Positions 1-64,000 of a DNA stretch of 64,000 nucleotides are shown here, one piece after another. The translations under genes were made by a program, and so were the position numbers. How positions within the stretch are numbered: position 1 is the stretch's first letter; every line of letters begins with the position of its first letter. The stretch is from Symbiodinium sp. CCMP2592 (lineage: Eukaryota > Sar > Dinophyceae > Suessiales > Symbiodiniaceae): the NCBI GenBank assembly GCA_905221615.1, contig CAJNDT010005995.1, forward strand, positions 124,001-188,000, in the 5' to 3' direction. The notes beneath the pieces are model-generated. The model was given only the letters and a program-made list of their open reading frames with translations, made no database searches and was not told the DNA's origin.

Positions 1-1060
1 AATGGGTACCAACGTGACGTCTTAATTGAGGCCGATACACATGAGGATGCAAATGTTCTGCGTTCCCGCTAAGCTAAACTTTGATTGCCGTAAGATTTTT
101 TTCACGAGATTGCTTGATGCAAGAAAAATACAAGCACTCCGTGAGAGACGTGTTGGTCACGTTGCACATCGTGCATCACGGCGACATGACTCCTGATTCG
201 GGGCGCAAGTCAAGTCCAAAGTCCGATGTCCACTGTCCGATGTGAATACAGGTGCACAGACGATCACTGACAACAGTTTTAAAATCTTGTGTAACGTGGA
301 CTCGAAACCGGCCACCTGTTTATTGCATCAGACATGATGTGACGAACGCCTGCAAACACATGCGCACATGACTGCAAGAAGGGCACGTGCACACTCTCTT
401 CTCTCAACCCCAGGCTGATACTGTCGGGTGGTCTCAGGCACAACGATCCTACAAATGCAAAGTGCTCCGCATGTGCCACTGGCATAACGAGATTTAAGAA
501 AGTCAATCTGAAGAAGTGCCATACGTCCATTCCCTCAGTGTTGCACGCATCGCCCAATTTCGACGCGTTGACGCAGCCGAACCTCACAGAACGAGCAAAT
601 CAGCGACCAACAAACGCCAATGCCTGAAGATTTTTTTGGAAGAAGCGTTTCGTGGTTTTGAAGCTCGGTTCACCAACAACAACCTTGTTCCCGGCAACTC
701 TATCTCTGCAACCAAACGAAAGAGTTGTCCATCCATGGCAGAAAGTGCGATGAAGGCACTTGTCGAATCTGTTGGTGCAGAAAAACAGGAGTGTTGTCGG
801 GGAACCAACTGAAAGCGGGTGTACCGCTTCGAGGAATGCAAGCGCCTGGAAGGCGAGCACCGGGAGCCCCGGAGTGGCAGGCAGCAGTGGCAGAGCTTTC
901 GGAACTCGTCTTAACGAGACAAGTCAGCAACGTGTTGTGTTTTGTGCCGTTTAGCTTTTTCGCCTCTGTTCGTGCGATGCCGCTGCAATGGTCACTGTGT
1001 CACTTTGTGTCATTCAAAATCTGTATTCTCACCGATGTTTCCGTTTTGTTTGCTTCCTGT
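1..1060. other. Region without a supported gene
   Basis: Several short overlapping open frames exist on both strands, but none shows a recognisable domain and they compete for the same bases. The stretch next to 1060 is the outer flank of the satellite block that starts at 1068. On the minus strand it does not continue the LINE endonuclease seen at the matching position beside 8440, so the two flanks differ here. Confidence 0.5.
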
Positions 1061-1149
1061 TTTTTTCCCGAAAGCATCGCGAAGGGTTCTTCCGTGTGGA
1101 ACGCCGCAGCTGAGTACATAGATGACAAACATAGAATCAACTTACTTGA

Positions 1150-1570
1150 CTCCATACTTTACTCTACACTTGATACTTGACTCTACACTTGATACTTACT
1201 TACTTACTTGACCTCTATGACTGACTCTCTACACTTGACACTTGACTCTATGATACTTGACTCTACACTTGATACTTGACTCTATGTTATGCTTACGACT
1301 TACTTACTTACTTACTTCACTCTACTTACTTACTTACTTGACACTTGACACTGGACTCTTCTACACTTGACACTTGACTCTATGTTATGCTTACGACTTA
1401 CTTACTTACTTACTTCACTCTACTTACTTACTTACTTGACACTTGACACTGGACTCTATGTTATGCTATCTCTCTACTTACTTATACTTATATACTTACT
1501 TACTTACTTACTTACTTTTACTTACTTACTTACTTACTTACTTGACTCTATGCCTCTATGACTTACTCTC
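1150..1570. repeat. CTTA/ACTTGACTCTA microsatellite
   Basis: Long runs of ACTT/CTTA are mixed with ACTTGACACTTGACTCTATG motifs. The open frames across it, rich in Tyr-Leu-Leu-Thr, are products of the repeat and not genes. Confidence 0.85.
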
Positions 1571-1589
1571 TACATCTCGGTATCTAATT

Positions 1590-2405
1590 CTCTCTTCTAA
1601 AGCCAGGGGTGGCACCGTTGTCGTCCATCGGGAATGCAACCCTTCCCAGGGATTCGCTGCCTCGGGCGTTCAAACGCGAGGTAAAGTTACACATTTTAGG
1701 CGCCCGGGTGAACCCTTCACAGGGATTGGCATGGGCGAGGGCCCAAACGCTAGGTAAAGTTACACATTTTTTAACAAAAAGCGGTGCCCGTGCAACCCTT
1801 CCCAAGGATTCGCTGCCTCGGGCGTTCAAACGCTAGGTAAAGTTACACATTTTAGGCGCCCGGCGCAACCCTTCACAGGGATTCGCTGCCTCGGGCATTC
1901 AAACGCGAGGTAAAGTTACACATTTTAGGCGCCCGGCGCAACCCTTCACAGGGATTCGCCTCCTCGGGCGTTCAAACGCGAGGTAAAGTTACACATTTTA
2001 GGCGCCCGGCGCAACCCTTCACAGGGATTCGCCTCCTCGGGCGTTCAAACGCGAGGTAAAGTTACAAATTTTTCGGGCGCCGTGAACCCTTCACAGGGAT
2101 TCGCCTCCTCGGGTGTTCAAACGCGAGGTAAAGTTACACATTTTGCGGGCGCCGCGCAACCCTTCACAGGGTTTGGGCGCAGCTCAACTGCATTTTGCAA
2201 CCCTTCACAGGGATTGGCATTTTGCAACCCTTCACAGGGATTGGCGTGGTCGAGTGTTCGAACGCGAGGTAAAGTTGCAATTTCTGATGTGCATTGAGAT
2301 GAATTTTGCAACCCTTCACACGGATTGGCGTTGTCGAGTGCTCGAACGCGAGGTGAAGTTACACATTTTGCGGTGCTCGCGGAACCCTTCACAGGGATTG
2401 GCTTG
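1590..2405 (+). repeat. Tandem array of ~72-bp CCCTTCACAGGGATT units
   Basis: About a dozen units carry CAACCCTTCACAGGGATTCG, then a CTCGGGCGTTCAAACGCGAGG segment that can pair with itself, then GTAAAGTTACACATTTT. The unit drifts gradually along the array. The same array in reverse orientation is at 7000-7930, and its end block (AGCCAGGGGTGGCACC, then CATCGGGAATGCAACCC) is also mirrored there. No protein-coding role is supported. Confidence 0.85.
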
Positions 2406-3185
2406 AGAGGGATTTGCTTCTGACGCTATCTCACTGTAACTCTATGACTTTATGACTCATGACTCATGGACTCCATGACTCTTGACTGTATGTGCCTCTC
2501 GAGGTTCAGGTCGGGCTATGAGCCCTCACGCTATGGGGATCTCGATTAAGCGTTCCCACACATAGAGCATAGAGTGAACTACATCGAGTCAAGTGCATGG
2601 TACATAGATGACTCCATGACTCTGCGACTTGATCTCACTATGACTCTATGACGCTATCTCACTGTAACTCTATGACTTTATGACTCATGACTCATGGACT
2701 CCATGACTCTTGACTGTATCTGCATCTCGAGGTCCAGGTCGGGCTATGAGCCCCCACGCTACGGGGATCTCGATTAAGCGTTCCCACACATAGAGCATAG
2801 AGTGAACTACATCGAGTCAAGTGCATGGTACATAGATGACTCCATGACTCGTGACTTGATCTCACTATGACTCTATGACGCTATCTCACTGTAACTCTAT
2901 GACTTTATGACTCATGACTCATGGACTCCATGACTCTTGACTGTATCTGCATCTCGAGGTCCCGGTCGGGCTATGAGCCACCACGCTACGGGGATCTCGA
3001 TTAAGCGTTCCCACACATAGAGCATAGAGTGAACTACATCGAGTCAAGTGCATGCTACATAGATGACTCCATGACTCTGTGACTTGATCTCACTATGACT
3101 CTATGACGCTATCTCACTGTAACTCTATGACTTTATGACTCATGACTCATGGACTCCATGACTCTTGACTGTATCTGCATACGAT
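2405..3185 (+). repeat. ~226-bp tandem satellite, more than three copies
   Basis: The segment GCTATCTCACTGTAACTCTA followed by TGACTTTATGACTCATGACT recurs at about 2425, 2652, 2880 and 3106. Each unit also carries a CTCGAGGTC..GGTCGGGCTATGAGCC box and a GAACTACATCGAGTCAAGTG box. A reversed relative of the latter box is found near 6280-6315. Confidence 0.85.
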
Positions 3186-3241
3186 CCTACACACTCGATC
3201 TATCACATAGCCCCACACTCTTCGCTGATGATGCTTTCGGG

Positions 3242-3403
3242 CCAATTGTCTTCTAGTGTTTCAGGAATGTTTTTCAGTCTGGTTCTCGCACGTTAGTTGT
3301 ATTGGAAGCCGCCATGTGTGTTCAAGCGGCCGCGCAGAGAGGCTTTCGAACAGGCTTGGGGCCCACTTCTGTGCTAGAGGTCCCGGCCTCCGTCCTTTTC
3401 CAA
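3242..3403 (+). pseudogene. Remnant of LINE A 5' region and inverted endonuclease scrap
   Basis: Bases 3242-3300, read on the minus strand, resemble the LINE endonuclease segment at about 5910-5972 on the plus strand; the shared part includes CTAGAAGACAATTGG. From about 3302 a plus-strand frame runs toward the 21-bp duplicated site at 3404. It would rejoin LINE A sequence at 5334 once the inserted segment is ignored. No intact product can be defined. Confidence 0.35.
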
Positions 3404-3424
3404 ACAGCAAGGGATTGTGCCTTT

Positions 3425-5312
3425 TTTTGGCGTGAGCAGGCCTCGTCGACTACGGCTGTAGCACTCGGTCCCAGCAAACAAAACCAAACCAACAAACAAA
3501 CCAAAACAGCGGTGAAACAGGGCGGCTCGACAAAAAGTAGCTAAAAAGCTAGCTGCGGCGCACAGGCTTTGCCGAGTTGGCCGTTCAGCACGAGCTACGG
3601 ATAGCCTCAGCGACCGATCCACAACAGCACAAGGCCGTCGCCTAAAGCTGTCCAAGACCACCGGTGGAGCCCAAAGTCGAAGCTCCGGCCGCTGTTCTAG
3701 TTCCGTCGAACAACGGTCAGCCCCGGGGCCCTGTTGTGTCACGATCGTGCACACAAAGTCCACAAATCCACAGCAGGTCCAGCCAGCTGTTCTGGCAGGA
3801 ATGGACCCTACGACGTATGTCGATGGTCAAACCGGTTACAGGCGTAAAAGCGGCGGCCTGCTCCGTTACGGGGTGTGCTCCCGCGACAATTGCTATGGCC
3901 AATTGTCGAGCAAGCGTTGCATGTCGGTGCCGCTGGTCGGAAAGTGGGACTCGCGCAGCATATAAAGAGGTTGGAAATAACGCTGCGTATAGAGCTCCTG
4001 TAGGCGGTGAAAGCCATAACGGAGGTCATCTTGGTCAGGCTCATGGAGATGTGGCATCAGTTCAGTAGAGATGAACGGAATTTGGATACCTGGGCCAATT
4101 CCGCCTCTTTCAACGAAAGCCTCTGCTTCATGTCTCCAATGATCCTGGCCCCAAGGGTCGCCGAGCCGAAACCAAGCGCGATTGCCGTCGGGCATGTTCT
4201 TGTCGTTCGACTCCTGGGCCTCCCACGCGTCGAAGTGGGCATATCGCCACAAGCGCACCGGGAAATAAAAATCCTTTTTCTGCGGGCCTCTCAACCAGTA
4301 AACCACCACCGCGCGGAGGTCCCAACCAGTGTTGGCGGCAGCCGCACGAAGACGCCACAGGGCTGCGTGCAGAAGGCCCGCGGACTGGATGGGAAGCGTG
4401 GGCGACGCTTGCAGACCCAAGGGGACGTCGTCCAGGGGAAACCTAAGTCTGAAGGTGCCCTTGCACACGGCCGGGTATGACCACGCCGAGCAAGGAGTAT
4501 TCCACGGCGGAAGCCTTCCAACAGCCGTGCGGCGATAGCGATTTGGGGCCGTCCCACTAAAGAAGCAGGAACTTCCACCTTGACCCTGACCTCCAGAAAG
4601 TGCAGGTCATTCTGACAGACGGGGCAGATGCTCACGAGTTGTAATAGAGGAGCCGCTGCGGGCTCATCCACCAGGGCCCGCGTAAGGTAAAACAACAACT
4701 GCACCGGCAACAGCACACCGCAGTGGAGCAAGGGGGTGCCCTGACTCGGATCCACACTTGATCCTCCCTCCGCAGTTGGACGCCGGGCGCCGGACCCGGT
4801 GCCACGGCGCCGGCTCCCGGGCATGGGAGGTTTCTTGGGTGCCAAGGACATTTGGATAAGACACCCATCGCGGACTGGTGACTTCTGCCCTGCCAAGGCA
4901 CTGGCGAGCGAGAACTTAGGACCATCAAGCTCATCCAAAAGAAACCACCACCAGATCTCCGGGCGCGCCAGCTCGTACCACGAGAGGTCGAAGGCGGCCC
5001 GCCCTTCGGGCAGCCTCAACACCGGATCGCAGAACTGCGCTAGCGCAATGGAAACTGCCAGCAAGGGAGTGGGGCACACTCGAAATGCGTCGCATTCCGT
5101 ACAGTGGCGAAGCATTCCAAGTAGCGCCCGATCCGCGAAATCGACCACTCTGACTCCGAAATTCTGTGGGCTAACCTTAACTTCGCACGCCGGCAAGGAA
5201 AGGGGGAGAGAGAGAATGGAAAGGCAATCCGTCCGGTTGGGCAGAAGGTTGTTCAGCACAGCCACGCTATGAGCGCCGTCGACTGGCGCCTGCTGCTGGC
5301 CCTTGGCTTGGT
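3425..5312 (-). mobile_element. Retroposed sequence of unknown family with 21-bp target-site duplication
   Basis: The same 21 bp, starting ACAGCAAGGGATTGTGCC, lie at 3404-3424 and 5313-5333. Read on the minus strand, the insert begins just inside the right copy and ends in a short A run just before the left copy. This is the layout expected of a LINE-mobilised RNA. It carries a broken open frame (see the pseudogene entry). There is no spliced leader at its 5' end, so it is 5'-truncated or came from an RNA that was not trans-spliced. It interrupts LINE A upstream of the endonuclease domain. Confidence 0.6.
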
Positions 5313-5319
5313 ACAGCAA
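3893..5319 (-). pseudogene. Broken ORF of unknown function inside the retroposed segment
   Basis: Two long minus-strand frames adjoin. The first, about 340 codons, runs from 5319 to about 4480; the second, about 190 codons, runs from about 4468 to 3893. They look like one protein split by a frameshift near 4470-4490. The first part has HCTECDAFRVCP and a VCQNDLHFLEV segment with CxxC; the second is rich in Trp, Asp and Pro and ends QRLLDNWP before a stop. No known family is recognised. Its place between target duplications with a short A tail suggests a retrocopied host mRNA or an ORF of a non-autonomous retroelement. Confidence 0.4.
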
Positions 5320-5333
5320 GGGATTGTGCCTTT

Positions 5334-5972
5334 CCTGAGCTATGTTTCTCCGTTTTGCAGTTGCCGTTTTGATCCGCCTGGTCCCAATTCATGGGCCCAG
5401 ACTCTGTCTGGGGGGGAGTCATTGGGCAATTGCCAGTGCACAGAACTTTTCTTCAATCAGCTGGGTCCGTCTCCCGCCAACACGACAAGAGCTACAGTCA
5501 CAGACGGACGGCTCTGCGAATGGCACAGCCTGCCGCAAGGCAGGAAAACTGGGAATGCGGGGCATCTGGGTCAACAATGGGGAGCTCAAGACGTGGTTAG
5601 CGAAGCTTCTTATCGCTGCGATGTCCTCGTCTTGCAGGAAACGCATTGAACGGAGACTAGTGAATTCAGCGTTTCAGGTTGGATTGCATATCTTCGGCTT
5701 TAGCATCCGCCAAACGAAGCCCCAGCAGAAACAGGGCCAAGCGTGAGTCGAGACAGGAGACGCAGGACCATCCACGACTCGGGCGGATGGGGTTATGATT
5801 TTATTTTCCCTCAAGTTCGCAGCCAAGAGCCTCCGCTGGAAGGAATGGAGCCCAGGCAGAGTCCTTGTAGTTCGTGCAAACATGTCAGGCACCCGACTTG
5901 TCATTGTCGCTGTTTACCAGCACGCTTGGTCCTCGGCCAAGTCCATACAGTCCAAACTAGAAGACAATTGGC
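5334..5972 (+). pseudogene. LINE A endonuclease domain, N-terminal half
   Basis: Translation shows CDVLVLQETH at about 5618-5647, the usual catalytic Gln-Glu-Thr-His region of LINE apurinic-type endonucleases. In a shifted frame, MILFSLKFAAKS..WSPGR..LVIVAVYQHAWSSAKS at 5795-5960 matches the central strands of that fold. Stops and frameshifts separate the pieces. The domain is cut at 5972 by the satellite block and resumes after 8440 with its GDFN motif. LINE endonucleases nick target DNA to prime reverse transcription; this copy is dead. Confidence 0.7.
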
Positions 5973-6009
5973 CCGAAAGCATCATCAGCGAAGAGTGTTG
6001 CGCTACGTC

Positions 6010-6330
6010 ATAGAATCCAGTGTATAGGGTCATAGAGTCACCGAGTCACAAGCACGGAGTCACAGAGTCGGAGTATCACATACAGTCAAGAGTCGTACAA
6101 GTCATAGTTCATAGAGTCATCGAGAAATAGAGTCGAGTACATGTCAAGCACAAGTCATAGTTCAAAGAGTCATAGAGTCATATAGAGTCATAGAGTCACA
6201 GTGAGACAGAATCATAGAGTCATAGTGTTATAGAGTCATAGCGTCAGAGTGAGAAAGAGTCATAGAGTCATGGAGTCATCTATGTACCACGCACTTGACT
6301 TGATGTAGTTCACTCTATGAACACTAATGT
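6010..6330 (+). repeat. CATAGAGTCA-type satellite
   Basis: Irregular repeats of CATAGAGTCA, CACAGAGTC and related words. The end at 6268-6320 (ATAGAGTCATGGAGTCATCT, then a tail toward TGTAGTTCACTCTATG) is a reversed relative of the 2.4-3.2 kb satellite. Confidence 0.8.
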
Positions 6331-6471
6331 TCAGGTTTAGCGGGTTTAGGGTATAGTCCAACATGACGCAGAAGTCTTCCTTTCCTAGCTCCGGAACCTC
6401 ACTGTATAGACATCCCTGATTACTGTGGTTTCAACGTGACTCTATGACTCTATGCATGGTCACTTTATGTC

Positions 6472-6479
6472 GCAGCAGC

Positions 6480-6510
<31 letters not shown>

Positions 6511-6598
6511 CTAGTAGTACTAGCAGTACCAGTACTAGTAGTAGTGATAGTAGTGGTAGTCGTAGTAGTTGTAGTAGTAGTCGTCGTCGCGTAGTCGC

Positions 6599-6655
<57 letters not shown>

Positions 6656-6680
6656 TGTAGTGGTTGTAGTTGTTGTTGCG

Positions 6681-6734
<54 letters not shown>

Positions 6735-6822
6735 CTAGTAGTACTAGCAGTACCAGTACTAGTAGTAGTGATAGTAGTGGTAGTCGTAGTAGTTGTAGTA
6801 GTAGTCGTCGTCGCGTAGTCGC

Positions 6823-6854
<32 letters not shown>

Positions 6855-6861
6855 TAGTAGC

Positions 6862-6895
<34 letters not shown>

Positions 6896-6990
6896 TTCTT
6901 TTGTAGTAGTGGTAGTAGTAGCAGTAGTAGTAGTAATAATAGTTGTAGTAGTGGTAGTGGTAGTAGTAGTACTAGCACTAGTTCGAACAC
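6472..6990. repeat. GTA/TAC trinucleotide microsatellite
   Basis: About 500 bp of GTAGTA interrupted by GTC, GTT and ACTAGTACT variants. A block of about 260 bp appears duplicated, since the GTAGTCGTAGTAGTTGTAG motif with neighbours occurs near 6556 and 6780. Long Val, Ser, Thr or Tyr homopolymer frames here are artefacts. Confidence 0.9.
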
Positions 6991-6999
6991 TCGACAACG

Positions 7000-7935
7000 C
7001 CAATCTCTGTGAAGGGTTGCAAGTTTCACGTCAATGCACATCAAAAGTAATAACTTTACCTCGCGTTCGAACACTCGACAACGCCAATCTGTGTGAAGGG
7101 TTGCAAAATTCATCTCAATGCACATGAAAAATTGCAACTTTACCTCGCGTTCGAACACTCGACCACGCCAATCCCTGTGAAGGGTTGCAAAATTCATCTC
7201 AATGCACATCAAAAAATGCAACTTTGCCTCGCGTTCGAACACTCGACCACGCCAATCCCTGTGAAGCGTTGCAAAATTCATCTCAATGCACATAAAAAAT
7301 TGCAACTTTACCTCGCCTTCGAACACTCGACCACGCCAATCCCTGTGAAGGGTTGCAAAATTCATGTCAATGCACATCAAAAATTGCAACTTTACCTCGC
7401 GTTCGTGCATTCGACCACGCCAATCCCTATGAAGAGTTGCAAAATGCCAATCCCTGTGAAGGGTTCCAAAATGCAATTCAATGCACCGAAACCCTGTGAA
7501 GGGTTGCGTGGCGCCCGCAAAATGTGTAACTTTACCTCGCGATTGAACGCCCGAGGAAGCGAATCCCTGTGAAGGGTTCACGGCGCCCGAAAAATGTGTA
7601 ACTTTACCTCGCGTTTGAACGCCCGAGGAAGCGAATCCCTGTGAAGGGTTGCACGGTGCGCCTAAAATGTGTTACTTTACCTAGCGTTTGGGCGCTCGAG
7701 AGTTCCAATCCCTGTGAAGGGTTGCGCGGTGCGCCTAAAATGTGTTACTTTACCTCGCGTTTGAACGCCCGAGGAGGCGAATCCCTGTGAAGGGTTGCAC
7801 GGGAGCCCGAAAAGGCGAATCCCTGGGAATGGTTGCACGGGAACCCTAAAATGTGTAACTTTACGTAGCGTTTGGGCGCCCGAGGAGGCGAATCCCTGGG
7901 AAGGGTTGCATTCCCGATGGACGACGACGGTGCCA
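7000..7935 (-). repeat. Reversed array of ~72-bp CCTGTGAAGGGTTGC units
   Basis: This is the reverse complement of the array at 1590-2405, including the boundary block with GGTGCCACCCCTGGCTTTAG at 7930-7950. Units near 7010-7440 carry an extra AAATTCATCTCAATGCACAT segment that matches the far end of the first array at about 2280-2310. Confidence 0.85.
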
Positions 7936-7959
7936 CCCCTGGCTTTAGAAGAGAGAATT

Positions 7960-8345
7960 AAATACCGAGATGTAGAGAGTATGTAGAGAGGTAGAGAGTA
8001 AGTCAGAGAGTAAGTCAGAGAGTAAGTCACAAAGTAAATCACAGAGTAAGTCAAGAGTAAGTCACGAGATGTAGAGAGTATGTAGAGAGGTAATGTAGAG
8101 AGGTAGAGAGTAAGTCAGAGAGTAAGTCAGAGAGTAAGTAAGTCAGAGAGTAAGTCACAGAGTAAGTCACAGAGTAAGTCAAGAGTAAGTCACAGAGTAA
8201 GTCACAGAGTCATAGAGTAGTCAAGTGAGTAAGTCACAGAGTTCTCAAGTTCATAAATTCATAGAGTAGTCAAGAGTAGTCAAGTTCGTCTTAGAGTCAT
8301 AGAGTCATAGAGTCATAGGGTCATAGAGTCGTAGACTCAAGTGTC
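7960..8345 (+). repeat. GAGTAAGTCA tandem repeat
   Basis: Short repeats of GAGAGTAAGTCA and TAGAGAGGTAGAGAG grade into CATAGAGTCA. They fill the end of the second satellite block before its inverted terminus. No gene is present. Confidence 0.85.
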
Positions 8346-8440
8346 AAGTCATAAGGTGTGCTCGATTCTATGTTTGTCATCTATGTACTTGTCTACCCGG
8401 CTCCGCACGGAAGAACCCTTCGCGACGCTTTCGGGAAAAA

Positions 8441-9764
8441 ACGACCGCGTTCCATCGGTCATGTCCAAGGTAGTCAAGCAGGTGCCCAAGCGGGATTCTC
8501 TCGTGGTGGCAGGTGATTTCAACACCTCCCTGCGCCCGAGCCCTCCATTGGTGGGCACGACACAGTCTCTCGCCAAGAGATTATCGGTCTCCTTCAGTCA
8601 CAAGGAGCCGATCAGGACACAGTCCACCTCGTTCAAGCTCTCCATGACGGTTCCAGATATGTCTTACATGCCCAGGGCGATTCCACTGCTATTGAAACCA
8701 TAGCAGGAAGTCAACAAGGATGTAGGCTCGCTCCCACCCTATTCTCGTTCCTCACAGGCGACCTCTTCCGGTCCCTGGTGGATCTGTTCGGTGCTGAACA
8801 GGTTCTGAAATTCTTGAAGGGCTATGCCGATGACCTGACGCTTCATAGGACTTTCCGTATCCATGCGCTTGTAGCTGCCTTGTTGGAGGAGGTCCGCAAA
8901 CACCGCCTCAGAGTCAACATCGGCAAGTGTGTCATTCTAGTTCAGCTGGCAGGTAGAGAAGCACAAAATGTGACGAAGAAACACAGTTGCTGGCTTGCCA
9001 ACCCCACAGGAGAGCCTGTCAGAGGGTGGCGCATTGGGCCAAACAAGACGCCTTCCAGTGGGTCTCTTCAAGCAAGCACTGAAAGGCGTCATGATTTCTT
9101 ACAACCACTTCGAGCAGACTCTCCATTTCCGGACAGGGGAGGCGAAGCAAAAGTTACATCAGGTTCGCCACATTCGTCTACAACCGCAGGTTTGCAAGTA
9201 CAATGTCGCGCCTCAAGGTGTGGCAGGGTACTGTCCTGAGCACGCTGACGACTGGCCTGTCTGACGTCGGCTTGAGTGATGAGTCGGCCAAGCAGCTTCG
9301 TAGCTGGCACGCTTACAAGGTAAGGTCGGTGCTGAACCTCCGGCTCACACCACTCGGATTGCCACGAAGGATCTTTTTCAGCTCTACAACATACAGGACC
9401 CCGTTCATGCACTACAGTCCAAGCTAAGGAAAAGGCTGCGCAAGCTTGAGCGCCGAGCCGTGCAAAGTCCGGACATCACGACGGATCCCTCGGTTCTGCA
9501 GGTCTCCGAGACAAGCTCCTGGTCCTGTCACAACTCCCCGAACCCAAGGAGAACCCGACGGTGTCACACGTTTGCACGGTATGCACGGCTTCCTTTGAGA
9601 CAGCAAATGGACTACATTTGCATAGGTCGGGGGTCCATCCAGAGAGTATTGATCGCTTCGTTCCTTCTAGCTTCGACCGAAAGCTCCACGCTGTGGACGG
9701 TATGCCGCAATGTGCGGCATGCAAGCGTAAATTTCATCAGTGGAAACCCCTAAGACTATCTTAG
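8441..9764 (+). pseudogene. LINE A: endonuclease end, reverse transcriptase and zinc-finger tail, degraded
   Basis: Frames on the plus strand give, in order, the endonuclease motif DSLVVAGDFNTSL (about 8490-8530); RT motif B, QGCRLAPTLFSFLTGDL (about 8717-8767); the RT catalytic motif GYADDLTLH (about 8820-8850); LRVNIGKC (motif D); and GVMISYNHF (motif E, about 9090). At 9561-9764 there is CTVCTASFETANGLHLH followed by CAACKRKFHQW, the paired zinc fingers common at LINE ORF2 C-termini. At least three frameshifts break the gene. It is a dead non-LTR retrotransposon, cut at 9764 by AT-rich palindromic DNA. Confidence 0.75.
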
Positions 9765-9792
9765 ACTATTTTTTGTTTCTAGGCAAAATGAT

Positions 9793-9939
9793 TTGTCTAC
9801 GAAAATAGTATATAAGATATATATCTTATTTTTGTCGGCCAGACAAAAATAAGATATTCCGTAGACAAAAGAAAAAGATATATGTCTTATTTTTTGTCTA
9901 CGAAACAGCGCAAAATAAGATATATATCTTATTTTGCGC
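9793..9939. repeat. AT-rich palindromes, MITE-like
   Basis: A hairpin has 16-bp perfect arms, ATATCTTATTTTTGTC at 9821-9836 and its complement at 9842-9857, with a 5-nt loop. It is extended outward by TTTGTCTACG and CGTAGACAAA. A second, perfect 32-bp palindrome (half-site GCGCAAAATAAGATAT) lies at 9908-9939. They abut the truncated end of LINE A, so they may mark a small inserted element. Confidence 0.75.
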
Positions 9940-10330
9940 CGCCCTGCAACCCGAAGTTTACCCGAAGTTTCTTCGAAGTTTCGGGTTGTGATTCGGCTGA
10001 AAGCCCGAAGTTTACTCGAAGTTTGTGTCGGCTATTTTGTCCGGGAACCCGAAGTTTACTCGAACTTTGGCGGCTCGATTTTGTGTATGACAACACAGAA
10101 AGAACAGCTGAGGGATGTTTTGAGTGATATCAACTGTCAGCGATAATATGCTGAGGGATTGAGAGATAACAACAAAACACACCCGTAGTATCAATACTGT
10201 GAGGAGGAAATGAGCTTTTGAGGGATACTTGGAGGGATGCTTGTTGGAGTGATAATAAATTACCAAATCCAACGACAACAACATCAGCACGTTCCCTCCT
10301 TTCCTCACTTTAAGTAGTCTTGTATCGTTG
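9940..10330. repeat. CCCGAAGTTTACTCGAAGTTT repeats and GAGGGAT-type satellite start
   Basis: Five or six copies of CCGAAGTTTACYCGAAGTTT-like words lie at 9950-10070, including CGAAGTTTCGGGTT. After 10090 comes AGCTGAGGGATGTTTTGAGT, which recurs in altered form at 10821 and is related to the satellite around E1. No gene is seen. Confidence 0.6.
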
Positions 10331-10469
10331 TTCATCTACTACTCTACTACTACCAGACCTTTAGATAGAGATCTAAATTCTGTGGACGCACTCACCCCCG
10401 CCGCTGCTGTTATGATCTCAAAGGATTCGCAGGCAGCAGCTCCCCAGTCGTCTCCTCGCTTTTAAAAGC

Positions 10470-10724
10470 ATGCCGACGAGGTCGAACCTGCTGTCGACCT
10501 CCTACAGGAAGGTGTGGAGCAAAGTGCAGGGAGCTTTCCGCCTCAAGAACTTGAAGGAGACGGCGGGCACCATCATAGAATATTGGGAGTACGACCCGAC
10601 CTTGGACGTCCGTGACCCGACGAAGAAAGCCAAGAAGGAGATGAAGGCGATGAAGAAGAAGCCGACGAAGGCGATGAAGGCGATGAAGAAGAAGCCGACG
10701 AAGGCGATGAAGAAGGCCGACTGA
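10470..10724 (+). CDS. Small lysine-rich repeat protein, hypothetical
   Basis: An 84-codon frame starts at an ATG and ends with TGA. The first ~55 residues are mixed (TSYRKVWSKVQGAFRLKN, then TIIEYWEY). The tail is a tandem repeat of KKPTKAMKAMK, coded by nearly identical 30-bp DNA repeats. Lys-Ala-Met-rich tails occur in small basic nuclear or nucleic-acid-binding proteins, so a DNA- or RNA-binding role is a guess. No spliced leader, intron or polyadenylation signal could be assigned. The frame could be fortuitous, but an ATG-started frame with a non-repetitive N-terminus favours a real gene. Confidence 0.45.
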   Translation: MPTRSNLLSTSYRKVWSKVQGAFRLKNLKETAGTIIEYWEYDPTLDVRDPTKKAKKEMKAMKKKPTKAMKAMKKKPTKAMKKAD

Positions 10725-10799
10725 ACAACACCGTGACACAGCAGCTGCCTGGAAGGAAAAAACAGAGTGGAGCCGCAAGGTTTTGATTCTTAGATATTA

Positions 10800-11069
10800 C
10801 ACCTGAAACAAAAGCACAGAAACAAAAGCTGAGGGCTGTTTTGAGTGATATCAGCGATGGCTAGAGCTATTACATTATACCGAAAAAACAAACTCGCAAA
10901 AAGCATCAACCCTTAAAAAACGCTAATAAAACAAAACAGCTGGTTGTAGTGTTGTTTGCTTGCAATCAAAAGGAAAAATACTTTCAGAGATGATAACAAT
11001 GATACTCCGAGGGATGCCTTGAGAGACAAGGAAAAACCACAACACTCCGAGGGATACTTTCAGAGATGA
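10800..11069. repeat. GAGGGATGCYTTGAGAGA satellite, left part
   Basis: Repeats of CTCCGAGGGATGCCTTGAGAG and GATGATAACAATGATACTCC. The array stops at the E1 LTR (11070) and resumes right after the other LTR (17456), so E1 inserted into it. Confidence 0.75.
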
Positions 11070-11237
11070 TGAAAACGTAATCGGACTTTTCCACAAACTC
11101 AGAGCCTGGTAAGTAGCGGAGTTCTGCAATTCACAATGTGCTCCATGAAATTGGGCTCATGCCAAAATCACGTGTTAACACATGTAAAACTGTTCAAGCA
11201 ACGTGTGTACAAAGGGCAGGGATGTAATGTTTCATCA
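11070..11237 (-). repeat. E1 3' LTR
   Basis: 168 bp from TGAAAACGTAATCGG to ATGTTTCATCA (plus strand), identical by eye to 17288-17455. The adjacent internal DNA on the coding strand is CAGGCGGGG, a short purine-rich tract fitting the polypurine primer site. Confidence 0.92.
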
Positions 11238-11492
11238 CCCCGCCTGAGGTTCGTTTGCACACTACCGTACAGCTACGAAGCTCACGAAACTAAAGCGAAA
11301 CTCACTCCTCATGCCCTGTGCACCGTAAACTCTGGCACACGTAACACGGGCTCACCATTCTCACACATGGCTTGCACATCGTGAAGGGCATTGATGTGCG
11401 TAACACGGCCTTCTCATTTCACAAGCCTGGTCACCGTAAAGGGCATTGGTGACCGCAAATGGCATCATGTTTGCGTGCTTGCATCACGCTTC

Positions 11493-14400
11493 TCATACTG
11501 CCTTCCGTGCTATGAACTCCAGCTGTATCATTGCATTCTCGTCTCGAAGAGAACGATTCTCGCACCTCAGCTCGTGAAGTGCTCGCTTGTCATCCTTCTG
11601 CTCATCCCAAAGAGCCGAACACAAAGCTCCAAGTTCTTGAACTTCAATGCGTTCTCGATTGAGCGCACACCGAGTGCGCACGAGCAAAATGCTCAGCGCA
11701 ATAAGCACACACAGCAGCCCACAAAGAATCATAAAGGAAATCACATCATGGCTGCTTGTGGTTGTCGTTGTTGTTGTCGTTGTAGAAGATTCCACTTCCA
11801 TCTCACGCAAGAAACCGGCCGAAAATGACCCAAGGCTCCAAGCAACTGTTGCCATAATAACACCCATGCAGTACACTGCCCCACGACGGTACCATGGCCC
11901 GCCGGGTGTTGCAATGTCCAACCATCCATCATCACCATTGTCAGCACCGTGCTCTGCTGTACTCTCCATAGCATAAATTGCCATGCACATCGAAACAAGC
12001 ACTGCAAGAAAGACGCATGCACTCATGTTTGCACTTGTACCCGAACTCGCCTCTGCAGGAATCGGCATCATAAGCAAAAGCATTGCTACTCGCTTCACCC
12101 ACGTGCTCGATGCATCACTTCCTACCACTGTTCGAACACGTTTGACCTGAGCTTTCATCGACGCCGTCGTGACCGTTTGCTCCCACTCGCCTTCTCCGAT
12201 GGGCCTGGAGTGGCAGTCCACAAAATCATGCAGAAATAGCAGCGATCGCAATCGGCTGGGGGCAAGTGGCTTGGTGTGAAGGTCTCCTAAATTGAAGTGA
12301 GTCGAGATGTACTTCATGACAAGACGCTTCTGTTGTACAATGTCTTGTAACCATAGTAGCCGGCCCTCAAAATGTTTGCTAGCTTTTGTAACTCCCTGAC
12401 GCAGACAGAACGCCTTACAAGACTGATTGTCAACGTACACGATCAAGTCGCAGGGGCTCCGGCTCATAAACTCGATCACAGCCTTCATGAACAATCCCTG
12501 GCACGCGCTTCCCACAGCACTGTAGTACTCGCTCTCCATCGAACTCAAACTGATGCACTTCTGGGATCTACAGATGTAATGGACGTACTGTCCATTCACG
12601 CAGAAACTGGCCCCGCCGTACGAACGGCGATCCTTCTTCGAACCCGACCAGTCAGCATCCGAAAACACTTCCAACACAGCACGCTCGGAGTCATCTGCAC
12701 AACCAGAATCATACACATGACTGTTCAGCTTCCTGGTCCCAGGGGCTGCAAACTTCATCAGGATCCCATAATCACTTGTGTTGATGAGGTACTGTATCAG
12801 TTTGATCAAACCAACTTTTGCATGCTCCGTCGGCCTCGCCATGTAGCTTGCAAGCATGCGCACAGCATACCCAACATCGGGCCGATCACATGATATGTAT
12901 AAAGCGGTTCCAACTGCTTGTCGGAATTTGCTTGCATCGGTGTGGTTGAGCTCACGGGTGGTGTCCTTAGCACGAAGTTCACTCCAACATGGGACTCGTT
13001 GTCTGCTGTTTTGCGTGACATTCATGGTCTGCTTCATCTGCTCAATGTAAGAAGAGGGCTGTCGAATCACAATACCCTGGTCTGTAATCGTATGCACACG
13101 CTTGAGAAAACTGAAGGAGTGACCCACCTCATATGCAAGCTCATACGTAATCTGAAACCTTTGCTCAATCACTGGAAGAAAGCACTCGCGGGCCCACTGG
13201 AGCGGCGAAAGAAGTAGAGAGTCATCCACATGAATCATGCCCGGACCCTTGTCTGCACAAACTTCATCGGATCCTGGCTTGCTGCTAACATGCACAACCG
13301 CAGGGCACTCTTTGCACTTTTCAACCACAAAGTGTTCTCCGAGATACTCGCAGAAGTGGGAGAACCACTGTTGCGATCCTTCGCGTTGCCCCGGCACCAT
13401 TCGCATGAACACGAGATCTCGACCTTGCACTTTAGAAACCACCGGGGTCGGCTGAGGCACCTCCAGGTACGCGTCCTTCACATCGAGCGCCAAAATGGCA
13501 TACTGCTCGGATGGCCGCGTCTGCTTCCAAGTCAGCCATTGCGCCGGGATGAGGCGCACAATGTCAGTGCTCGTCGCAGGGCTGAATAGCCCCTCCTTGG
13601 ACTCATCCAACCACCGAAACTCCCGAGCACAGAGTCTAGATCGGCGGTACCATGAAGAAATTCCATTCCGCTTCTTGTGCCGCCACGTTCGAACAAACTT
13701 TGTAGTGAGGCTCTTCATCGAAGCCAAATCATCATCACTCGTGGCATCTCTCAGCACAGCCTTCTTCAGCAGTCTGCTGACCTCAACCTGATCAGCAAGG
13801 TTGTCGAGCTCGGCCAAAATGGCATCATCGAGCTCTGGCTCCTTTCCATTGTCAGGAAACCACAATCTGTCATCATCCTCAGCCACCTCCGCTTCGGGAT
13901 CGGCCTTGAGCTCACTCGTGAAACTGTCGTCCATCTCGGACTCCATGGACCAAAGCTTGGTCTGAACCTCCCAGCCATCGGGCTGATCCAAGTCGAACTC
14001 CCCTTCGTCATTCACCTCATACGAATGCTCACCAAAAGTCACAGCACGAATACGCAGCTTCTTCAACGGTGGCAATTCAGCTTCTGGAGTGCTGGGTGGA
14101 TCGGGCCGCATAGACGGATTCGGCCCAGGAGGCTCTTCTGTAACAGCCATTCTCTCATCTGGAACTGCTCGAGCACTTTCAGGAGGAGGCACATTGCGCC
14201 TAGGAGGCGCCATTGCTCCGGCCCCGCCCAACGGCGTAACCGGCATCCCAAGTGCCTCAACGGCAGGAGTCGGTGGCTCGCTCGCAGCCTCATCAGGGGA
14301 CCTTGGCGGTGCCACATCAGGCACTGGGTCGACAGCAGGATTTCGTTGCTTCGGCATTGCAACAAACTTGGTCCCTAAAACACCGCTCCCATAGTCCCAA

Positions 14401-15017
14401 GGGTAGCCTTTCAGCTCACGATAGAGCTGCACTTCAAGCTCCCACGGCTGGCCCACACGACGGATGGACCTGGACAGCCGGATTCCGTCCTTGCCAGCAA
14501 TGATGTACATGTCGTTGAGCGAGGATTTGCTCACCAGGATTCCAAGCATCCACCGCTTGTTGCCTTTCTGCTTAACATCAAGCTGGCAGTAGACGGGTTC
14601 GGCGAAAGGCGCAATTCGCCCACTGTACTTAGCCCCACAGGCCCTTTCGTAAGCTGTCATGTTGCCAATGACCCTGTATCTGTTGAGCAGCCAGGCACTG
14701 TGCACAAACGCCCATGCAAACAGCACATGTGTCGTAGGTAGTGGAAGGCCGGTGCGGTGACGGGCCTGATCAAGCAAGGTGTTTGCGAGCTTCCGCACTG
14801 AGTCGATGGCCTTCTCACAAAAGCCTAGGGAACCTTTGGCACCTATAGCAGGATTCTGCACAAGCGTTTGCAACCCGAGTCGCTGTCGGGCCGTGACAAT
14901 GGCACGCTGAAGAGTCAAAGTGGAGGGCTCGTTGTCACACTTCAAAGTCACAGTGGTGTGACCGAGGCTCTGGATGAACCTCATAAGCTCAATGCCTTGT
15001 ATCACCTTTGGACTCAC
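11493..15017 (-). CDS. E1 pol: integrase C-part, RT, RNase H and membrane tail
   Basis: About 1,174 codons; the nominal first codon is GTG, so the start is set by frameshift and not by initiation. LKCDNEPS (about 14930) and GFCEKAID (about 14810) are the second Asp and the Glu of the DDE integrase. LALDVKDAYLEV (about 13480) is RT motif A and MIHVDDSLLL (about 13220) the catalytic VDD box. EVFSDADWSGS, SSMESEYYSA, VYVDNQSCK and STHFNLGDLHTKPLA form a copia-type RNase H (12650-12290). About 200 residues follow that copia polyproteins do not normally have: three hydrophobic segments, a Thr run (about 11780) and a charged, coiled-coil-like end. That extension might be an envelope-like or membrane-anchoring module. 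Confidence 0.88.
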   Translation of the reverse strand: MSPKVIQGIELMRFIQSLGHTTVTLKCDNEPSTLTLQRAIVTARQRLGLQTLVQNPAIGAKGSLGFCEKAIDSVRKLANTLLDQARHRTGLPLPTTHVLFAWAFVHSAWLLNRYRVIGNMTAYERACGAKYSGRIAPFAEPVYCQLDVKQKGNKRWMLGILVSKSSLNDMYIIAGKDGIRLSRSIRRVGQPWELEVQLYRELKGYPWDYGSGVLGTKFVAMPKQRNPAVDPVPDVAPPRSPDEAASEPPTPAVEALGMPVTPLGGAGAMAPPRRNVPPPESARAVPDERMAVTEEPPGPNPSMRPDPPSTPEAELPPLKKLRIRAVTFGEHSYEVNDEGEFDLDQPDGWEVQTKLWSMESEMDDSFTSELKADPEAEVAEDDDRLWFPDNGKEPELDDAILAELDNLADQVEVSRLLKKAVLRDATSDDDLASMKSLTTKFVRTWRHKKRNGISSWYRRSRLCAREFRWLDESKEGLFSPATSTDIVRLIPAQWLTWKQTRPSEQYAILALDVKDAYLEVPQPTPVVSKVQGRDLVFMRMVPGQREGSQQWFSHFCEYLGEHFVVEKCKECPAVVHVSSKPGSDEVCADKGPGMIHVDDSLLLSPLQWARECFLPVIEQRFQITYELAYEVGHSFSFLKRVHTITDQGIVIRQPSSYIEQMKQTMNVTQNSRQRVPCWSELRAKDTTRELNHTDASKFRQAVGTALYISCDRPDVGYAVRMLASYMARPTEHAKVGLIKLIQYLINTSDYGILMKFAAPGTRKLNSHVYDSGCADDSERAVLEVFSDADWSGSKKDRRSYGGASFCVNGQYVHYICRSQKCISLSSMESEYYSAVGSACQGLFMKAVIEFMSRSPCDLIVYVDNQSCKAFCLRQGVTKASKHFEGRLLWLQDIVQQKRLVMKYISTHFNLGDLHTKPLAPSRLRSLLFLHDFVDCHSRPIGEGEWEQTVTTASMKAQVKRVRTVVGSDASSTWVKRVAMLLLMMPIPAEASSGTSANMSACVFLAVLVSMCMAIYAMESTAEHGADNGDDGWLDIATPGGPWYRRGAVYCMGVIMATVAWSLGSFSAGFLREMEVESSTTTTTTTTTSSHDVISFMILCGLLCVLIALSILLVRTRCALNRERIEVQELGALCSALWDEQKDDKRALHELRCENRSLRDENAMIQLEFIARKAV

Positions 15018-15645
15018 ATGGGATTGCTGCGATCATTCCAGTAGCGCTGTCGTGCGCCACAAGACACTTGAGTGCACGCTGGGAGTCCTCGGGAGCAGCA
15101 TCGAGGTTGCAGATGCCTTCCGGCACACTGTAGCCTGAAAATGAAAAATCAAATTGAATAATTGGATTGTCGCGGGGGCCCTCCTTCAAGTACTCACTCC
15201 GGTCTGGCATTGCTCGCATGCTGATGCAGTGTGGGCACCACGGCTTGAAAGGCAAATGCGTGCATTCATGGAGGAACCGTTCTGCCTCAGTGGGAGCGGC
15301 CGCTACAGGCTGAACCCTTGGTTGCCTTTCACCTGAAGACTGAGCATCGGCAGCAAGCTCCAACTCTAAGGCCAAACGCTGCTTCTCAAGATATCCCTTG
15401 ACACGACTGTCACGACTGAAGAGACGGGACTTGGAGCCGGCCGTGCTGAGGTTGAGCTTGGCTGCTGCAGTTTTCAAAACAGCTAAGCTGGAGTCTTGCG
15501 AAATGAGCACACCATCAAGACTCAGCGGCTCGACATTGCCGGCTGGCACTCCGGCTTCTAGCTGTTCGGGCAGTGGCATTGGCGCTGGGCTCGATTGTCC
15601 AGCTGCATCCTCTAGGCCTTGCATAGCCTCATCTTCAGGCACCAC
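14989..15645 (-). CDS. E1 integrase N-part (zinc-binding domain and first catalytic Asp)
   Basis: The frame overlaps the pol frame by 29 bp and follows the protease frame after a gap of about 10 bp. HECTHLPFKPWCPHC has the His-His-Cys-Cys arrangement of the integrase zinc-binding domain. IIQFDFSFSGYS carries the first Asp of the DDE core, and CLVAHDSATGMIA follows. The core therefore spans two frames. Either programmed frameshifting joins them or a recent indel broke the gene; the identical LTRs allow only a recent break. It has no ATG of its own at the start (first codon GTG). Confidence 0.8.
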   Translation of the reverse strand: MVPEDEAMQGLEDAAGQSSPAPMPLPEQLEAGVPAGNVEPLSLDGVLISQDSSLAVLKTAAAKLNLSTAGSKSRLFSRDSRVKGYLEKQRLALELELAADAQSSGERQPRVQPVAAAPTEAERFLHECTHLPFKPWCPHCISMRAMPDRSEYLKEGPRDNPIIQFDFSFSGYSVPEGICNLDAAPEDSQRALKCLVAHDSATGMIAAIPCESKGDTRH

Positions 15646-15655
15646 ACGATCGTGC

Positions 15656-17113
15656 TCAACTGTCCCGACAGGTCTCAGCTCGAAAATGATAAAAATCTGA
15701 CTCTGGCAGACCTTGTGGTTCGGTCATGCCTGCAGGGAGCTGCACACCTATCTCAGAAACTGGCTCGACCTGTACGTGCAAAAATGAAATGACCTCGGCA
15801 ACCTGACCTCCGGGCAGAACTGCTTCAACCGACTTCAAGTCAGCCCACGGCACACAGTGTTCAAGCAGAAACCATGTTCCACTGCGGCAAATGAGGGTGC
15901 TCCTGAGAGGCCAACCGATCGGTGCCATGAAACTCGGATCAACGAACCTACTTGCGCGACCTCTCCACACCAGGTGCCCAGACGAACTGACTTGCCATCC
16001 GAAATCGAGAGACTCAAGGGTTGTAGCCTCAAAACGCACCTGGATGGACGCAACATGAAGCTTGCTAGAGCACACCTCATGGACCTCACCTGTGGCTTGA
16101 AACTGGGACTGACCGCATTCGGCATCACACGCCTGTTGGCTGTCGGCATCACGGACCTGTTGGCTGTCGGTATCACGGACCTGTTGGCTGTCGGCATCAC
16201 GGACCTGTTGGCTGTCGGCATCACGGACCTGTTGGCTGTCGGCATCACGGACCTGTTGTTGGCTGTTGGCATCACGGACCTGTTGTCGGCTGTTGGACTG
16301 TCGGAGTCCAGCATGAAGCTCACCTTCACTAGCCTCATCCTCAGAGTTGTTGTTGACCTCACCTGCACCTGGATTGTAGTGCATCACGTCTTGCTCCTCA
16401 CGCTCCACACGGCGAATCTGAGCGTTCACAGCAAGAGAGTAGCCTTTGAAAATCAAGGGCACCTCGGCGCCACTCCGTGGGTGGCGCAAGCACATAAGAC
16501 CTTCGCCTGCATTGTCACCTTGGCCTTGGCGAATGGGCCACCATCCCTTGCGCATGAGCCGTCCAAGGCTCAACAGTGGTTGCGTGACGTTCGCAACAAT
16601 GCACCGCTCGCGAATCACAACGGGCTGGGGCCCGCCAAACAGCACGAAGTCAACTAGGCGCTCTGCTTGCACACGCATCGCACCTCCTTGGGCATCTTGC
16701 ACCTGCAGCGGCCTTGCGCGGGCGGCACGGCCACACGACTGGAAAGTCTCAGGGATGCACGAAATATCGGCTCCCGAGTCGATGATCACGCACTGGCCTG
16801 CATTGGTCACTGCTCGAACCGCAAAAACTGTGTTGTGTATCAAGGCTTCAGGAATTGCTTCTTCACACACGTCGTCAACTGCAAAGAACCGAAAAACTTC
16901 TTTGAGGTGGCTGTCCTTCAAACACCGGTGGGCAAAGTCCCACACCTGCTGAGGAGTTTCCAGAGAAGCCAAGTTCGCCTCCAGCGAACGTTGGGCGGTA
17001 CTCAAGATATTCTGCCACCCTTCAGCGGATCTGCCAGGAGGGCGTTCACGCTGCAGCAGTTGCTCAAGATGCAGTTCTGTGACTCTGGCCTTGATGGCCT
17101 CCAGAGAAGCCAA
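15656..17113 (-). CDS. E1 protease-containing polyprotein with VRDADSQQ repeats
   Basis: About 485 codons from a nominal TTG. The open frame reaches only about 25 codons further upstream, to a stop near 17190, and no ATG was found there. VIIDSGADISCIPE (about 16760-16800) is the aspartic protease active site. The ~130 residues before it show no CCHC knuckle, so gag is missing or unrecognisably short. The middle has seven or so tandem QQVRDADS copies, coded by a 24-bp repeat at 16130-16290. The C-terminus leads toward integrase in another frame. Confidence 0.75.
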   Translation of the reverse strand: MASLEAIKARVTELHLEQLLQRERPPGRSAEGWQNILSTAQRSLEANLASLETPQQVWDFAHRCLKDSHLKEVFRFFAVDDVCEEAIPEALIHNTVFAVRAVTNAGQCVIIDSGADISCIPETFQSCGRAARARPLQVQDAQGGAMRVQAERLVDFVLFGGPQPVVIRERCIVANVTQPLLSLGRLMRKGWWPIRQGQGDNAGEGLMCLRHPRSGAEVPLIFKGYSLAVNAQIRRVEREEQDVMHYNPGAGEVNNNSEDEASEGELHAGLRQSNSRQQVRDANSQQQVRDADSQQVRDADSQQVRDADSQQVRDTDSQQVRDADSQQACDAECGQSQFQATGEVHEVCSSKLHVASIQVRFEATTLESLDFGWQVSSSGHLVWRGRASRFVDPSFMAPIGWPLRSTLICRSGTWFLLEHCVPWADLKSVEAVLPGGQVAEVISFLHVQVEPVSEIGVQLPAGMTEPQGLPESDFYHFRAETCRDS

Positions 17114-17268
17114 AGAGGCAGCCGTGCTGCCGGGAAGAGGCGCGAGCGAATCGGGGCTGAAGGTGACTACACACCTAGGCCCTCAACCCAAAAGTCAGAA
17201 GAGAAAAGTTCAAGCCCGATGGCCCCTGAACAGAACCCAAAGAAGGTTCACGTGTCTCGAAGCTGGGT

Positions 17269-17287
17269 CGGCCCAGCTCCGCTACCA
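17269..17287 (-). promoter_or_regulatory. E1 primer-binding site
   Basis: On the coding strand, TGGTAGCGGAGCTGGGCC directly follows the 5' LTR. TGGTA matches the complement of a tRNA ending TACCA, and the first bases resemble the complement of initiator Met tRNA 3' ends (TGGTAGCAGAGG in animals; general knowledge). E2 has the same first 13 nt at the same position. Confidence 0.75.
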
Positions 17288-17455
17288 TGAAAACGTAATC
17301 GGACTTTTCCACAAACTCAGAGCCTGGTAAGTAGCGGAGTTCTGCAATTCACAATGTGCTCCATGAAATTGGGCTCATGCCAAAATCACGTGTTAACACA
17401 TGTAAAACTGTTCAAGCAACGTGTGTACAAAGGGCAGGGATGTAATGTTTCATCA
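17288..17455 (-). repeat. E1 5' LTR
   Basis: 168 bp with TG..CA ends, matching the copy at 11070-11237 with no difference seen. It should hold the element's promoter and transcript start; no TATA-like box is evident. The 5-bp duplication GATGA follows at 17456. Confidence 0.92.
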
Positions 17456-17790
17456 GATGATAATAAGAGTAATACTTCGAGGGATGCCTTGAGAGACGAT
17501 AACAACAATACTCCGAGGGGTGCTTTGAGAGATGAGATGATAACAATGATACTCCGAGGGATGCCTTGAGAGACAAGGAAAAAACCACAACACTCCGAGG
17601 GATACTTTCAAAGATGATAATAAGAGTAATACTTCGAGGGATGCCTTGAGAGACGATAACAACAATACTCCGAGGGATGCTTTGAGAGATGATAAAAATA
17701 ATACTCCCAAGCATGCTTGAAGAGATGATAACACTCACACTCATATTCCGAGGGATGTTTTGAGAGATGATAATAACAATAACACAGTGG
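17456..17790. repeat. GAGGGATGCYTTGAGAGA satellite, right part
   Basis: Seven or so units of about 45-55 bp with CTCCGAGGGATGCTTTGAGA and GATGATAACAACAATA. It continues the array interrupted by E1. Confidence 0.8.
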
Positions 17791-17814
17791 TTGTTGTCGT
17801 CGTTGTTGCTGTTC

Positions 17815-18118
17815 TTGCATGCTGCAGAGCTGCTGCAGAGCTGCTGCAGCAGCAGCAGCAGCTTTGCAGCAGCTCTGCAGCAGCTCTGCAGCAGCTCTGC
17901 AGCAGCTCTCCAGCAGCTCTGCAGCAGTTCTGCAGCTCTGCAGCAGCTCTGCAGCTCTGCAGCAGCAGCAGCTGCAGCAGCAGCTCTGCAGCAGCAACAG
18001 CTCTGCAGCAGCAGCAGCTCTGCAGCAGCAGCAGCAGCAGCTCTGCAGCAGCAGCAGCTCTGCAGCAGCAGCAGCAGCAGCACTGCAGCAGCAGCAGCAG
18101 CAGCTCTGCAGCAAGAAG
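17815..18118. repeat. CAGCAGCTCTG minisatellite
   Basis: About 300 bp of CAG/CTG mixed as GCAGCAGCTCTGCAGCAG. Every frame is open over long stretches (Ala, Gln, Leu, Cys or Ser runs), so the ORFs are not evidence of genes. The sequence is strongly self-complementary. Confidence 0.9.
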
Positions 18119-18630
18119 CTCCAGTGTATGTTGCATTTGTGGCAACGGCCAGGTTTTAGGGCAGCGTGGCAATCCTGAGGTCCAACAATTCGTCCAGGTA
18201 TGCCGCAAATTCCATTGGGCCGACCATGTATTGCTGTTGCCACTGCTGTCAGGGATGTCTTCTGCTATTGCCCTGAGTGCTTGTGCCATTGGACTAAAGT
18301 TGCAGGGAAGGGCGCTCAGATTGGGCAAAGTGAGGAGGTCGCCTTGACTGGCTTGGTGGTAGAGGTTGCCCCTTTGACCTTTTGTGTGTCCAGGAAACGC
18401 ATCTTCGCAAAGATGTGCTCGCTGCTGCGGCCTGGCTTAACCCACGTGGCCTTGTTGGTCATTTTGGGCCAGGGCATAAAGGCGACACACCAGGGATCCG
18501 CGGAGGCTTTGTCACCATTGCGCCAGCGCACCGAAATGTCAGGCAATGGTTTCTTGGTTGATTTCCTTAGGTTTAAAGATTGGCATTTAGCGGTGCTAAA
18601 TCTTTACCTTCAATCGGGTTCTTCACTTCA
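18119..18630 (+). pseudogene. LINE endonuclease fragment
   Basis: The frame around 18390 gives CVQETHLRKDVLAAAAWLNP followed by GIRGGFVTIAPAHRNVRQW, the QETH region and next strands of a LINE endonuclease. In a shifted frame HLAVLNLYLQSG (about 18583-18620) is the following strand. Frameshifts and the foldback repeat starting at 18631 end it. It resembles the LINE B endonuclease (IQELHLG..GGLATLVPIH) more than that of LINE A. Confidence 0.6.
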
Positions 18631-18940
18631 GTTCTACTACTTTAGTTGTGCTGGCTAGGCGTTTATCCCGAAGGGATTAAACTCGACTAAGCGAAAGCTT
18701 TTTCATGGAGTGCCGTATGCCCACAATTCAGGGCAGCAGGATTTCGAAGAAAGATGCCTAGCCAGCACAACTGAGCCAAATGTTCGCACGAACATAAAGT
18801 AGTAAAACAGATGTGAACAAGTACACTAACCGTTCTACTACTTTAGTTGTGCTGGCTAGGCGTTTATCCCGAAGGGATTAAACTCGACTAAGCGAAAGCT
18901 TTTTCATGGAGTGCCGTATGCCCACAATTCAGGGCAGCAG
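18631..18940. repeat. 109-bp direct repeat pair with an internal inverted copy
   Basis: Bases 18631-18739 and 18832-18940 are the same 109-bp unit, GTTCTACTACTTTAGTTGTG .. CACAATTCAGGGCAGCAG. Between them, 18757-18812 carries the unit's first 30 bp in reverse orientation (GCCTAGCCAGCACAACT .. AAAGTAGTAAAAC), so the block can fold on itself. The right copy borders the DIRS-like remnant. Confidence 0.8.
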
Positions 18941-19026
18941 TCAAGCAAGCACTACGAGGTTGATGGGTGGTCCAACCACACCAATCTAGAACTACCCAGC
19001 AACCTCGCTAAGTAAACACCCCGAAT

Positions 19027-20640
19027 TTATGTGAGGTTGGTGGGAACTCCATGCGAGCGAATTTGCCACGGAAGCTGAACAGACGAAGGTGACACACTGA
19101 TCATTGGCCGCGGTAGCCAAAGATCCTGCAGCGTAGCTGAAATGCGCTCATGCTGCAAACAATCTTGAGGCAATGGATGCTCTTGTGGTCTAGACAAAGC
19201 ATCTGCTTTGTCATTTGCCTCACCCGGTATGTGCGATACATCGGGGGTGACTCTGTGCACTGCTGCAAGAAGTGAGATCCGCTCCAAGAAAAAGCACAAA
19301 GGCTGACTGGTTGTCAAGGAGTCGTTAACACCTGATTCAGCACCCGTGTTATCAGAGAGAGCTCTGAGAGTGATTGGGATGCAACTGCATGGAAGCAAGG
19401 CAGATGCCGCCAATATCAGCCCGAGAGCTTCATAACACGAAATCTCCCTTGCCATATCAGCTTGAACCCCAATGCCCAAAGCTAAGAAATCAGCGTGAGC
19501 AAAGGTTTGTTGAAACCAGCGGTGACCTAAAGAGGGATGGCGCACGTAGCCACCTATGCAGCAATGAGAGCCTTTGGCACTGGCATCCGCACGTGCATCA
19601 AATAGAGGGGTGGCAGGCTGCCGCATCGAGCGGAATGGTGACATATGCAACAGCCAATGCTCGAAGATGCCAAGAATGCGCAGCGAGTTCAAGCTCAATT
19701 TCCGCTTCTTGCTGTTCTGACTAGAAACCCGAAGCCAGAGCCTACGATCAGATATATACCCGAACTTTCTCAAGATCCTGAAGAGAGTGCAAGTCTTGGT
19801 GACGTGCCGAAAGCAATTTGGAGCCGAGCGGTATACCCGTACCTGGCGGCGTCACTGTGAAATGCAGATCCGGCGACAAGTATCTAGCGATTTCATGCCA
19901 GCGCTCTGGCGGAATGCTGTAGTTCGTAGCAGCTGGGCTGTAGAGATCGTGATAGAAAGTATGCAGCATGCTCTTCATGACCGGAAAGAAGCTTGTAGCC
20001 CACAGTGCTAAGCCAATGAAGCGTTCCAAGTCCTTTTTGGTCAAGCGAGGGTTTTTACGCAAATCCTGCACCATGCCCAGCAGTTTTAAGCGCTTTGATT
20101 CTTTAAGCAACACGATACCGGCAGAGTACTGAAAATCCCAGCCTATCCAAGTGACCCGAACGGATATCTGAAGTTTGTGCCAGGAAAGAGGCACACCCAT
20201 GATCTGCATGAACATGCAAATCATGGCAGTCGTTGCTGGAAGAATGGACATCTCCTGAGAAAAGAGATAATCATCCAAAAAAGATGGCCTGTGTGGGCTA
20301 TGTAGATGAGAGTATGAAGAATGCGAAGGATGCAGGAGCCGAGTCGCCCCCACCAGTGCTGGGCAAACGTAGCTTCGAACGGGCATGTGCGATAGAAGTA
20401 GATAGCAGGGGCAGAGTCGAGCCTAGAACTCGAAGACACAGCTTGCTGGTGAGTGGGCCAAAGTACCTTTTCTAGGCTGCTCACGAGAGCTGTGGCTACC
20501 TCAAGCCTGCTCTCGCAACTAGGACTCTGGTGTTTTAGAGCAGGCAAAGAGGGCGCCAACGGCAACTCGGAGTCCACAAAGGTGGAAGCTCCCTGAGTCT
20601 GCCAATGGCAGGACACAAACCGTCGAGTTTCACTCCAAAA
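19027..20640 (-). pseudogene. DIRS/Ngaro-like RT and RNase H fragment
   Basis: The minus-strand frame 20386-19748 has SFLDDYLFSQ, an RT catalytic FLDD box, followed by GVPLSWHKLQIS..VTWIGWDF and the FIGLALWATSFFPVMKSML helix region typical of the RT thumb. The next frame, 19773-19027, is RNase H-like: LFDARADASAKG, CYEALGLIL, ALSDNTGAESG and HIPGEANDKADALSR. The two frames overlap by about 26 bp, and RT sequence upstream of 20290 shifts frame again. The HIPG..N..AD.LSR ending is usual in DIRS-group elements. No tyrosine recombinase or terminal repeats were found, so it is a decayed fragment. Confidence 0.65.
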
Positions 20641-21990
20641 CTGCCGGCTAATGGCCAGGCAGTGACTTGTTAGATGAAATGTGAGCTGTACTTACACCAG
20701 TGCCGTGGTAGCTTCTGCACTGGTTTTCTTCAAAGCTTTGGCTCTTTGGCCCAGAATACCAGGTGCTGGTTGCTACTTGGCACCAGTCTTGTGGGTTACC
20801 ACCATCCAGACTTGTTCTGGTAGCACCAGTTCCGGTGGTTCTGGTTTGTCCACTGGGGCGCTTTGGCCAGTTGTGCTGGTTGCTACTTGTCACCAGCTGG
20901 GTTTTCACCATGCTTAGTGCTCCAACCACCTGTAGGTAGTTTACGCCTTTGCTTTGGTGCAAGACTTTGGTGCCTACTTGGCTCAAGACCGGAACTGCGT
21001 GGAGAGTGAAGCAAAACGAAGTCTTCTGTCCGAGTGTTGTGCTCTGGAAGGGTTTTGCTTGGGCTCGTTGTGGTTTCGTTCTTTTTCGATCAGTGAGTGA
21101 AGTCAGACCTCAACTGCTGGATAAGACTAGCAGGTGGCAAGCCTCTTTCCCACAGTGCAGGAACAGGCCACTGACGTTGAAGCTCGTCCCACTGAGGCGG
21201 AATGCTACGGTGTCGGGTACGCCAGTAATGACAATCAAGCAAAACATGCCTCCATGACGCAGGGATGTGATGACTCCCCTGCTGTCTTTCGCGGACCCCC
21301 TAGAAACAAAAGATCGCGAGCTGTGCCCTGCGAGCTTGGGCAGCGAGCGCACATGCCCCACAGCCCTTCTGAGCGACCTTTGGTTTTCCCAGCAAGCTGC
21401 AGGCTCCCCTGCTGTCTTGCTGACCCCATATACACACACCAGCTCCGGTCTATAGGTTTGTCACCTCAGCTCTCATTGTCTTCTGGGTCCTGGCAGAAAC
21501 AGGCAGCCTCTGCAAAGACCTGGGCCTGCGCCGATCATGCTGCGAAGCAACTTGCAGAATCCCGGCCAATGCCGCCGAGCCAAGTCAAACCCATGTTTTC
21601 CGACGCGACCCCCAGGCATATCCGTTTTGTTCGGTGCAGGAATGCATTCAACAAGGCTCAGAAACGGCAGGGAAGACTGAAGATCTCGGCTTGAGAAAAC
21701 AGTGTGGGGAAAACGATATGTGTCCCAGGTCGTGCCCAAGACACGAGAGTACTGAGCTGGAACATGTAACATGTGCTTGCTTGGGCGAACAAAAAGTGTT
21801 TGTTTCCGGGAGAAGGACTGTCGTCGGGGCCACTTTCCCAAAGAAGGCTGCCACATGACCAGACAATGATTTCAAATAATAAAACCGGTCCTGAGCCGGA
21901 AGCACCATCTCAGGTGCAGAGTTGTTGCTGGCTACAGCACAGGTCGGCTTCCCCACGCTGGGGTGGGAGCACTGCCTAAAATTCATTGGT
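20641..21990. other. Region without a supported gene; CTGGT-rich stretch
   Basis: 20690-20930 repeats CTGGT, TTGCTACTTG and CACCAG words (GGTGCTGGTTGCTACTTGGC and GTGCTGGTTGCTACTTGTC). A 186-codon plus frame at 21134-21694 starts MASLFPTVQ but has no recognisable domain, and minus-strand frames compete. A slightly diverged duplication (CCCCTGCTGTCTTTCGCGGACCC and CCCCTGCTGTCTTGCTGACCCC) lies at 21276 and 21409. Confidence 0.45.
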
Positions 21991-21994
21991 TTCT

Positions 21995-22102
21995 GGCCGC
22001 CATAAAAATAAATATTTTTTTCTCATGGCGCCAAGAACCTCTTAATTTTGGAAATTATAGAGTTCTTGGCGCCATGAAAAAAAATTTATTTTTATGGCGG
22101 CC
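21995..22102. repeat. Foldback element, ~42-bp arms
   Basis: The left arm 21995-22038 (GGCCGCCATAAAAATAAAT .. CATGGCGCCAAGAAC) and right arm 22062-22102 are near-perfect reverse complements around a ~23-bp loop. Part of the arm repeats again at 22097-22136. MITE-like; no coding sequence. Confidence 0.8.
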
Positions 22103-22139
22103 ATAAAAATAAATAATTTTTTTTAATGGCAGCCAAAAT

Positions 22140-23296
22140 CATGTTACAGTTACAGTGGCAAACAACGGTGCTTAAGCAGCACAAGCCCAATCACCAGGGT
22201 AGCAACGAAGCGTTTTGATTGATTTCAACAGACTCGGTCGCTCGCGACACTGGTCGCCGCATGTCGGGCAAAACTTTGGTAAAGCTTCAAACACGTCTCC
22301 CTCGCAGAATTCCGCAGTTTTTGAGCTCGGGTTGGTCCCCATTTTGAGGCCAAAAATTGGTTCCCAATGCTGAGACCGCCTGATTGGAAACTATTAGGGG
22401 AGACCCCATTTTGGGCTTCGTTTTTGGAGCTCGCAAATGGGCTCTAGAATGGATCGAAAACCTTTGGACAAAGACGCTCCCAATTGGATTGGAACTTTGC
22501 TCGAAAAACAACCTTGTAGCTATGCACGGGGTCTGTGCGTGGTCAGCTTGAGACTGTTGACCATGATGTCATGACAACTACTTGTCATAAATACCACAGC
22601 ATGGCAAGCAAGGCGGCAACTGACTATGGGGGTACCTTAATGCGTCCTACAGTTTTCGTGGTTTTTCGAACACTGAAAATGGCCTCGCGCGATAGTACAA
22701 TTTTGGAATTGTTTGTCCACAAATCTTGAAACCTTCCAGACCCCCCGCTCCCCCCAAATTCAATGTTTACATAGAAGCGCCCAATGAGCATTGCGGCACA
22801 CATTGCGGCACACATTGAAATTGAGGGGGCGGGGGGGAGGTTTCTGAATATGCAAACAAGAAGACTGTCAATGACTGACTGCTGCTGCACTCGATAAAAA
22901 CCATAACTCCTTCATAAAGTCTCGTTATAGATCCTCCCCGAAGTCCTGCCTGATCTTTCCCTAAACCCTCGCATGGCCAAGGCCCCCGTAAACTTGTAGA
23001 TAGACTACCCTACAATTTTTTGCACATGCCACCCCTCATGTTTTTCGTGTATGCTCCTCCAAACGCTTGCTTGCGGACCCTCCCCCAAATCCTGCCTTGC
23101 AGATCCTGCCCTAAACTCTGCAGATCCTTCCCTAAACCCCCCCTTTTGCATTCCAAACCCTGCCCCGCAGATCACTCCCCAATGCCTCCTGCAGCACAAA
23201 TTCCTATTCTTCGTGCGCATTTCCAGTGTTTTGGTGGTCCTGCAGGCCTCCCAACCCTTAGCCCTCCAGATAATGCCGCCCAAGCCTCCACCTGGC
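22140..23296. other. Region without a supported gene
   Basis: Contains G-rich and C-rich runs (22738-22760, 22826-22840) and loose repeats of CAGATCCTGCCCTAAAC and similar words near 22930-23170. Short frames on both strands have no recognisable features. Confidence 0.4.
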
Positions 23297-23509
23297 ATAG
23301 TGCCCGAATAGTGCCCGAATAGTGCCCGAAATAGTGCCCGAAATAGTGCCCGAATGAACCCTTCATAGTGCCCAAATACATTTCCTTTCGTAAAGGAAGG
23401 AAAATCTCCTTTTTCTTCGCGAAAAATCATTTGGGCACTATGAAGGGTTCATTCGGGCACTAGTTCGGGCACTATTTCGGGCACTATTCGGGCACTATTC
23501 GGGCACTAT
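23297..23509. repeat. Foldback of ATAGTGCCCGAA repeats
   Basis: The left arm has five ATAGTGCCCGAA copies followed by TGAACCCTTCATAGTGCCCAAAT. The right arm is the reverse complement (ATTTGGGCACTATGAAGGGT, then TCGGGCACTA repeats). The loop of about 50 bp contains TTTCCTTTCGTAAAGGAAGG, itself a small hairpin. Confidence 0.85.
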
Positions 23510-24475
23510 TTGAAGGCGTCTACTATTCATGCACCGCAGCCTTGCCAAGTCCCTCCCAACACTTCTCCAGGCCTGAAAACCTCCGTCCAGGGCTTCCCTA
23601 CCCTGCCACACTTTCGACGAGCTTTACGAGCCCATTTTCGGGGACCGGAAAACAACAAAAAACGTAGGACACATCAGAGTACCCCCACAGTATTTTCTTA
23701 CAGATCCGCTGATATTGGGAGGGGGCCACTATCGCCGATTTTTTTTGGGATTTTTGCATTTTTGCATCGCCGAAGCATCTTTTTCAAGCATTTAGCATTT
23801 TCTAGCAGCTGCAGCTTATGGAAAAGATAGGGACTGTTCAGAGATTTTACCGCCGACTAATTTCATGCCGCTGGGCGGAGATCGATTTCGGTATCCTTGG
23901 GGGGGGGGGGGGCGGACGGTAAATCAAGTTAAGTCAAGACTATAGTTTTGTTCACTGCATGCATGCCGACATCCAGGGTACTAACAAATTACACCGAGCT
24001 TGTATTCATTTAATCCAGTCTTCCTTGCAGAAGGCGGCCTTGTACACCCGCTGCGAACGCCTGACACAAACAAACATACCTCACGACGGATCCGCTCACA
24101 GAACTTTGAGCGAGTCTGAAGTCTAGCCTGAACAACCATATGCCCTGATGGCATATCATTGCATGACCACGCACGAGTATTTGTGCTTGCCCATGTAAGA
24201 TGCTGGTAGCACCCCAGACAATTATCTATGACAAGGCTGCGCTGCAGGCTACAAACTGCATGCTGCTTTATTTACACCTTGCAGCCTCAGCTTTGGCCAA
24301 TAAGCCACTGCTTTCTGTGCACCATACAGTACACTGCAGTATACACCGGGAATTCCGCGAGGATATGATGCGATCTTTCTTTTATGTTGACTCAGCACGC
24401 ATACACTCTATGCCGCAGCAGGCAGTGCATTTGGCTGACACATCTGGTGCGTCCGCCGATGGATCCAGTCACTGA
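23510..24475. other. Region without a supported gene; carries a copied exon scrap
   Basis: A 14-G run lies near 23900. At 24143-24198, CCCTGATGGCATATCATTGC .. TTTGTGCTTGCCCATGTAA matches 33587-33638, inside a host-type exon on the minus strand, except for a 4-nt insertion (GCAT). This is a duplicated exon piece and not a gene. Confidence 0.5.
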
Positions 24476-24682
24476 CACACTGATAGCTCTTTCCTCCGGA
24501 ATGAGAGCTTGATAGCTCTTTGCTCCAAGTAGCTCTTTCGTCTGGATTGACAGATTGATAGCTCTTTCGTCTGGATCGACAGATTGATAGCTCTTTCGTC
24601 CGGATAGACAGATTGATAGCTCTTTCGTCCTTATTGACAGATTGATAGCTCTTTCCGCGGATTGACAGATTGATAGCTCTGT
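24476..24682 (+). repeat. ~31-bp tandem repeat GATAGCTCTTTCGTC
   Basis: Seven units of TTGATAGCTCTTTCGTCYGGAT plus a GACAGA spacer, with variable lengths and point changes. No spacers of unique sequence occur, which excludes a CRISPR-like layout. Confidence 0.85.
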
Positions 24683-27600
24683 TACCCGACATCGCCTCCA
24701 TATAGGATGCCAGTCGCCCTATGAACTTGCACTCGAGCGTGCCCTAGTCGCAGCTGATCCATCACCCCGTGCAAACATGCAATCATGTCTTGTGCTTCCA
24801 CAGGACATCTGCTCTTATGAAGGAGAGCATGCAGTCGTCGCCGTGAGTGCAGCCATTCCCCTGCACAACTGATAACACGCTTTGGCCAGAATCTTTCAAG
24901 CCGCACCTCGACGGAACCCCGAATGAAAGAGGATGTCTGATATTCAGGACTCGGCACATGCCTCAAACTTCTGGGTCGTGCTTTACAACGTCAACATGCA
25001 TGGCAATGGTCTGAGCTGTCCCATGTCAAGGTATAAGGAACATACACATGTGGGAAGAATACACAAGGGGAACTTTGCCAACGTACATAGACTGACTCGG
25101 AACTTGGTTTCTGGTTTATGACCTGTGTAAAGAAAACTTCCGGAGTGACGGATAGTGATACTCAAGTTCGCTTGCATAAGCCTATGCAACAACTTTACTC
25201 GACAATTTTTAATGTCAGAAACACCTATCGAGAACGACGTATCCCCACACCATCCTTGAAATACTTAGCCATACAGCTTCCACGTCTATGTGGGCTCGAG
25301 TCCAAGGAACTAAACTTAGGTAAGTGTGACACCCGCTTGTAAGAAAGATCCTGTTGCTGAAATCAAAAACAGCATCATAAGTCTTAGCATGGTGGCCGAA
25401 GTCTGACTTTCGGTGCATGTCCGAGGCTGCGCACACGGTGATTTCTTTTTCAGTCCGAAGCCTGCAAGTGAACATCGGCAGGGCCCAGAAGCATAATGCA
25501 CAAGCGGGCGCGAAGAATGCATAGATTCTCATTGTGTTTCTGCCTCTATACAGTGCTATATAGCAGCTGCTTGGACTACGTGTGCAAGTCTCCTGGCAAG
25601 TCGACATAGGTGCATATATATGTATATATAACATGTAGCACAAAGTGGCAGTCCATGCATCCTCTGCAGCCACAAAAGTCACGCCATCGAAGACATCAGG
25701 CAGGGACATGAGATGACGACAGATAGCCGTGTTTCAGGACAGACAGCCATGTCATGTAGATGTGCTATATGACATGTCCATGTACATAAAAATATATTAT
25801 GTGGAGATATTTTGACTGCAGGCCTGCACATGTGCGGTGAACAGAGCCACGCGAAGACGCTTTGTGCTGCCATTGGCCTCTCTTTTCTCAGCTGAAACCA
25901 TAAACCCTGCATGAAGCCTAAATCCCTATATATAGATATATAAACCCCATGCAAGCCCTCGACACCAAACCCTCAACCCTTTAATTCATATATAGTATAA
26001 TTCCTAGAACCGACACCCCCCACAAACCCTATAACCTGGCACCGAAGGACCGCTTACAAACCCCAGAGGCCGGCATGCACAACGACTATAGCAGTGCACA
26101 GCTACAGATTGTCAGGAGGAGCCGACGGTTTAATATTTGGGCTTGTGACAGCTTGTGTATAGGTTTACGGCAGATGCTTCAGCGCAGCCCTCCTGACCGC
26201 CACAGAGCTTGAGCAAGGACGCCGACCGTATGCATCGCCTGGTTCATCTGAACCCGATGCTCGGCCTCGAGCCTCTTTCTCTTACCCTGCTCCTTCTTCC
26301 CGGCACGATGCCTCACTCGCTGGCGACCACCGCCGGGCCTGTATGCATATAAGATGTGCATAGATTTCGACGCGACATGCACTGCAATTATACATCCGAG
26401 TCGCTCCAGCAACTCTCCACCATCGGCCACCCCAGCGGTCGTCCGATCCTGGCTGCAAAGCGCGGCGGCAAATGATGCACGCGACTCGGACTATGCGTCC
26501 TCTGCTGCCACCACTTGTCCATGACCATCACCACGTCGCTGTCGTTTCCGCTCCTAACGTGGAAAACAACCAGGCACTACGGCAACAGAAACCACAACAC
26601 AACAACTCTCCTCGTTCCACTCCGAAGCGTTCCAGGTCGCAGAGGATGACGATGGCTCCTGACGTCGACCACTGAAACGAAACAACAACCAACTCTCCTT
26701 CTTCCAAAAGCAGTCCTCCCAGGCCTCGCCCGTGGATGCTGATTCCGCAGGTGCTGATGGCTCCTGCATGCAGAACAATACAGCTTCCATATCACCGAAG
26801 TGGCACCTCCGAAACTCCTCCTTGGACCAATCAAGCCAATCGCCAGCTCCCTGCTCCTGTCAAGGCCGATAATTATAAGCCCATGAAGCCAGTACAACGG
26901 CACACGATTCGGAAGACATGCACGTCCTCCTTTGTCCATGACCACGTGGCTCCCTGCTCATCCTGCGAGTTTGTATATTCGACAATCAGAACCCCCACAT
27001 GAGATAGAGGCTTATTCTTCGGTTAGGATCCTTGCACCATGACCATTGCCAATGGGAGCTCTCATCCTGCCAGTTTGCAAGACAAGCGCAGAACTCGCGC
27101 ATGAGAGTTGTTCTATGGGCTACGGTCACAGTCCTTGCTCCATTGCCAATCGGAGCCCTCATCCTGCCAGTTGTATTGGACAAACTCAGAACTTGCACAC
27201 GAGAGTTAGTCTGCGGCTGCGGTCACGGTCCTCGCACTTCGAAGCCTGCCACCCACTCGACGCCTCCCTGCATGAAGCTTTTCCGCCGTCCTGCATGGTG
27301 GGCAGCGCTATATACTACTTCCAGAAAGAGAAAGGCAGTCCTCCGTCTCGGCTTGGTCGTCTGCCACGTCCAACCACCTGCGCGCGGATTGGGGGGTTTC
27401 TGGGTCCTGAAACTTCGATGCACGCGAACCTGCAGTCCACCACACCCGCGCTCTCCTCGGACTGCTCGATCTTCAAGTCGGCCATGGCCATGGCGAAGGA
27501 GGAAACACCCGTTGAAAGTGTTCTGTCTCTATCTCTGTCTCTCTCTCTCTCTCTCTCTGCCGTGCCAGCATGATGCAGGAGTCTCCAAGTTCAAGGGTGG

Positions 27601-27762
27601 AAAGTGTTGAACCCAGAATTGTTTTTGCATCTCTAGACTGCTTTGCCGGACGACCCCTTACATTCACGTCATGGACACTCTGACACTCTGTAGCCTATGG
27701 CCGCGTCATGTCCCAACTTGTGCCTCTGCAAAGACGCTAGAACTTGCGAGGTATATAGACTG
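24683..27762. other. Region without a supported gene; small repeats
   Basis: Short competing frames only. Repeats seen are TA-rich tracts (25612-25632, 25928-25945), a ~100-bp tandem duplication at 27045-27235 (CCATTGCCAATSGGAGCYCT, then CATCCTGCCAGTT), and a CT microsatellite at 27530-27560. Gene-free DNA of this length is normal between dinoflagellate genes, but small exons could be missed. Confidence 0.4.
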
Positions 27763-28515
27763 TCAAAGAAAACCATGCTCTGGCACCGCGCATGAACAAA
27801 CATAGGAAACAGCTAACTTCTGCATGAACCCAACCTCGTCATCAGAACGAGGAGGTTGTTGGTCACCATAGCCGAGGGCTGCAACTGGACCTGGACGGTC
27901 ACCATCGCCGAGGGCTGCAACTGGATCACGTGGCACCTTGCAAGGTCGTCCAACTTTTCTGCCAGACATGCGCCGCTCAGCTGCAGCTTCACCCCTCACT
28001 ATCGTCGGTGAAGCCCGTATGGCTGCACGGACGTACTTGAGGTTGGCGACAGTCAGTTGCATAAACAAGGCTGAAGTGATGCCCCACAGGAATGTCATCA
28101 CCAATGGCCCCTCGCCGATGTCCGGCATGGTCACCGCGACGGTGCGGCTCACGATCCAGGAGTCCTCCTCCCTGGCGTTGCGGACCTTCTCCGGTCTGTC
28201 CGCATGGGCCTCATCTGCGGCCCGATAGAGAAAGGCCTTCAGGGCTTCGTTGCAGGCTTCTTTTCGCCGGGCTTTCGTTTCGGGGAAGAAGCGGACGTGG
28301 ATGTTGTGCTTCGGCTGCTGCCGCTTCTTCTTCATCTGCATGTAGATCCCCGTGGTGAAGCGACACAGATCTTTGTCCCAGGGCGATAGATTCAGGTACT
28401 CGATGCCATCTACCAACTTCACGTTGGGATACCACGCAGAGAACTTCGCGCTCCGCACACACGTCACCTTGCAGATCTCCAGGGTCTCTTCCTCGTCGAC
28501 TTCGTTGTCCGACAT
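27763..28515 (-). CDS. Probable exon(s) of a host gene, unknown function
   Basis: About 250 open codons from ATG (MSDNEVDEEETLEICKVTC). TTTTCCAG lies just before the ATG on the coding strand, so the exon may start there as an acceptor and not at a true initiator. The composition is mixed and protein-like: an acidic start, RRKEACNEALKAFLYRAADE (helical), and one hydrophobic stretch (PLVMTFLWGITSALFMQLTV) that could span a membrane. A duplicated PVAALGDGDRPG / PVAALGYGDQQP motif lies near the end. No family is recognised. It lies on the same strand as the genes at 29.9-33.8 kb, as in dinoflagellate unidirectional clusters. Confidence 0.5.
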   Translation of the reverse strand: MSDNEVDEEETLEICKVTCVRSAKFSAWYPNVKLVDGIEYLNLSPWDKDLCRFTTGIYMQMKKKRQQPKHNIHVRFFPETKARRKEACNEALKAFLYRAADEAHADRPEKVRNAREEDSWIVSRTVAVTMPDIGEGPLVMTFLWGITSALFMQLTVANLKYVRAAIRASPTIVRGEAAAERRMSGRKVGRPCKVPRDPVAALGDGDRPGPVAALGYGDQQPPRSDDEVGFMQKLAVSYVCSCAVPEHGFL

Positions 28516-29185
28516 GCTGGAAAAGCGAGCTCTTGCCCCTGCTGACCCCGACCGCGAGCTATGAGCCCTGCAGCCAAAACCCAGTCAAAGAGACCGCTAA
28601 CCCCGACCGCGAGCTGTGAGCCCTGCAGCCAATTCAAGTTTGTACTGGCGCATGATAAGCGCAGCCCAAGATTGACGCTTCTGCAAACAGCACATGTACA
28701 CAGTATTTTTAATGCCTGGCCTCATCATACTCTGCGGCTTCTGCATGCAGAAGCAGCAACTATAAATGTGGTCATTAGTCGAGCTCCGACAAACCGTCCG
28801 AGGCTATGCCTCGGGCATGAAACGATGCTTTGCCCAATCCGGGGCCTCTGCCCTTGGCAAGACCTTGGCCCTTCTCAGATCCCCCGCCCTTGGCACCATA
28901 TACTTTCCACTGCTGGTGGCATTCATGACAAGAATGCCGACCGGGATGCTGGCTGCAGGGCCGCTTGCGACCACACAGACCGATTCCGCAATAAGAACAG
29001 ATAGCTTTGGGAACATCCTGCACAGCAGCTGGCCGAAGTAACTGCTGGAAGAGCTACAATTATATAGTACCTGTATACAGGCTACAACGACGACGATGAT
29101 TATGAAAGTGCAGAGGGTCTACCTTCGGTGACGGTTAACGCCCCCTCCCCTTCCCAGTTTTGAAAACCGACATTATATAGTGAAT

Positions 29186-29220
<35 letters not shown>

Positions 29221-29911
29221 TTGATGAGTGTCATTGCATGGTGTTGCTGTTGCACACGCGAAATGATGATCATCATATGCTGGGAAGCGAGCCGTTCGCC
29301 CTGCTATCCCCGACCGCGAGCTGTCAGCCCTGCAGCCAATTCAACATGAAACAAAGAGCCTGACGTTAAGTGCCCATGAACATGCACAGAAAAAGCCGCT
29401 GAACCGCGGCCTGCGGACGAAAGAGGCCGGGGCAATCACGGCGAAGAATGTGGTAGAGCCGCTGCTTCTGCTGCACAGGCTGACTCTGCAGCCAATTGGC
29501 AACCTGGTCGTCCGTCATTCCACCCAGGTCCGCCATCAGTCAGAGCGCGAAGCAGTCGGGAAGAGCTGGGGGAGCTGTCCGACCGGATTGGGCAGTTATG
29601 CAATGTCGCGTCTTCTTGTTTGTGGTATCATCAACATGCAGAGCACGACGTGTATACTGGGTCAAGTTCTCCGGCCAGCATGCAGCTGAACAAAACACAG
29701 GCAGATCCTAAACAACTTTTGTTTCTCACACGACGCAGGCTTCGGGGTGTTTTCAAAACTCATGACAAGAAGGCTCGGCAAAACGGAGTCGACACGAAGG
29801 CCACAGCATGAGTACAGATGTACGTGTGCATGGTGCCTGCATGTGGCTGAGTCAACATGGTTCCTACCAAAATCGGCCTCTCTGCTTGGCGACATAGCGT
29901 GATTCGCACGT
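28516..29911. other. Intergenic or intronic DNA with a recurring short motif
   Basis: CCCCGACCGCGAGCTRTGAG followed by CCCTGCAGCCAA occurs at 28546-28578 and 28597-28632, and as a variant at 29309-29340. A related AGCAAAAGCCCTGCAGCCA doublet lies at 32736-32781. A TA run lies at 29190-29217. No gene is supported. Confidence 0.45.
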
Positions 29912-32669
29912 CTAGGCAACCTTAGCCTTCTTGGACAGAGGCTGCAACACCTCCACTGGTGCTGGCGACTTGTTCCCGGGACGATAGAGCACGAGGGACT
30001 CGTTCTGAGAGATCTTCTTGAAATTCTTGATGACGGGCAGCTCGAATGGATCTGCTGGCTTTGCCGGAATCCCAACCAACTCACAGTTGGCTTCCTTGCG
30101 AACGGCGGAAGGTCGCATTAACCATGATGGGTTCAAGAAGCCCTCGCATGTAGCCGTGGGCCATGTGGTCACCGGGGAAAGGATGACCCAGACGTCCTTG
30201 CCTGCTAAGGTTGTTCGTCCCACCACAATGGAGTTGCTCGGGTCCTCGGCGGCGGAACGGATCTCAATCCTTGTCGTCGTCACCGGAAGCTGAAGCTGCC
30301 TAACGGCCAAGTCTTCATGGGCACGAACATCCCTCGGCTTCTGGTAGACAGTCAACCCGAGAGCCACCGATTTTGCACCCATGAGTTTCTCGAATTGCTC
30401 CTCCATGGCATGCACGATGCGAGCTCGGAGAAGAAGTGCCTGCATCTCGAAAGACTTGAAACCAACAACTGACGGCCAGGAATCGAATCGCACTGGATCA
30501 CTTCGTGGAGCACTCTGTTTCCAGTGCCCGTCCAAGAAGGACTGTGCGGAGCCCTCAACCTGTGACCCGTCTTGGAGCTCCAAGACCACTTTCTCGGCAC
30601 CCACTACTTTCACTGTGGCTTGCAGACCGTCTGCCTTGCGCTCCACGAAGTCCCCCACCCGAAAGCCTTTGGAAACCACGCGAGCAGCGTTGACAACTGC
30701 TCCACTGGCATCTAGCTCGTGAATTGGCCTAAATGAGACGAGCGAGCTGTTGGTTACACTGGGAGACTGTGCAGTCTATAGGGCTACCGAACATGCACTT
30801 GCAACCAACCAACTCAGGCTGGTGCTGCAGAACTTCCACTGCAGGGGTGGGTTTCTTGGCCGACACGGTCGAGGTTTTCGGTTTCGGCGTCCAGGAATGG
30901 GGTATGACACGACCGATCTTCTCGCTGAGTGCTTCCATTGCCGCATGGCAAGCCGAATCCACGTCCTAGTGACATCGCATAAATCTGGTTCATATAGCTT
31001 CGGTTATTGGTTTTCTATAGGCCTTCTACAATATGAGGGCTATGGGAAATATCTGAGGCCATATATGTCAGACAACCTGAAACGTTCTCGGCATCGGTAT
31101 ACCTATATACTTCTTGAGAGCACTATAGTCCTCATATTTGCGGAATTTCTTCACAAGCACCAACGCAGCCACTTCCTGTTCCAGAAATGCCATGGCTTCT
31201 TGCGCTTGGATAGAATCGATGCCTTCCTTCGCCAAGATCTGCCTGAACTGGATGAAGGCATCCTCTGCTGCATCCAACTTCACAACCGCATCTCTGGAGC
31301 TCAGGATCTTACGGACATCGCTGGCCGTGACTGCCTTGCTGTTCGCTTCACAATACGCAAGCTTCAGCATCGCATGTTTGAAAAGAACTCGGGGCTTCTG
31401 ACCTTTCGCGTCGGCGGAGATAGCATCCCACCATTCCATACCCAGAGAACGGTCACGCCTGCCGTGTGTTCTGATGTGCGCCTCGGACTCCAGGAGGAAC
31501 GAAGTCGAGGAAGATGCCGGAGACAAGCCACCCGGTGCCTGCAGGACGAAACGGAAGATGAAGCAAACCCAAGGAGCACAAGGCGGTTTGCTGCGAAGTA
31601 TTTCCTTGGATACGTCCTCATACTTCACCTGGTTGGTCCCGTTGAGCTGCATGAAGCCCTGGACGGACAAGAGGATCTTCTTCGCAACCTGCATTTCATC
31701 TTCGGGTTTCGAGATCTGTCCGCAAGCGTTGCCTGCGGCCTGGAACAAAGTCGCGAACTTAACGAACTCATCCTGGATCTCATGACCGACGATAACCCAT
31801 TCGATTCCTTCGGTGATCCTGCAGAGAACGACTTTGTCACACACCGCCAAGGTGTGTGGTAGACACAGTCGTTATTATAAACTCCGAAAGCATAAACCCC
31901 CAACGCCTTTTCATGGAGTTTGCTGAATGCTTTTCTTGATGTGTTTCACGTTGTTCTGTGTTTCTGCAGTGTCAAGATTTGTTTGTTGATTATGTTTAGT
32001 GTCTTTGCTGGTCGTTTTAATTGCAAGTTTGTATTGTGCTTCTATAGATACGTACATGCATAAATACATGCATATACATATACATATACATACATACATA
32101 CATACATACATATACGTATTACAAACACACACTTCTTGCGAAGGAAGCTTCGCGTCAGCTAAAGCGGCGTCGACCTCCCGAACCTTCTCGATGTTCAAGA
32201 ATCCCTCCGAAGTCAACGCAGCATTTGCGTGAGCCAGCTTCGCCACCACTAGCCGAAATGCTTGGTTGGTGTGTGAGCCCAGGATGGTGGAGTAGCGCAG
32301 CGGGCCCAGGCTGAGTGGTGCCAGTTTGCCGCCTGCTCTGTCAATGACTGCCTTGTTGAAGGCCCGGGTGGCGTCGCCGCGGGAATCAGGGGGGCATTCG
32401 AGGCATACCGACTTGCACTGTCCGGGGACGAACCCCAGAGATGCTAGTGAGCTCAAGAGCTCGTGGCAGTGTTCCGCGCTCACTCCTTGTCCGTCCCTGT
32501 TGAGTTCGTGGCAGCCTATGTGCTCGCATCGGATGCGCTGTTTGTACGCAAGGCTGTGCTTGAGGAGGTAGTCCAGGAGGCAATCCATACCCTGCACCAA
32601 GCTGCCACTCTCGGCTTTGGCCAGGAAAGCCGCGATGTTTGTTTTGTGCTCGGCATTCAAGGTGGGCAT
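29912..32669 (-). CDS. Four-exon host gene model, unknown function
   Basis: Exon 1, 32669-32140, starts with ATG (MPTLNAEHKTNIAAFLAK) and ends at a GC donor (GCAAGAAGT). Exon 2, 31818-about 31110, follows TTCTCTGCAG, and the phases fit (2+1). Exon 3, 30965-30810, follows TGTCACTAG and ends at GT. Exon 4, 30715-29912, follows CACGAG, in phase, and ends KKAKVA plus TAG. The exon 2-3 junction was not resolved. Exon 1 has several Cys/His (CEHIGCHEL, CKSVCLECP). Exon 4 begins GFRVGDFVERKADG..VVGAEKVVLELQDGS, which looks like a small beta-barrel (SH3/Tudor-like; inference). The Lys-rich end could be a nuclear signal. GC-AG introns are common in dinoflagellates. No known family is recognised. Confidence 0.55.
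31990..32130. repeat. CATACATACATA microsatellite within intron 1
   Basis: ATACATAC repeats at about 32052-32110 lie in the proposed first intron, just after the GC donor. The Tyr-Met-Val-Cys frames read through it are not protein. Confidence 0.7.
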
Positions 32670-32950
32670 CGCGGCACTACCATATAGAACACACTAGCAT
32701 GCAACCCTATAATTGATCCAGGACAAGAAGCTGCGAGCAAAAGCCCTGCAGCCAAAGGCGCGAGCAAAAGCCCTGCAGCCACTGATACCCCGAGTGTACA
32801 CGAGACGCTGCCAGATTCATGTGCAGGCATGGGGAAGCATGCACTTGCACGAACTTTAGATAGCAGCATTTTTTCAAGCCTGAAGATCCACGGATGCATA
32901 GATGGCCCCCCTCAAAATTTCGCACCATGCGCATGGTCTACGTACAGTGC

Positions 32951-33260
32951 TCACTCCTCCGGATGCATGAAGTATTTTCGGAGTGTCACTTCAGAAGGCC
33001 TAGACTTTCTAGTGACGCGGCGGGACGGCTTAACCGAACTCACAAGATCATCACCCCACAGCCATCCGACCACATCCGGTAGAACGCCACCCGTGAAGGA
33101 GGCAACGAGCTCCATGCTCTGGCCCGGCGTGATCTTTCCGGCTTCGACAAAGTGAGAACGGAACTCCGCCCGACGCATCTTCACATGGACACATTTCGCA
33201 TCAGGAAACGTGACGGAGCACAAGTGGATCCCAGTGACGCAGGAACGAGCTTGGAACCTG
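32951..33260 (-). CDS. Probable exon, Ig-like/MSP-like beta domain
   Basis: Open on the minus strand from an acceptor-like ACACATGCAG at about 33255 to a stop at 32951. The translation includes HLCSVTFPDAKCVHVKMRR, then VEAGKITPGQSMELVASFTG. Alternating hydrophobic residues and a PGxSMEL..SF pattern recall MSP/ASH-type Ig folds of cytoskeletal and ciliary proteins; this is a weak, inferred similarity. It is probably spliced to the exon upstream at 33473-33817. Confidence 0.45.
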
Positions 33261-33472
33261 CATGTGTGTAAAAAGGAATATAGACATCAAGAGAGTCTGC
33301 AGTGTTTTCGGTTAAGTATTATAGAGTCTCTCAATAATATGAACATCAAAAGAGCCCCGCTATAAGCCCCCATCATGAACTGAACAGAAACTGGGCCAAA
33401 CCTGTACCCAAACCAAGACTTCCACCTCAAAATGAAAAACCCACAAAATGCAGACTGTATATATTGGCACAG

Positions 33473-33817
33473 CTACACTACAGCATTCTCGCTGGGAACG
33501 TGCGCCGCGTGAATCGAGAGCAACAACGCCGGCCCGATTTCCCGAACCATGATTTTGTGCATGGCGCTAGTCTGGAAGATCATGATCCCTGATGGCATAT
33601 CATTGACCACGCACGAGTATTTGTGCTTGCCCATGTAAATGAAATGGATGCCGGCTCGAATGCGTTCGTTCTGCTTCTCACGCAGGGGCGACCACTCCGA
33701 CATGGGAGGGAGGCCGTCGGCCCATCGCCAGGTCTTACCCAGCACACACAGTTCGAACCGACGCAGGCTCGACATGGTGCCCTGGCTTTCGGCGTTCATC
33801 TCTGGAGCTTTATCCAA
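33473..33817 (-). CDS. Probable host exon, unknown function
   Basis: About 114 open codons (no ATG at the nominal start, TTG) with protein-like composition: RRFELCVLGKTWRWADG, HFIYMGKHKYSCVVNDMPSG and KIMVREIGPALLLSIHAA. The segment coding MGKHKYSCVVNDMPSGI is also present, slightly damaged, at 24143-24198. True exon ends were not identified. Confidence 0.4.
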   Translation of the reverse strand: MDKAPEMNAESQGTMSSLRRFELCVLGKTWRWADGLPPMSEWSPLREKQNERIRAGIHFIYMGKHKYSCVVNDMPSGIMIFQTSAMHKIMVREIGPALLLSIHAAHVPSENAVV

Positions 33818-33829
33818 ACTAAGACCTGA

Positions 33830-36800
33830 TAGGCACCTGTGCTGCAGAAATGCAACAATACAACCAAATCATTCCATGCCCAGTCCAGTCTAACACACAT
33901 GCATCCACTCGCGAGTATACATGTGTACACCCTGCAAGTGTCATGCAGCGAGCAAATGCCCTGCTGCATGTCCTTCCGCAAACCCCCTGCTCGTGGCCGC
34001 TATAATGTCTGCCTGCCATGCATGGGCGGGACAGCTCTGCAACAATAACTTGCATCCAAGTGCATGTCGTGCCAAGAGCAGAGACACAACCATAATTGCA
34101 ACATTGCTCGGTTAATTTAGATTTACAAAAACCACGGCTTCCAACCCGCCATGCAACTCGGCCGAACGTGGGATTTTGCGACTTGTCCAAGCCAAAGCAA
34201 CTGGATGCAATGGAGAATCATGCTTTCATCCCCGTCAGCCATGCACACATACACAGCCAATGCCAGCAAAAGCCCCAACCCGCTTGTACAGCCACAGATC
34301 CCTTGCCTTTCAAAGGGCTTGGAGGTGCATACTCCGCCATGTTTGTGCAGATACACACATACAGATAACCTGCTGCAATTCGATGCAATGTGGTTTCGCT
34401 GCGCAATGGAGGCTCAGACAATGGAGGCTCAGAATGGCAAGGTCTCCGACTGCGACTTGCAGTAAATAACCTAAATCTCAACTTGCCGAGCTCACAGCGG
34501 GAGTCCTCGTCGTCGTGTTAGTATATAGTGAAGAAGTATAATATAGTGTATATCAGCTATAGATGCGATAAAGACCTATATATAGTAGCTCTCACAAGCT
34601 TCAAAGTCATCGGTATACTGCGTAGGATTCGAGACATGAGACCTATATAAGTTGGGGACATAACCTTCTTTTCTGGCTGGGTTCCGGGAATCTAAGTCGA
34701 GTCTCTTCGGATCCTTTCGCGAAGCTCCCAACCCCCGGATATCTCGAGAGGCTTCCGAAGTCAACTTCACAGCATCAGCCTGCTTCGATGGGCATTGAAG
34801 TATATAGGATTTAGGACATCCAATGCTACGACCCCGATTTACACTTATCGGGTCTAGGGTAGCTAAGTGTGCTGGGTTAATACGGTTAATACTCGACATT
34901 CAGAAGGGGTCAAATGAAGTTCATGGTCGACCTGGATGTAAGAAGGGGAACAACCAAACTTTCCCGTCAGAAGCCAGAGCCCTGTTCTGTAAAACTCCGA
35001 GAATCCTACACCCTATATACAATCCTAGCACTGAACCCCAGCGACATATCAACTGCGCCAGTCCGCTCCCCTGCCTCTGTTGGGCTCTCCTCGACGCTGG
35101 CTTTCGTTGGCGTTGTGGAAGACCTCCGACTCAAAGGCTCTGCAGACGGTTTAGGGTTTAGGGGTTTAGGGTTTATAAAGGGTTTAGGGGTTTATAAGAG
35201 TTTAGGTATAGTGTTTCGGTGTCCAGGTCTTGGGGGACATTTAGGATCGAAGATTTAACTCCACCAGACAAGCTCTCACGGTTCACAGGCACATTGACTG
35301 CACTGCACCTAGGTCGCAGTGATCACTTCTATATATACACCACAAGCACACTCAGGCAGTATCAGGATTGAGGATGTAGCGTTCAGAGTCGAGAGTTTCA
35401 AGTTTCAAGGCTACAAGAATATTACAAGAAATGCAACACAGATCATGCCACCGAATATGCTACTTTATAGTGGTGTATGAATGTGTGCCATACGACTCAT
35501 ATACAGTATATCCCTTAGGCTGAGTCCCAGGTCAGAGCACCGCAGCAGATTCTCGAAACTATAAGGAGTATATTGCTGTCTGAACCCAACCTTCTCAGGT
35601 GAAGCGAGGCACTGAAGGGATGATCGAGGGTTTCGGGCCAGCCCCCCAAAACAAGATCGTGACTACAGCTTCAGCTGTAACCCAACCTCAAGCAGTTCGA
35701 GTCAACTCACTTGTCAACCCGAGCAGCTGGTCCTGCACGCAGCTCCCAGTAGACTTTGTCGGTAGATCTCCGAACCCGAACATTGAACAAACTCCAGATG
35801 CCAAGCTCATAATTCGCTTAGGGAAGGCTGCTTGTGTGAGCCCCTTGATGTTGCCCCAGCCCCGCGACGGCATGGCTTGCCTTGACTGCATGGGCCCCTC
35901 GCGCGTGCATTCCAACCTGGCACCGTAAACCTTAAACCCAATAAAGGTGGCTCTCTAAATGAAGGTTTCACAAGTTCCCTTTGCATGTAGTATTTCTGGT
36001 TTTAAGGCTTAGGCTTTCGCTCAATTGGCGTTCTTCATGGGCTCTGGCAAGGAAACTCCCTGCGTGTCTTCAGGACCCATGACTAGGTACGTTACTTGGG
36101 TTTCGGCTACGACACTTACGTAAGTGTTCATCTATAGATGACTCAGAAACAGGATAGGAGCAGACAGATTGTAATCTCTGCATCGACTCTTGCTGACGTT
36201 CAGCAACATGTCGTGAATGAGGTGTGCAGCCGCATGTGATGGGACGTCGTGGACATGTCGCCGAAGTCATCAGCGGTTCGCTGCCCAACAGTCATCGACA
36301 TGTCTTTCTGAGTAACATAGGTACTCCACTTGATGAGTGATGAAATTTGGTGCTTTAAGCAAACACTATATGGCGCTGTGTTGGTTAGCCTTGGAATACA
36401 CCCATGTAGCATAGTTGATTCTGGCTGCAAGTGCGAGTGCCATGGAGGCTTGTCAATGGGAGTTAAATCCGCATGAATGCAGATTCATGGGTTTGTTTTC
36501 GAGACGCTGCATGGTGCGGCAGCAATCGTCTGCATGCAGTGTCTGATGAAATTCTGGAATACCCTTTGCAGGGCTGCGGCCTCGCTAGCAGCGGCAACAT
36601 CGCATCCAGGGGCACGGACCTGAGTGGTCAGTGAGTTCAGAAAGACGAGTCAGCATGCCAGAGTTTGTTGCCTGCAGTGTGCACGGACATGGCATGAGTA
36701 TCTGATTTGCGCATTTGACTGCTCTCAGCATGCAACACTGACATCAGGTTGGTGGCTTGGGGTTCGAGGTAATAGCTTAATAAATACCGAAACTACTTTG

Positions 36801-36955
36801 GTGGCTCCTTGTAGAATATACCCCAAAACCCTATTCTAATCATTACGGCCCCTATATAGTATAAGGTAGGCAGAACTCCCCAAACCATGTCATTCTGACA
36901 TCGCCTGGCCTTAATTTCCATTACCAAACCCTGAAACAACGGTCGAGCTATAGCC
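33830..36955. other. Region without a supported gene; telomere-like scraps
   Basis: 35150-35215 holds TTTAGGGGTTTAGGGTTTATA repeats on the plus strand, opposite in orientation to the CCCTAAA block that follows at 36960. Short frames in both strands lack features. Confidence 0.4.
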
Positions 36956-36959
36956 GAAG

Positions 36960-37225
36960 AGCCCAAACCCTTAACCCTAGACCCTAAACCCTAAACCCTT
37001 ACCCCTTAACCCTAAACCCTGAACCCTAAACCCTTGACCCTAAACCCTACACCCTAAACCCTTAACCCTTAACCCTTAACCCCAAACCCTAAACCCTTGA
37101 CCCTTAACCCTAAACCCTTAACCCTAAACCCTTAACCCTTAAGCCTTAACCCTAAACCCTACACCCTAAACCTTTAACCCTAAACCCTGAACCCTTAACC
37201 CTTAACCCTTAACCCTAAACCCGAA
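36960..37225. repeat. Interstitial telomere-like CCCTAAA/CCCTTAA array
   Basis: About 265 bp of degenerate CCCTAAACCCTTAACCC. The unit is the TTTAGGG telomere type known from dinoflagellates, mixed with TTAAGGG variants. It lies far inside the window, between ordinary sequence, so it is an internal and not a terminal array. Confidence 0.85.
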
Positions 37226-37336
37226 ATTGAAACACAAAAGCAGAACTCTAGGGTCAGGGCTTCTGGTCGTCCTCGGCGTCATCGTCTCGTCGTCTCATCG
37301 TCGTCACCGTCGCAACTGCTCTCTGCAGCGTCGTCG

Positions 37337-37660
37337 CCACCCGGCACCGTCCCGGTGCACCAAGGGTCGGCCTCAGCGCCTCCCGGCGCACTCATCGAGG
37401 TCTTTTGAACCCGGCACCCTCCCGGTGCACTACAGGTCCACCCAGGCGCCCTCCCGGCGCACTTTCAGGATTTCTCGACCCGGCACCATCCCGGTGCGCT
37501 GTGGGTCGGCCTCGGCGCCCTCCCGGCGCGCTTGAGGTCTTTGACACCCCGCACCATCCCGGTGCACTGAGGGTGTGCCCCAGCACCATCCCGGTGCATT
37601 TGCGGGGTCTTTAGCCTGCTGCCGTCCCCTTCTGGCGCCATCCCGGCGCACGGGAGGTCG
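37337..37660. repeat. Hairpin minisatellite, GGCACCNTCCCGGTGC / GGCGCCNTCCCGGCGC
   Basis: About ten small stem-loops of two alternating types, GCACC-NTCCC-GGTGC and GCGCC-NTCCC-GGCGC, are spaced 25-45 bp apart with unlike linkers (GGTCGGCCTC, GAGGTCTTTT, and so on). Stem bases change in matched pairs between the two types. Frames through it (RRPPGALSG and similar) are not considered genes. Confidence 0.75.
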
Positions 37661-39560
37661 TGCACGAAGGCGCCGAAAAAAAACCTGACATCCTGACAAG
37701 TCACAAACCTGAACGAGACAGAGGGGGGACGGGGGGGGGCCTACCTGGAACTACTTGTATAACCTGAGTATAGGACTCTCCTTACTGTATCTAGAAGCTT
37801 AAATCTTACACTATCACCAGCTCTTCTCGGGCACTATAGCTTCTATATAGCAGCATATTACCACTATCATATATAGGATCTATATTCCCATAAACAGAAG
37901 AACCCCAATGCTCTGTCTAAAGCCTGCTATGCAACAACAAGTCCACATAATTATAAGAGCCTATAGAGGTCACGGCAGCACACACCAAACAGGCATACAT
38001 GCATGCAAAAATACATGCATACATAAGTACTTACTCATCTACTTACTTCCCCCATGTACTTACATACTTACCTGCTTACCTCTACTTAGTTACATGCATA
38101 CATATATGTGCATACAAACATGCATGCATGCACAACATGTAAAAGCACGCATACATGCATGTTTTCATGCGAAGCAAACATTTCGGAAACATGCAAACTT
38201 TTCCACGACATGGAAAACCATTCTAATCGAGCGGCAAAACTTGCTTTGATTCGATCGCAAAAATGTACATCGGGCAAACATCTTCTTCCGAAAACACATG
38301 CTTGGGATTTCTCAAGCTTGTATTGACGCAGTATGTTCGTAGTATCTCTTTTGTATATTGTTTGTATACGTAGAGTGTTGCGACCAAAAAAGCAGAACAG
38401 CAGAACAAACATATTTCGATCAACCATGAAAATCATGTAAACCTACAAAAAAAATCTACCGCGAGCATTTGCCCTATAAGTGCTTGGAATTCCAAATGTG
38501 CAGTTCTTGTTCTGCTTTCTTTTTTGCCCACACGCTTCTCTGTGTTTCTGCATACGTGCCGAACTTCCTTTGCAATTCCGGGCCCTCCTGTGCCATATCT
38601 ATACCCATGCCTGCATCAAAATGCATCAAAAATACGGTCCCGCTAAGTCGACTTAGTCGACTTAGCCAAGTCACCGGCTATGTCGACATAGGGCTGGAAA
38701 AATCCGCTGACTAGCTCACTTAGATAAGTCGACTTGCCCGACATACCCTATGCCGGCGATATCACTTAACATTCGTTTACTAACACACATGATACACTTA
38801 GCATATGTCACTTACATATGTCTGTGGACTTACTTCCTTTTTGTTTGCTAAGTCTGCTATCTACTTACGACACTTACTAATCCTTTACTATTCAATTGCT
38901 GTGTCATGCATGTTACTTGCCACAGTTGTGCATCTTGTCTCACATAATAAGTAGGGTTACAGGACTTGCTATCTCATGTTAACCAATATAGCCAAGTCGA
39001 CGATATGGGCCAAGTGATTACTAACCCAATAGGGCCTCCAAGTGCCAGCTCTGCACCGCGGCGCCTCGCTGCTGCCGTGCTGCTTTGCTGCTGCCGCGCC
39101 GCTTCGCTACTGCCACTCCACAGCCTCTCGGATGCGCTTGAACCAATCGGGCTTGGAGCATTCCAAAACATGCTCGGCATCATGTACTGTGGGTACATGT
39201 TTGTTGCAACATCGTTGCTTTCTGTGTATTGCCTCTTGCTGCACCGCCCCCTCCGTCAGTACGGTGCAGTCCGCCTGGACTCTGACATCATGGGGGAGCT
39301 CAAGGAGTCAATAGCGTATCGCCATCATGGTTCGGTTCGTCGTTAGCATCGTCATTCACACCGCAAGAACTTTCTGCTGGTTGTTCCCAATGATCGACCC
39401 GCTTCGCAAAGCAACTCAAGCACGCTTTCCTTCTCCACTCTCAAATTGTCTCGTATGCCGTTGCATTGGTGAAACAGCTATTGGTCGACGCTGGCAACCG
39501 TTGCAGGCCCTGTGGCTTTCACCACCTTTTTCGTGGAACGCACTGTCTTTCTGTGTTTGA
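37661..39560. other. Region without a supported gene; GC-rich dispersed repeat
   Basis: 38640-38700 repeats GTCGACTTAG words. 39046-39185 (CTCTGCACCGCGGCGCCTCG .. CATTCCAAAACATGCTCGG) is present in reverse orientation at about 63415-63530. A plus frame at 38966-39346 covers the repeat and has a hydrophobic stretch, but it is not credible as a gene. Confidence 0.4.
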
Positions 39561-39668
39561 GTTGCCCTCCTGTCCTCTCCTCTGCCCTCCTCTCCCCTTC
39601 TCTCCTCTCCTCTCCTCTCCTCCTCTGCCGTCCTCTCCCCTCCCTCTCCCTCCTCCCCTCATACTGTG
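39561..39668 (+). repeat. Polypyrimidine CTCCTCTCCC tract
   Basis: About 105 bases almost wholly C and T on the plus strand (TCCTCTCCTCTGCCCTCCTC and so on). A triplex-prone simple sequence; no coding role. Confidence 0.85.
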
Positions 39669-39908
39669 GAACCATGCCCAACCTCAACCCCATACACCAA
39701 ATACACAGCCCGAAATCCTTAACCCCAGAAAATGGAAATGGTCTTCTTGAATGAAAAATCTGTAATCGGAATAAGGTAGGAATAAGAAGCAAAAATAATA
39801 CTCTTTTGTGGAAATGGTATTATTAAAGCTCCCACCGGAGGGGCGGGTCTTGCAAAGGACAAACGGCACTCATGCGCATGGCACGCTGCAAGAGCGCCCG
39901 TCCTTTTT

Positions 39909-40140
39909 TGTGAAAAACAGAGCGCGCAGCACTCGGTCTTTTTCTTGAGCCAAAGCGGAGTCGCGTCGGGCTCTGACTGACAGTGAAACACCTTGCAGCT
40001 GTCTGTCTCCAAGCAAAACACTTCAAGCACTAACGAAACGAGACGAAACGAACGTGCAGTCACTTCCTAACTCAAAAGCACTCCTCACAGCTTCAGGCAT
40101 GCCGAAAACATCAGGACATCCAAGGTCAAATGGGATTTTC
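39909..40140 (-). repeat. E2 3' LTR, split one base from its inner end by LINE B
   Basis: 232 bp starting TGTGAAAAACAG and matching 55910-56141 throughout. The missing final base, A, is at 50261 after the LINE and the duplicated 13 bp. The LTR contains CTTGAGCCAAA (39944-39954), an 11-nt match to the reverse complement of the DinoSL 3' end. Confidence 0.9.
40128..40140. repeat. LINE B target-site duplication, left copy
   Basis: AAATGGGATTTTC, identical to 50248-50260. Both copies derive from the end of the E2 LTR, as the uninterrupted LTR at 56129-56141 shows. Confidence 0.9.
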
Positions 40141-40441
40141 TCTCGTACGCTTCGCAGAAGCAGCCCGTAGGCTTGTCCGACATGCACAAATTAACTCCAA
40201 GTATTTTGGAGTCATCCGCGATTGCGGGCATCGCCAAAATGGCGGCAGTGGCTACTCCTACCCTGAGCTACAGGTGCCTGACCTACCTGAGCTACTGGCA
40301 GGAGTGGGTAGCCACTTCCTGGGAGTGGGGAGCCACATCCCAGTGAAACAGGACGAAAGTCCTACAGGGAGGAAGCCTCACCCGGAGGGGAGGAACCCTT
40401 CACCCTGCAGAGCCTCCTGCCTCTGCAAAGGAGAGGGGAGG
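40141..40441 (-). other. LINE B 3' UTR
   Basis: After the ORF3 stop comes a C/G-rich stretch, then GAGTAGCCACTGCCGCCATT with the self-complementary GCCATTTTGGC (40233-40243), then CTCCAAAATACTTGGAG (about 40196-40212), a 6-bp stem hairpin. Such a stem near the end could be the RT recognition site in place of poly(A); this is inference. Confidence 0.5.
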
Positions 40442-42295
40442 CTAGGAGGCCAAAAACCTCCTGACCCGCTCCTGATGCCCGGGGGTCATGAAATGGGCTT
40501 GCATATGTTCGATTGTAGGGCACCTGACCCTACACGCGTAACAAACGAGCCCATCCGGGCTGTGGACTGCACGGTGGGGTCCATACGAGGGTGGTGCCTC
40601 CACATCCTCTACAGGAGCTGATTCCGAAGAAGGCTCCTGAGGGGGGGGGCACCCCGTCCCTCCTGTAGACCCAGCAGCCTCGCTGAGGGAGGGCTCGCTG
40701 GCCTCGGGGACCTCCGGCTGCAGGGCCGAGGGCCCAGTGGCCATGAGGGTCCTTTCACCCTCGCGGAGTTGGTCGCCCATGGGCAACCGCAGGTCCAGGA
40801 CCGCCTCGTCTGGCCAGACCTGGAGGCAGTCCAAACCTCCCAGCTTGAGCCTGTTGCGGCACAGGCTGCGCACCTCAGAGGCGAGGGCTGAGGGCTTCAC
40901 TGCCAGGGCGATCCATCTCGCCTCCGGCGGTTGGCGACACTCTATGTCGAGGCGCATGAACTGGGTCGCCGCCGGGGCACCGCCCGGTACATCGCCCCTG
41001 GTCCTCTTGCGAGGGGCTGCTTCTCCCTCGGGTGGGTGGGGGGGAGGAGGGAGGGGAGGAGGCTCCTCAACCCTCGATGCACTGGCAGGTGCCAGGTGGC
41101 TGGGAGGGGCACTAGGGGCTCCTTTCTCCCTCTGGGTCCCCTCCCTTGGGCCGTAGGAGACCGGGGGGCCAGCAGGCGAGGTCTCACGCTCCGCGGTCTT
41201 AGGTGGCGCCTCCTGAAGAGCAGGATCCTGCTCACTGGCTGTGCCAGCAGGTCCCGCGGAGGACGTGTCGCGGCTGGTGGCCGGACCACCTGTGACTTCC
41301 TCGACCCTGGAAGGGGAGGTTGAGCCTGTTGAGACCGGATCCCCAGAAATGGGGTCATCCTTGGTTGTGGTCTCGTGTTTGGCAGGCACCTCCTCCATGG
41401 GTGCGGCTGTGGGCACCTGGGTGGCCTCCTGGTCGGAGGGAGCCGTCACGGTGCCGAGACCCGGCGCAGCAGAGGGTGGGTCAGGCTCCATCTCCTCTCC
41501 AGAGCTGCTGGGGTCATTGGCCGTCCTGGCCCTGGCCGACGACTTTACCGCCGTCGTTTTTTGAACGATGCGGCGGGACCAGGGCAACATCTCTTCCTGG
41601 TCTTCTGGCTCAAGAGGCTCCGCCGGGGCCGCTGGGGGACTGCTCTCGGAACTGTCCGTAGAGCTGGTTGAGGCTTTAACAGCCTTTGCCGCCCCTTTGC
41701 TGTTACCGCCTGTCCGTCTGGAAGGCGGTGGTGTGCGGACTCTAGGCGGCTTGTCGTCCGGCGAGGCCTTGGGAGGGTTGGACCCATCCCTTTCGGCCTT
41801 TAGGGCCTCCCTCTGGCTGCGAGGGGGACGCTTACGGTTCCGCACAAAGCTGGAAACCGAAACCCGCCTCGCATCGGGGTTTTTCTTGGCACGCTCGTCC
41901 ACATGCTTCCGGTAGGCCTGGACGAGGGCCTTGTCCTCCCTGTGGACGGAGGGCTGTTTGCCTCGCCCTTTAGAAGGGGTGGAACGACCACGCCCTGCTG
42001 AGGAGGGGGGTGGGATGTCCCTGGACCCGCTGGCACCGGTGTCGCCAGCCTGGTCGGTCCAGTCCCACTCGTCCCACCAACCTTGCCAGTCCCGCCATCC
42101 TGTGGTGGGACCATCAGAGCCGCCGGTGTCACCACAAGCTCCAGGGTTGGAGCTGTGGCTGGCGGCCTGCTCTGCAGTGGGCTCAGCTGGGGGCTCCCAA
42201 AAGTCAGCCCCAAACGGTTCTGGTCCGTTCCAAACCATTCGCCAGACCCATCTCCAGGAGTGGTAGCACCACCTCCTTTCCCATTCCCAGCCCAT
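40442..42295 (-). CDS. LINE B ORF3: proline-rich protein with ubiquitin-like segment and C2H2 finger
   Basis: 617 codons from an ATG (MGWEWERRWCYHSWRW). Residues ~60-430 are low-complexity, rich in Pro, Ser, Thr, Glu and Arg. Residues ~445-530 (FMRLDIECRQPPEARWIALA, then LCRNRLKLGGLDCLQVWPD) have the strand-helix-strand rhythm of a beta-grasp/ubiquitin-like fold; this is my inference. The end has CYACRVRCPTIEHMQAHFMTPGH, a CxxC-x12-H-x5-H finger of the U1/matrin kind. LINEs usually have one or two ORFs; a third downstream of ORF2 is unusual. An RNA-binding or nuclear-import role is possible. The frame is intact and nearly fills the space between ORF2 and the 3' UTR. Confidence 0.7.
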   Translation of the reverse strand: MGWEWERRWCYHSWRWVWRMVWNGPEPFGADFWEPPAEPTAEQAASHSSNPGACGDTGGSDGPTTGWRDWQGWWDEWDWTDQAGDTGASGSRDIPPPSSAGRGRSTPSKGRGKQPSVHREDKALVQAYRKHVDERAKKNPDARRVSVSSFVRNRKRPPRSQREALKAERDGSNPPKASPDDKPPRVRTPPPSRRTGGNSKGAAKAVKASTSSTDSSESSPPAAPAEPLEPEDQEEMLPWSRRIVQKTTAVKSSARARTANDPSSSGEEMEPDPPSAAPGLGTVTAPSDQEATQVPTAAPMEEVPAKHETTTKDDPISGDPVSTGSTSPSRVEEVTGGPATSRDTSSAGPAGTASEQDPALQEAPPKTAERETSPAGPPVSYGPREGTQREKGAPSAPPSHLAPASASRVEEPPPLPPPPHPPEGEAAPRKRTRGDVPGGAPAATQFMRLDIECRQPPEARWIALAVKPSALASEVRSLCRNRLKLGGLDCLQVWPDEAVLDLRLPMGDQLREGERTLMATGPSALQPEVPEASEPSLSEAAGSTGGTGCPPPQEPSSESAPVEDVEAPPSYGPHRAVHSPDGLVCYACRVRCPTIEHMQAHFMTPGHQERVRRFLAS

Positions 42296-42469
42296 CTCGA
42301 AAATGAGAGGGCTAAGGCCGGGGGAGCGAGAGGTGCACGTGGGCCATGGCTGCAGCTACTGCGCTTTAAAGGCTTGGGGAGAACTGCGTCTGAGGAAGGT
42401 GTTGTCGTCCCAGGTTAAAAGGGAAAAAGGGGGGGCCCTTAGGGAAAGTGCCTACAAGGCTACGGCTTC

Positions 42470-45400
42470 CTAAGGCTTCCCACCTTGGGCCCAGAACTGC
42501 CGGAGCTTAGGTTGAGTCACAGGCTTGGGCTTCGGCTTGGGCTTCGGGGTGGGTGCAGCAGTCCCTTCCCCAACATCACCAACAGACACAGGAGCCTCAG
42601 GGGCCTTGGGTTGACCTGAGAAAAGGGGGGCAAGGGCGGAGGACTTGGAGCCTGAGGGTCTTGGGGCCTTACAACCAGACGCGCGCGCGGGCTTCTGCTT
42701 TCTCTCCACAGGTTTTGCCTTATCCCCCTCGTGGTGCCCAGAGGTCTCTGTGTGGGCCTCCCTCGCGGTGTGGGAACCACTACCGCTGACCCTAAGGGTC
42801 CTAGAGCTGGCCTGCAGGGTTGACGCGGGCTCCCTCAACGCAGGGGAGGGAACCTCTGACCCTCTGCCCGGCGTTGGTCTCGCTGGGAGGCTCGAGGCCC
42901 GTTTGGCCTTTGTGCTGGTTGCCCCTTGAGTGGTACCTGGCGGGCCTTGGGCAGCGGCTTGCGGAGCAGGCTGGTTGTGCCTGCCTCTTTTGCTTTGGCC
43001 TTTGGAGGAAGACTGATCCGGGGTGCGAGAAGGCTGAGGGGAGGGGACCTCAACCCTGTCCGCACCACTAAGGTCGGCAACCGAGCCGGGGTTGTGAAGG
43101 CGACTCCCCCGCGAGAGACCAGATCCCTCGTTCCCGGCACGTCCTAGCACCTTCTGGAGAGTGTCCTGGGTGGACGTCTCCTTAAGGTATTTGGCCGCCC
43201 ATTGGGTGCCACGTTTTTTGTGGGCGCGGGAGGCCCCCTCGCACTGCGATTTGGCCACAGCCGTGGGGTTAAGCTGCCCTGGCTTGTGGACCGCATAGCA
43301 TTTGGTGCAAAGGAGGACTGCCCCCATGCAGTAGAATGAGTGAGAAGCGTGCAGGCCAAAGTTGCTGAGGTCGGGCAACGGCCGGTGAGCGCACGGCTGT
43401 GCCTCCAGACGCCGGAAGGCCTCAGAAGAATGGGTCTGCTGGATAAAGAGGGAACAAACCTTACAAACCAGGGAGTGGTTGTTGGGGTTCGTATGGCTCC
43501 ACTCAAATTGGTGCCCATGGTGGCCTACCCCTGCCATTAGGGCTTCCAGGCGTTGTTTTTTGTTAATGCCCCCATCCGCGCCAGGTCGATGCTGCCTCTG
43601 AGGAGGTTTGGCCTGTTTCACCTTAAGCCTGGCCTCAGGGCGAGGAGACCTCTTGCCCTTTACCGGGCTGTCCCCGACGGCCTCCCATGGGGGCCTGTCG
43701 GTGCTCAGAAGTAGCACTTCGGCTTTTCGTTGGAGGTGCTGCGCTACCTCTCGCGCCAAATCATCGGCAGGGGATGGATCCCACTGCGGTAAGTGGGCGA
43801 TGGCGGCAAGCGCAGCTTCACCACAAGCGGCGTCAGCCTTGGCGTTGATGGTCCGGCGCCAGCTCTGGTTCTGGTCGGGGCCGAATTCAGCCGCGTGTTC
43901 GGCCTCCGTGGTGTGGGACCTGGTCCACGTGACTTGCGCCAGAGACGCCTTATCAAGAGCCTGGGCCCATACCCAAGGCTTGACAGCGCGTGACTGCTGC
44001 TTGGCCACCGCACTGCAGTCGGAGGTGCAATCAGCCCGCTCCTCCAAGTGCGAGGCGAGCCTTGCGACCGCAAAGCATTCCCCTTCGCACACTGAACTCC
44101 CTGGGGGGAGGAGGCCAGTGAGTTGGCCTACCTGGAGAGGGGCACCCTCCGTCCAGGTGAACGCGCAGATGGCCCAGGCCACTATTCTGCCCCTGGCGTC
44201 GGCAGCGTAGGGCCCGCCAGAGGCGTCCGTCGAATAGAAAAGCCCCTGTGGCCACTTGGCCTCTTTGCAAACACCATCGGCCCGTTCCGACTGTGGGCCC
44301 CAGCAGTACCCCTGAAGCTGGGTGGCCTGAGCCGGCATCAGGCCCCGCTCCCATAGGCAGTCGAATGGGAACTGGGTAGTAAGGCGCTCCCAATGTTTGG
44401 GAGGAGGGGGTGCCTTGCCGCGCCACCATCTGCAGTCGGTGGCGACGTGGTGCTGGGTGAGGGGCACCTTGCACAGGGGGCATTGCTGGCCCGCTTGGAC
44501 ATGCCGGTTTTTAAGGGCTCCCTGCCAGGCCATTCTCAGGGCGGCAGACTTAATCCGCGGAGCCTTTTTCACAAGGGCAGTGGGAACCGTAATGTCCACA
44601 CCTGAGGACAAACTGCTGCAACCCGTTTGGGTACTGATGGCCTTCCGCCGGGCCTTGTGGCAGGCGCTGGTCAGACACGAGAGGATGGCGGACCAATGCC
44701 TCCGAAGGAGGGGGTTGAGGGCCACCACCCCAGAGTCTTCAGGGACCCCTGCCAGGGTAGCAGGACAAAGGTCTGCAGGGAAAAGCCAACGGTCCGGGGT
44801 GGGAGCCACAAGCCCGAGATCCAGCAGATAGGCTATCATGGCCCCCAGCGGTCCACAGACCACTCGCCATCTGTCTTTCCGTTGGAGCTGGGTAGTGAGC
44901 TGCGCCCACGTTCGGTCCAGCTGCTCGCGGTCAGGGAGGCGGACCATCACCCGACAGAGAGCCTTAAAGTGTTGGGTGACCACTGCCACCCGGGGGTCCT
45001 TGACCAGCCAGGCACCAAGTTCCAGCGCGATTTCAACACTGCCCGTGCCAACCTTGCCGGTGATGGCGGCAGCTTGAAAGCGCACCGATTTCATGGTTTT
45101 GGGGCTCACCCCGTGGGCCTGGTGCCCCCAGATCCCCGATGCCAGCACGGACATGGAAAACACCCGGCTGCTGGCCTTGATGTTGCGGACCTTAAGGCTG
45201 CGAAGCTTGCCCAGTCTGGCATTGGCTTTGGTCCGCCGCGCCGTGGAGAGGCGAGTACACCGTCTCCTGCCAGCTGATAGCGTCATTCCCAGGTCTTTGG
45301 CAACACTCTGGATGGGGGGGTCACCCTCTCCCAACTTTCGCCTCAGGGCGCGCTCAGCTTGGGAACTGCTCGCCAGGAAATAGGTCTTGCCGATAGAGAC

Positions 45401-48400
45401 CTGGTACCCGGCGGCAGAAAGCGAGGCATGCAGCCGTCTGAAGACCCTAATGACTGAGTTCGCTGCTTGGTCCGGGCTGTGATGTTCAGTATCTACCGTG
45501 ATGTCGTCTATCCACGTATCTACGTGGTTGACATGCGGTCCAGAGCAACACTGCCGAATCGGCTCGCCCACAGCGAGTTTACTCAGAGTAGGGGCTAAAG
45601 GGCAGCCCGCTATAATTCCGCGGCGAGCGAAAGCAACGGGCGACGCGACTTCGTCGGAAAGGATCACTCTGCCGCCACGATACGATTCCATAGCGAGGAA
45701 AAGCAAAAGATCCGGGAATCCGGCAGTGAGCGCGGCGTCACAGAGAGTGGAGTGAACCACGGTCTCATAAAAGGTACTCAAGTCGACAAACAAAGAGCAC
45801 CGATGGAGACCGTCGACGCGCGCGGCCTCGTAGCAGACGCCTCTCCGGAGCGAGGCGTCATAGGTGGAGCGCTCCGGCAAAGCGCAGTCCCACCAAAGCT
45901 CAGCGCGGTAGTCGCGAAGCCACGCTTCAACGAGGTGCCACCTGGCCTTCATTCCGAGCTTCAGGAGCGAAGACATCAAACCAATCGGTCTTTCGATTTT
46001 CTCGTTTTTAGCGAGCATTGTGAAGATGGTGAAGGTCATCTGCTGTGGCACCTCTCCCGTGGTTTCGATTTCCCTCCAAAACGAAGCCAGGGAGGAAACC
46101 TCACCCGGTGTCAGGGCTTTGAGCAGCTCAAGGGACCAGCCGTCCACACCCGCCGCTTTTAAAGGCAGGCGGCGAATGAGCCGCTGGAACTCTTCCCCAG
46201 TGACGGCCGGGAGTCTCTGGGCTTGAGCAATTGCCCGTTCTTTGAGGCCCTGGATGGGAGGAGGAGGCTGGCCCTTCGACTCCCACAGGCGAGCCCACTG
46301 CTGCAGTCGGAGGTAGGGCCGGGCTTCAGCCGGTTCGTCCACGAATGGGCGGGCAACCTCAACCTCCTGCTTTTTGACCGTACGGAAGAGCGGCCGGAGG
46401 CCTTTCACAGAGGCCCCAGTAAGCCACTCCTGATAGTCCCGTGTCTCGCGCGACCTGGACTCTTCGATGGCGGCCTGGCTCATGCTCCTGACAACAGCGC
46501 GGATCCCATCCCGGGAGTCACCTTTGGTTTCCCCGTTGCAGAGCACCTCTTCCGGACTGAGGCCTGAAAGGCCTGCACTCTCGAGTTTGGCCTGCAACAC
46601 CTCCGCGCACGACGAAGGAAAGCACCGCCGAAGGGCCTCGAAGCGGGCTCTACTGGTGCCTGGGTTGTCCCAGGCAAGCTGCAGTTTTTGCCACCAGGCA
46701 GCCTCCTTGCCGTACCACGGATAGCCCTCCTTCGGCTGCATGAGGGGTTTGTACACGAAGGGCCGGGTGCACCCACGCCCGCCGGGTTTGGTGAAGTGTT
46801 CCACCGCGAACCGGTGGGTGAGTTCGGCAAATTGGCGATTGGCCTGAGTGCCCTGGATCACCTCAGACCCGAAAGCACCAAGCAAAGGGCCGCCACCGGT
46901 GGTTAGCTGAGACAAGGTCGAATCCTGGGTGAGGCTGTCGGTCCGACCAGTGGCCCCGGATTGGGGATCAGTGCTGGCTGTTTTGAGCACCCCAGGAAAC
47001 GCTGGGAGTTGCCTCAAGGCGACTTGGCCCCCGGGGGTATTAAAACAGCACTCCAGTGCAGCGTGAGGCCGGAAGGGCACTTGCCAACTGGCAGCACAGG
47101 TAAACAGGGAAGCGACACTGGTGGAGACCAGGGCGAAATCAAGGCAGTTACCTGTAGTTATCGTCGCCTCCGGTGGGGCGACGATCCGCCCACGAAAGGC
47201 CTCTGGCAGGGTGGTCTCAGCCAGCTCCTGCGATGGGAAATTCCAGTCCCCGACCACTATCCAGTTGGAATTTTGGCGCAGGAGGGGCTTCAGTCGGGCG
47301 AGGACTTCCGGGTTGGGCGCCCCAGTGATGCCAACACCTGATTTGAGGTACAGGTTGACCAGAAGGATAGAATGGCGAACCCTGGGGAGTTCGACCAGCA
47401 AAAAGCCGATCCCTTCGTCAGAGAGGTACCCTCCTCTGAAACGACCCTGTTGATGGATGGGCACAAGTGTGGCCAGTCCCCCTTTGGTGGGTCTGGGGCC
47501 CTCGACAGGGGGGAGGAAAGTATGGTACCCTCTTGCCAAAGCCTCTATGCGCAGTTTTTTGGCACCGTCATCTCCCAGGTGCAGCTCCTGGATGAGAAGG
47601 GGCCCTTTTTGCGGCTGGTGCCATTTGAGAATGTCCGGAGTCCACGTTGTGATGTTGGCACTGACAAACACAACAGACTCCTGACATCCCTGGTGCCCCT
47701 GAGCCGCGAGGTCGTCCAGGAAAGCCGCGGCGGTGAGGGGGTCCAGCCACGAGTGGCCTTGCATGGCCTCGAGGATCTCATAGGAGACCCGGTAACCCAA
47801 GCTGGCCTCATCAGCTCCTTCCAGGGCCTCAGCAAGGGCTAGAGCCTGAGGTTCGGACTTGCTCCAGTCATTGTGCGCCCGAAGCTCTTCTGCGAGCCCT
47901 GCAGCAAGGGCCTGAACTGGATTTGCCTTAGGCTCAAGGTCAGGGAGGGGCTTGCCCGCTTTCCCCCGAGTGCTAGGCCTTCGCTTCCTGAGTCTCGGGG
48001 GGGACTGACCGAGGGAGGTAAGGGGCCGCCGCCCTGCGTCACCAGGGGAAGGAGGCGATGAGGAGCCCTGTTCCTGCGGTCTGGCGCTGGACGGCTCAGG
48101 ACCGGGAGGCCAGGATTGCCAGAAAAGAGAATTGGCCAGTTGCTGCCTCCTAGCCCGGTGAGCCGCACGATGTTTTCGAGTGGACTCCCAGAGGAAGTCC
48201 TGTTGCACTTTACGCCGCCCCCGTGGGCCGTGGGCAATGCTACGGACCCCGCGAGACGGGCTGATGCCTAGGGCCTTGGCCAGGCACAGCACAGGCCTGA
48301 CGGGTGGGGTGAACCCCGAACCCATAGGTTCCCCTTTGCCCCTTGGCAGCGCCTCCAAGGCACCACTTGGGGCAGGGAGCTCCTGCTCAGGGTCCAAGGC

Positions 48401-48583
48401 CCATCCGGTTGGAAAAAATTTTGGCCCAGAGAGCCTGGAGAAATCCTGGGCGCTCTGGTTGTCCGAACACGTTGGCGTGAGGACACCCTGCGACACCAGG
48501 GTTGAAGAAAAGGGGGTGGAAAGCTCACTGCCCCTAATCGAAAGGCCGTGCCCAGGCCTCAGGGAAAGAGGCTGGTAGGGCAC
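42470..48583 (-). CDS. LINE B ORF2: endonuclease, reverse transcriptase, RNase H, zinc fingers
   Basis: About 2,037 codons. Residues ~300-520 are an apurinic-type endonuclease: VSANITTW, IQELHLG, LLVNLYLKSG, VVGDWNFPSQE. RT spans about 800-1100: LFVDLSTFYETVV (motif A), GIIAGCPLAPTLSK (B), TWIDDITVD (C, IDD instead of the usual ADD), GYQVSIGKTYFL (D), KDLGMTLS (E). RNase H lies at about 1445-1580: FYSTDASGG, CEGECFAVARL, TSDCSAV, and a final Asp in NAKADAACGEAA. Around 1705-1780 are CKVCSLF and LLCTKCYAVH pairs, and a basic tail follows. It nicks target DNA and copies the element RNA there. The nominal start is GTG, and the frame opens about 30 codons further up without any ATG, so initiation is non-standard or starts at the first internal Met (about residue 87). 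Confidence 0.9.
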   Translation of the reverse strand: MPYQPLSLRPGHGLSIRGSELSTPFSSTLVSQGVLTPTCSDNQSAQDFSRLSGPKFFPTGWALDPEQELPAPSGALEALPRGKGEPMGSGFTPPVRPVLCLAKALGISPSRGVRSIAHGPRGRRKVQQDFLWESTRKHRAAHRARRQQLANSLFWQSWPPGPEPSSARPQEQGSSSPPSPGDAGRRPLTSLGQSPPRLRKRRPSTRGKAGKPLPDLEPKANPVQALAAGLAEELRAHNDWSKSEPQALALAEALEGADEASLGYRVSYEILEAMQGHSWLDPLTAAAFLDDLAAQGHQGCQESVVFVSANITTWTPDILKWHQPQKGPLLIQELHLGDDGAKKLRIEALARGYHTFLPPVEGPRPTKGGLATLVPIHQQGRFRGGYLSDEGIGFLLVELPRVRHSILLVNLYLKSGVGITGAPNPEVLARLKPLLRQNSNWIVVGDWNFPSQELAETTLPEAFRGRIVAPPEATITTGNCLDFALVSTSVASLFTCAASWQVPFRPHAALECCFNTPGGQVALRQLPAFPGVLKTASTDPQSGATGRTDSLTQDSTLSQLTTGGGPLLGAFGSEVIQGTQANRQFAELTHRFAVEHFTKPGGRGCTRPFVYKPLMQPKEGYPWYGKEAAWWQKLQLAWDNPGTSRARFEALRRCFPSSCAEVLQAKLESAGLSGLSPEEVLCNGETKGDSRDGIRAVVRSMSQAAIEESRSRETRDYQEWLTGASVKGLRPLFRTVKKQEVEVARPFVDEPAEARPYLRLQQWARLWESKGQPPPPIQGLKERAIAQAQRLPAVTGEEFQRLIRRLPLKAAGVDGWSLELLKALTPGEVSSLASFWREIETTGEVPQQMTFTIFTMLAKNEKIERPIGLMSSLLKLGMKARWHLVEAWLRDYRAELWWDCALPERSTYDASLRRGVCYEAARVDGLHRCSLFVDLSTFYETVVHSTLCDAALTAGFPDLLLFLAMESYRGGRVILSDEVASPVAFARRGIIAGCPLAPTLSKLAVGEPIRQCCSGPHVNHVDTWIDDITVDTEHHSPDQAANSVIRVFRRLHASLSAAGYQVSIGKTYFLASSSQAERALRRKLGEGDPPIQSVAKDLGMTLSAGRRRCTRLSTARRTKANARLGKLRSLKVRNIKASSRVFSMSVLASGIWGHQAHGVSPKTMKSVRFQAAAITGKVGTGSVEIALELGAWLVKDPRVAVVTQHFKALCRVMVRLPDREQLDRTWAQLTTQLQRKDRWRVVCGPLGAMIAYLLDLGLVAPTPDRWLFPADLCPATLAGVPEDSGVVALNPLLRRHWSAILSCLTSACHKARRKAISTQTGCSSLSSGVDITVPTALVKKAPRIKSAALRMAWQGALKNRHVQAGQQCPLCKVPLTQHHVATDCRWWRGKAPPPPKHWERLTTQFPFDCLWERGLMPAQATQLQGYCWGPQSERADGVCKEAKWPQGLFYSTDASGGPYAADARGRIVAWAICAFTWTEGAPLQVGQLTGLLPPGSSVCEGECFAVARLASHLEERADCTSDCSAVAKQQSRAVKPWVWAQALDKASLAQVTWTRSHTTEAEHAAEFGPDQNQSWRRTINAKADAACGEAALAAIAHLPQWDPSPADDLAREVAQHLQRKAEVLLLSTDRPPWEAVGDSPVKGKRSPRPEARLKVKQAKPPQRQHRPGADGGINKKQRLEALMAGVGHHGHQFEWSHTNPNNHSLVCKVCSLFIQQTHSSEAFRRLEAQPCAHRPLPDLSNFGLHASHSFYCMGAVLLCTKCYAVHKPGQLNPTAVAKSQCEGASRAHKKRGTQWAAKYLKETSTQDTLQKVLGRAGNEGSGLSRGSRLHNPGSVADLSGADRVEVPSPQPSRTPDQSSSKGQSKRGRHNQPAPQAAAQGPPGTTQGATSTKAKRASSLPARPTPGRGSEVPSPALREPASTLQASSRTLRVSGSGSHTAREAHTETSGHHEGDKAKPVERKQKPARASGCKAPRPSGSKSSALAPLFSGQPKAPEAPVSVGDVGEGTAAPTPKPKPKPKPVTQPKLRQFWAQGGKP

Positions 48584-48913
48584 CTTAGCACCTCGGGCCG
48601 GCGCTGGCTCCCAACGCAGCGCCGCCGGGGTTTTGTGAAAGACTTTGCATCGCGCAAAACAGGTGAGTGCTGCCTAAATCGTGCAGATCACACTTGCAAA
48701 ACTTGCAAAAAACTCTACTCTTGTGTGAACCCTGGCCACGGTGGGGTGGCGAACCACTCCCCCTCGGTAAAAGAGCAAGTTGGTTGCTAGAAAAGGCCTG
48801 CAAAACCTCCATTGACGGTTGGAGAAGGGCCTGATTGGGCGGCTGCCCTTGCAAAATCTGCCTGGGGGCCCGTGGCCCAGAAAGGGCCAGGGGGAAGGCA
48901 GGGTTCCCCTGGC

Positions 48914-49948
48914 CTAGGCGCCCCTATTCGGGGTTGTCGCTGCCTCCGGCTTCGTCCCTTCCAAAGGTGTGGGGCGCTTCCCATGCGGATCGGTGCGGGC
49001 AGGCCCATACATGGGGGGCATCTCTCGAGGGAAGTACTCATCATGCCCTCGGAAACCCACGATGAAGGGGTCCGGGGGGAGGTCCTCCTTCCCGACCAAG
49101 GCAGCCTTCATTTTGGCGCGGGTGGCTTCATTGAGCTCATGACCAGCCTCCGAAAGGACCGCCTCCAAGGCGCTGAAGGCGGTGCTGGTGGAGTCCGCCG
49201 TCATCTCTTTGAAAGCCTTGGCCGTCTCCTGGATCTCGACATCCTTGGCTTTGATGTCCTTGTCGACCTGGTCCACGTCCCCAATGAGCTTTTCCAGCTC
49301 CTGCTTGAGCTTGTCCGCTCGGGCCTGGAGCTTGGCCTTCTTCTCCACCAGATTCTTCATCTGGTTGGTGGCCTTCTTGAAGTCACTGACACACCTGGTC
49401 AGCTTCTCCTGGGGCGTGGGCTCCGGCCGGTCGAGGTCCTCATCTGGTGGAGGGGGGATCCCCGCGGCCTCCAAAAGGGTCTGGACGTGGAGCCCTGCCC
49501 CCGCGTAGACCACGGCCCTGGCAGCGTTGTACTCCTTCTCGGTCATCCTACCCTTAAGGAGGGACTGGAGGTCCAGTCCTGGTGGGGGTGGCGGTGGCCC
49601 TTTCGGCCGAGGTGGGCTGTACCCGACCTCCTGAAAGGCTTTCTGGGCAGCCTCTGGCAGGTCTTTCCAAAGACCCGCAAGCACCGCGCCGACTTTGCCA
49701 CCTGGTAGGTTCTTAGAACCCTTTCCCTCTCCTTTTCCCTTGCCTTTGGTGCGACCGTCCTCCCAGACAGCTCGGGGGCTCTGGGAGTTCTCGGCCCGGG
49801 CTTCCTTGTTTGCTTGCTGCTTTGCCAGCTGCTTCTGCCAGTTTCTGCCGCAGTACGCACAGTGGGTGTTTTCACCCGACTCGACCTGGCGTTTCCAGGC
49901 CCAGTGGTACCCACAGGCGCACGGGATCCACTTGGGAGTGCGCGGCAT
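48914..49948 (-). CDS. LINE B ORF1: zinc-ribbon and coiled-coil protein
   Basis: 344 codons from ATG (MPRTPKWIPCACGYHWAWKR). Residues 9-40 carry CAC..GENTHCAYCGRNW, a four-Cys zinc ribbon. A Lys/Gln-rich linker follows, then PPRPKGPPPPPPGLDLQSLL. Residues ~180-270 are strongly coiled-coil (LVEKKAKLQARADKLKQELE, then KDIKAKDVEIQETAKAFKEM). LINE ORF1 proteins coat the RNA and trimerise through coiled coils; this one fits with a zinc ribbon in place of CCHC knuckles. It is the first ORF after the spliced leader and ~277 nt of leader. Confidence 0.82.
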   Translation of the reverse strand: MPRTPKWIPCACGYHWAWKRQVESGENTHCAYCGRNWQKQLAKQQANKEARAENSQSPRAVWEDGRTKGKGKGEGKGSKNLPGGKVGAVLAGLWKDLPEAAQKAFQEVGYSPPRPKGPPPPPPGLDLQSLLKGRMTEKEYNAARAVVYAGAGLHVQTLLEAAGIPPPPDEDLDRPEPTPQEKLTRCVSDFKKATNQMKNLVEKKAKLQARADKLKQELEKLIGDVDQVDKDIKAKDVEIQETAKAFKEMTADSTSTAFSALEAVLSEAGHELNEATRAKMKAALVGKEDLPPDPFIVGFRGHDEYFPREMPPMYGPARTDPHGKRPTPLEGTKPEAATTPNRGA

Positions 49949-50225
49949 GGCTGCAAGCTGGTGTGGAAACCACTACCAGAAGTAGTGGCTGCAGGAAACA
50001 AGCAAGGAGTGGTGCCCACTTCCAAGCTTTAGAAGTGCACACGGCAAGAGGAGGATCGACCTCACTCAGATCGTGCAGTGAACAGCCTACCGGGCCGCCC
50101 ACCAAACCCTTGCCTGCTGTCAGGCCTACGACCTTTACCAGGTTGGGTTTGGGGCCTCTTTGGAACCTCTAGAAAAGTAGGTCCCAAGGCTGGCCACGAC
50201 GGCACTGCAACGTCTGAGCCGAAAA

Positions 50226-50247
50226 CTTGAGCCAAAATGGCTACGGA
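50226..50247 (-). promoter_or_regulatory. Complete DinoSL (spliced leader) at the LINE B 5' end
   Basis: The minus strand reads TCCGTAGCCATT.. to ..TTGGCTCAAG, all 22 nt of the published dinoflagellate leader with T as its variable first base. It directly adjoins the 13-bp duplication at 50248. It is followed by TTTTCGGCTC and not by GT, so this is a spliced product and not an SL RNA gene. Confidence 0.95.
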
Positions 50248-50260
50248 AAATGGGATTTTC
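50248..50260. repeat. LINE B target-site duplication, right copy
   Basis: AAATGGGATTTTC, matching 40128-40140. The following A at 50261 completes the E2 LTR, and the E2 internal region (CACCCCCTCTTGG) starts at 50262. Confidence 0.9.
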
Positions 50261-51434
50261 ACACCCCCTCTTGGACTGATGCGGCACCTAGTGTCTTTTG
50301 AGCACACTTTACAAGCTCTAGACCTAGCTTTTCAGGATAGAACCCTGAATCTTTTAATTCCACCTGTACATGTTCATGCACTTGGTCACATTCCCGTTTA
50401 GGAAACACTTTGACCCAGCGTTTACTGTTCGTGGCAAAGTACCACCGTTTAAACACACAGTCGTACGCACAGCGGTCTACCACAATACCCTCAGACAGCC
50501 CCAATTCTGAAGCAACCTGAAGATACCGCGGGTCCTTCCAGAGGTCGTTCTGCAGAGGCCACTCTTGAGTCAACAACAAGCGTTCACTCCGAGCAACCGG
50601 TTTCAACAAACCTTCAAGAAGTTCCCAAGCACGCTGATGCAACTTCTTCTTCTCTTCCCACTTCTCTTGACTGTACTTGCGCCACCCGCGGTAACGCAAA
50701 CGACACCCAGTGGTACAGGGAGTAGAGATATGGCAGTAGATCTTCGTCTTCAAGCCACAACTCAACACAGAAAACAACTCCTTCAGAAAACACTGCGTCT
50801 GCTCAGAACAAAAGTCAAGCTTTTCAGTGACACCCACATAGGGAATCTCAAGCTTCTCACATGCCTTCTGTAAGGCACTTTCTTCCTGGCAGAACAGTTC
50901 AACGACCACAAAGGTGACCTGGTTCTTCGCCACCGCTTCACACAGTGAAACGTACTCCTCAGGAACAAAAGAACGGTTTACCGGCTCTTCTGCAGTCAGG
51001 CGTTCCAGCTCAAACTCACCCAACTCGTCTTCAAAAGAAACCAAACCGGTTACCTCGTAGAGGTTGTCCAGCTGCTCCTGAAAGACCATACTCTTGGTCA
51101 GGCCGTCGGAGGCATTATATGCTCCGGCCACAAACTCGAGGATCACTCTCCCCGACTGAACCATCTGCTGCAGGAAAGCACACCGCAACTCCAGGTGACG
51201 AACCCTTCTCAAGAGTCCCTCCATTGAAGCAATCGCCTTTGCCGACTCAGAATCGGTACAAATCCGGATCCAAAAGCTTCCGGTATCATCCTCAGGCAAT
51301 CCCTCCAAAAACGAATCTTTTTGCACCCTGCGGTTGGTCGCACGGTAGGTCTCAGATAGAGACAGAGCGGGAGCGCCTCTTGGAGCCGCGTCCATGTTGC
51401 GTTGACCCTTGGTCTGGAGGGCCATACGAACCAC
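50259..51434 (-). CDS. E2 C-terminal polyprotein: partial RNase H plus methyltransferase-like domain
   Basis: About 391 codons, nominal GTG start. Residues ~55-118 (RICTDSESAKAIAS, RHLELRCAFLQQMV, NASDGLTKSM) are the second half of a copia RNase H; the first catalytic strand is lost. Residues ~175-370 form a separate domain: VVELFCQEESALQKACEK .. YVGVTE resembles motif I of C5-cytosine methyltransferases (LF.G.G), HISTPCTTGC stands where PPC motif IV would be, and LLLTQEWPL may match motif VI. Key residues differ (no PPCQ, no ENV), so activity is doubtful. Copia elements carrying DNA methyltransferases have been reported in dinoflagellates. The TGA stop is made by the first bases of the LTR. 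Confidence 0.65.
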   Translation of the reverse strand: MVRMALQTKGQRNMDAAPRGAPALSLSETYRATNRRVQKDSFLEGLPEDDTGSFWIRICTDSESAKAIASMEGLLRRVRHLELRCAFLQQMVQSGRVILEFVAGAYNASDGLTKSMVFQEQLDNLYEVTGLVSFEDELGEFELERLTAEEPVNRSFVPEEYVSLCEAVAKNQVTFVVVELFCQEESALQKACEKLEIPYVGVTEKLDFCSEQTQCFLKELFSVLSCGLKTKIYCHISTPCTTGCRLRYRGWRKYSQEKWEEKKKLHQRAWELLEGLLKPVARSERLLLTQEWPLQNDLWKDPRYLQVASELGLSEGIVVDRCAYDCVFKRWYFATNSKRWVKVFPKRECDQVHEHVQVELKDSGFYPEKLGLELVKCAQKTLGAASVQEGV

Positions 51435-52233
51435 CGAGTACCCGTTGTGTTGGGCGGATCGGTGCCTTGCTCTTTGGATCGGTCGGCGGGGCTTGCAGCA
51501 AAAGCGATCTGTGGTATCCCAGAGGCGGCTGCGGTCCCAGCAAAAACGATCCTTGGTACCCCAACGGCGGGGGCGGCAACGGCGGCAGCGGCACTGCTGG
51601 CGCTGCTGGCGCTGGCAAGGCCGGCATAGCCTTCACAGGCACCATCTTCGGAGGCGCCACCGGCCTCACTGGCATCGCCTTCACTGGCACCAAAGCAGGA
51701 TCCACTCCAGGGGTCTCCGGTGCCGCTGGCGCGGCTCTTTTCGAAGGCTTTGGCGGCGAGGGAGAAACTTTGGCCGGCGATCTGGACGGTTTCACTTTGG
51801 GCGGCGGTGGCCCATCCTTGGGCGGCGGTGGCCCATCCTTGGGCTGCGGTGGCCCATCCGGAATCACAATAACGGCCGGCTTCAAGGTCACAGCCGGCCT
51901 GGTCGCTGTCTTTGGCTTTGGAGCCAAACGAGGCTTTCCACGTGGATCTGAGGGCGCCGGTGTCATCGGCACCTCCTCCTCGGCAGCAGCTGGTGCCACC
52001 TTTTCCACCACAGCCTCGGCCTCGGCTTCCACAACCGCTTCGGACAGCGGCCTTCTTCTTCTTCCGCTTTTTCTTCGCAGGTACAGGAACAGCTTCTTGG
52101 GCATCGACCGTGGTTTCCGCAGTCCCCACTGCCACAAGGAGGTCCACTGCACCCTGCTCCGGCTCCTGGGCCGGCCGTCCTTCGGATCTTTCGTCCAAAC
52201 GGCTTTGCACCCATTCCAGGGCACCTTCGGCAA
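51352..52233 (-). CDS. E2 proline/alanine-rich region
   Basis: An open frame with VVEAEAEAVVEKVAPAAAEE, a threefold GPPPPKD repeat (20-bp DNA repeat GGCGGCGGTGGCCCATCCTT at about 51800-51860), and many Pro-Ala-Val-Lys stretches. It appears to continue the basic protein from 53008 after a frameshift near 52040. Its distal part overlaps the RNase H frame by about 80 bp. No catalytic domain is present. Confidence 0.45.
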   Translation of the reverse strand: MPKVPWNGCKAVWTKDPKDGRPRSRSRVQWTSLWQWGLRKPRSMPKKLFLYLRRKSGRRRRPLSEAVVEAEAEAVVEKVAPAAAEEEVPMTPAPSDPRGKPRLAPKPKTATRPAVTLKPAVIVIPDGPPQPKDGPPPPKDGPPPPKVKPSRSPAKVSPSPPKPSKRAAPAAPETPGVDPALVPVKAMPVRPVAPPKMVPVKAMPALPAPAAPAVPLPPLPPPPLGYQGSFLLGPQPPLGYHRSLLLQAPPTDPKSKAPIRPTQRVLGGSYGPPDQGSTQHGRGSKRRSRSVSI

Positions 52234-53008
52234 GCGCCTTGCCCTTCGCTACAGCACGGGCGTGCTGCTTCTTTCTCACAAGCCGCTTGGCCTTCACGAC
52301 CTTCTTCTCCGTCCGCACCACCTGCATCAGCTGGCGATTGTAGCCCATCGTCACTGGACCACCATCCGCTGGCTTCCGCTCGTGCTTCCGGGCCTTCTTC
52401 TTCGAGGTGGGCGCGACATACAAATGTGGATTCGGAAAAGTAGGGTCCACAGTGTCCGCCTCGGCTTCCTCGGCTGCTGCAGCCTCCTTCAAGGCCTTCG
52501 TGGCCTTCTTTGCTGCACCACGGACCTTCTTCAAGGCCTTCGTGGCTTCCTTTGTCGCACGAGATGCCCGCTTCTTCTTGCGCTTGGGCACTTTCTCGAC
52601 GGATTTCTCTGCAGCATCCGGGGCCTCGGCAACGTCCGTGGCCACACCAGACTCGGGGCGCCATTTGCCCCAGCCTTCTTCCTCCTCTTCTTCCTCCAGC
52701 TTTGACGGCAGCGGCGATTTCTGCTGTGGCGATTTTGGCTGTGAAGGCACGGCCATTTTGTGCCACTCGCGAGAAATTTTGGTGAGCTCGTCGTGCTCCT
52801 CCATCATTTGCCGCTCGCTCTCTTCTCGAGCCGTGCTTTCTATCACCGCTGCGACCGTCACCACATCGGATCGTCGGGCAGACGCAGCAGACTTCATGGC
52901 GGTTAGGTCCGCCACCCTCTGCGACATAATAGCCGCCTGCGACGACCTTTGTTCCTCGTCCGTCGAGGATACCTGGGGCTCTGGCTGCTTCTTTCGTCGA
53001 CGCCCCAT
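52000..53008 (-). CDS. E2 middle ORF: lysine-rich coiled-coil protein replacing integrase/RT
   Basis: Starts at ATG 53008 (MGRRRKKQPEPQVSSTDEEQ) and runs in a frame different from gag. It includes RQMMEEHDELTKISREWHKM, poly-Glu, and KALKKVRGAAKKATKALKEA helices, with many basic runs. The frame stays open further (to 51209), but after about 52040 the composition turns Gly/Arg/Cys-rich and the better reading shifts to the proline-rich frame. No integrase or RT motif is present. It shares a 27-bp identity (52247-52273) with the gag region (54297-54323), both coding KKQHARAVA. It could be a captured gene piece or a product of template switching. Confidence 0.5.
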
Positions 53009-53039
53009 CGCACACCACGAGGAGCGTGAAAAACAGAAG

Positions 53040-53310
53040 CTTGAGCACCAAACTACGATGCACGACCCTTGCACACCCTTGCAGTCTCCACTGGAAACCA
53101 CCTTGCACAGAACTCGCGACACTCACTGCACTACCTCGCAGCCTCCGCAGGGAACCGCCTTGCAAATCCTGACAAAACCCTGGTCCTGAAACCTTGCACG
53201 CACACTCCCTCACGACACGCACTGCACTACCTTGCAGCCTCCGCAGGGAACCGCCTCGCAAATCCTGAAGAAACCCTAACCCTGAAACCTCGCAAGCACA
53301 CTCACTCACT
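53040..53310. repeat. Imperfect ~100-bp tandem repeat within E2
   Basis: Two good copies and one worn copy of CACTGCACTACCTYGCAGCC, then TCCGCAGGGAACCGCC, then TTGCAAATCCTGA. In the gag frame it codes a Cys/Gly/Arg-rich stretch with a hydrophobic segment. It lies just before the start of the middle ORF. Confidence 0.7.
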
Positions 53311-53369
53311 AAGGTCCACAGGGAGCACAGCACGCCAACGCAAGCCATGCACCACAAGCTCACAACACT

Positions 53370-55865
53370 TATCATCATCGACCCAGCGGTCCACGACGGC
53401 TGAGCCTCAGAATCTTTCTTGCCACTTCTGCTACCACAGCCAAAGCGGTCAAGCTCACAGCGTTCAAGAGACTCCAGAGCAGCACCCTCACAGACCGAAA
53501 CGGCACTACCACCGTGCGTCCTCAAGCTCCTCAGCAGAAACTTAAAAGGCGTGTACTCTAGGCTCTTCACAGACTCCAAAGACCTTTGCTCCTGAGCTTT
53601 CTGGGCTTTCTGGGCTTTCGTGGCTTTCGGGGGTTTCGCGGTTTCAGGCTTTTCCGTGGCTTTCGGGGGTTTCGTGGTTTCAGGCTTTTCCGTTGCTTTC
53701 GGGGACGACGAGGGCTTCAAAGCATCAACCTCCATCTTATCCCCAGAATCCTTCAAAGCAGCAACCGCGTACCAAGCGCGATCCTTGACAGTCAACCGAA
53801 TGCGTTTCTTGTTCTTCTTGTTGAAAATATGAGGTGTGTTGGTGAGCATGGTGTGCCATCCTCTCTGCCAAGCCACAAACGGTGACAAGACATTGAAATC
53901 TAGGTTCGTGATCAAGCAATGCTCTAGCACCACCACAAGCTTCCCAAAACGAACGCGAACGTCACACACCTTCAACACTTCAATCATGTCGTTGGAGGCA
54001 TTCGACAGCGTGGGCTTAAAATCATAAGTGCGAAGGACTTCATACTTCTCGAAGCAGGAGACCGACATGCAATGAGAAGTAGCACCGCTATCCACTAGCC
54101 AGTAGCTATCTTGCGACTCAATGCCAACTAAGCACACTCTGTGCTCAACGGTCACTCGGTGCGCCGCAGCAGGCACCTCAGGTGTCGAAGGAGTCGTCCT
54201 CAAGACGCCACCGCGGGCATCAACCGGAATCAACTCGCCAGAAGCGCGAAGGGCCATCACAGTCTCTCCCTCCGGCTCCTCTTCTGCTTCGCCATCCGCT
54301 ACAGCACGGGCGTGCTGCTTCTTGGTCTTCTTGTCCTTGCCCTTATCCTTGCCATGCTTGCCTTTGCCTTTCTCTTTGCCCTTTCCTTTGTCTTTGTCGC
54401 CCTGGCCTTTGCCCTTGGGCTTGTTGCTCTTGTCGCCTTTGCCCTGCTTCTTCTCATCTGCGATCCTCTGGCGGCACTCTTCTTGATAGTGCCCTTTCTT
54501 CTCGCAGTACCAGCAGACAATCTGGGACTTGTCCTTGGCACCGCCGGCTTTTCCTCCTTTCGCGCCTTTGCCGTCTTTCCCGCCTTTGTCTCCTTTGAGG
54601 CCACGCAAACCACCACTTGGCAGCTCCACCATGCGCAGCTGCTCCTCGTAAAAACGAAGACTCTCCGCCATCTCGGTCCAACTGCCAGTCTTGCCATGCA
54701 GCACCAAGTACTCTCTCGCTTGCACTGACACAGCTTGCAGCAAAATGGCCGATCTGTCGGCGGCGTTCAAGCAGAGGTCGGGAAAACGCACCAGCTTTTT
54801 ATCTCCCTTGGAGATTTCGTCCTCGAGGAAACGCACAACTTCCAGAGGGCGCTTCAGCGCTGCAGTCTTTGTGTGGAGCTTTAGCATTTCGTCTCTGATA
54901 TACACCGCCTCCATGCGGCTGTTCACAGAGTACTGCCGGTAAAGCTCTCTCACACCCTCATATCCTGCAGCTGCATTGCTCTGGCGTGTCGAAACACTCC
55001 GGAGGATCTCCAATCCTCTGTCCCACTTTGCCAAAGCTTGCTGCAACAGGTAAAAAAGACGTGCACTTCTTCCCGCAGTGTCACTGGGCAAAGTAACCTG
55101 CTGGATCTCACCAGCAACAAACAAGCACTGCCTTAGCTCGCCAACAAAGGCGTCATCGGTCAATGCTAGCCAGCTGGACAGCACTTCCAGAAAGCGGTGG
55201 AACTCCTCAAGCTCGCGGATCCGGCCTTGCTTCATCTCACCAGCATTGATGAGAGGCAGGGGTGGCAGATACTTCTCTGCACGACCACCAAAACTCGAAA
55301 AGCTTCCAGAACTCGCAGCAGGCCCACTCGGAGGGGCAACAAGCGACCCAGTAGGCGCCGTCGGCGCTGCTCCAGAACTGCTAGCAGCCACTGCAGCTGC
55401 AAAGGGGTCCGAAGACACCTTTCGCCGATCCTCGTCGGCTTTCCGTCTGGCTTCTTCCTCGTCCAAACGGCGGTTCAAGAGGGTCAACTGAGCACTCTGA
55501 GCTTGCATCAGAAAGTTCATCTGATTCTGCTGTTGCTGTAAAGCCGTGTTCTGGTTGTTCAGCATCTGCAACATCAACTGCTGCAGTTGTTCACCTCCCA
55601 ACGCAGGGTTCGGAGGAACCGGACACTGAGCAGGAGCTGCCGGCGCTACAGCCGGACCACTAACACCTTCTGGCACTGTTGCAGAACCACTCGCAGGTGC
55701 AGCCGCTGCTGCTTGCTGAGCTGTCGGCGACCCAACAGGACTGTTCACCGGTCCTACAGGTCCCACGGGTCCTGGTCCAAACAGGTCGAAGTCCATGCCT
55801 TCCTCAGGCACAGGGACGTTCTGAGCAGGAGTCTCACTACTCCCACCTGGCAAGGGCGAGGCCAT
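53370..55865 (-). CDS. E2 gag-protease polyprotein
   Basis: ATG start at 55865 (MASPLPGGSSETPAQ). The N-terminus is Pro/Ala-rich, then a Gln-rich coiled coil (residues ~95-150). A capsid-like helical region (~205-420) includes FHRFLEVLSSWLALTDD. A CCHC knuckle, CWYCEKKGHYQEEC, is near residue 450, followed by a Lys/Gly-rich spacer. The protease site is YWLVDSGATSHCMS near 590. The frame remains open to 51963 (1,300 codons), but beyond about 53370 it is repeat-derived and then shadows the middle ORF, so I place the likely end earlier; the exact end is uncertain. Gag packages the RNA; the protease cuts the polyprotein. Confidence 0.8.
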
Positions 55866-55889
55866 GGCGCTGTAAAGCTCCTTCTAAGT

Positions 55890-55909
55890 CCTCAGGAGCT
55901 CCGCTACCA
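55890..55909 (-). promoter_or_regulatory. E2 primer-binding site
   Basis: On the coding strand TGGTAGCGGAGCTCCTGAGG abuts the 5' LTR. The first 13 nt equal the E1 primer site, so both elements probably use the same tRNA. Confidence 0.75.
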
Positions 55910-56142
55910 TGTGAAAAACAGAGCGCGCAGCACTCGGTCTTTTTCTTGAGCCAAAGCGGAGTCGCGTCGGGCTCTGACTGACAGTGAAACACCTTGCAGC
56001 TGTCTGTCTCCAAGCAAAACACTTCAAGCACTAACGAAACGAGACGAAACGAACGTGCAGTCACTTCCTAACTCAAAAGCACTCCTCACAGCTTCAGGCA
56101 TGCCGAAAACATCAGGACATCCAAGGTCAAATGGGATTTTCA
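55910..56142 (-). repeat. E2 5' LTR
   Basis: 233 bp from TGTGAAAAACAG to GGGATTTTCA. It shows the uninterrupted sequence that LINE B hit in the other LTR. The 11-nt spliced-leader-like word is at 55945-55955. Confidence 0.9.
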
Positions 56143-56985
56143 CCGTTTTTTTCATCACGCCAGATGCCCTGAGCATCCGAGTGGGGTGTCCGAGGTCACT
56201 GTAGACATCGACTGAACCAGAATTCTTGTGCATGTAGAATCCCCATTTAAACCGGCAAAGCATGTCAAGCGTCCACAACCAACTCGACGCCTATGCATGC
56301 TGGGCTTTGTCGCGCAGTGCTATGCTTGGTGGGTCGCTTGTGGTTCGTCCCCAAAACTCCAACACTGCTAAAGGGGTTGGGTTTTTTTGGTGAGTTGAGA
56401 GTTGATGTATCGGCTGTTATGGTTTGGGGGCTGGGATTGATGAGAAAAATGAATTGGTCTCTACTAGCTAGTTCAGGAAGGATTCGAATGTTCACGGCGT
56501 TGAAGCTAACCCAGCAGTTAGCCTTCCTGAATTGACAAGAAACTGACAGGGATTTAGCACGTTAGAAAGGAACTCAAAAAAGTCGGCAGTCGTGATTGGC
56601 ACTCATCAGCAGTTTGGACCTGACTTCAAACTGCTGAAAGCTGGAGAACTTCATCTTCAGTCAGCGTAAGACATTCCCACTGAACGTGTCGTAACACTTT
56701 GGTCCACATATTCTAGAGGATGTCTCAATTAGTGGGTGGAATGTATCGATCACCTGGTACCGCTCCCACTGGTGTCGGATGCATCGTTTTGACATCTGTA
56801 TCCATCGCAACACAGGCTCGAATGGGGTCAACCACGTCATGGTGTCTATAATGTTCAGGAAGACCTTGTGTGTGCATCATTCGTCTGATCCTTGTGTTCG
56901 GGGTGAGATTTTTGCAGTGCCTTCAAGTTCGTGAAACGTAAACCAAATTCTGCACCTAGATTCTGCGCTTCACGCTTTCGTGTTA
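56143..56985. other. Region without a supported gene
   Basis: Flank of E2, then unique sequence leading to the NTPase-like gene. Small frames on both strands have no features. No spliced leader or clear acceptor was found before the gene. Confidence 0.4.
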
Positions 56986-56989
56986 TGTT

Positions 56990-59616
56990 ACCCAGCATGG
57001 CTGCGAGCGATGGGCCACCAACCAAGATCTGCAAAAGAGACTGGGAGGATCTTATTCTGGCCAGAGGGAGTTATGAAAACACCTTACCAGACGATGCAAT
57101 GCCGTTTGTGAACAGAACGACAGAGCTATTTGCAATCATCGAAGAGAACATCAAAGCAATCAAGCAACTGAGCATCTCAACCGATTTCACGGACTATCGG
57201 AAGATGAAGGTGTGCTTTGCTGCACAGATGTTTGGCGCTGGCAAGACAATGTTGGGCCGCAACCTTGTTCCCCAGCAAAATCTTGCTAAATCTGATTTGC
57301 AGGCCCACCTGAAAGACTTCTTGGATAAAGAGAAGGCTAAGGGGGAAGATGGAAGAAAATTTGCTGCTTTCTTCAGCCGAGAAGTGGAAACTCTCAGGCA
57401 AGCAGAACGGCTTTATGTGGACCTCAGAGGTATATCAGATGTGGCCGATGTATCGTCTATAGTGGCCGAGTTGCGAACACGGACATGCCCCAGCAAACCG
57501 ATGTTGCTGAAGGAATTGCGCAGGTGCTCATGGAGGCGGCGAAAATCACTCAGAAACCATTCTTTGTGCACTTTGATGAAATCGGGGGTCTCCAGACCCG
57601 GGATCTCCGGAAGCTACGTGATGGAGTGATTCGCACGTGGGCAAGGATGAACCCAGGAAGCTGTTAAGGGCAAGGTTATGCCCCCGAATTTATTTCTATT
57701 TTTCTGGCAAAAGCGTGCCGCTGTTGGAAATGGGCAATCCCCATTCTCCCGGACAAGCTCCATGAGCAACACATTGGTGTCATCAGAAAAGAACTGCTGA
57801 GTGAAGTTGAGTGCTGCGCAGACATTGATGGCAGATTATGCCAATGGACTGGTGGTGCTCCGCGGCTGCTGCTGTACACTCTTCGTTATTTGTACTCCTG
57901 GAAGCCAAACTTGAGCACTCCACGCGCTGTTGATGTGGCCATGAGCGATGCCTATTCTTGCTTCAAGGGCATTGACATGGTCGCCAGAGACATTTTCATC
58001 ACAGGAGTTGAAAACAGCCCAGAGGCCACTGCCTTGAAAGATGCTTGGCTCCAGCTCCTGGTGCTTGCGCAGCTCAAGGTGCCCATCCAATTGAACACAG
58101 AGATTGCAACTCGAACAATGCAGTTCTCTGTCGAAAAGCTATTGTCTGTCTTGAGTGTCTATATCACAAGAGGACCAGGCGCATTAGAAAATGCGGCTGA
58201 AGTGAAGGATGTCAGCTTCTATATAGACATCATGGACTTCATCAAAGTCTTTGTAATGGAGACATATGAACAGAATTTCCGGACACCGCTTTTTTTTTGG
58301 TGACTCTGCCGGGGCTGGGCTCAGTGCTGATGATGTGCTTGAGGGTGGAGCATCGCATCATTGTCCAAGCCTGCCTGGCTGACAAGACGACATGGAAAGC
58401 GCTCCTGTCTCCGCTGCTTGACAAATCCAAGCATGCAGGTAAAGGCGTCCAGTTGGACAAACATGCTCCAATCAAGTGGATGCCAGCAGCAACGGCAGCA
58501 TGCAAGGTAAATGTCACCAACGAAGACACCGAGGAGCAGGTTTTGCAGAGATCGACTATTCCCCCACAAAGCCTCACCAAGGTTGTGAACGACAAGTTGA
58601 GGTCGAACCGAATTTACCGACCTCGACCAAAATCCAAGTCAGCCGACACCATCATCAAGCAAGAAGACTTTGTGCTCGAGATACAAGACAAGAGCGGGCT
58701 AGCAGCTCCCTTGGAGTGGGCTGCAGTCTGCACAGAGGCGCAAAGCTTAGGTGGAACGTGTTTGTCACCGTTGAGATGTGCTGACTGTAGGTCTGCCCAG
58801 CAAATGCAGCAAAACATCCAAAGCAGCGCAGGATTAGGAGAGCGTAGTAGCTTGGCGTGAAGTCTTGGCTTAGCGTGCAGACGTGCAGCAGTGTGGTAAC
58901 AGGAATCATTCCTTATGTTTGCAACTTGGCAGGTGGAGAAGTCCATCAAGGACACCGAAGTCTCCTTGCTGTTCATCGCGCTGGCTCTTGGCCCGGAGCT
59001 GTCTGGCTGTGTTGGGTCTGGATCGCTATGCCTAGCTGCTGGCACCTACTGCATCTCAACGAAAGGGTTCTTGCTGTTCCGGCCAAGAGAAGCTACACAA
59101 TGGACATTTCAATGTTCGCAGGGTATTTGGAAACCATTCGATGACAATCAGACTGGAGAAGGCAAGAAATGCTTGCAAGTCAGACCTTCCTTGGAGGTCA
59201 TCATTGCTAGTGCCGAGGCCGTTGAAGGATTTCTCGGATCTGATGATTTCAACAGTGTGAGGAGATTGGCTTGCGGCAAGGAGAGGTCACAGAAGATCTC
59301 CATCCCTTTCATCTCGCGCTTCTTTGGCTTCAGCACCATCAAGGTGGATATTGCCGCGGAAGGCAAGCTTTCAAAGGCTTTCTGTTTCTTGTCATGTGTT
59401 CTCACTGATGGTGAGTTGACAGACGCACTGAGACTACTTTGTCCTTATTCTCTTCTTTGGTGTGTGACAATGAAGTTCCAACAACCTGTTCAACAACCAG
59501 TTTTCGAACTTTCAAAAACCTCCAGGTTTCTCCTTGGAACTAAACAGCTTTGGCGCTCCCCTGAGGCCAAACAGCAAGCAGTTCTGGATCAGGCACATCG
59601 GTTGAAAGGGTTTTGA
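56990..59616 (+). pseudogene. Crinkler/RHS-type P-loop NTPase gene, frameshifted
   Basis: The first frame has VNRTTELFAIIEENIKAIKQ, then CFAAQMFGAGKTMLGRN, a Walker A P-loop. After a shift near 57480 comes PFFVHFDEIGGLQTRDLRKL (Walker B-like). FYFSGKSVPLLEMGNPHSPG (57690-57770) is in a third frame, and HIGVIRKELLSEVECCADID onward (to about 58300) in another. 58330-58720 (ending DFVLEIQDKSGLAAPLEW) and 58930-59616 (VEKSIKDTEVSLLFIALALG) look like later exons, the latter after a possible intron. The order (P-loop, DEIG, SGKS..E.G) is what I associate with Crinkler and retrotransposon-hot-spot NTPases; the family call is from memory and moderate. At least three frame breaks make it a probable pseudogene. 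Confidence 0.5.
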
Positions 59617-60940
59617 GCTAGGAACCGGCTTCTGTGGATTCTGATTGTGAGAATGAGATTGCACATCACCTGCGAGGCAGTGCCGCCCCAGCGCAGCCGA
59701 CAGTCGTTTGGGCCTGTCAACTTCGCAAGGACGACGACTTCGATGGAGCCTTCATGTTCATGTGCAAGTGCTTCAGTCGAAGGGGTTGGGTTTCCATGAT
59801 GGTCTCCTGTAACTGCCCAGTCCCAACACGGCATCTAAGATTTGCAGGTTTTGTTGCACTTCTTGTGTCCAGCATCACTCGAGTCGCAAGGGACGGTCAC
59901 GGAAAAGCTGAGGCCCAAGGAGGATTCCGATGCAGACAAATCATGTCCATGTTGAAAGCAGTGCATTCTCGAAAGCAGCACTGCGGAGTTTATTTTTTTC
60001 CGAACGTTCCTTGGCTCCACTCACTCGATTGCCTCAGTGCGTTCTCTGCGTTTGTGAGTGGTTCTCCACGCTTTTGGCGGGTGACATCAAGTGGATGACC
60101 TGAAGAAAGACCTGTGCTTACAGCTTGCACGCAAATTTGGCTCGTGCTGTCTTCGGTTGGGTTTAAGCTTGTTTTTTCCTTTATTTCGCAATTTCATTCG
60201 TTATGTCTTTCTTTCTCGTTTTCTTTAAGGAACTAAAACCGAAAAGGTATTAAAGGTTTCTGTAAGGAACAGGTACACGAAAACAATAATAAATTCTGCT
60301 ACTCCAAAGCCAAGCCCCTTCTACGAACCGCTACAGGAACCCTACAAGCATTAAAGCATGCAAAAGAGCGATGACCAAGATTGAAGTTTTGAGTGTCCCA
60401 AAGTTCTGACTGCCAATTTGTACATGTTGTACATGTTCTGCGGTGCGCTGGCTCCCTGACCTTGCAGGACGGCCATAGTGGCTTCCAGCTCGTTGGCCAC
60501 GCTTTTCCAATCGACCCGGTGCCGCTAAACATTGCACTCCAGACATGTATTTGTTGAGTTTTGATCGCGCGCCTTTTTTGTGTGAACTCGAAGTTTGATA
60601 AGATGCTTGAATGCTGTCAGGCATACCTGAAGAAAGTGCTGACCTCAAGCCGAATTTCCCTCCTGCTGCCTGCGTGTTTGCAGAAGGGTGGTGACAAAGA
60701 ATGTAGTTTTGAGTGTCCATGTTTGCACCTCTTGCACCCCATGACATCAGGCAATCAAAGCTGAAGCGGAATTGAGCTTTCATTGCTGAGCCTTGCGTGA
60801 GGCTATCAAGAACGAGAAGCCAAACCGAGTGAAGTGCGATGCAGATGAAATCGACATCTACAGCCAGCAGGAGAGCAATTCACGTCAAACCCGCTCTCCC
60901 ACCCTCCCTCCTTGTGCCGCGTCTCAGCTAGACTTTGCAG
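59617..60940. other. Region without a supported gene
   Basis: A plus frame at 59634-60098 and minus frames at 60299-60783 have no recognisable domain. The T-rich stretch 60150-60230 and AACAATAATAAATTC could belong to the end of the preceding gene. Confidence 0.35.
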
Positions 60941-60943
60941 GAT

Positions 60944-61405
60944 GGGCACTGGGTGAAGGAAGACGAAGACACTGAAGTCAATCGTGGCAAATCTAAGCCC
61001 AGCACTTGGTTTCGCTTCCTGTTCAGCTTAGGGTTTTTGCCGTCCCCCCGCTCGCAGGGAAGATTGCTACGGGTTCACGCTGCCACAAATGTAAGCTGCA
61101 TGCCTGTGCCTCAGCAGCGCTGGAGTTTGAGCGCTGTGAACTTGCATCCTCCCCGTCGTGTGAGCTTCTCGGCCGAGGTAGCAGCAGCATTCACCGACGC
61201 TTTTCTTTTGCGCTGCGGCTTTGCTTGACTTCCAGGATTAGCAGTCAGCAGTTCGACGCTCACATTTCTTGAGCAGGCTACGCGCTACGCCGTTCAAGTT
61301 TTCAAGTCAAGCGGTGCATGCACGGGGTACAGGACCAGAAACAGATGGCAGCTGGTCAGAAGCAGTTTCACCAAGGGCTCTTAGTCGTGCTTGAGTGCAC
61401 AGGGG
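60944..61405 (+). repeat. ~465-bp repeat, copy 1
   Basis: GGGCACTGGGTGAAGGAAGA to AGGGGCTCTTAG-like end, with CTTCTCGGCCGAGGTAGCA and TTTGCGCTGCGGCTTTGCTT inside. It aligns along its length with 62137-62607. A partial third copy lies at about 63040-63160. Copies are direct and about 1.2 kb apart. Confidence 0.8.
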
Positions 61406-62136
61406 AGCAGCACACGAGTCCGCAGTCAAGCTGAGCCCGGAAGATCCCCCCTCCTTGCGTGGTTACTTGGGTTATTTAGCTATGGATTCAGACCGCAGCA
61501 TCAGATTTAGATACCTAGGGGAGCTCCCCGCGAAATTAGGGTCGGTTCGCTTCGATGCATACAGGTGTTTAAAAGTCCTTTTCTTTTTTAAAGTCGGTTT
61601 TACAAGCAACATCATTTCAAATAGATACAACCTATCCCTGTTAGGAGACCCTAAATTCGCGCAAAGGGGAGTGAGTGGGGCAAGGAGGGCCACCGGGGGG
61701 CTTGGGGCCGGTTAGGCAGCCTCGGAAGATTCCAGTGCACAGGGGGCGTCGAGTGCCAAAAAAAAGCATCGAAGGCCGCGGAGTGCAGCAAGTTGTCGCT
61801 CTGTGCGCCCAGCATGATTGAGGGCTGAGTGTTGCTTGCCGATGCCGAGGACGAGGCCACTGGAGTCATCGCTGTTGAACCCATGGTTTTTTTTTCGAAG
61901 CAGCTGTTGCACAGGCCCATCCGAGCCGACGCTGTCGCCGCGGCACGCAGAGTGAATCCTCCGCGGTTGTCCCTAAGTCCCGAACCCTCGGATCCCGAAC
62001 CCCTAGAACCCTAGCCCTACTAGGCTGCCCCTGCGAGTGCCCTTCCGTGTGTCTTGTCACGGTTGTCCCTAAGTCCCGAACCCTCGGATCCCGAACCCCT
62101 AGAACCCTAGCCCCACTAGGCTGCCCCTGCGAGTGC
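61406..62136. repeat. Spacer with 94-bp tandem duplication
   Basis: GGTTGTCCCTAAGTCCCGAA followed by CCCTCGGATCCCGAACCCCT occurs at about 61966 and 62062, each with a CTAGGCTGCCCCTGCGAGTG end. The rest has only short frames without features. Confidence 0.7.
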
Positions 62137-62607
62137 CCTGGGCACTGGGTGAAGGAAGAAACGATGAGAGCAAGTCTCCGCGACACAGAAGGGCCCAGCA
62201 CTTGGTTTCGATGACATTTCTTTTCGGCTCAGGGGGTTTGCTGTCGCCCCGCTCGCAGGGAAGATTGCTACGGATTCGTGCTGCCATCAGCGAATGATGC
62301 TTGAGTTGCGTGCGTGTGCCTCAGCAGCGCCGGAGTTTGAGCGCTGCAAACTTGCATCCTTCCGTATTGTGCGAGCTTCTCGGCCGAGGTAGCAACGGCA
62401 GTCACTGACGTTTTTTTTGCGCTGCGGCTTTGCTTGACTTCCAGGATTAGCAGTTAGCCGTTGAACGCTCACATTCCGTGAGCAGGCTACGGCAGTCAAG
62501 TTTTCAAGTCAAGCGGGGCATGCAACGGGTACAGGACCAGCGACAGATGTCAGCGCTGGTCAAACGCAGTTTCACAGAGGGGCTCTTAGTTGTGCTTCGG
62601 TGCACAG
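62137..62607 (+). repeat. ~465-bp repeat, copy 2
   Basis: Diverged copy of 60944-61405 with small indels throughout, in the same orientation. No conserved long reading frame was seen between the copies, arguing against a gene. Confidence 0.8.
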
Positions 62608-64000
62608 ACGCGATCATTCCATTTGAAGAAATCCGGGAGAAAGAGCGTTAGCATGCCAGTATTCACCTGGCAGCATGATGTGGAACACTTCAAGCATGAC
62701 AGTAGTTTTGTGCAAGTTCCAGCCCTGCCGTTCTTCAACTTTGTGTCTTGCTTGTTAGCGATGCTTCTGGCTGATTCGTGAATGAAATCGGAGAATCCGT
62801 CTGGCTGCATGGCTCTGATCTGGAACAGTTGATCCTTGTCGTTTTTTGACAGATGTTGACGTGCTCGCATCAGGCTCATTGGTGTGAAGCATACGAATGC
62901 GCCTCTGGAGTTTTTTTGGCAGCTGCGACGTAGATCTGCTTCGCGGTTCGGGAGGTGGGGGCAATACGGTTGCCTTCGCATCCTGTGCTGCTCATAGTCG
63001 TCCACTGGCCATCAGAGTGGGGCTTGTGAAGCCAAGTAGATGAAGAAGCAGAAGTCAATTGCGGGAAATCTAAGCCTTGCACTTGGTTTCGATACCTTTC
63101 AACTTTGGTTTTTTGCAGTTGCCCAGCTTTGAGGTCGGATTGCTACGGCTTCTTGCAACCGTCAGCTGGAGCCGCATCACATTAGGCGCAGCCCTTGGCT
63201 TCGCATCAGTTTCTTACACTTGGTGCACTTCCGTCGCCCTAGTTGGCTTTGGTCTCTTGTCGTGCCAGGTCCTCAGCTGAGCAATGCAGGCACGCATCGC
63301 TTCACTCGTACCGTAAACTGGGCACAGTTGTTTCATTGCAGCGTTGCTGATTCGCAGGGTTACGGAAGTGAACCGCCCTTCAAGCTACGGTGTTTTGGTC
63401 ACGGGCCTTCATTTGCAAGCATGTTTTGGAATCCGAGAGGAGGACGCGCTGTGGAGTGGCAGTATAGCGAAGCGGCGCGGCAGCACCGAAGCAGCGCGGC
63501 AGCAGCGAGGCGGCGCGGTGCAGAGCTGGCAGCATGTAGCAGAGTGACGCGGAGCGGAGCAACGCGGCAGTGTAGAGGAGCGGCGCGGCAGTAGCAAAGC
63601 GGTGGGGGGGTATAGGAAAGCAGCAGCTGAGCGAGGCGGCCGCAGCGGAGCGACGCGGTGCGGCAGGCGCGGCAGTACTGGGAAGAACCGGTGGCTTGTA
63701 AATGGTTAACATACTTTACGAGGTTAGCTATGAATTACAAACAAATGTAAAGGGTTAAGTTGGTTTAGAAAAGGGGGTTAGTCTAAGTAACATAAAGGGG
63801 TCCCTTATACGTCTAAACCTTCCAAGCCCTGAACATAAAAGCCTCAAACCCTAAACCCGAACCCTGCAAAACAGAAGTCTTTTTTTGCATGCCGGTCGTT
63901 CACGGTCTTCCGGCTAGAGAAACTCGTTTAAGGCCGTAGCCTGAGAACGGCTGCATTTCAGCAGATATATAATATACATGGGATGCCGTAGCCTTCTGCA
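62608..64000. other. Repeat-rich end without a supported gene
   Basis: 63040-63160 is part of the third repeat copy. 63455-63670 is a GCGGCGCGGCAG-rich stretch whose start (63415-63530) is the reverse of 39046-39185. CCCTAAACCCGAACCCTG at 63849 is telomere-like. A 139-codon minus frame at 62586-63005 has no recognisable domain. Confidence 0.4.

Follow-up and report, generated by a model that had tools for sequence, protein, structure and literature searches.

The host spliced leader forms the 5' end of a LINE family

LINEs of a multi-copy family in Symbiodinium sp. CCMP2592 end, at the DNA level, in the spliced leader (SL) of their dinoflagellate host. In the window (the whole stretch of 64,000 nucleotides that was analyzed), a LINE on the minus strand begins with the exact 22-nt DinoSL (D=T). 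No other DinoSL match exists in the window at up to three mismatches, and none was obtained in 100 shuffles. A chance match was ruled out by these shuffles together with the complete absence of reversed-control junctions genome-wide. The sequence directly 3' of the DinoSL is TTTTCG; thus, there is no GT donor at the join between SL and leader. The first-pass annotation had described a 13-bp duplication followed by all 22 nucleotides of the DinoSL and by leader sequence without GT, and this order was confirmed by the exact match and the repeat.

The LINE extends from 50247 to 40141 (10,107 bp), has no LTRs of its own and carries the target duplication on both flanks (Table 1). A third copy of the 13-mer is located at 56129-56141. 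Here the 5' LTR of the copia-type element that received the LINE is uninterrupted, and the empty site can be read as TGAAAATCCCATTT/GACC. The insertion point lies 14 bases into the 3' LTR of this element, next to AAGAGGGGGTG, which we take to be its polypurine tract. Since the two copia LTRs do not differ at any of the 232 comparable bases, the LINE insertion is young. The first T of the window SL could be an added base rather than the D of the SL. In the remains of the copia gag-pol, Pol_BBD was detected with an E value of 0.005, which is under the Pfam cut-off. Some 35 nt from its end, the copia LTR also holds TTTGGCTCAAG, which equals the final 11 nt of the SL (55945-55955 and 39944-39954, minus strand); the copia RNA may be trans-spliced as well, or the likeness may be due to chance.

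Table 1. Features of the SL-headed LINE and of the copia-type element that carries it (window positions)
Feature	Positions	Strand	Basis
Complete 22-nt DinoSL (D=T), LINE start	50226..50247	-	sequence match
TTTTCGGCTCAG, likely older degenerate SL relict	50214..50225	-	SL-likeness of leader head
LINE leader / 5' UTR	49949..50225	-	sequence; other copies
ORF1, 344 aa	48914..49948	-	no Pfam match
ORF2, 2037 aa, putative EEP endonuclease and reverse transcriptase	42470..48583	-	Pfam, relatives
Third open frame, 617 aa, inside element	40442..42295	-	no Pfam match
LINE 3' tail, ends GCGTACGAGA, without poly(A)	40141..40180	-	3' ends compared
Target duplication, 5' side (LTR bases 2-14)	50248..50260	-	13-mer repeat
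Target duplication, 3' side, just beyond LINE 3' end	40128..40140	-	13-mer repeat
Presumed polypurine tract AAGAGGGGGTG, directly before 3' LTR start (T at 50261)	50262..50272	-	
Rest of 3' LTR, downstream of LINE	39909..40140	-	identical to 5' LTR
5' LTR, 233 bp, uninterrupted (empty site)	55910..56142	-	LTR comparison
Copia-type gag-pol remains	50259..55865	-	open frames 51963-55865, 50259-51434

The element was assigned to the LINEs by the reverse transcriptase encoded in ORF2. RVT_1 was found there with an E value of 3.3e-6 and 27.4 bits (Pfam cut-off 29.6), and relatives at 62-65% identity bear PF00078. The endonuclease domain Exo_endo_phos gave a weak match under the Pfam cut-off (E 0.0033); the closest relative (P0001) bears PF03372 in addition to PF00078. 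Comparison of ORF2 with solved structures yielded no match. A ribozyme-made 5' end was rejected: a search of 39800-50400 against Rfam up to E 1 detected no ribozyme, including HDV-like ones, and gave two unrelated matches far under their gathering scores.

An SL piece precedes the leader in nearly all copies read

To collect further copies, two queries were used. A query combining leader and SL gave 223 candidate places, and the best 40 of these 223 were scored, showing leader identities of 94-100%. A second, SL-free query consisting of the first 25 leader bases gave 124 exact sites, with none for the reversed control; 100 of these 124 sites were read, 29 of which were already in hand (matched by eye: 26 of the first 39 copies as well as L077, L100 and L105) while 71 were new. 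The resulting set of 111 copies comprises the window, the 39 other best-scoring places and the 71 from the list made without the SL. Both queries are blind to copies truncated within the leader, one of which was met at the same target (L071).

The last 8 nt of the SL, GGCTCAAG, are present at most 16 nt upstream of the leader in 110 of the 111 copies, and the remaining copy (L153) has an SL piece with one base changed, reading TTGGCTCAAT. In none of the 111 does the element continue beyond the leader into shared non-SL sequence, nor does any copy lack an SL piece when L153 is counted as having one, so that the possibility of a one-off event, raised in the first-pass annotation, is refuted and the SL end is a trait of the family. 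In 105 copies at least eight exact SL bases abut the leader directly; CTCAAG (L063, L122), AG (L123), T (L173) or TT (L178) was found between GGCTCAAG and the leader. As a correction to the first-pass annotation, most copies retain just the last 8-12 nt of the SL. The commonest piece comprises 9 nt (TGGCTCAAG, 62 of 111), followed by one of 11 nt (26 of 111). Full or nearly full SLs are present in only 5 of the 111 copies (the window, L029, L113, L139 and L144), and thus many SL pieces may be inherited and not freshly added. The SL of L029 contains two extra T; those of L139 and L144 are one T short and have identical upstream sequence, which makes them look like one event.

Insertions lie at few target sequences, a third of them at copia LTR starts

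Few target sequences precede 106 of the 111 copies, namely GAAAATCCCATTT, GAAAAGTTTGCTC, GATTTTCAATCC, GAAAAGTTGTACC and variants of these. L173 has a one-base variant, and no recognised target was found for L062, L130, L153 and L157, L130 and L157 having the same upstream sequence. A polypurine tract stands directly before the target in 37 of the 111 copies, where the target thus represents the first bases of a copia 3' LTR; in 69 the target lies behind other, mostly recurrent sequence that resembles 3' LINE tails by eye. Upstream of three polypurine-tract targets, one each for the types GAAAAGTTTGCTC, GATTTTCAATCC and GAAAAGTTGTACC, the copia reverse transcriptase RVT_2 is encoded, the stretches read falling short of the 5' LTR. 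The target GAAAATCCCATTT was shown to be LTR sequence by the LTR pair of the window, whose pol remains match Pfam weakly. Three rare target variants, in six copies, are located behind tails each time and never behind a polypurine tract. The same target type was found at both ends of the window LINE and of seven further copies (paired by distance, by eye). All recognised copia contexts are at the polypurine-tract side, which may reflect targeting or survival.

3' ends were read by eye at 20 of 41 listed places and in the window, regardless of the sequence that follows. Ten of these 21 ends run into an SL-headed element, three into a copia LTR and one into a truncated LINE; in five the target is followed by other sequence, and two have no target. 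No poly(A) is present at the LINE 3' ends, which terminate at the target; this fits an RNA that reads through. When the tails were folded singly, short hairpins were obtained, for which we claim no common structure. Many stacked elements among L031-L107 have a GC-rich short hairpin about 25-35 nt before the tail end (by eye).

SL-headed elements are stacked mostly in one orientation

To find target-SL junctions genome-wide, we searched for patterns consisting of the target, up to 8 bases and GGCTCAAG. The two patterns gave 149 and 118 sites, respectively (267 in total), and the reversed control patterns gave none. Among the 100 sites listed per pattern, 108 of 112 neighbours less than 60 kb apart have the same orientation (57/57 for the first and 51/55 for the second pattern). 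The four opposite-orientation pairs (C377:106354/111774, C1128:43509/54053, C2613:547089/564843 and C4959:331098/333351) may represent separate insertions, rearrangements or assembly joins. Of 57 spacings, 19 measure 9.0-10.6 kb and 11 measure 2.1-2.3 kb. In L088 and L090 a 2.25-kb SL-headed unit with another leader is located at the same target; the two copies read contain no ATG-begun frame longer than 118 aa on the strand of the unit, and it is possibly a non-autonomous follower of the LINEs.

Behind the SL piece, 8 to 10 leader groups were distinguished at the junctions read, depending on the threshold, and at least seven other leaders occur among the stacked elements with the same SL start. 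In ten leader groups, the likeness to the 3' half of the SL is greater for the first 20 bases than for windows further into the leader (mean score 6.9 vs 3.9; Mann-Whitney p = 2e-6, an optimistic value, as some leader groups are related; one group scores only 5). The head of the window leader scores 8 and its later windows 3-4. Such SL-like leader heads would fit a ladder of ever older relicts.

Origin of the SL end

The reading that explains these data best, to which we assign a probability of about 80%, is that the LINEs ride on transcripts of copia elements or neighbouring LINEs and that SL trans-splicing provides their 5' end. From the SL ends, the target, the stacking, the tandem relicts and the duplications, all of which are seen in the DNA, we infer read-through transcription, trans-splicing in each cycle and joining by microhomology. 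The window LINE would be a young member of a group that inserts where copia 3' LTRs begin, beside the polypurine tract, and also at the duplicated targets of earlier insertions, which would result in a head-to-tail pile-up. RNA would then run on from the copia element, or from a LINE upstream, into the next LINE, and addition of the SL at an AG at the LINE start would cut it free. This acceptor AG could be the end of an inherited SL relict or lie within the SL or the target. Target-primed reverse transcription would then make a cDNA from the spliced RNA, and the end of this cDNA, complementary to the SL, would be joined to the target, usually with loss of the first 10-14 SL nucleotides and often at short matches such as CCATTT. 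The RNA copied into the window was, by the order of its parts, probably trans-spliced.

Several copies bear on single steps. Tandem SL relicts were detected in L032, L056, L063, L113, L122 and L096, which suggests that copies already bearing an SL were transcribed from an upstream start, went through another round of trans-splicing and were then copied. In L113 a full SL is followed by CCATTTTGGCTCAAG, the product expected if an AG inside an older full SL served as acceptor. L042 contains an SL piece, then TTTGCTCTGGCTCAAG, then the leader, as if the SL had been spliced after the AG of the target GAAAAG beside the source copy; such an RNA must have begun upstream of the LINE. With the target ...CCCATTT, the loss of SL bases often coincides with the CCATTT match in the SL, where the cDNA may have annealed to the target. 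Some joins carry an extra T or a repeated CATTT, which would suggest slippage.

A LINE at the start of the 3' LTR is located 3' of the copia genes and should travel on the copia transcript, while one in the 5' LTR should not. Between the two sources of transcription named in the first-pass annotation, an internal promoter and read-through from the insertion site, the latter is now better supported. Trans-splicing of the read-through RNA likely renews the 5' end in each round, and a dependence on copia transcription is plausible. According to passages in PMC11453091, some tandem gene arrays of dinoflagellates yield joint transcripts, which are separated by SL trans-splicing. More tentatively, and at slightly less than even odds, the elements may form a guild of promoterless LINEs with short non-coding followers, whose one-way arrays are transcribed from the copia promoter and cut by the SL into single messages. 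If so, the arrays would occupy the border between polypurine tract and 3' LTR of copia elements as well as the places behind one another, and the host leader would provide the cap, the 5' end, a renewable splice acceptor and the CCATTT annealing partner.

As an alternative, an ancestor could have gained an SL fragment once, which is now the fixed 5' end, the rare full SLs being later additions. The recurrence of the 9-nt piece TGGCTCAAG in 62 copies and of some whole junctions across several contexts would agree with this. Yet 70 junctions, a set that was selected for GGCTCAAG and was not used for frequencies, show 53 distinct combinations with a 5' boundary between 8 and 22 nt of the SL, and full SLs with differing first bases stand behind two leaders (D=T in the window; D=G plus an extra T in L081, which has another leader). 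The tandem relicts and the target-spliced copy require renewed trans-splicing, and the leader heads resemble still older relicts. We therefore consider a single gain unlikely.

It is less probable still that these are ordinary retroposed mRNAs, the LINE being just another message among the dinoflagellate retrogenes. Retrogenes with SL relicts are described as common in passages of PMC6050394 and PMC12014239, and SL-headed inserts with duplications but without a matched reverse-transcriptase frame are indeed present in this genome (L009, L011). The family studied here, in contrast, is multi-copy and has its own reverse transcriptase, recurrent targets and tails without poly(A).

The short matches and the extra T at many junctions could also indicate that the reverse transcriptase jumped, at the end of synthesis, from the LINE RNA to SL RNA or to an SL-tipped mRNA, or that it slipped. 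We give such a jump very little credit: in 105 of 111 copies the SL exon in front of the leader stops at its splice boundary, whereas SL RNA as template should bring intron bases, and the ladders of relicts are better explained by splicing. Insertion of the LINE into an SL RNA gene, suggested by the SL at the 5' junction, was ruled out by the empty LTR site, as copia LTR lies upstream, the SL is absent from the 3' end and the duplication is LTR sequence.

Comparison with known systems

LINEs normally have a promoter within the RNA that is copied, or use a borrowed one and release their 5' end by a ribozyme. Here, host trans-splicing appears to take over this role, rebuilding the same end in every round. 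NeSL-1, SLACS and CZAR, the SL-exon-targeting LINEs of nematodes and trypanosomatids, likewise adjoin an SL; they enter SL genes, whereas the LINEs described here carry the SL along and were found at an LTR target in the window and at recurrent non-SL targets elsewhere. The trypanosomatid hosts of L1Tc/ingi also trans-splice, and Tx1 LINEs insert in a transposon.

According to passages in PMC4035085, L1Tc/ingi elements are LINEs freed from co-transcripts as well, by an HDV-like ribozyme; they differ in having their own promoter (Pr77) and ribozyme and unspliced transcripts (in part of PMC8190864), while an SL piece is found here. R1/SART/TRAS and Tx1 share a fixed target in repeats, SART1 targeting telomeric repeats (a passage in PMC7265360); here, the target is the copia 3' LTR start and the 5' end is the host SL. 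Nested LINE clusters similar to our stacks are formed by Zepp in Coccomyxa/Chlorella, where a section of PMC3446292 reports one probably centromeric cluster per chromosome; the stacks described here are known from contigs.

Relict leaders mark retrogenes in dinoflagellates, as stated in passages of PMC6050394, PMC12014239, PMC7245778 and PMC8045281. The DinoRL retrogenes treated in a part of PMC12014239 likewise have the SL or its 3' part in DNA via reverse-transcribed trans-spliced RNA, and tandem relicts including CTCAAG. The present copies share with them an SL or relict directly upstream of the insert (110 of 111, with L153 one base off). They differ in that DinoRL leaders head host genes, whereas the window LINE is not derived from the mRNA of a host gene, has a reverse transcriptase of its own and belongs to an autonomous family with a recurrent 5' end and recurrent targets. 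In the portions of the open-licence literature that were searched, including PMC10235124, PMC3942190, PMC3229502 and PMC11453091, neither a LINE family with an SL 5' end nor a LINE aimed at copia LTR starts is described. The mediator of dinoflagellate retroposition is called unknown in a passage of a 2018 review, with Ty1/copia favoured (PMC6050394). The presence of young LINE copies that end at the SL suggests a LINE machinery that, in this genome, reaches the very end of SL-tipped RNA. Symbiodiniaceae LINEs are taken as likely remnants of an ancient expansion in a passage of PMC8045281, with which the leader identities of 94-100% (best 40 of 223) contrast.

SL-headed inserts elsewhere in the genome

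The genome contains 429 exact 21-nt SL sites, 20 of which were taken in list order for inspection; nine frames were scanned. Downstream of the SL, a frame with RVT_1 is present at five of the 20 (L010, L012, L014, L018 and L019), and the RVT_1 frames of these five are matched by L016 and L020. Thus, LINEs headed by the SL also occur outside the LTR target. Target duplications are clear at several of the 20 sites; none was found at the five endonuclease-reverse transcriptase LINEs, so that their junctions are unproved. The L012 leader has three copies at 100, 92 and 83% identity; since the other 37 listed matches are short (36-77 bases) and mainly SL plus relicts, this leader is unfit as a second multi-copy test.

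Two SL-headed inserts, L009:1001-3160 and L011:1001-3424, have clear duplications of 12 and 13 bp, respectively. Neither showed a match to the LINE reverse-transcriptase frames, L011 contains a 334-aa frame, and both inserts are likely retrogenes. CCCTAAA telomere-like repeats are present at most 30 nt upstream in 8 of the 20 full SL sites (L010, L011, L012, L017, L019, L021, L023 and L025), and the duplications consist of such repeats in L011, L023 and L025; SL-headed inserts may thus favour interstitial telomere-like DNA. The insert L027:1001-9336 has three long frames of 668, 418 and 1390 aa and is DIRS/Ngaro-like by eye; an FVDD motif is present in the 1390-aa frame, for which Pfam gave no match. 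Its left repeat carries an exact SL and its right repeat a degenerate one.
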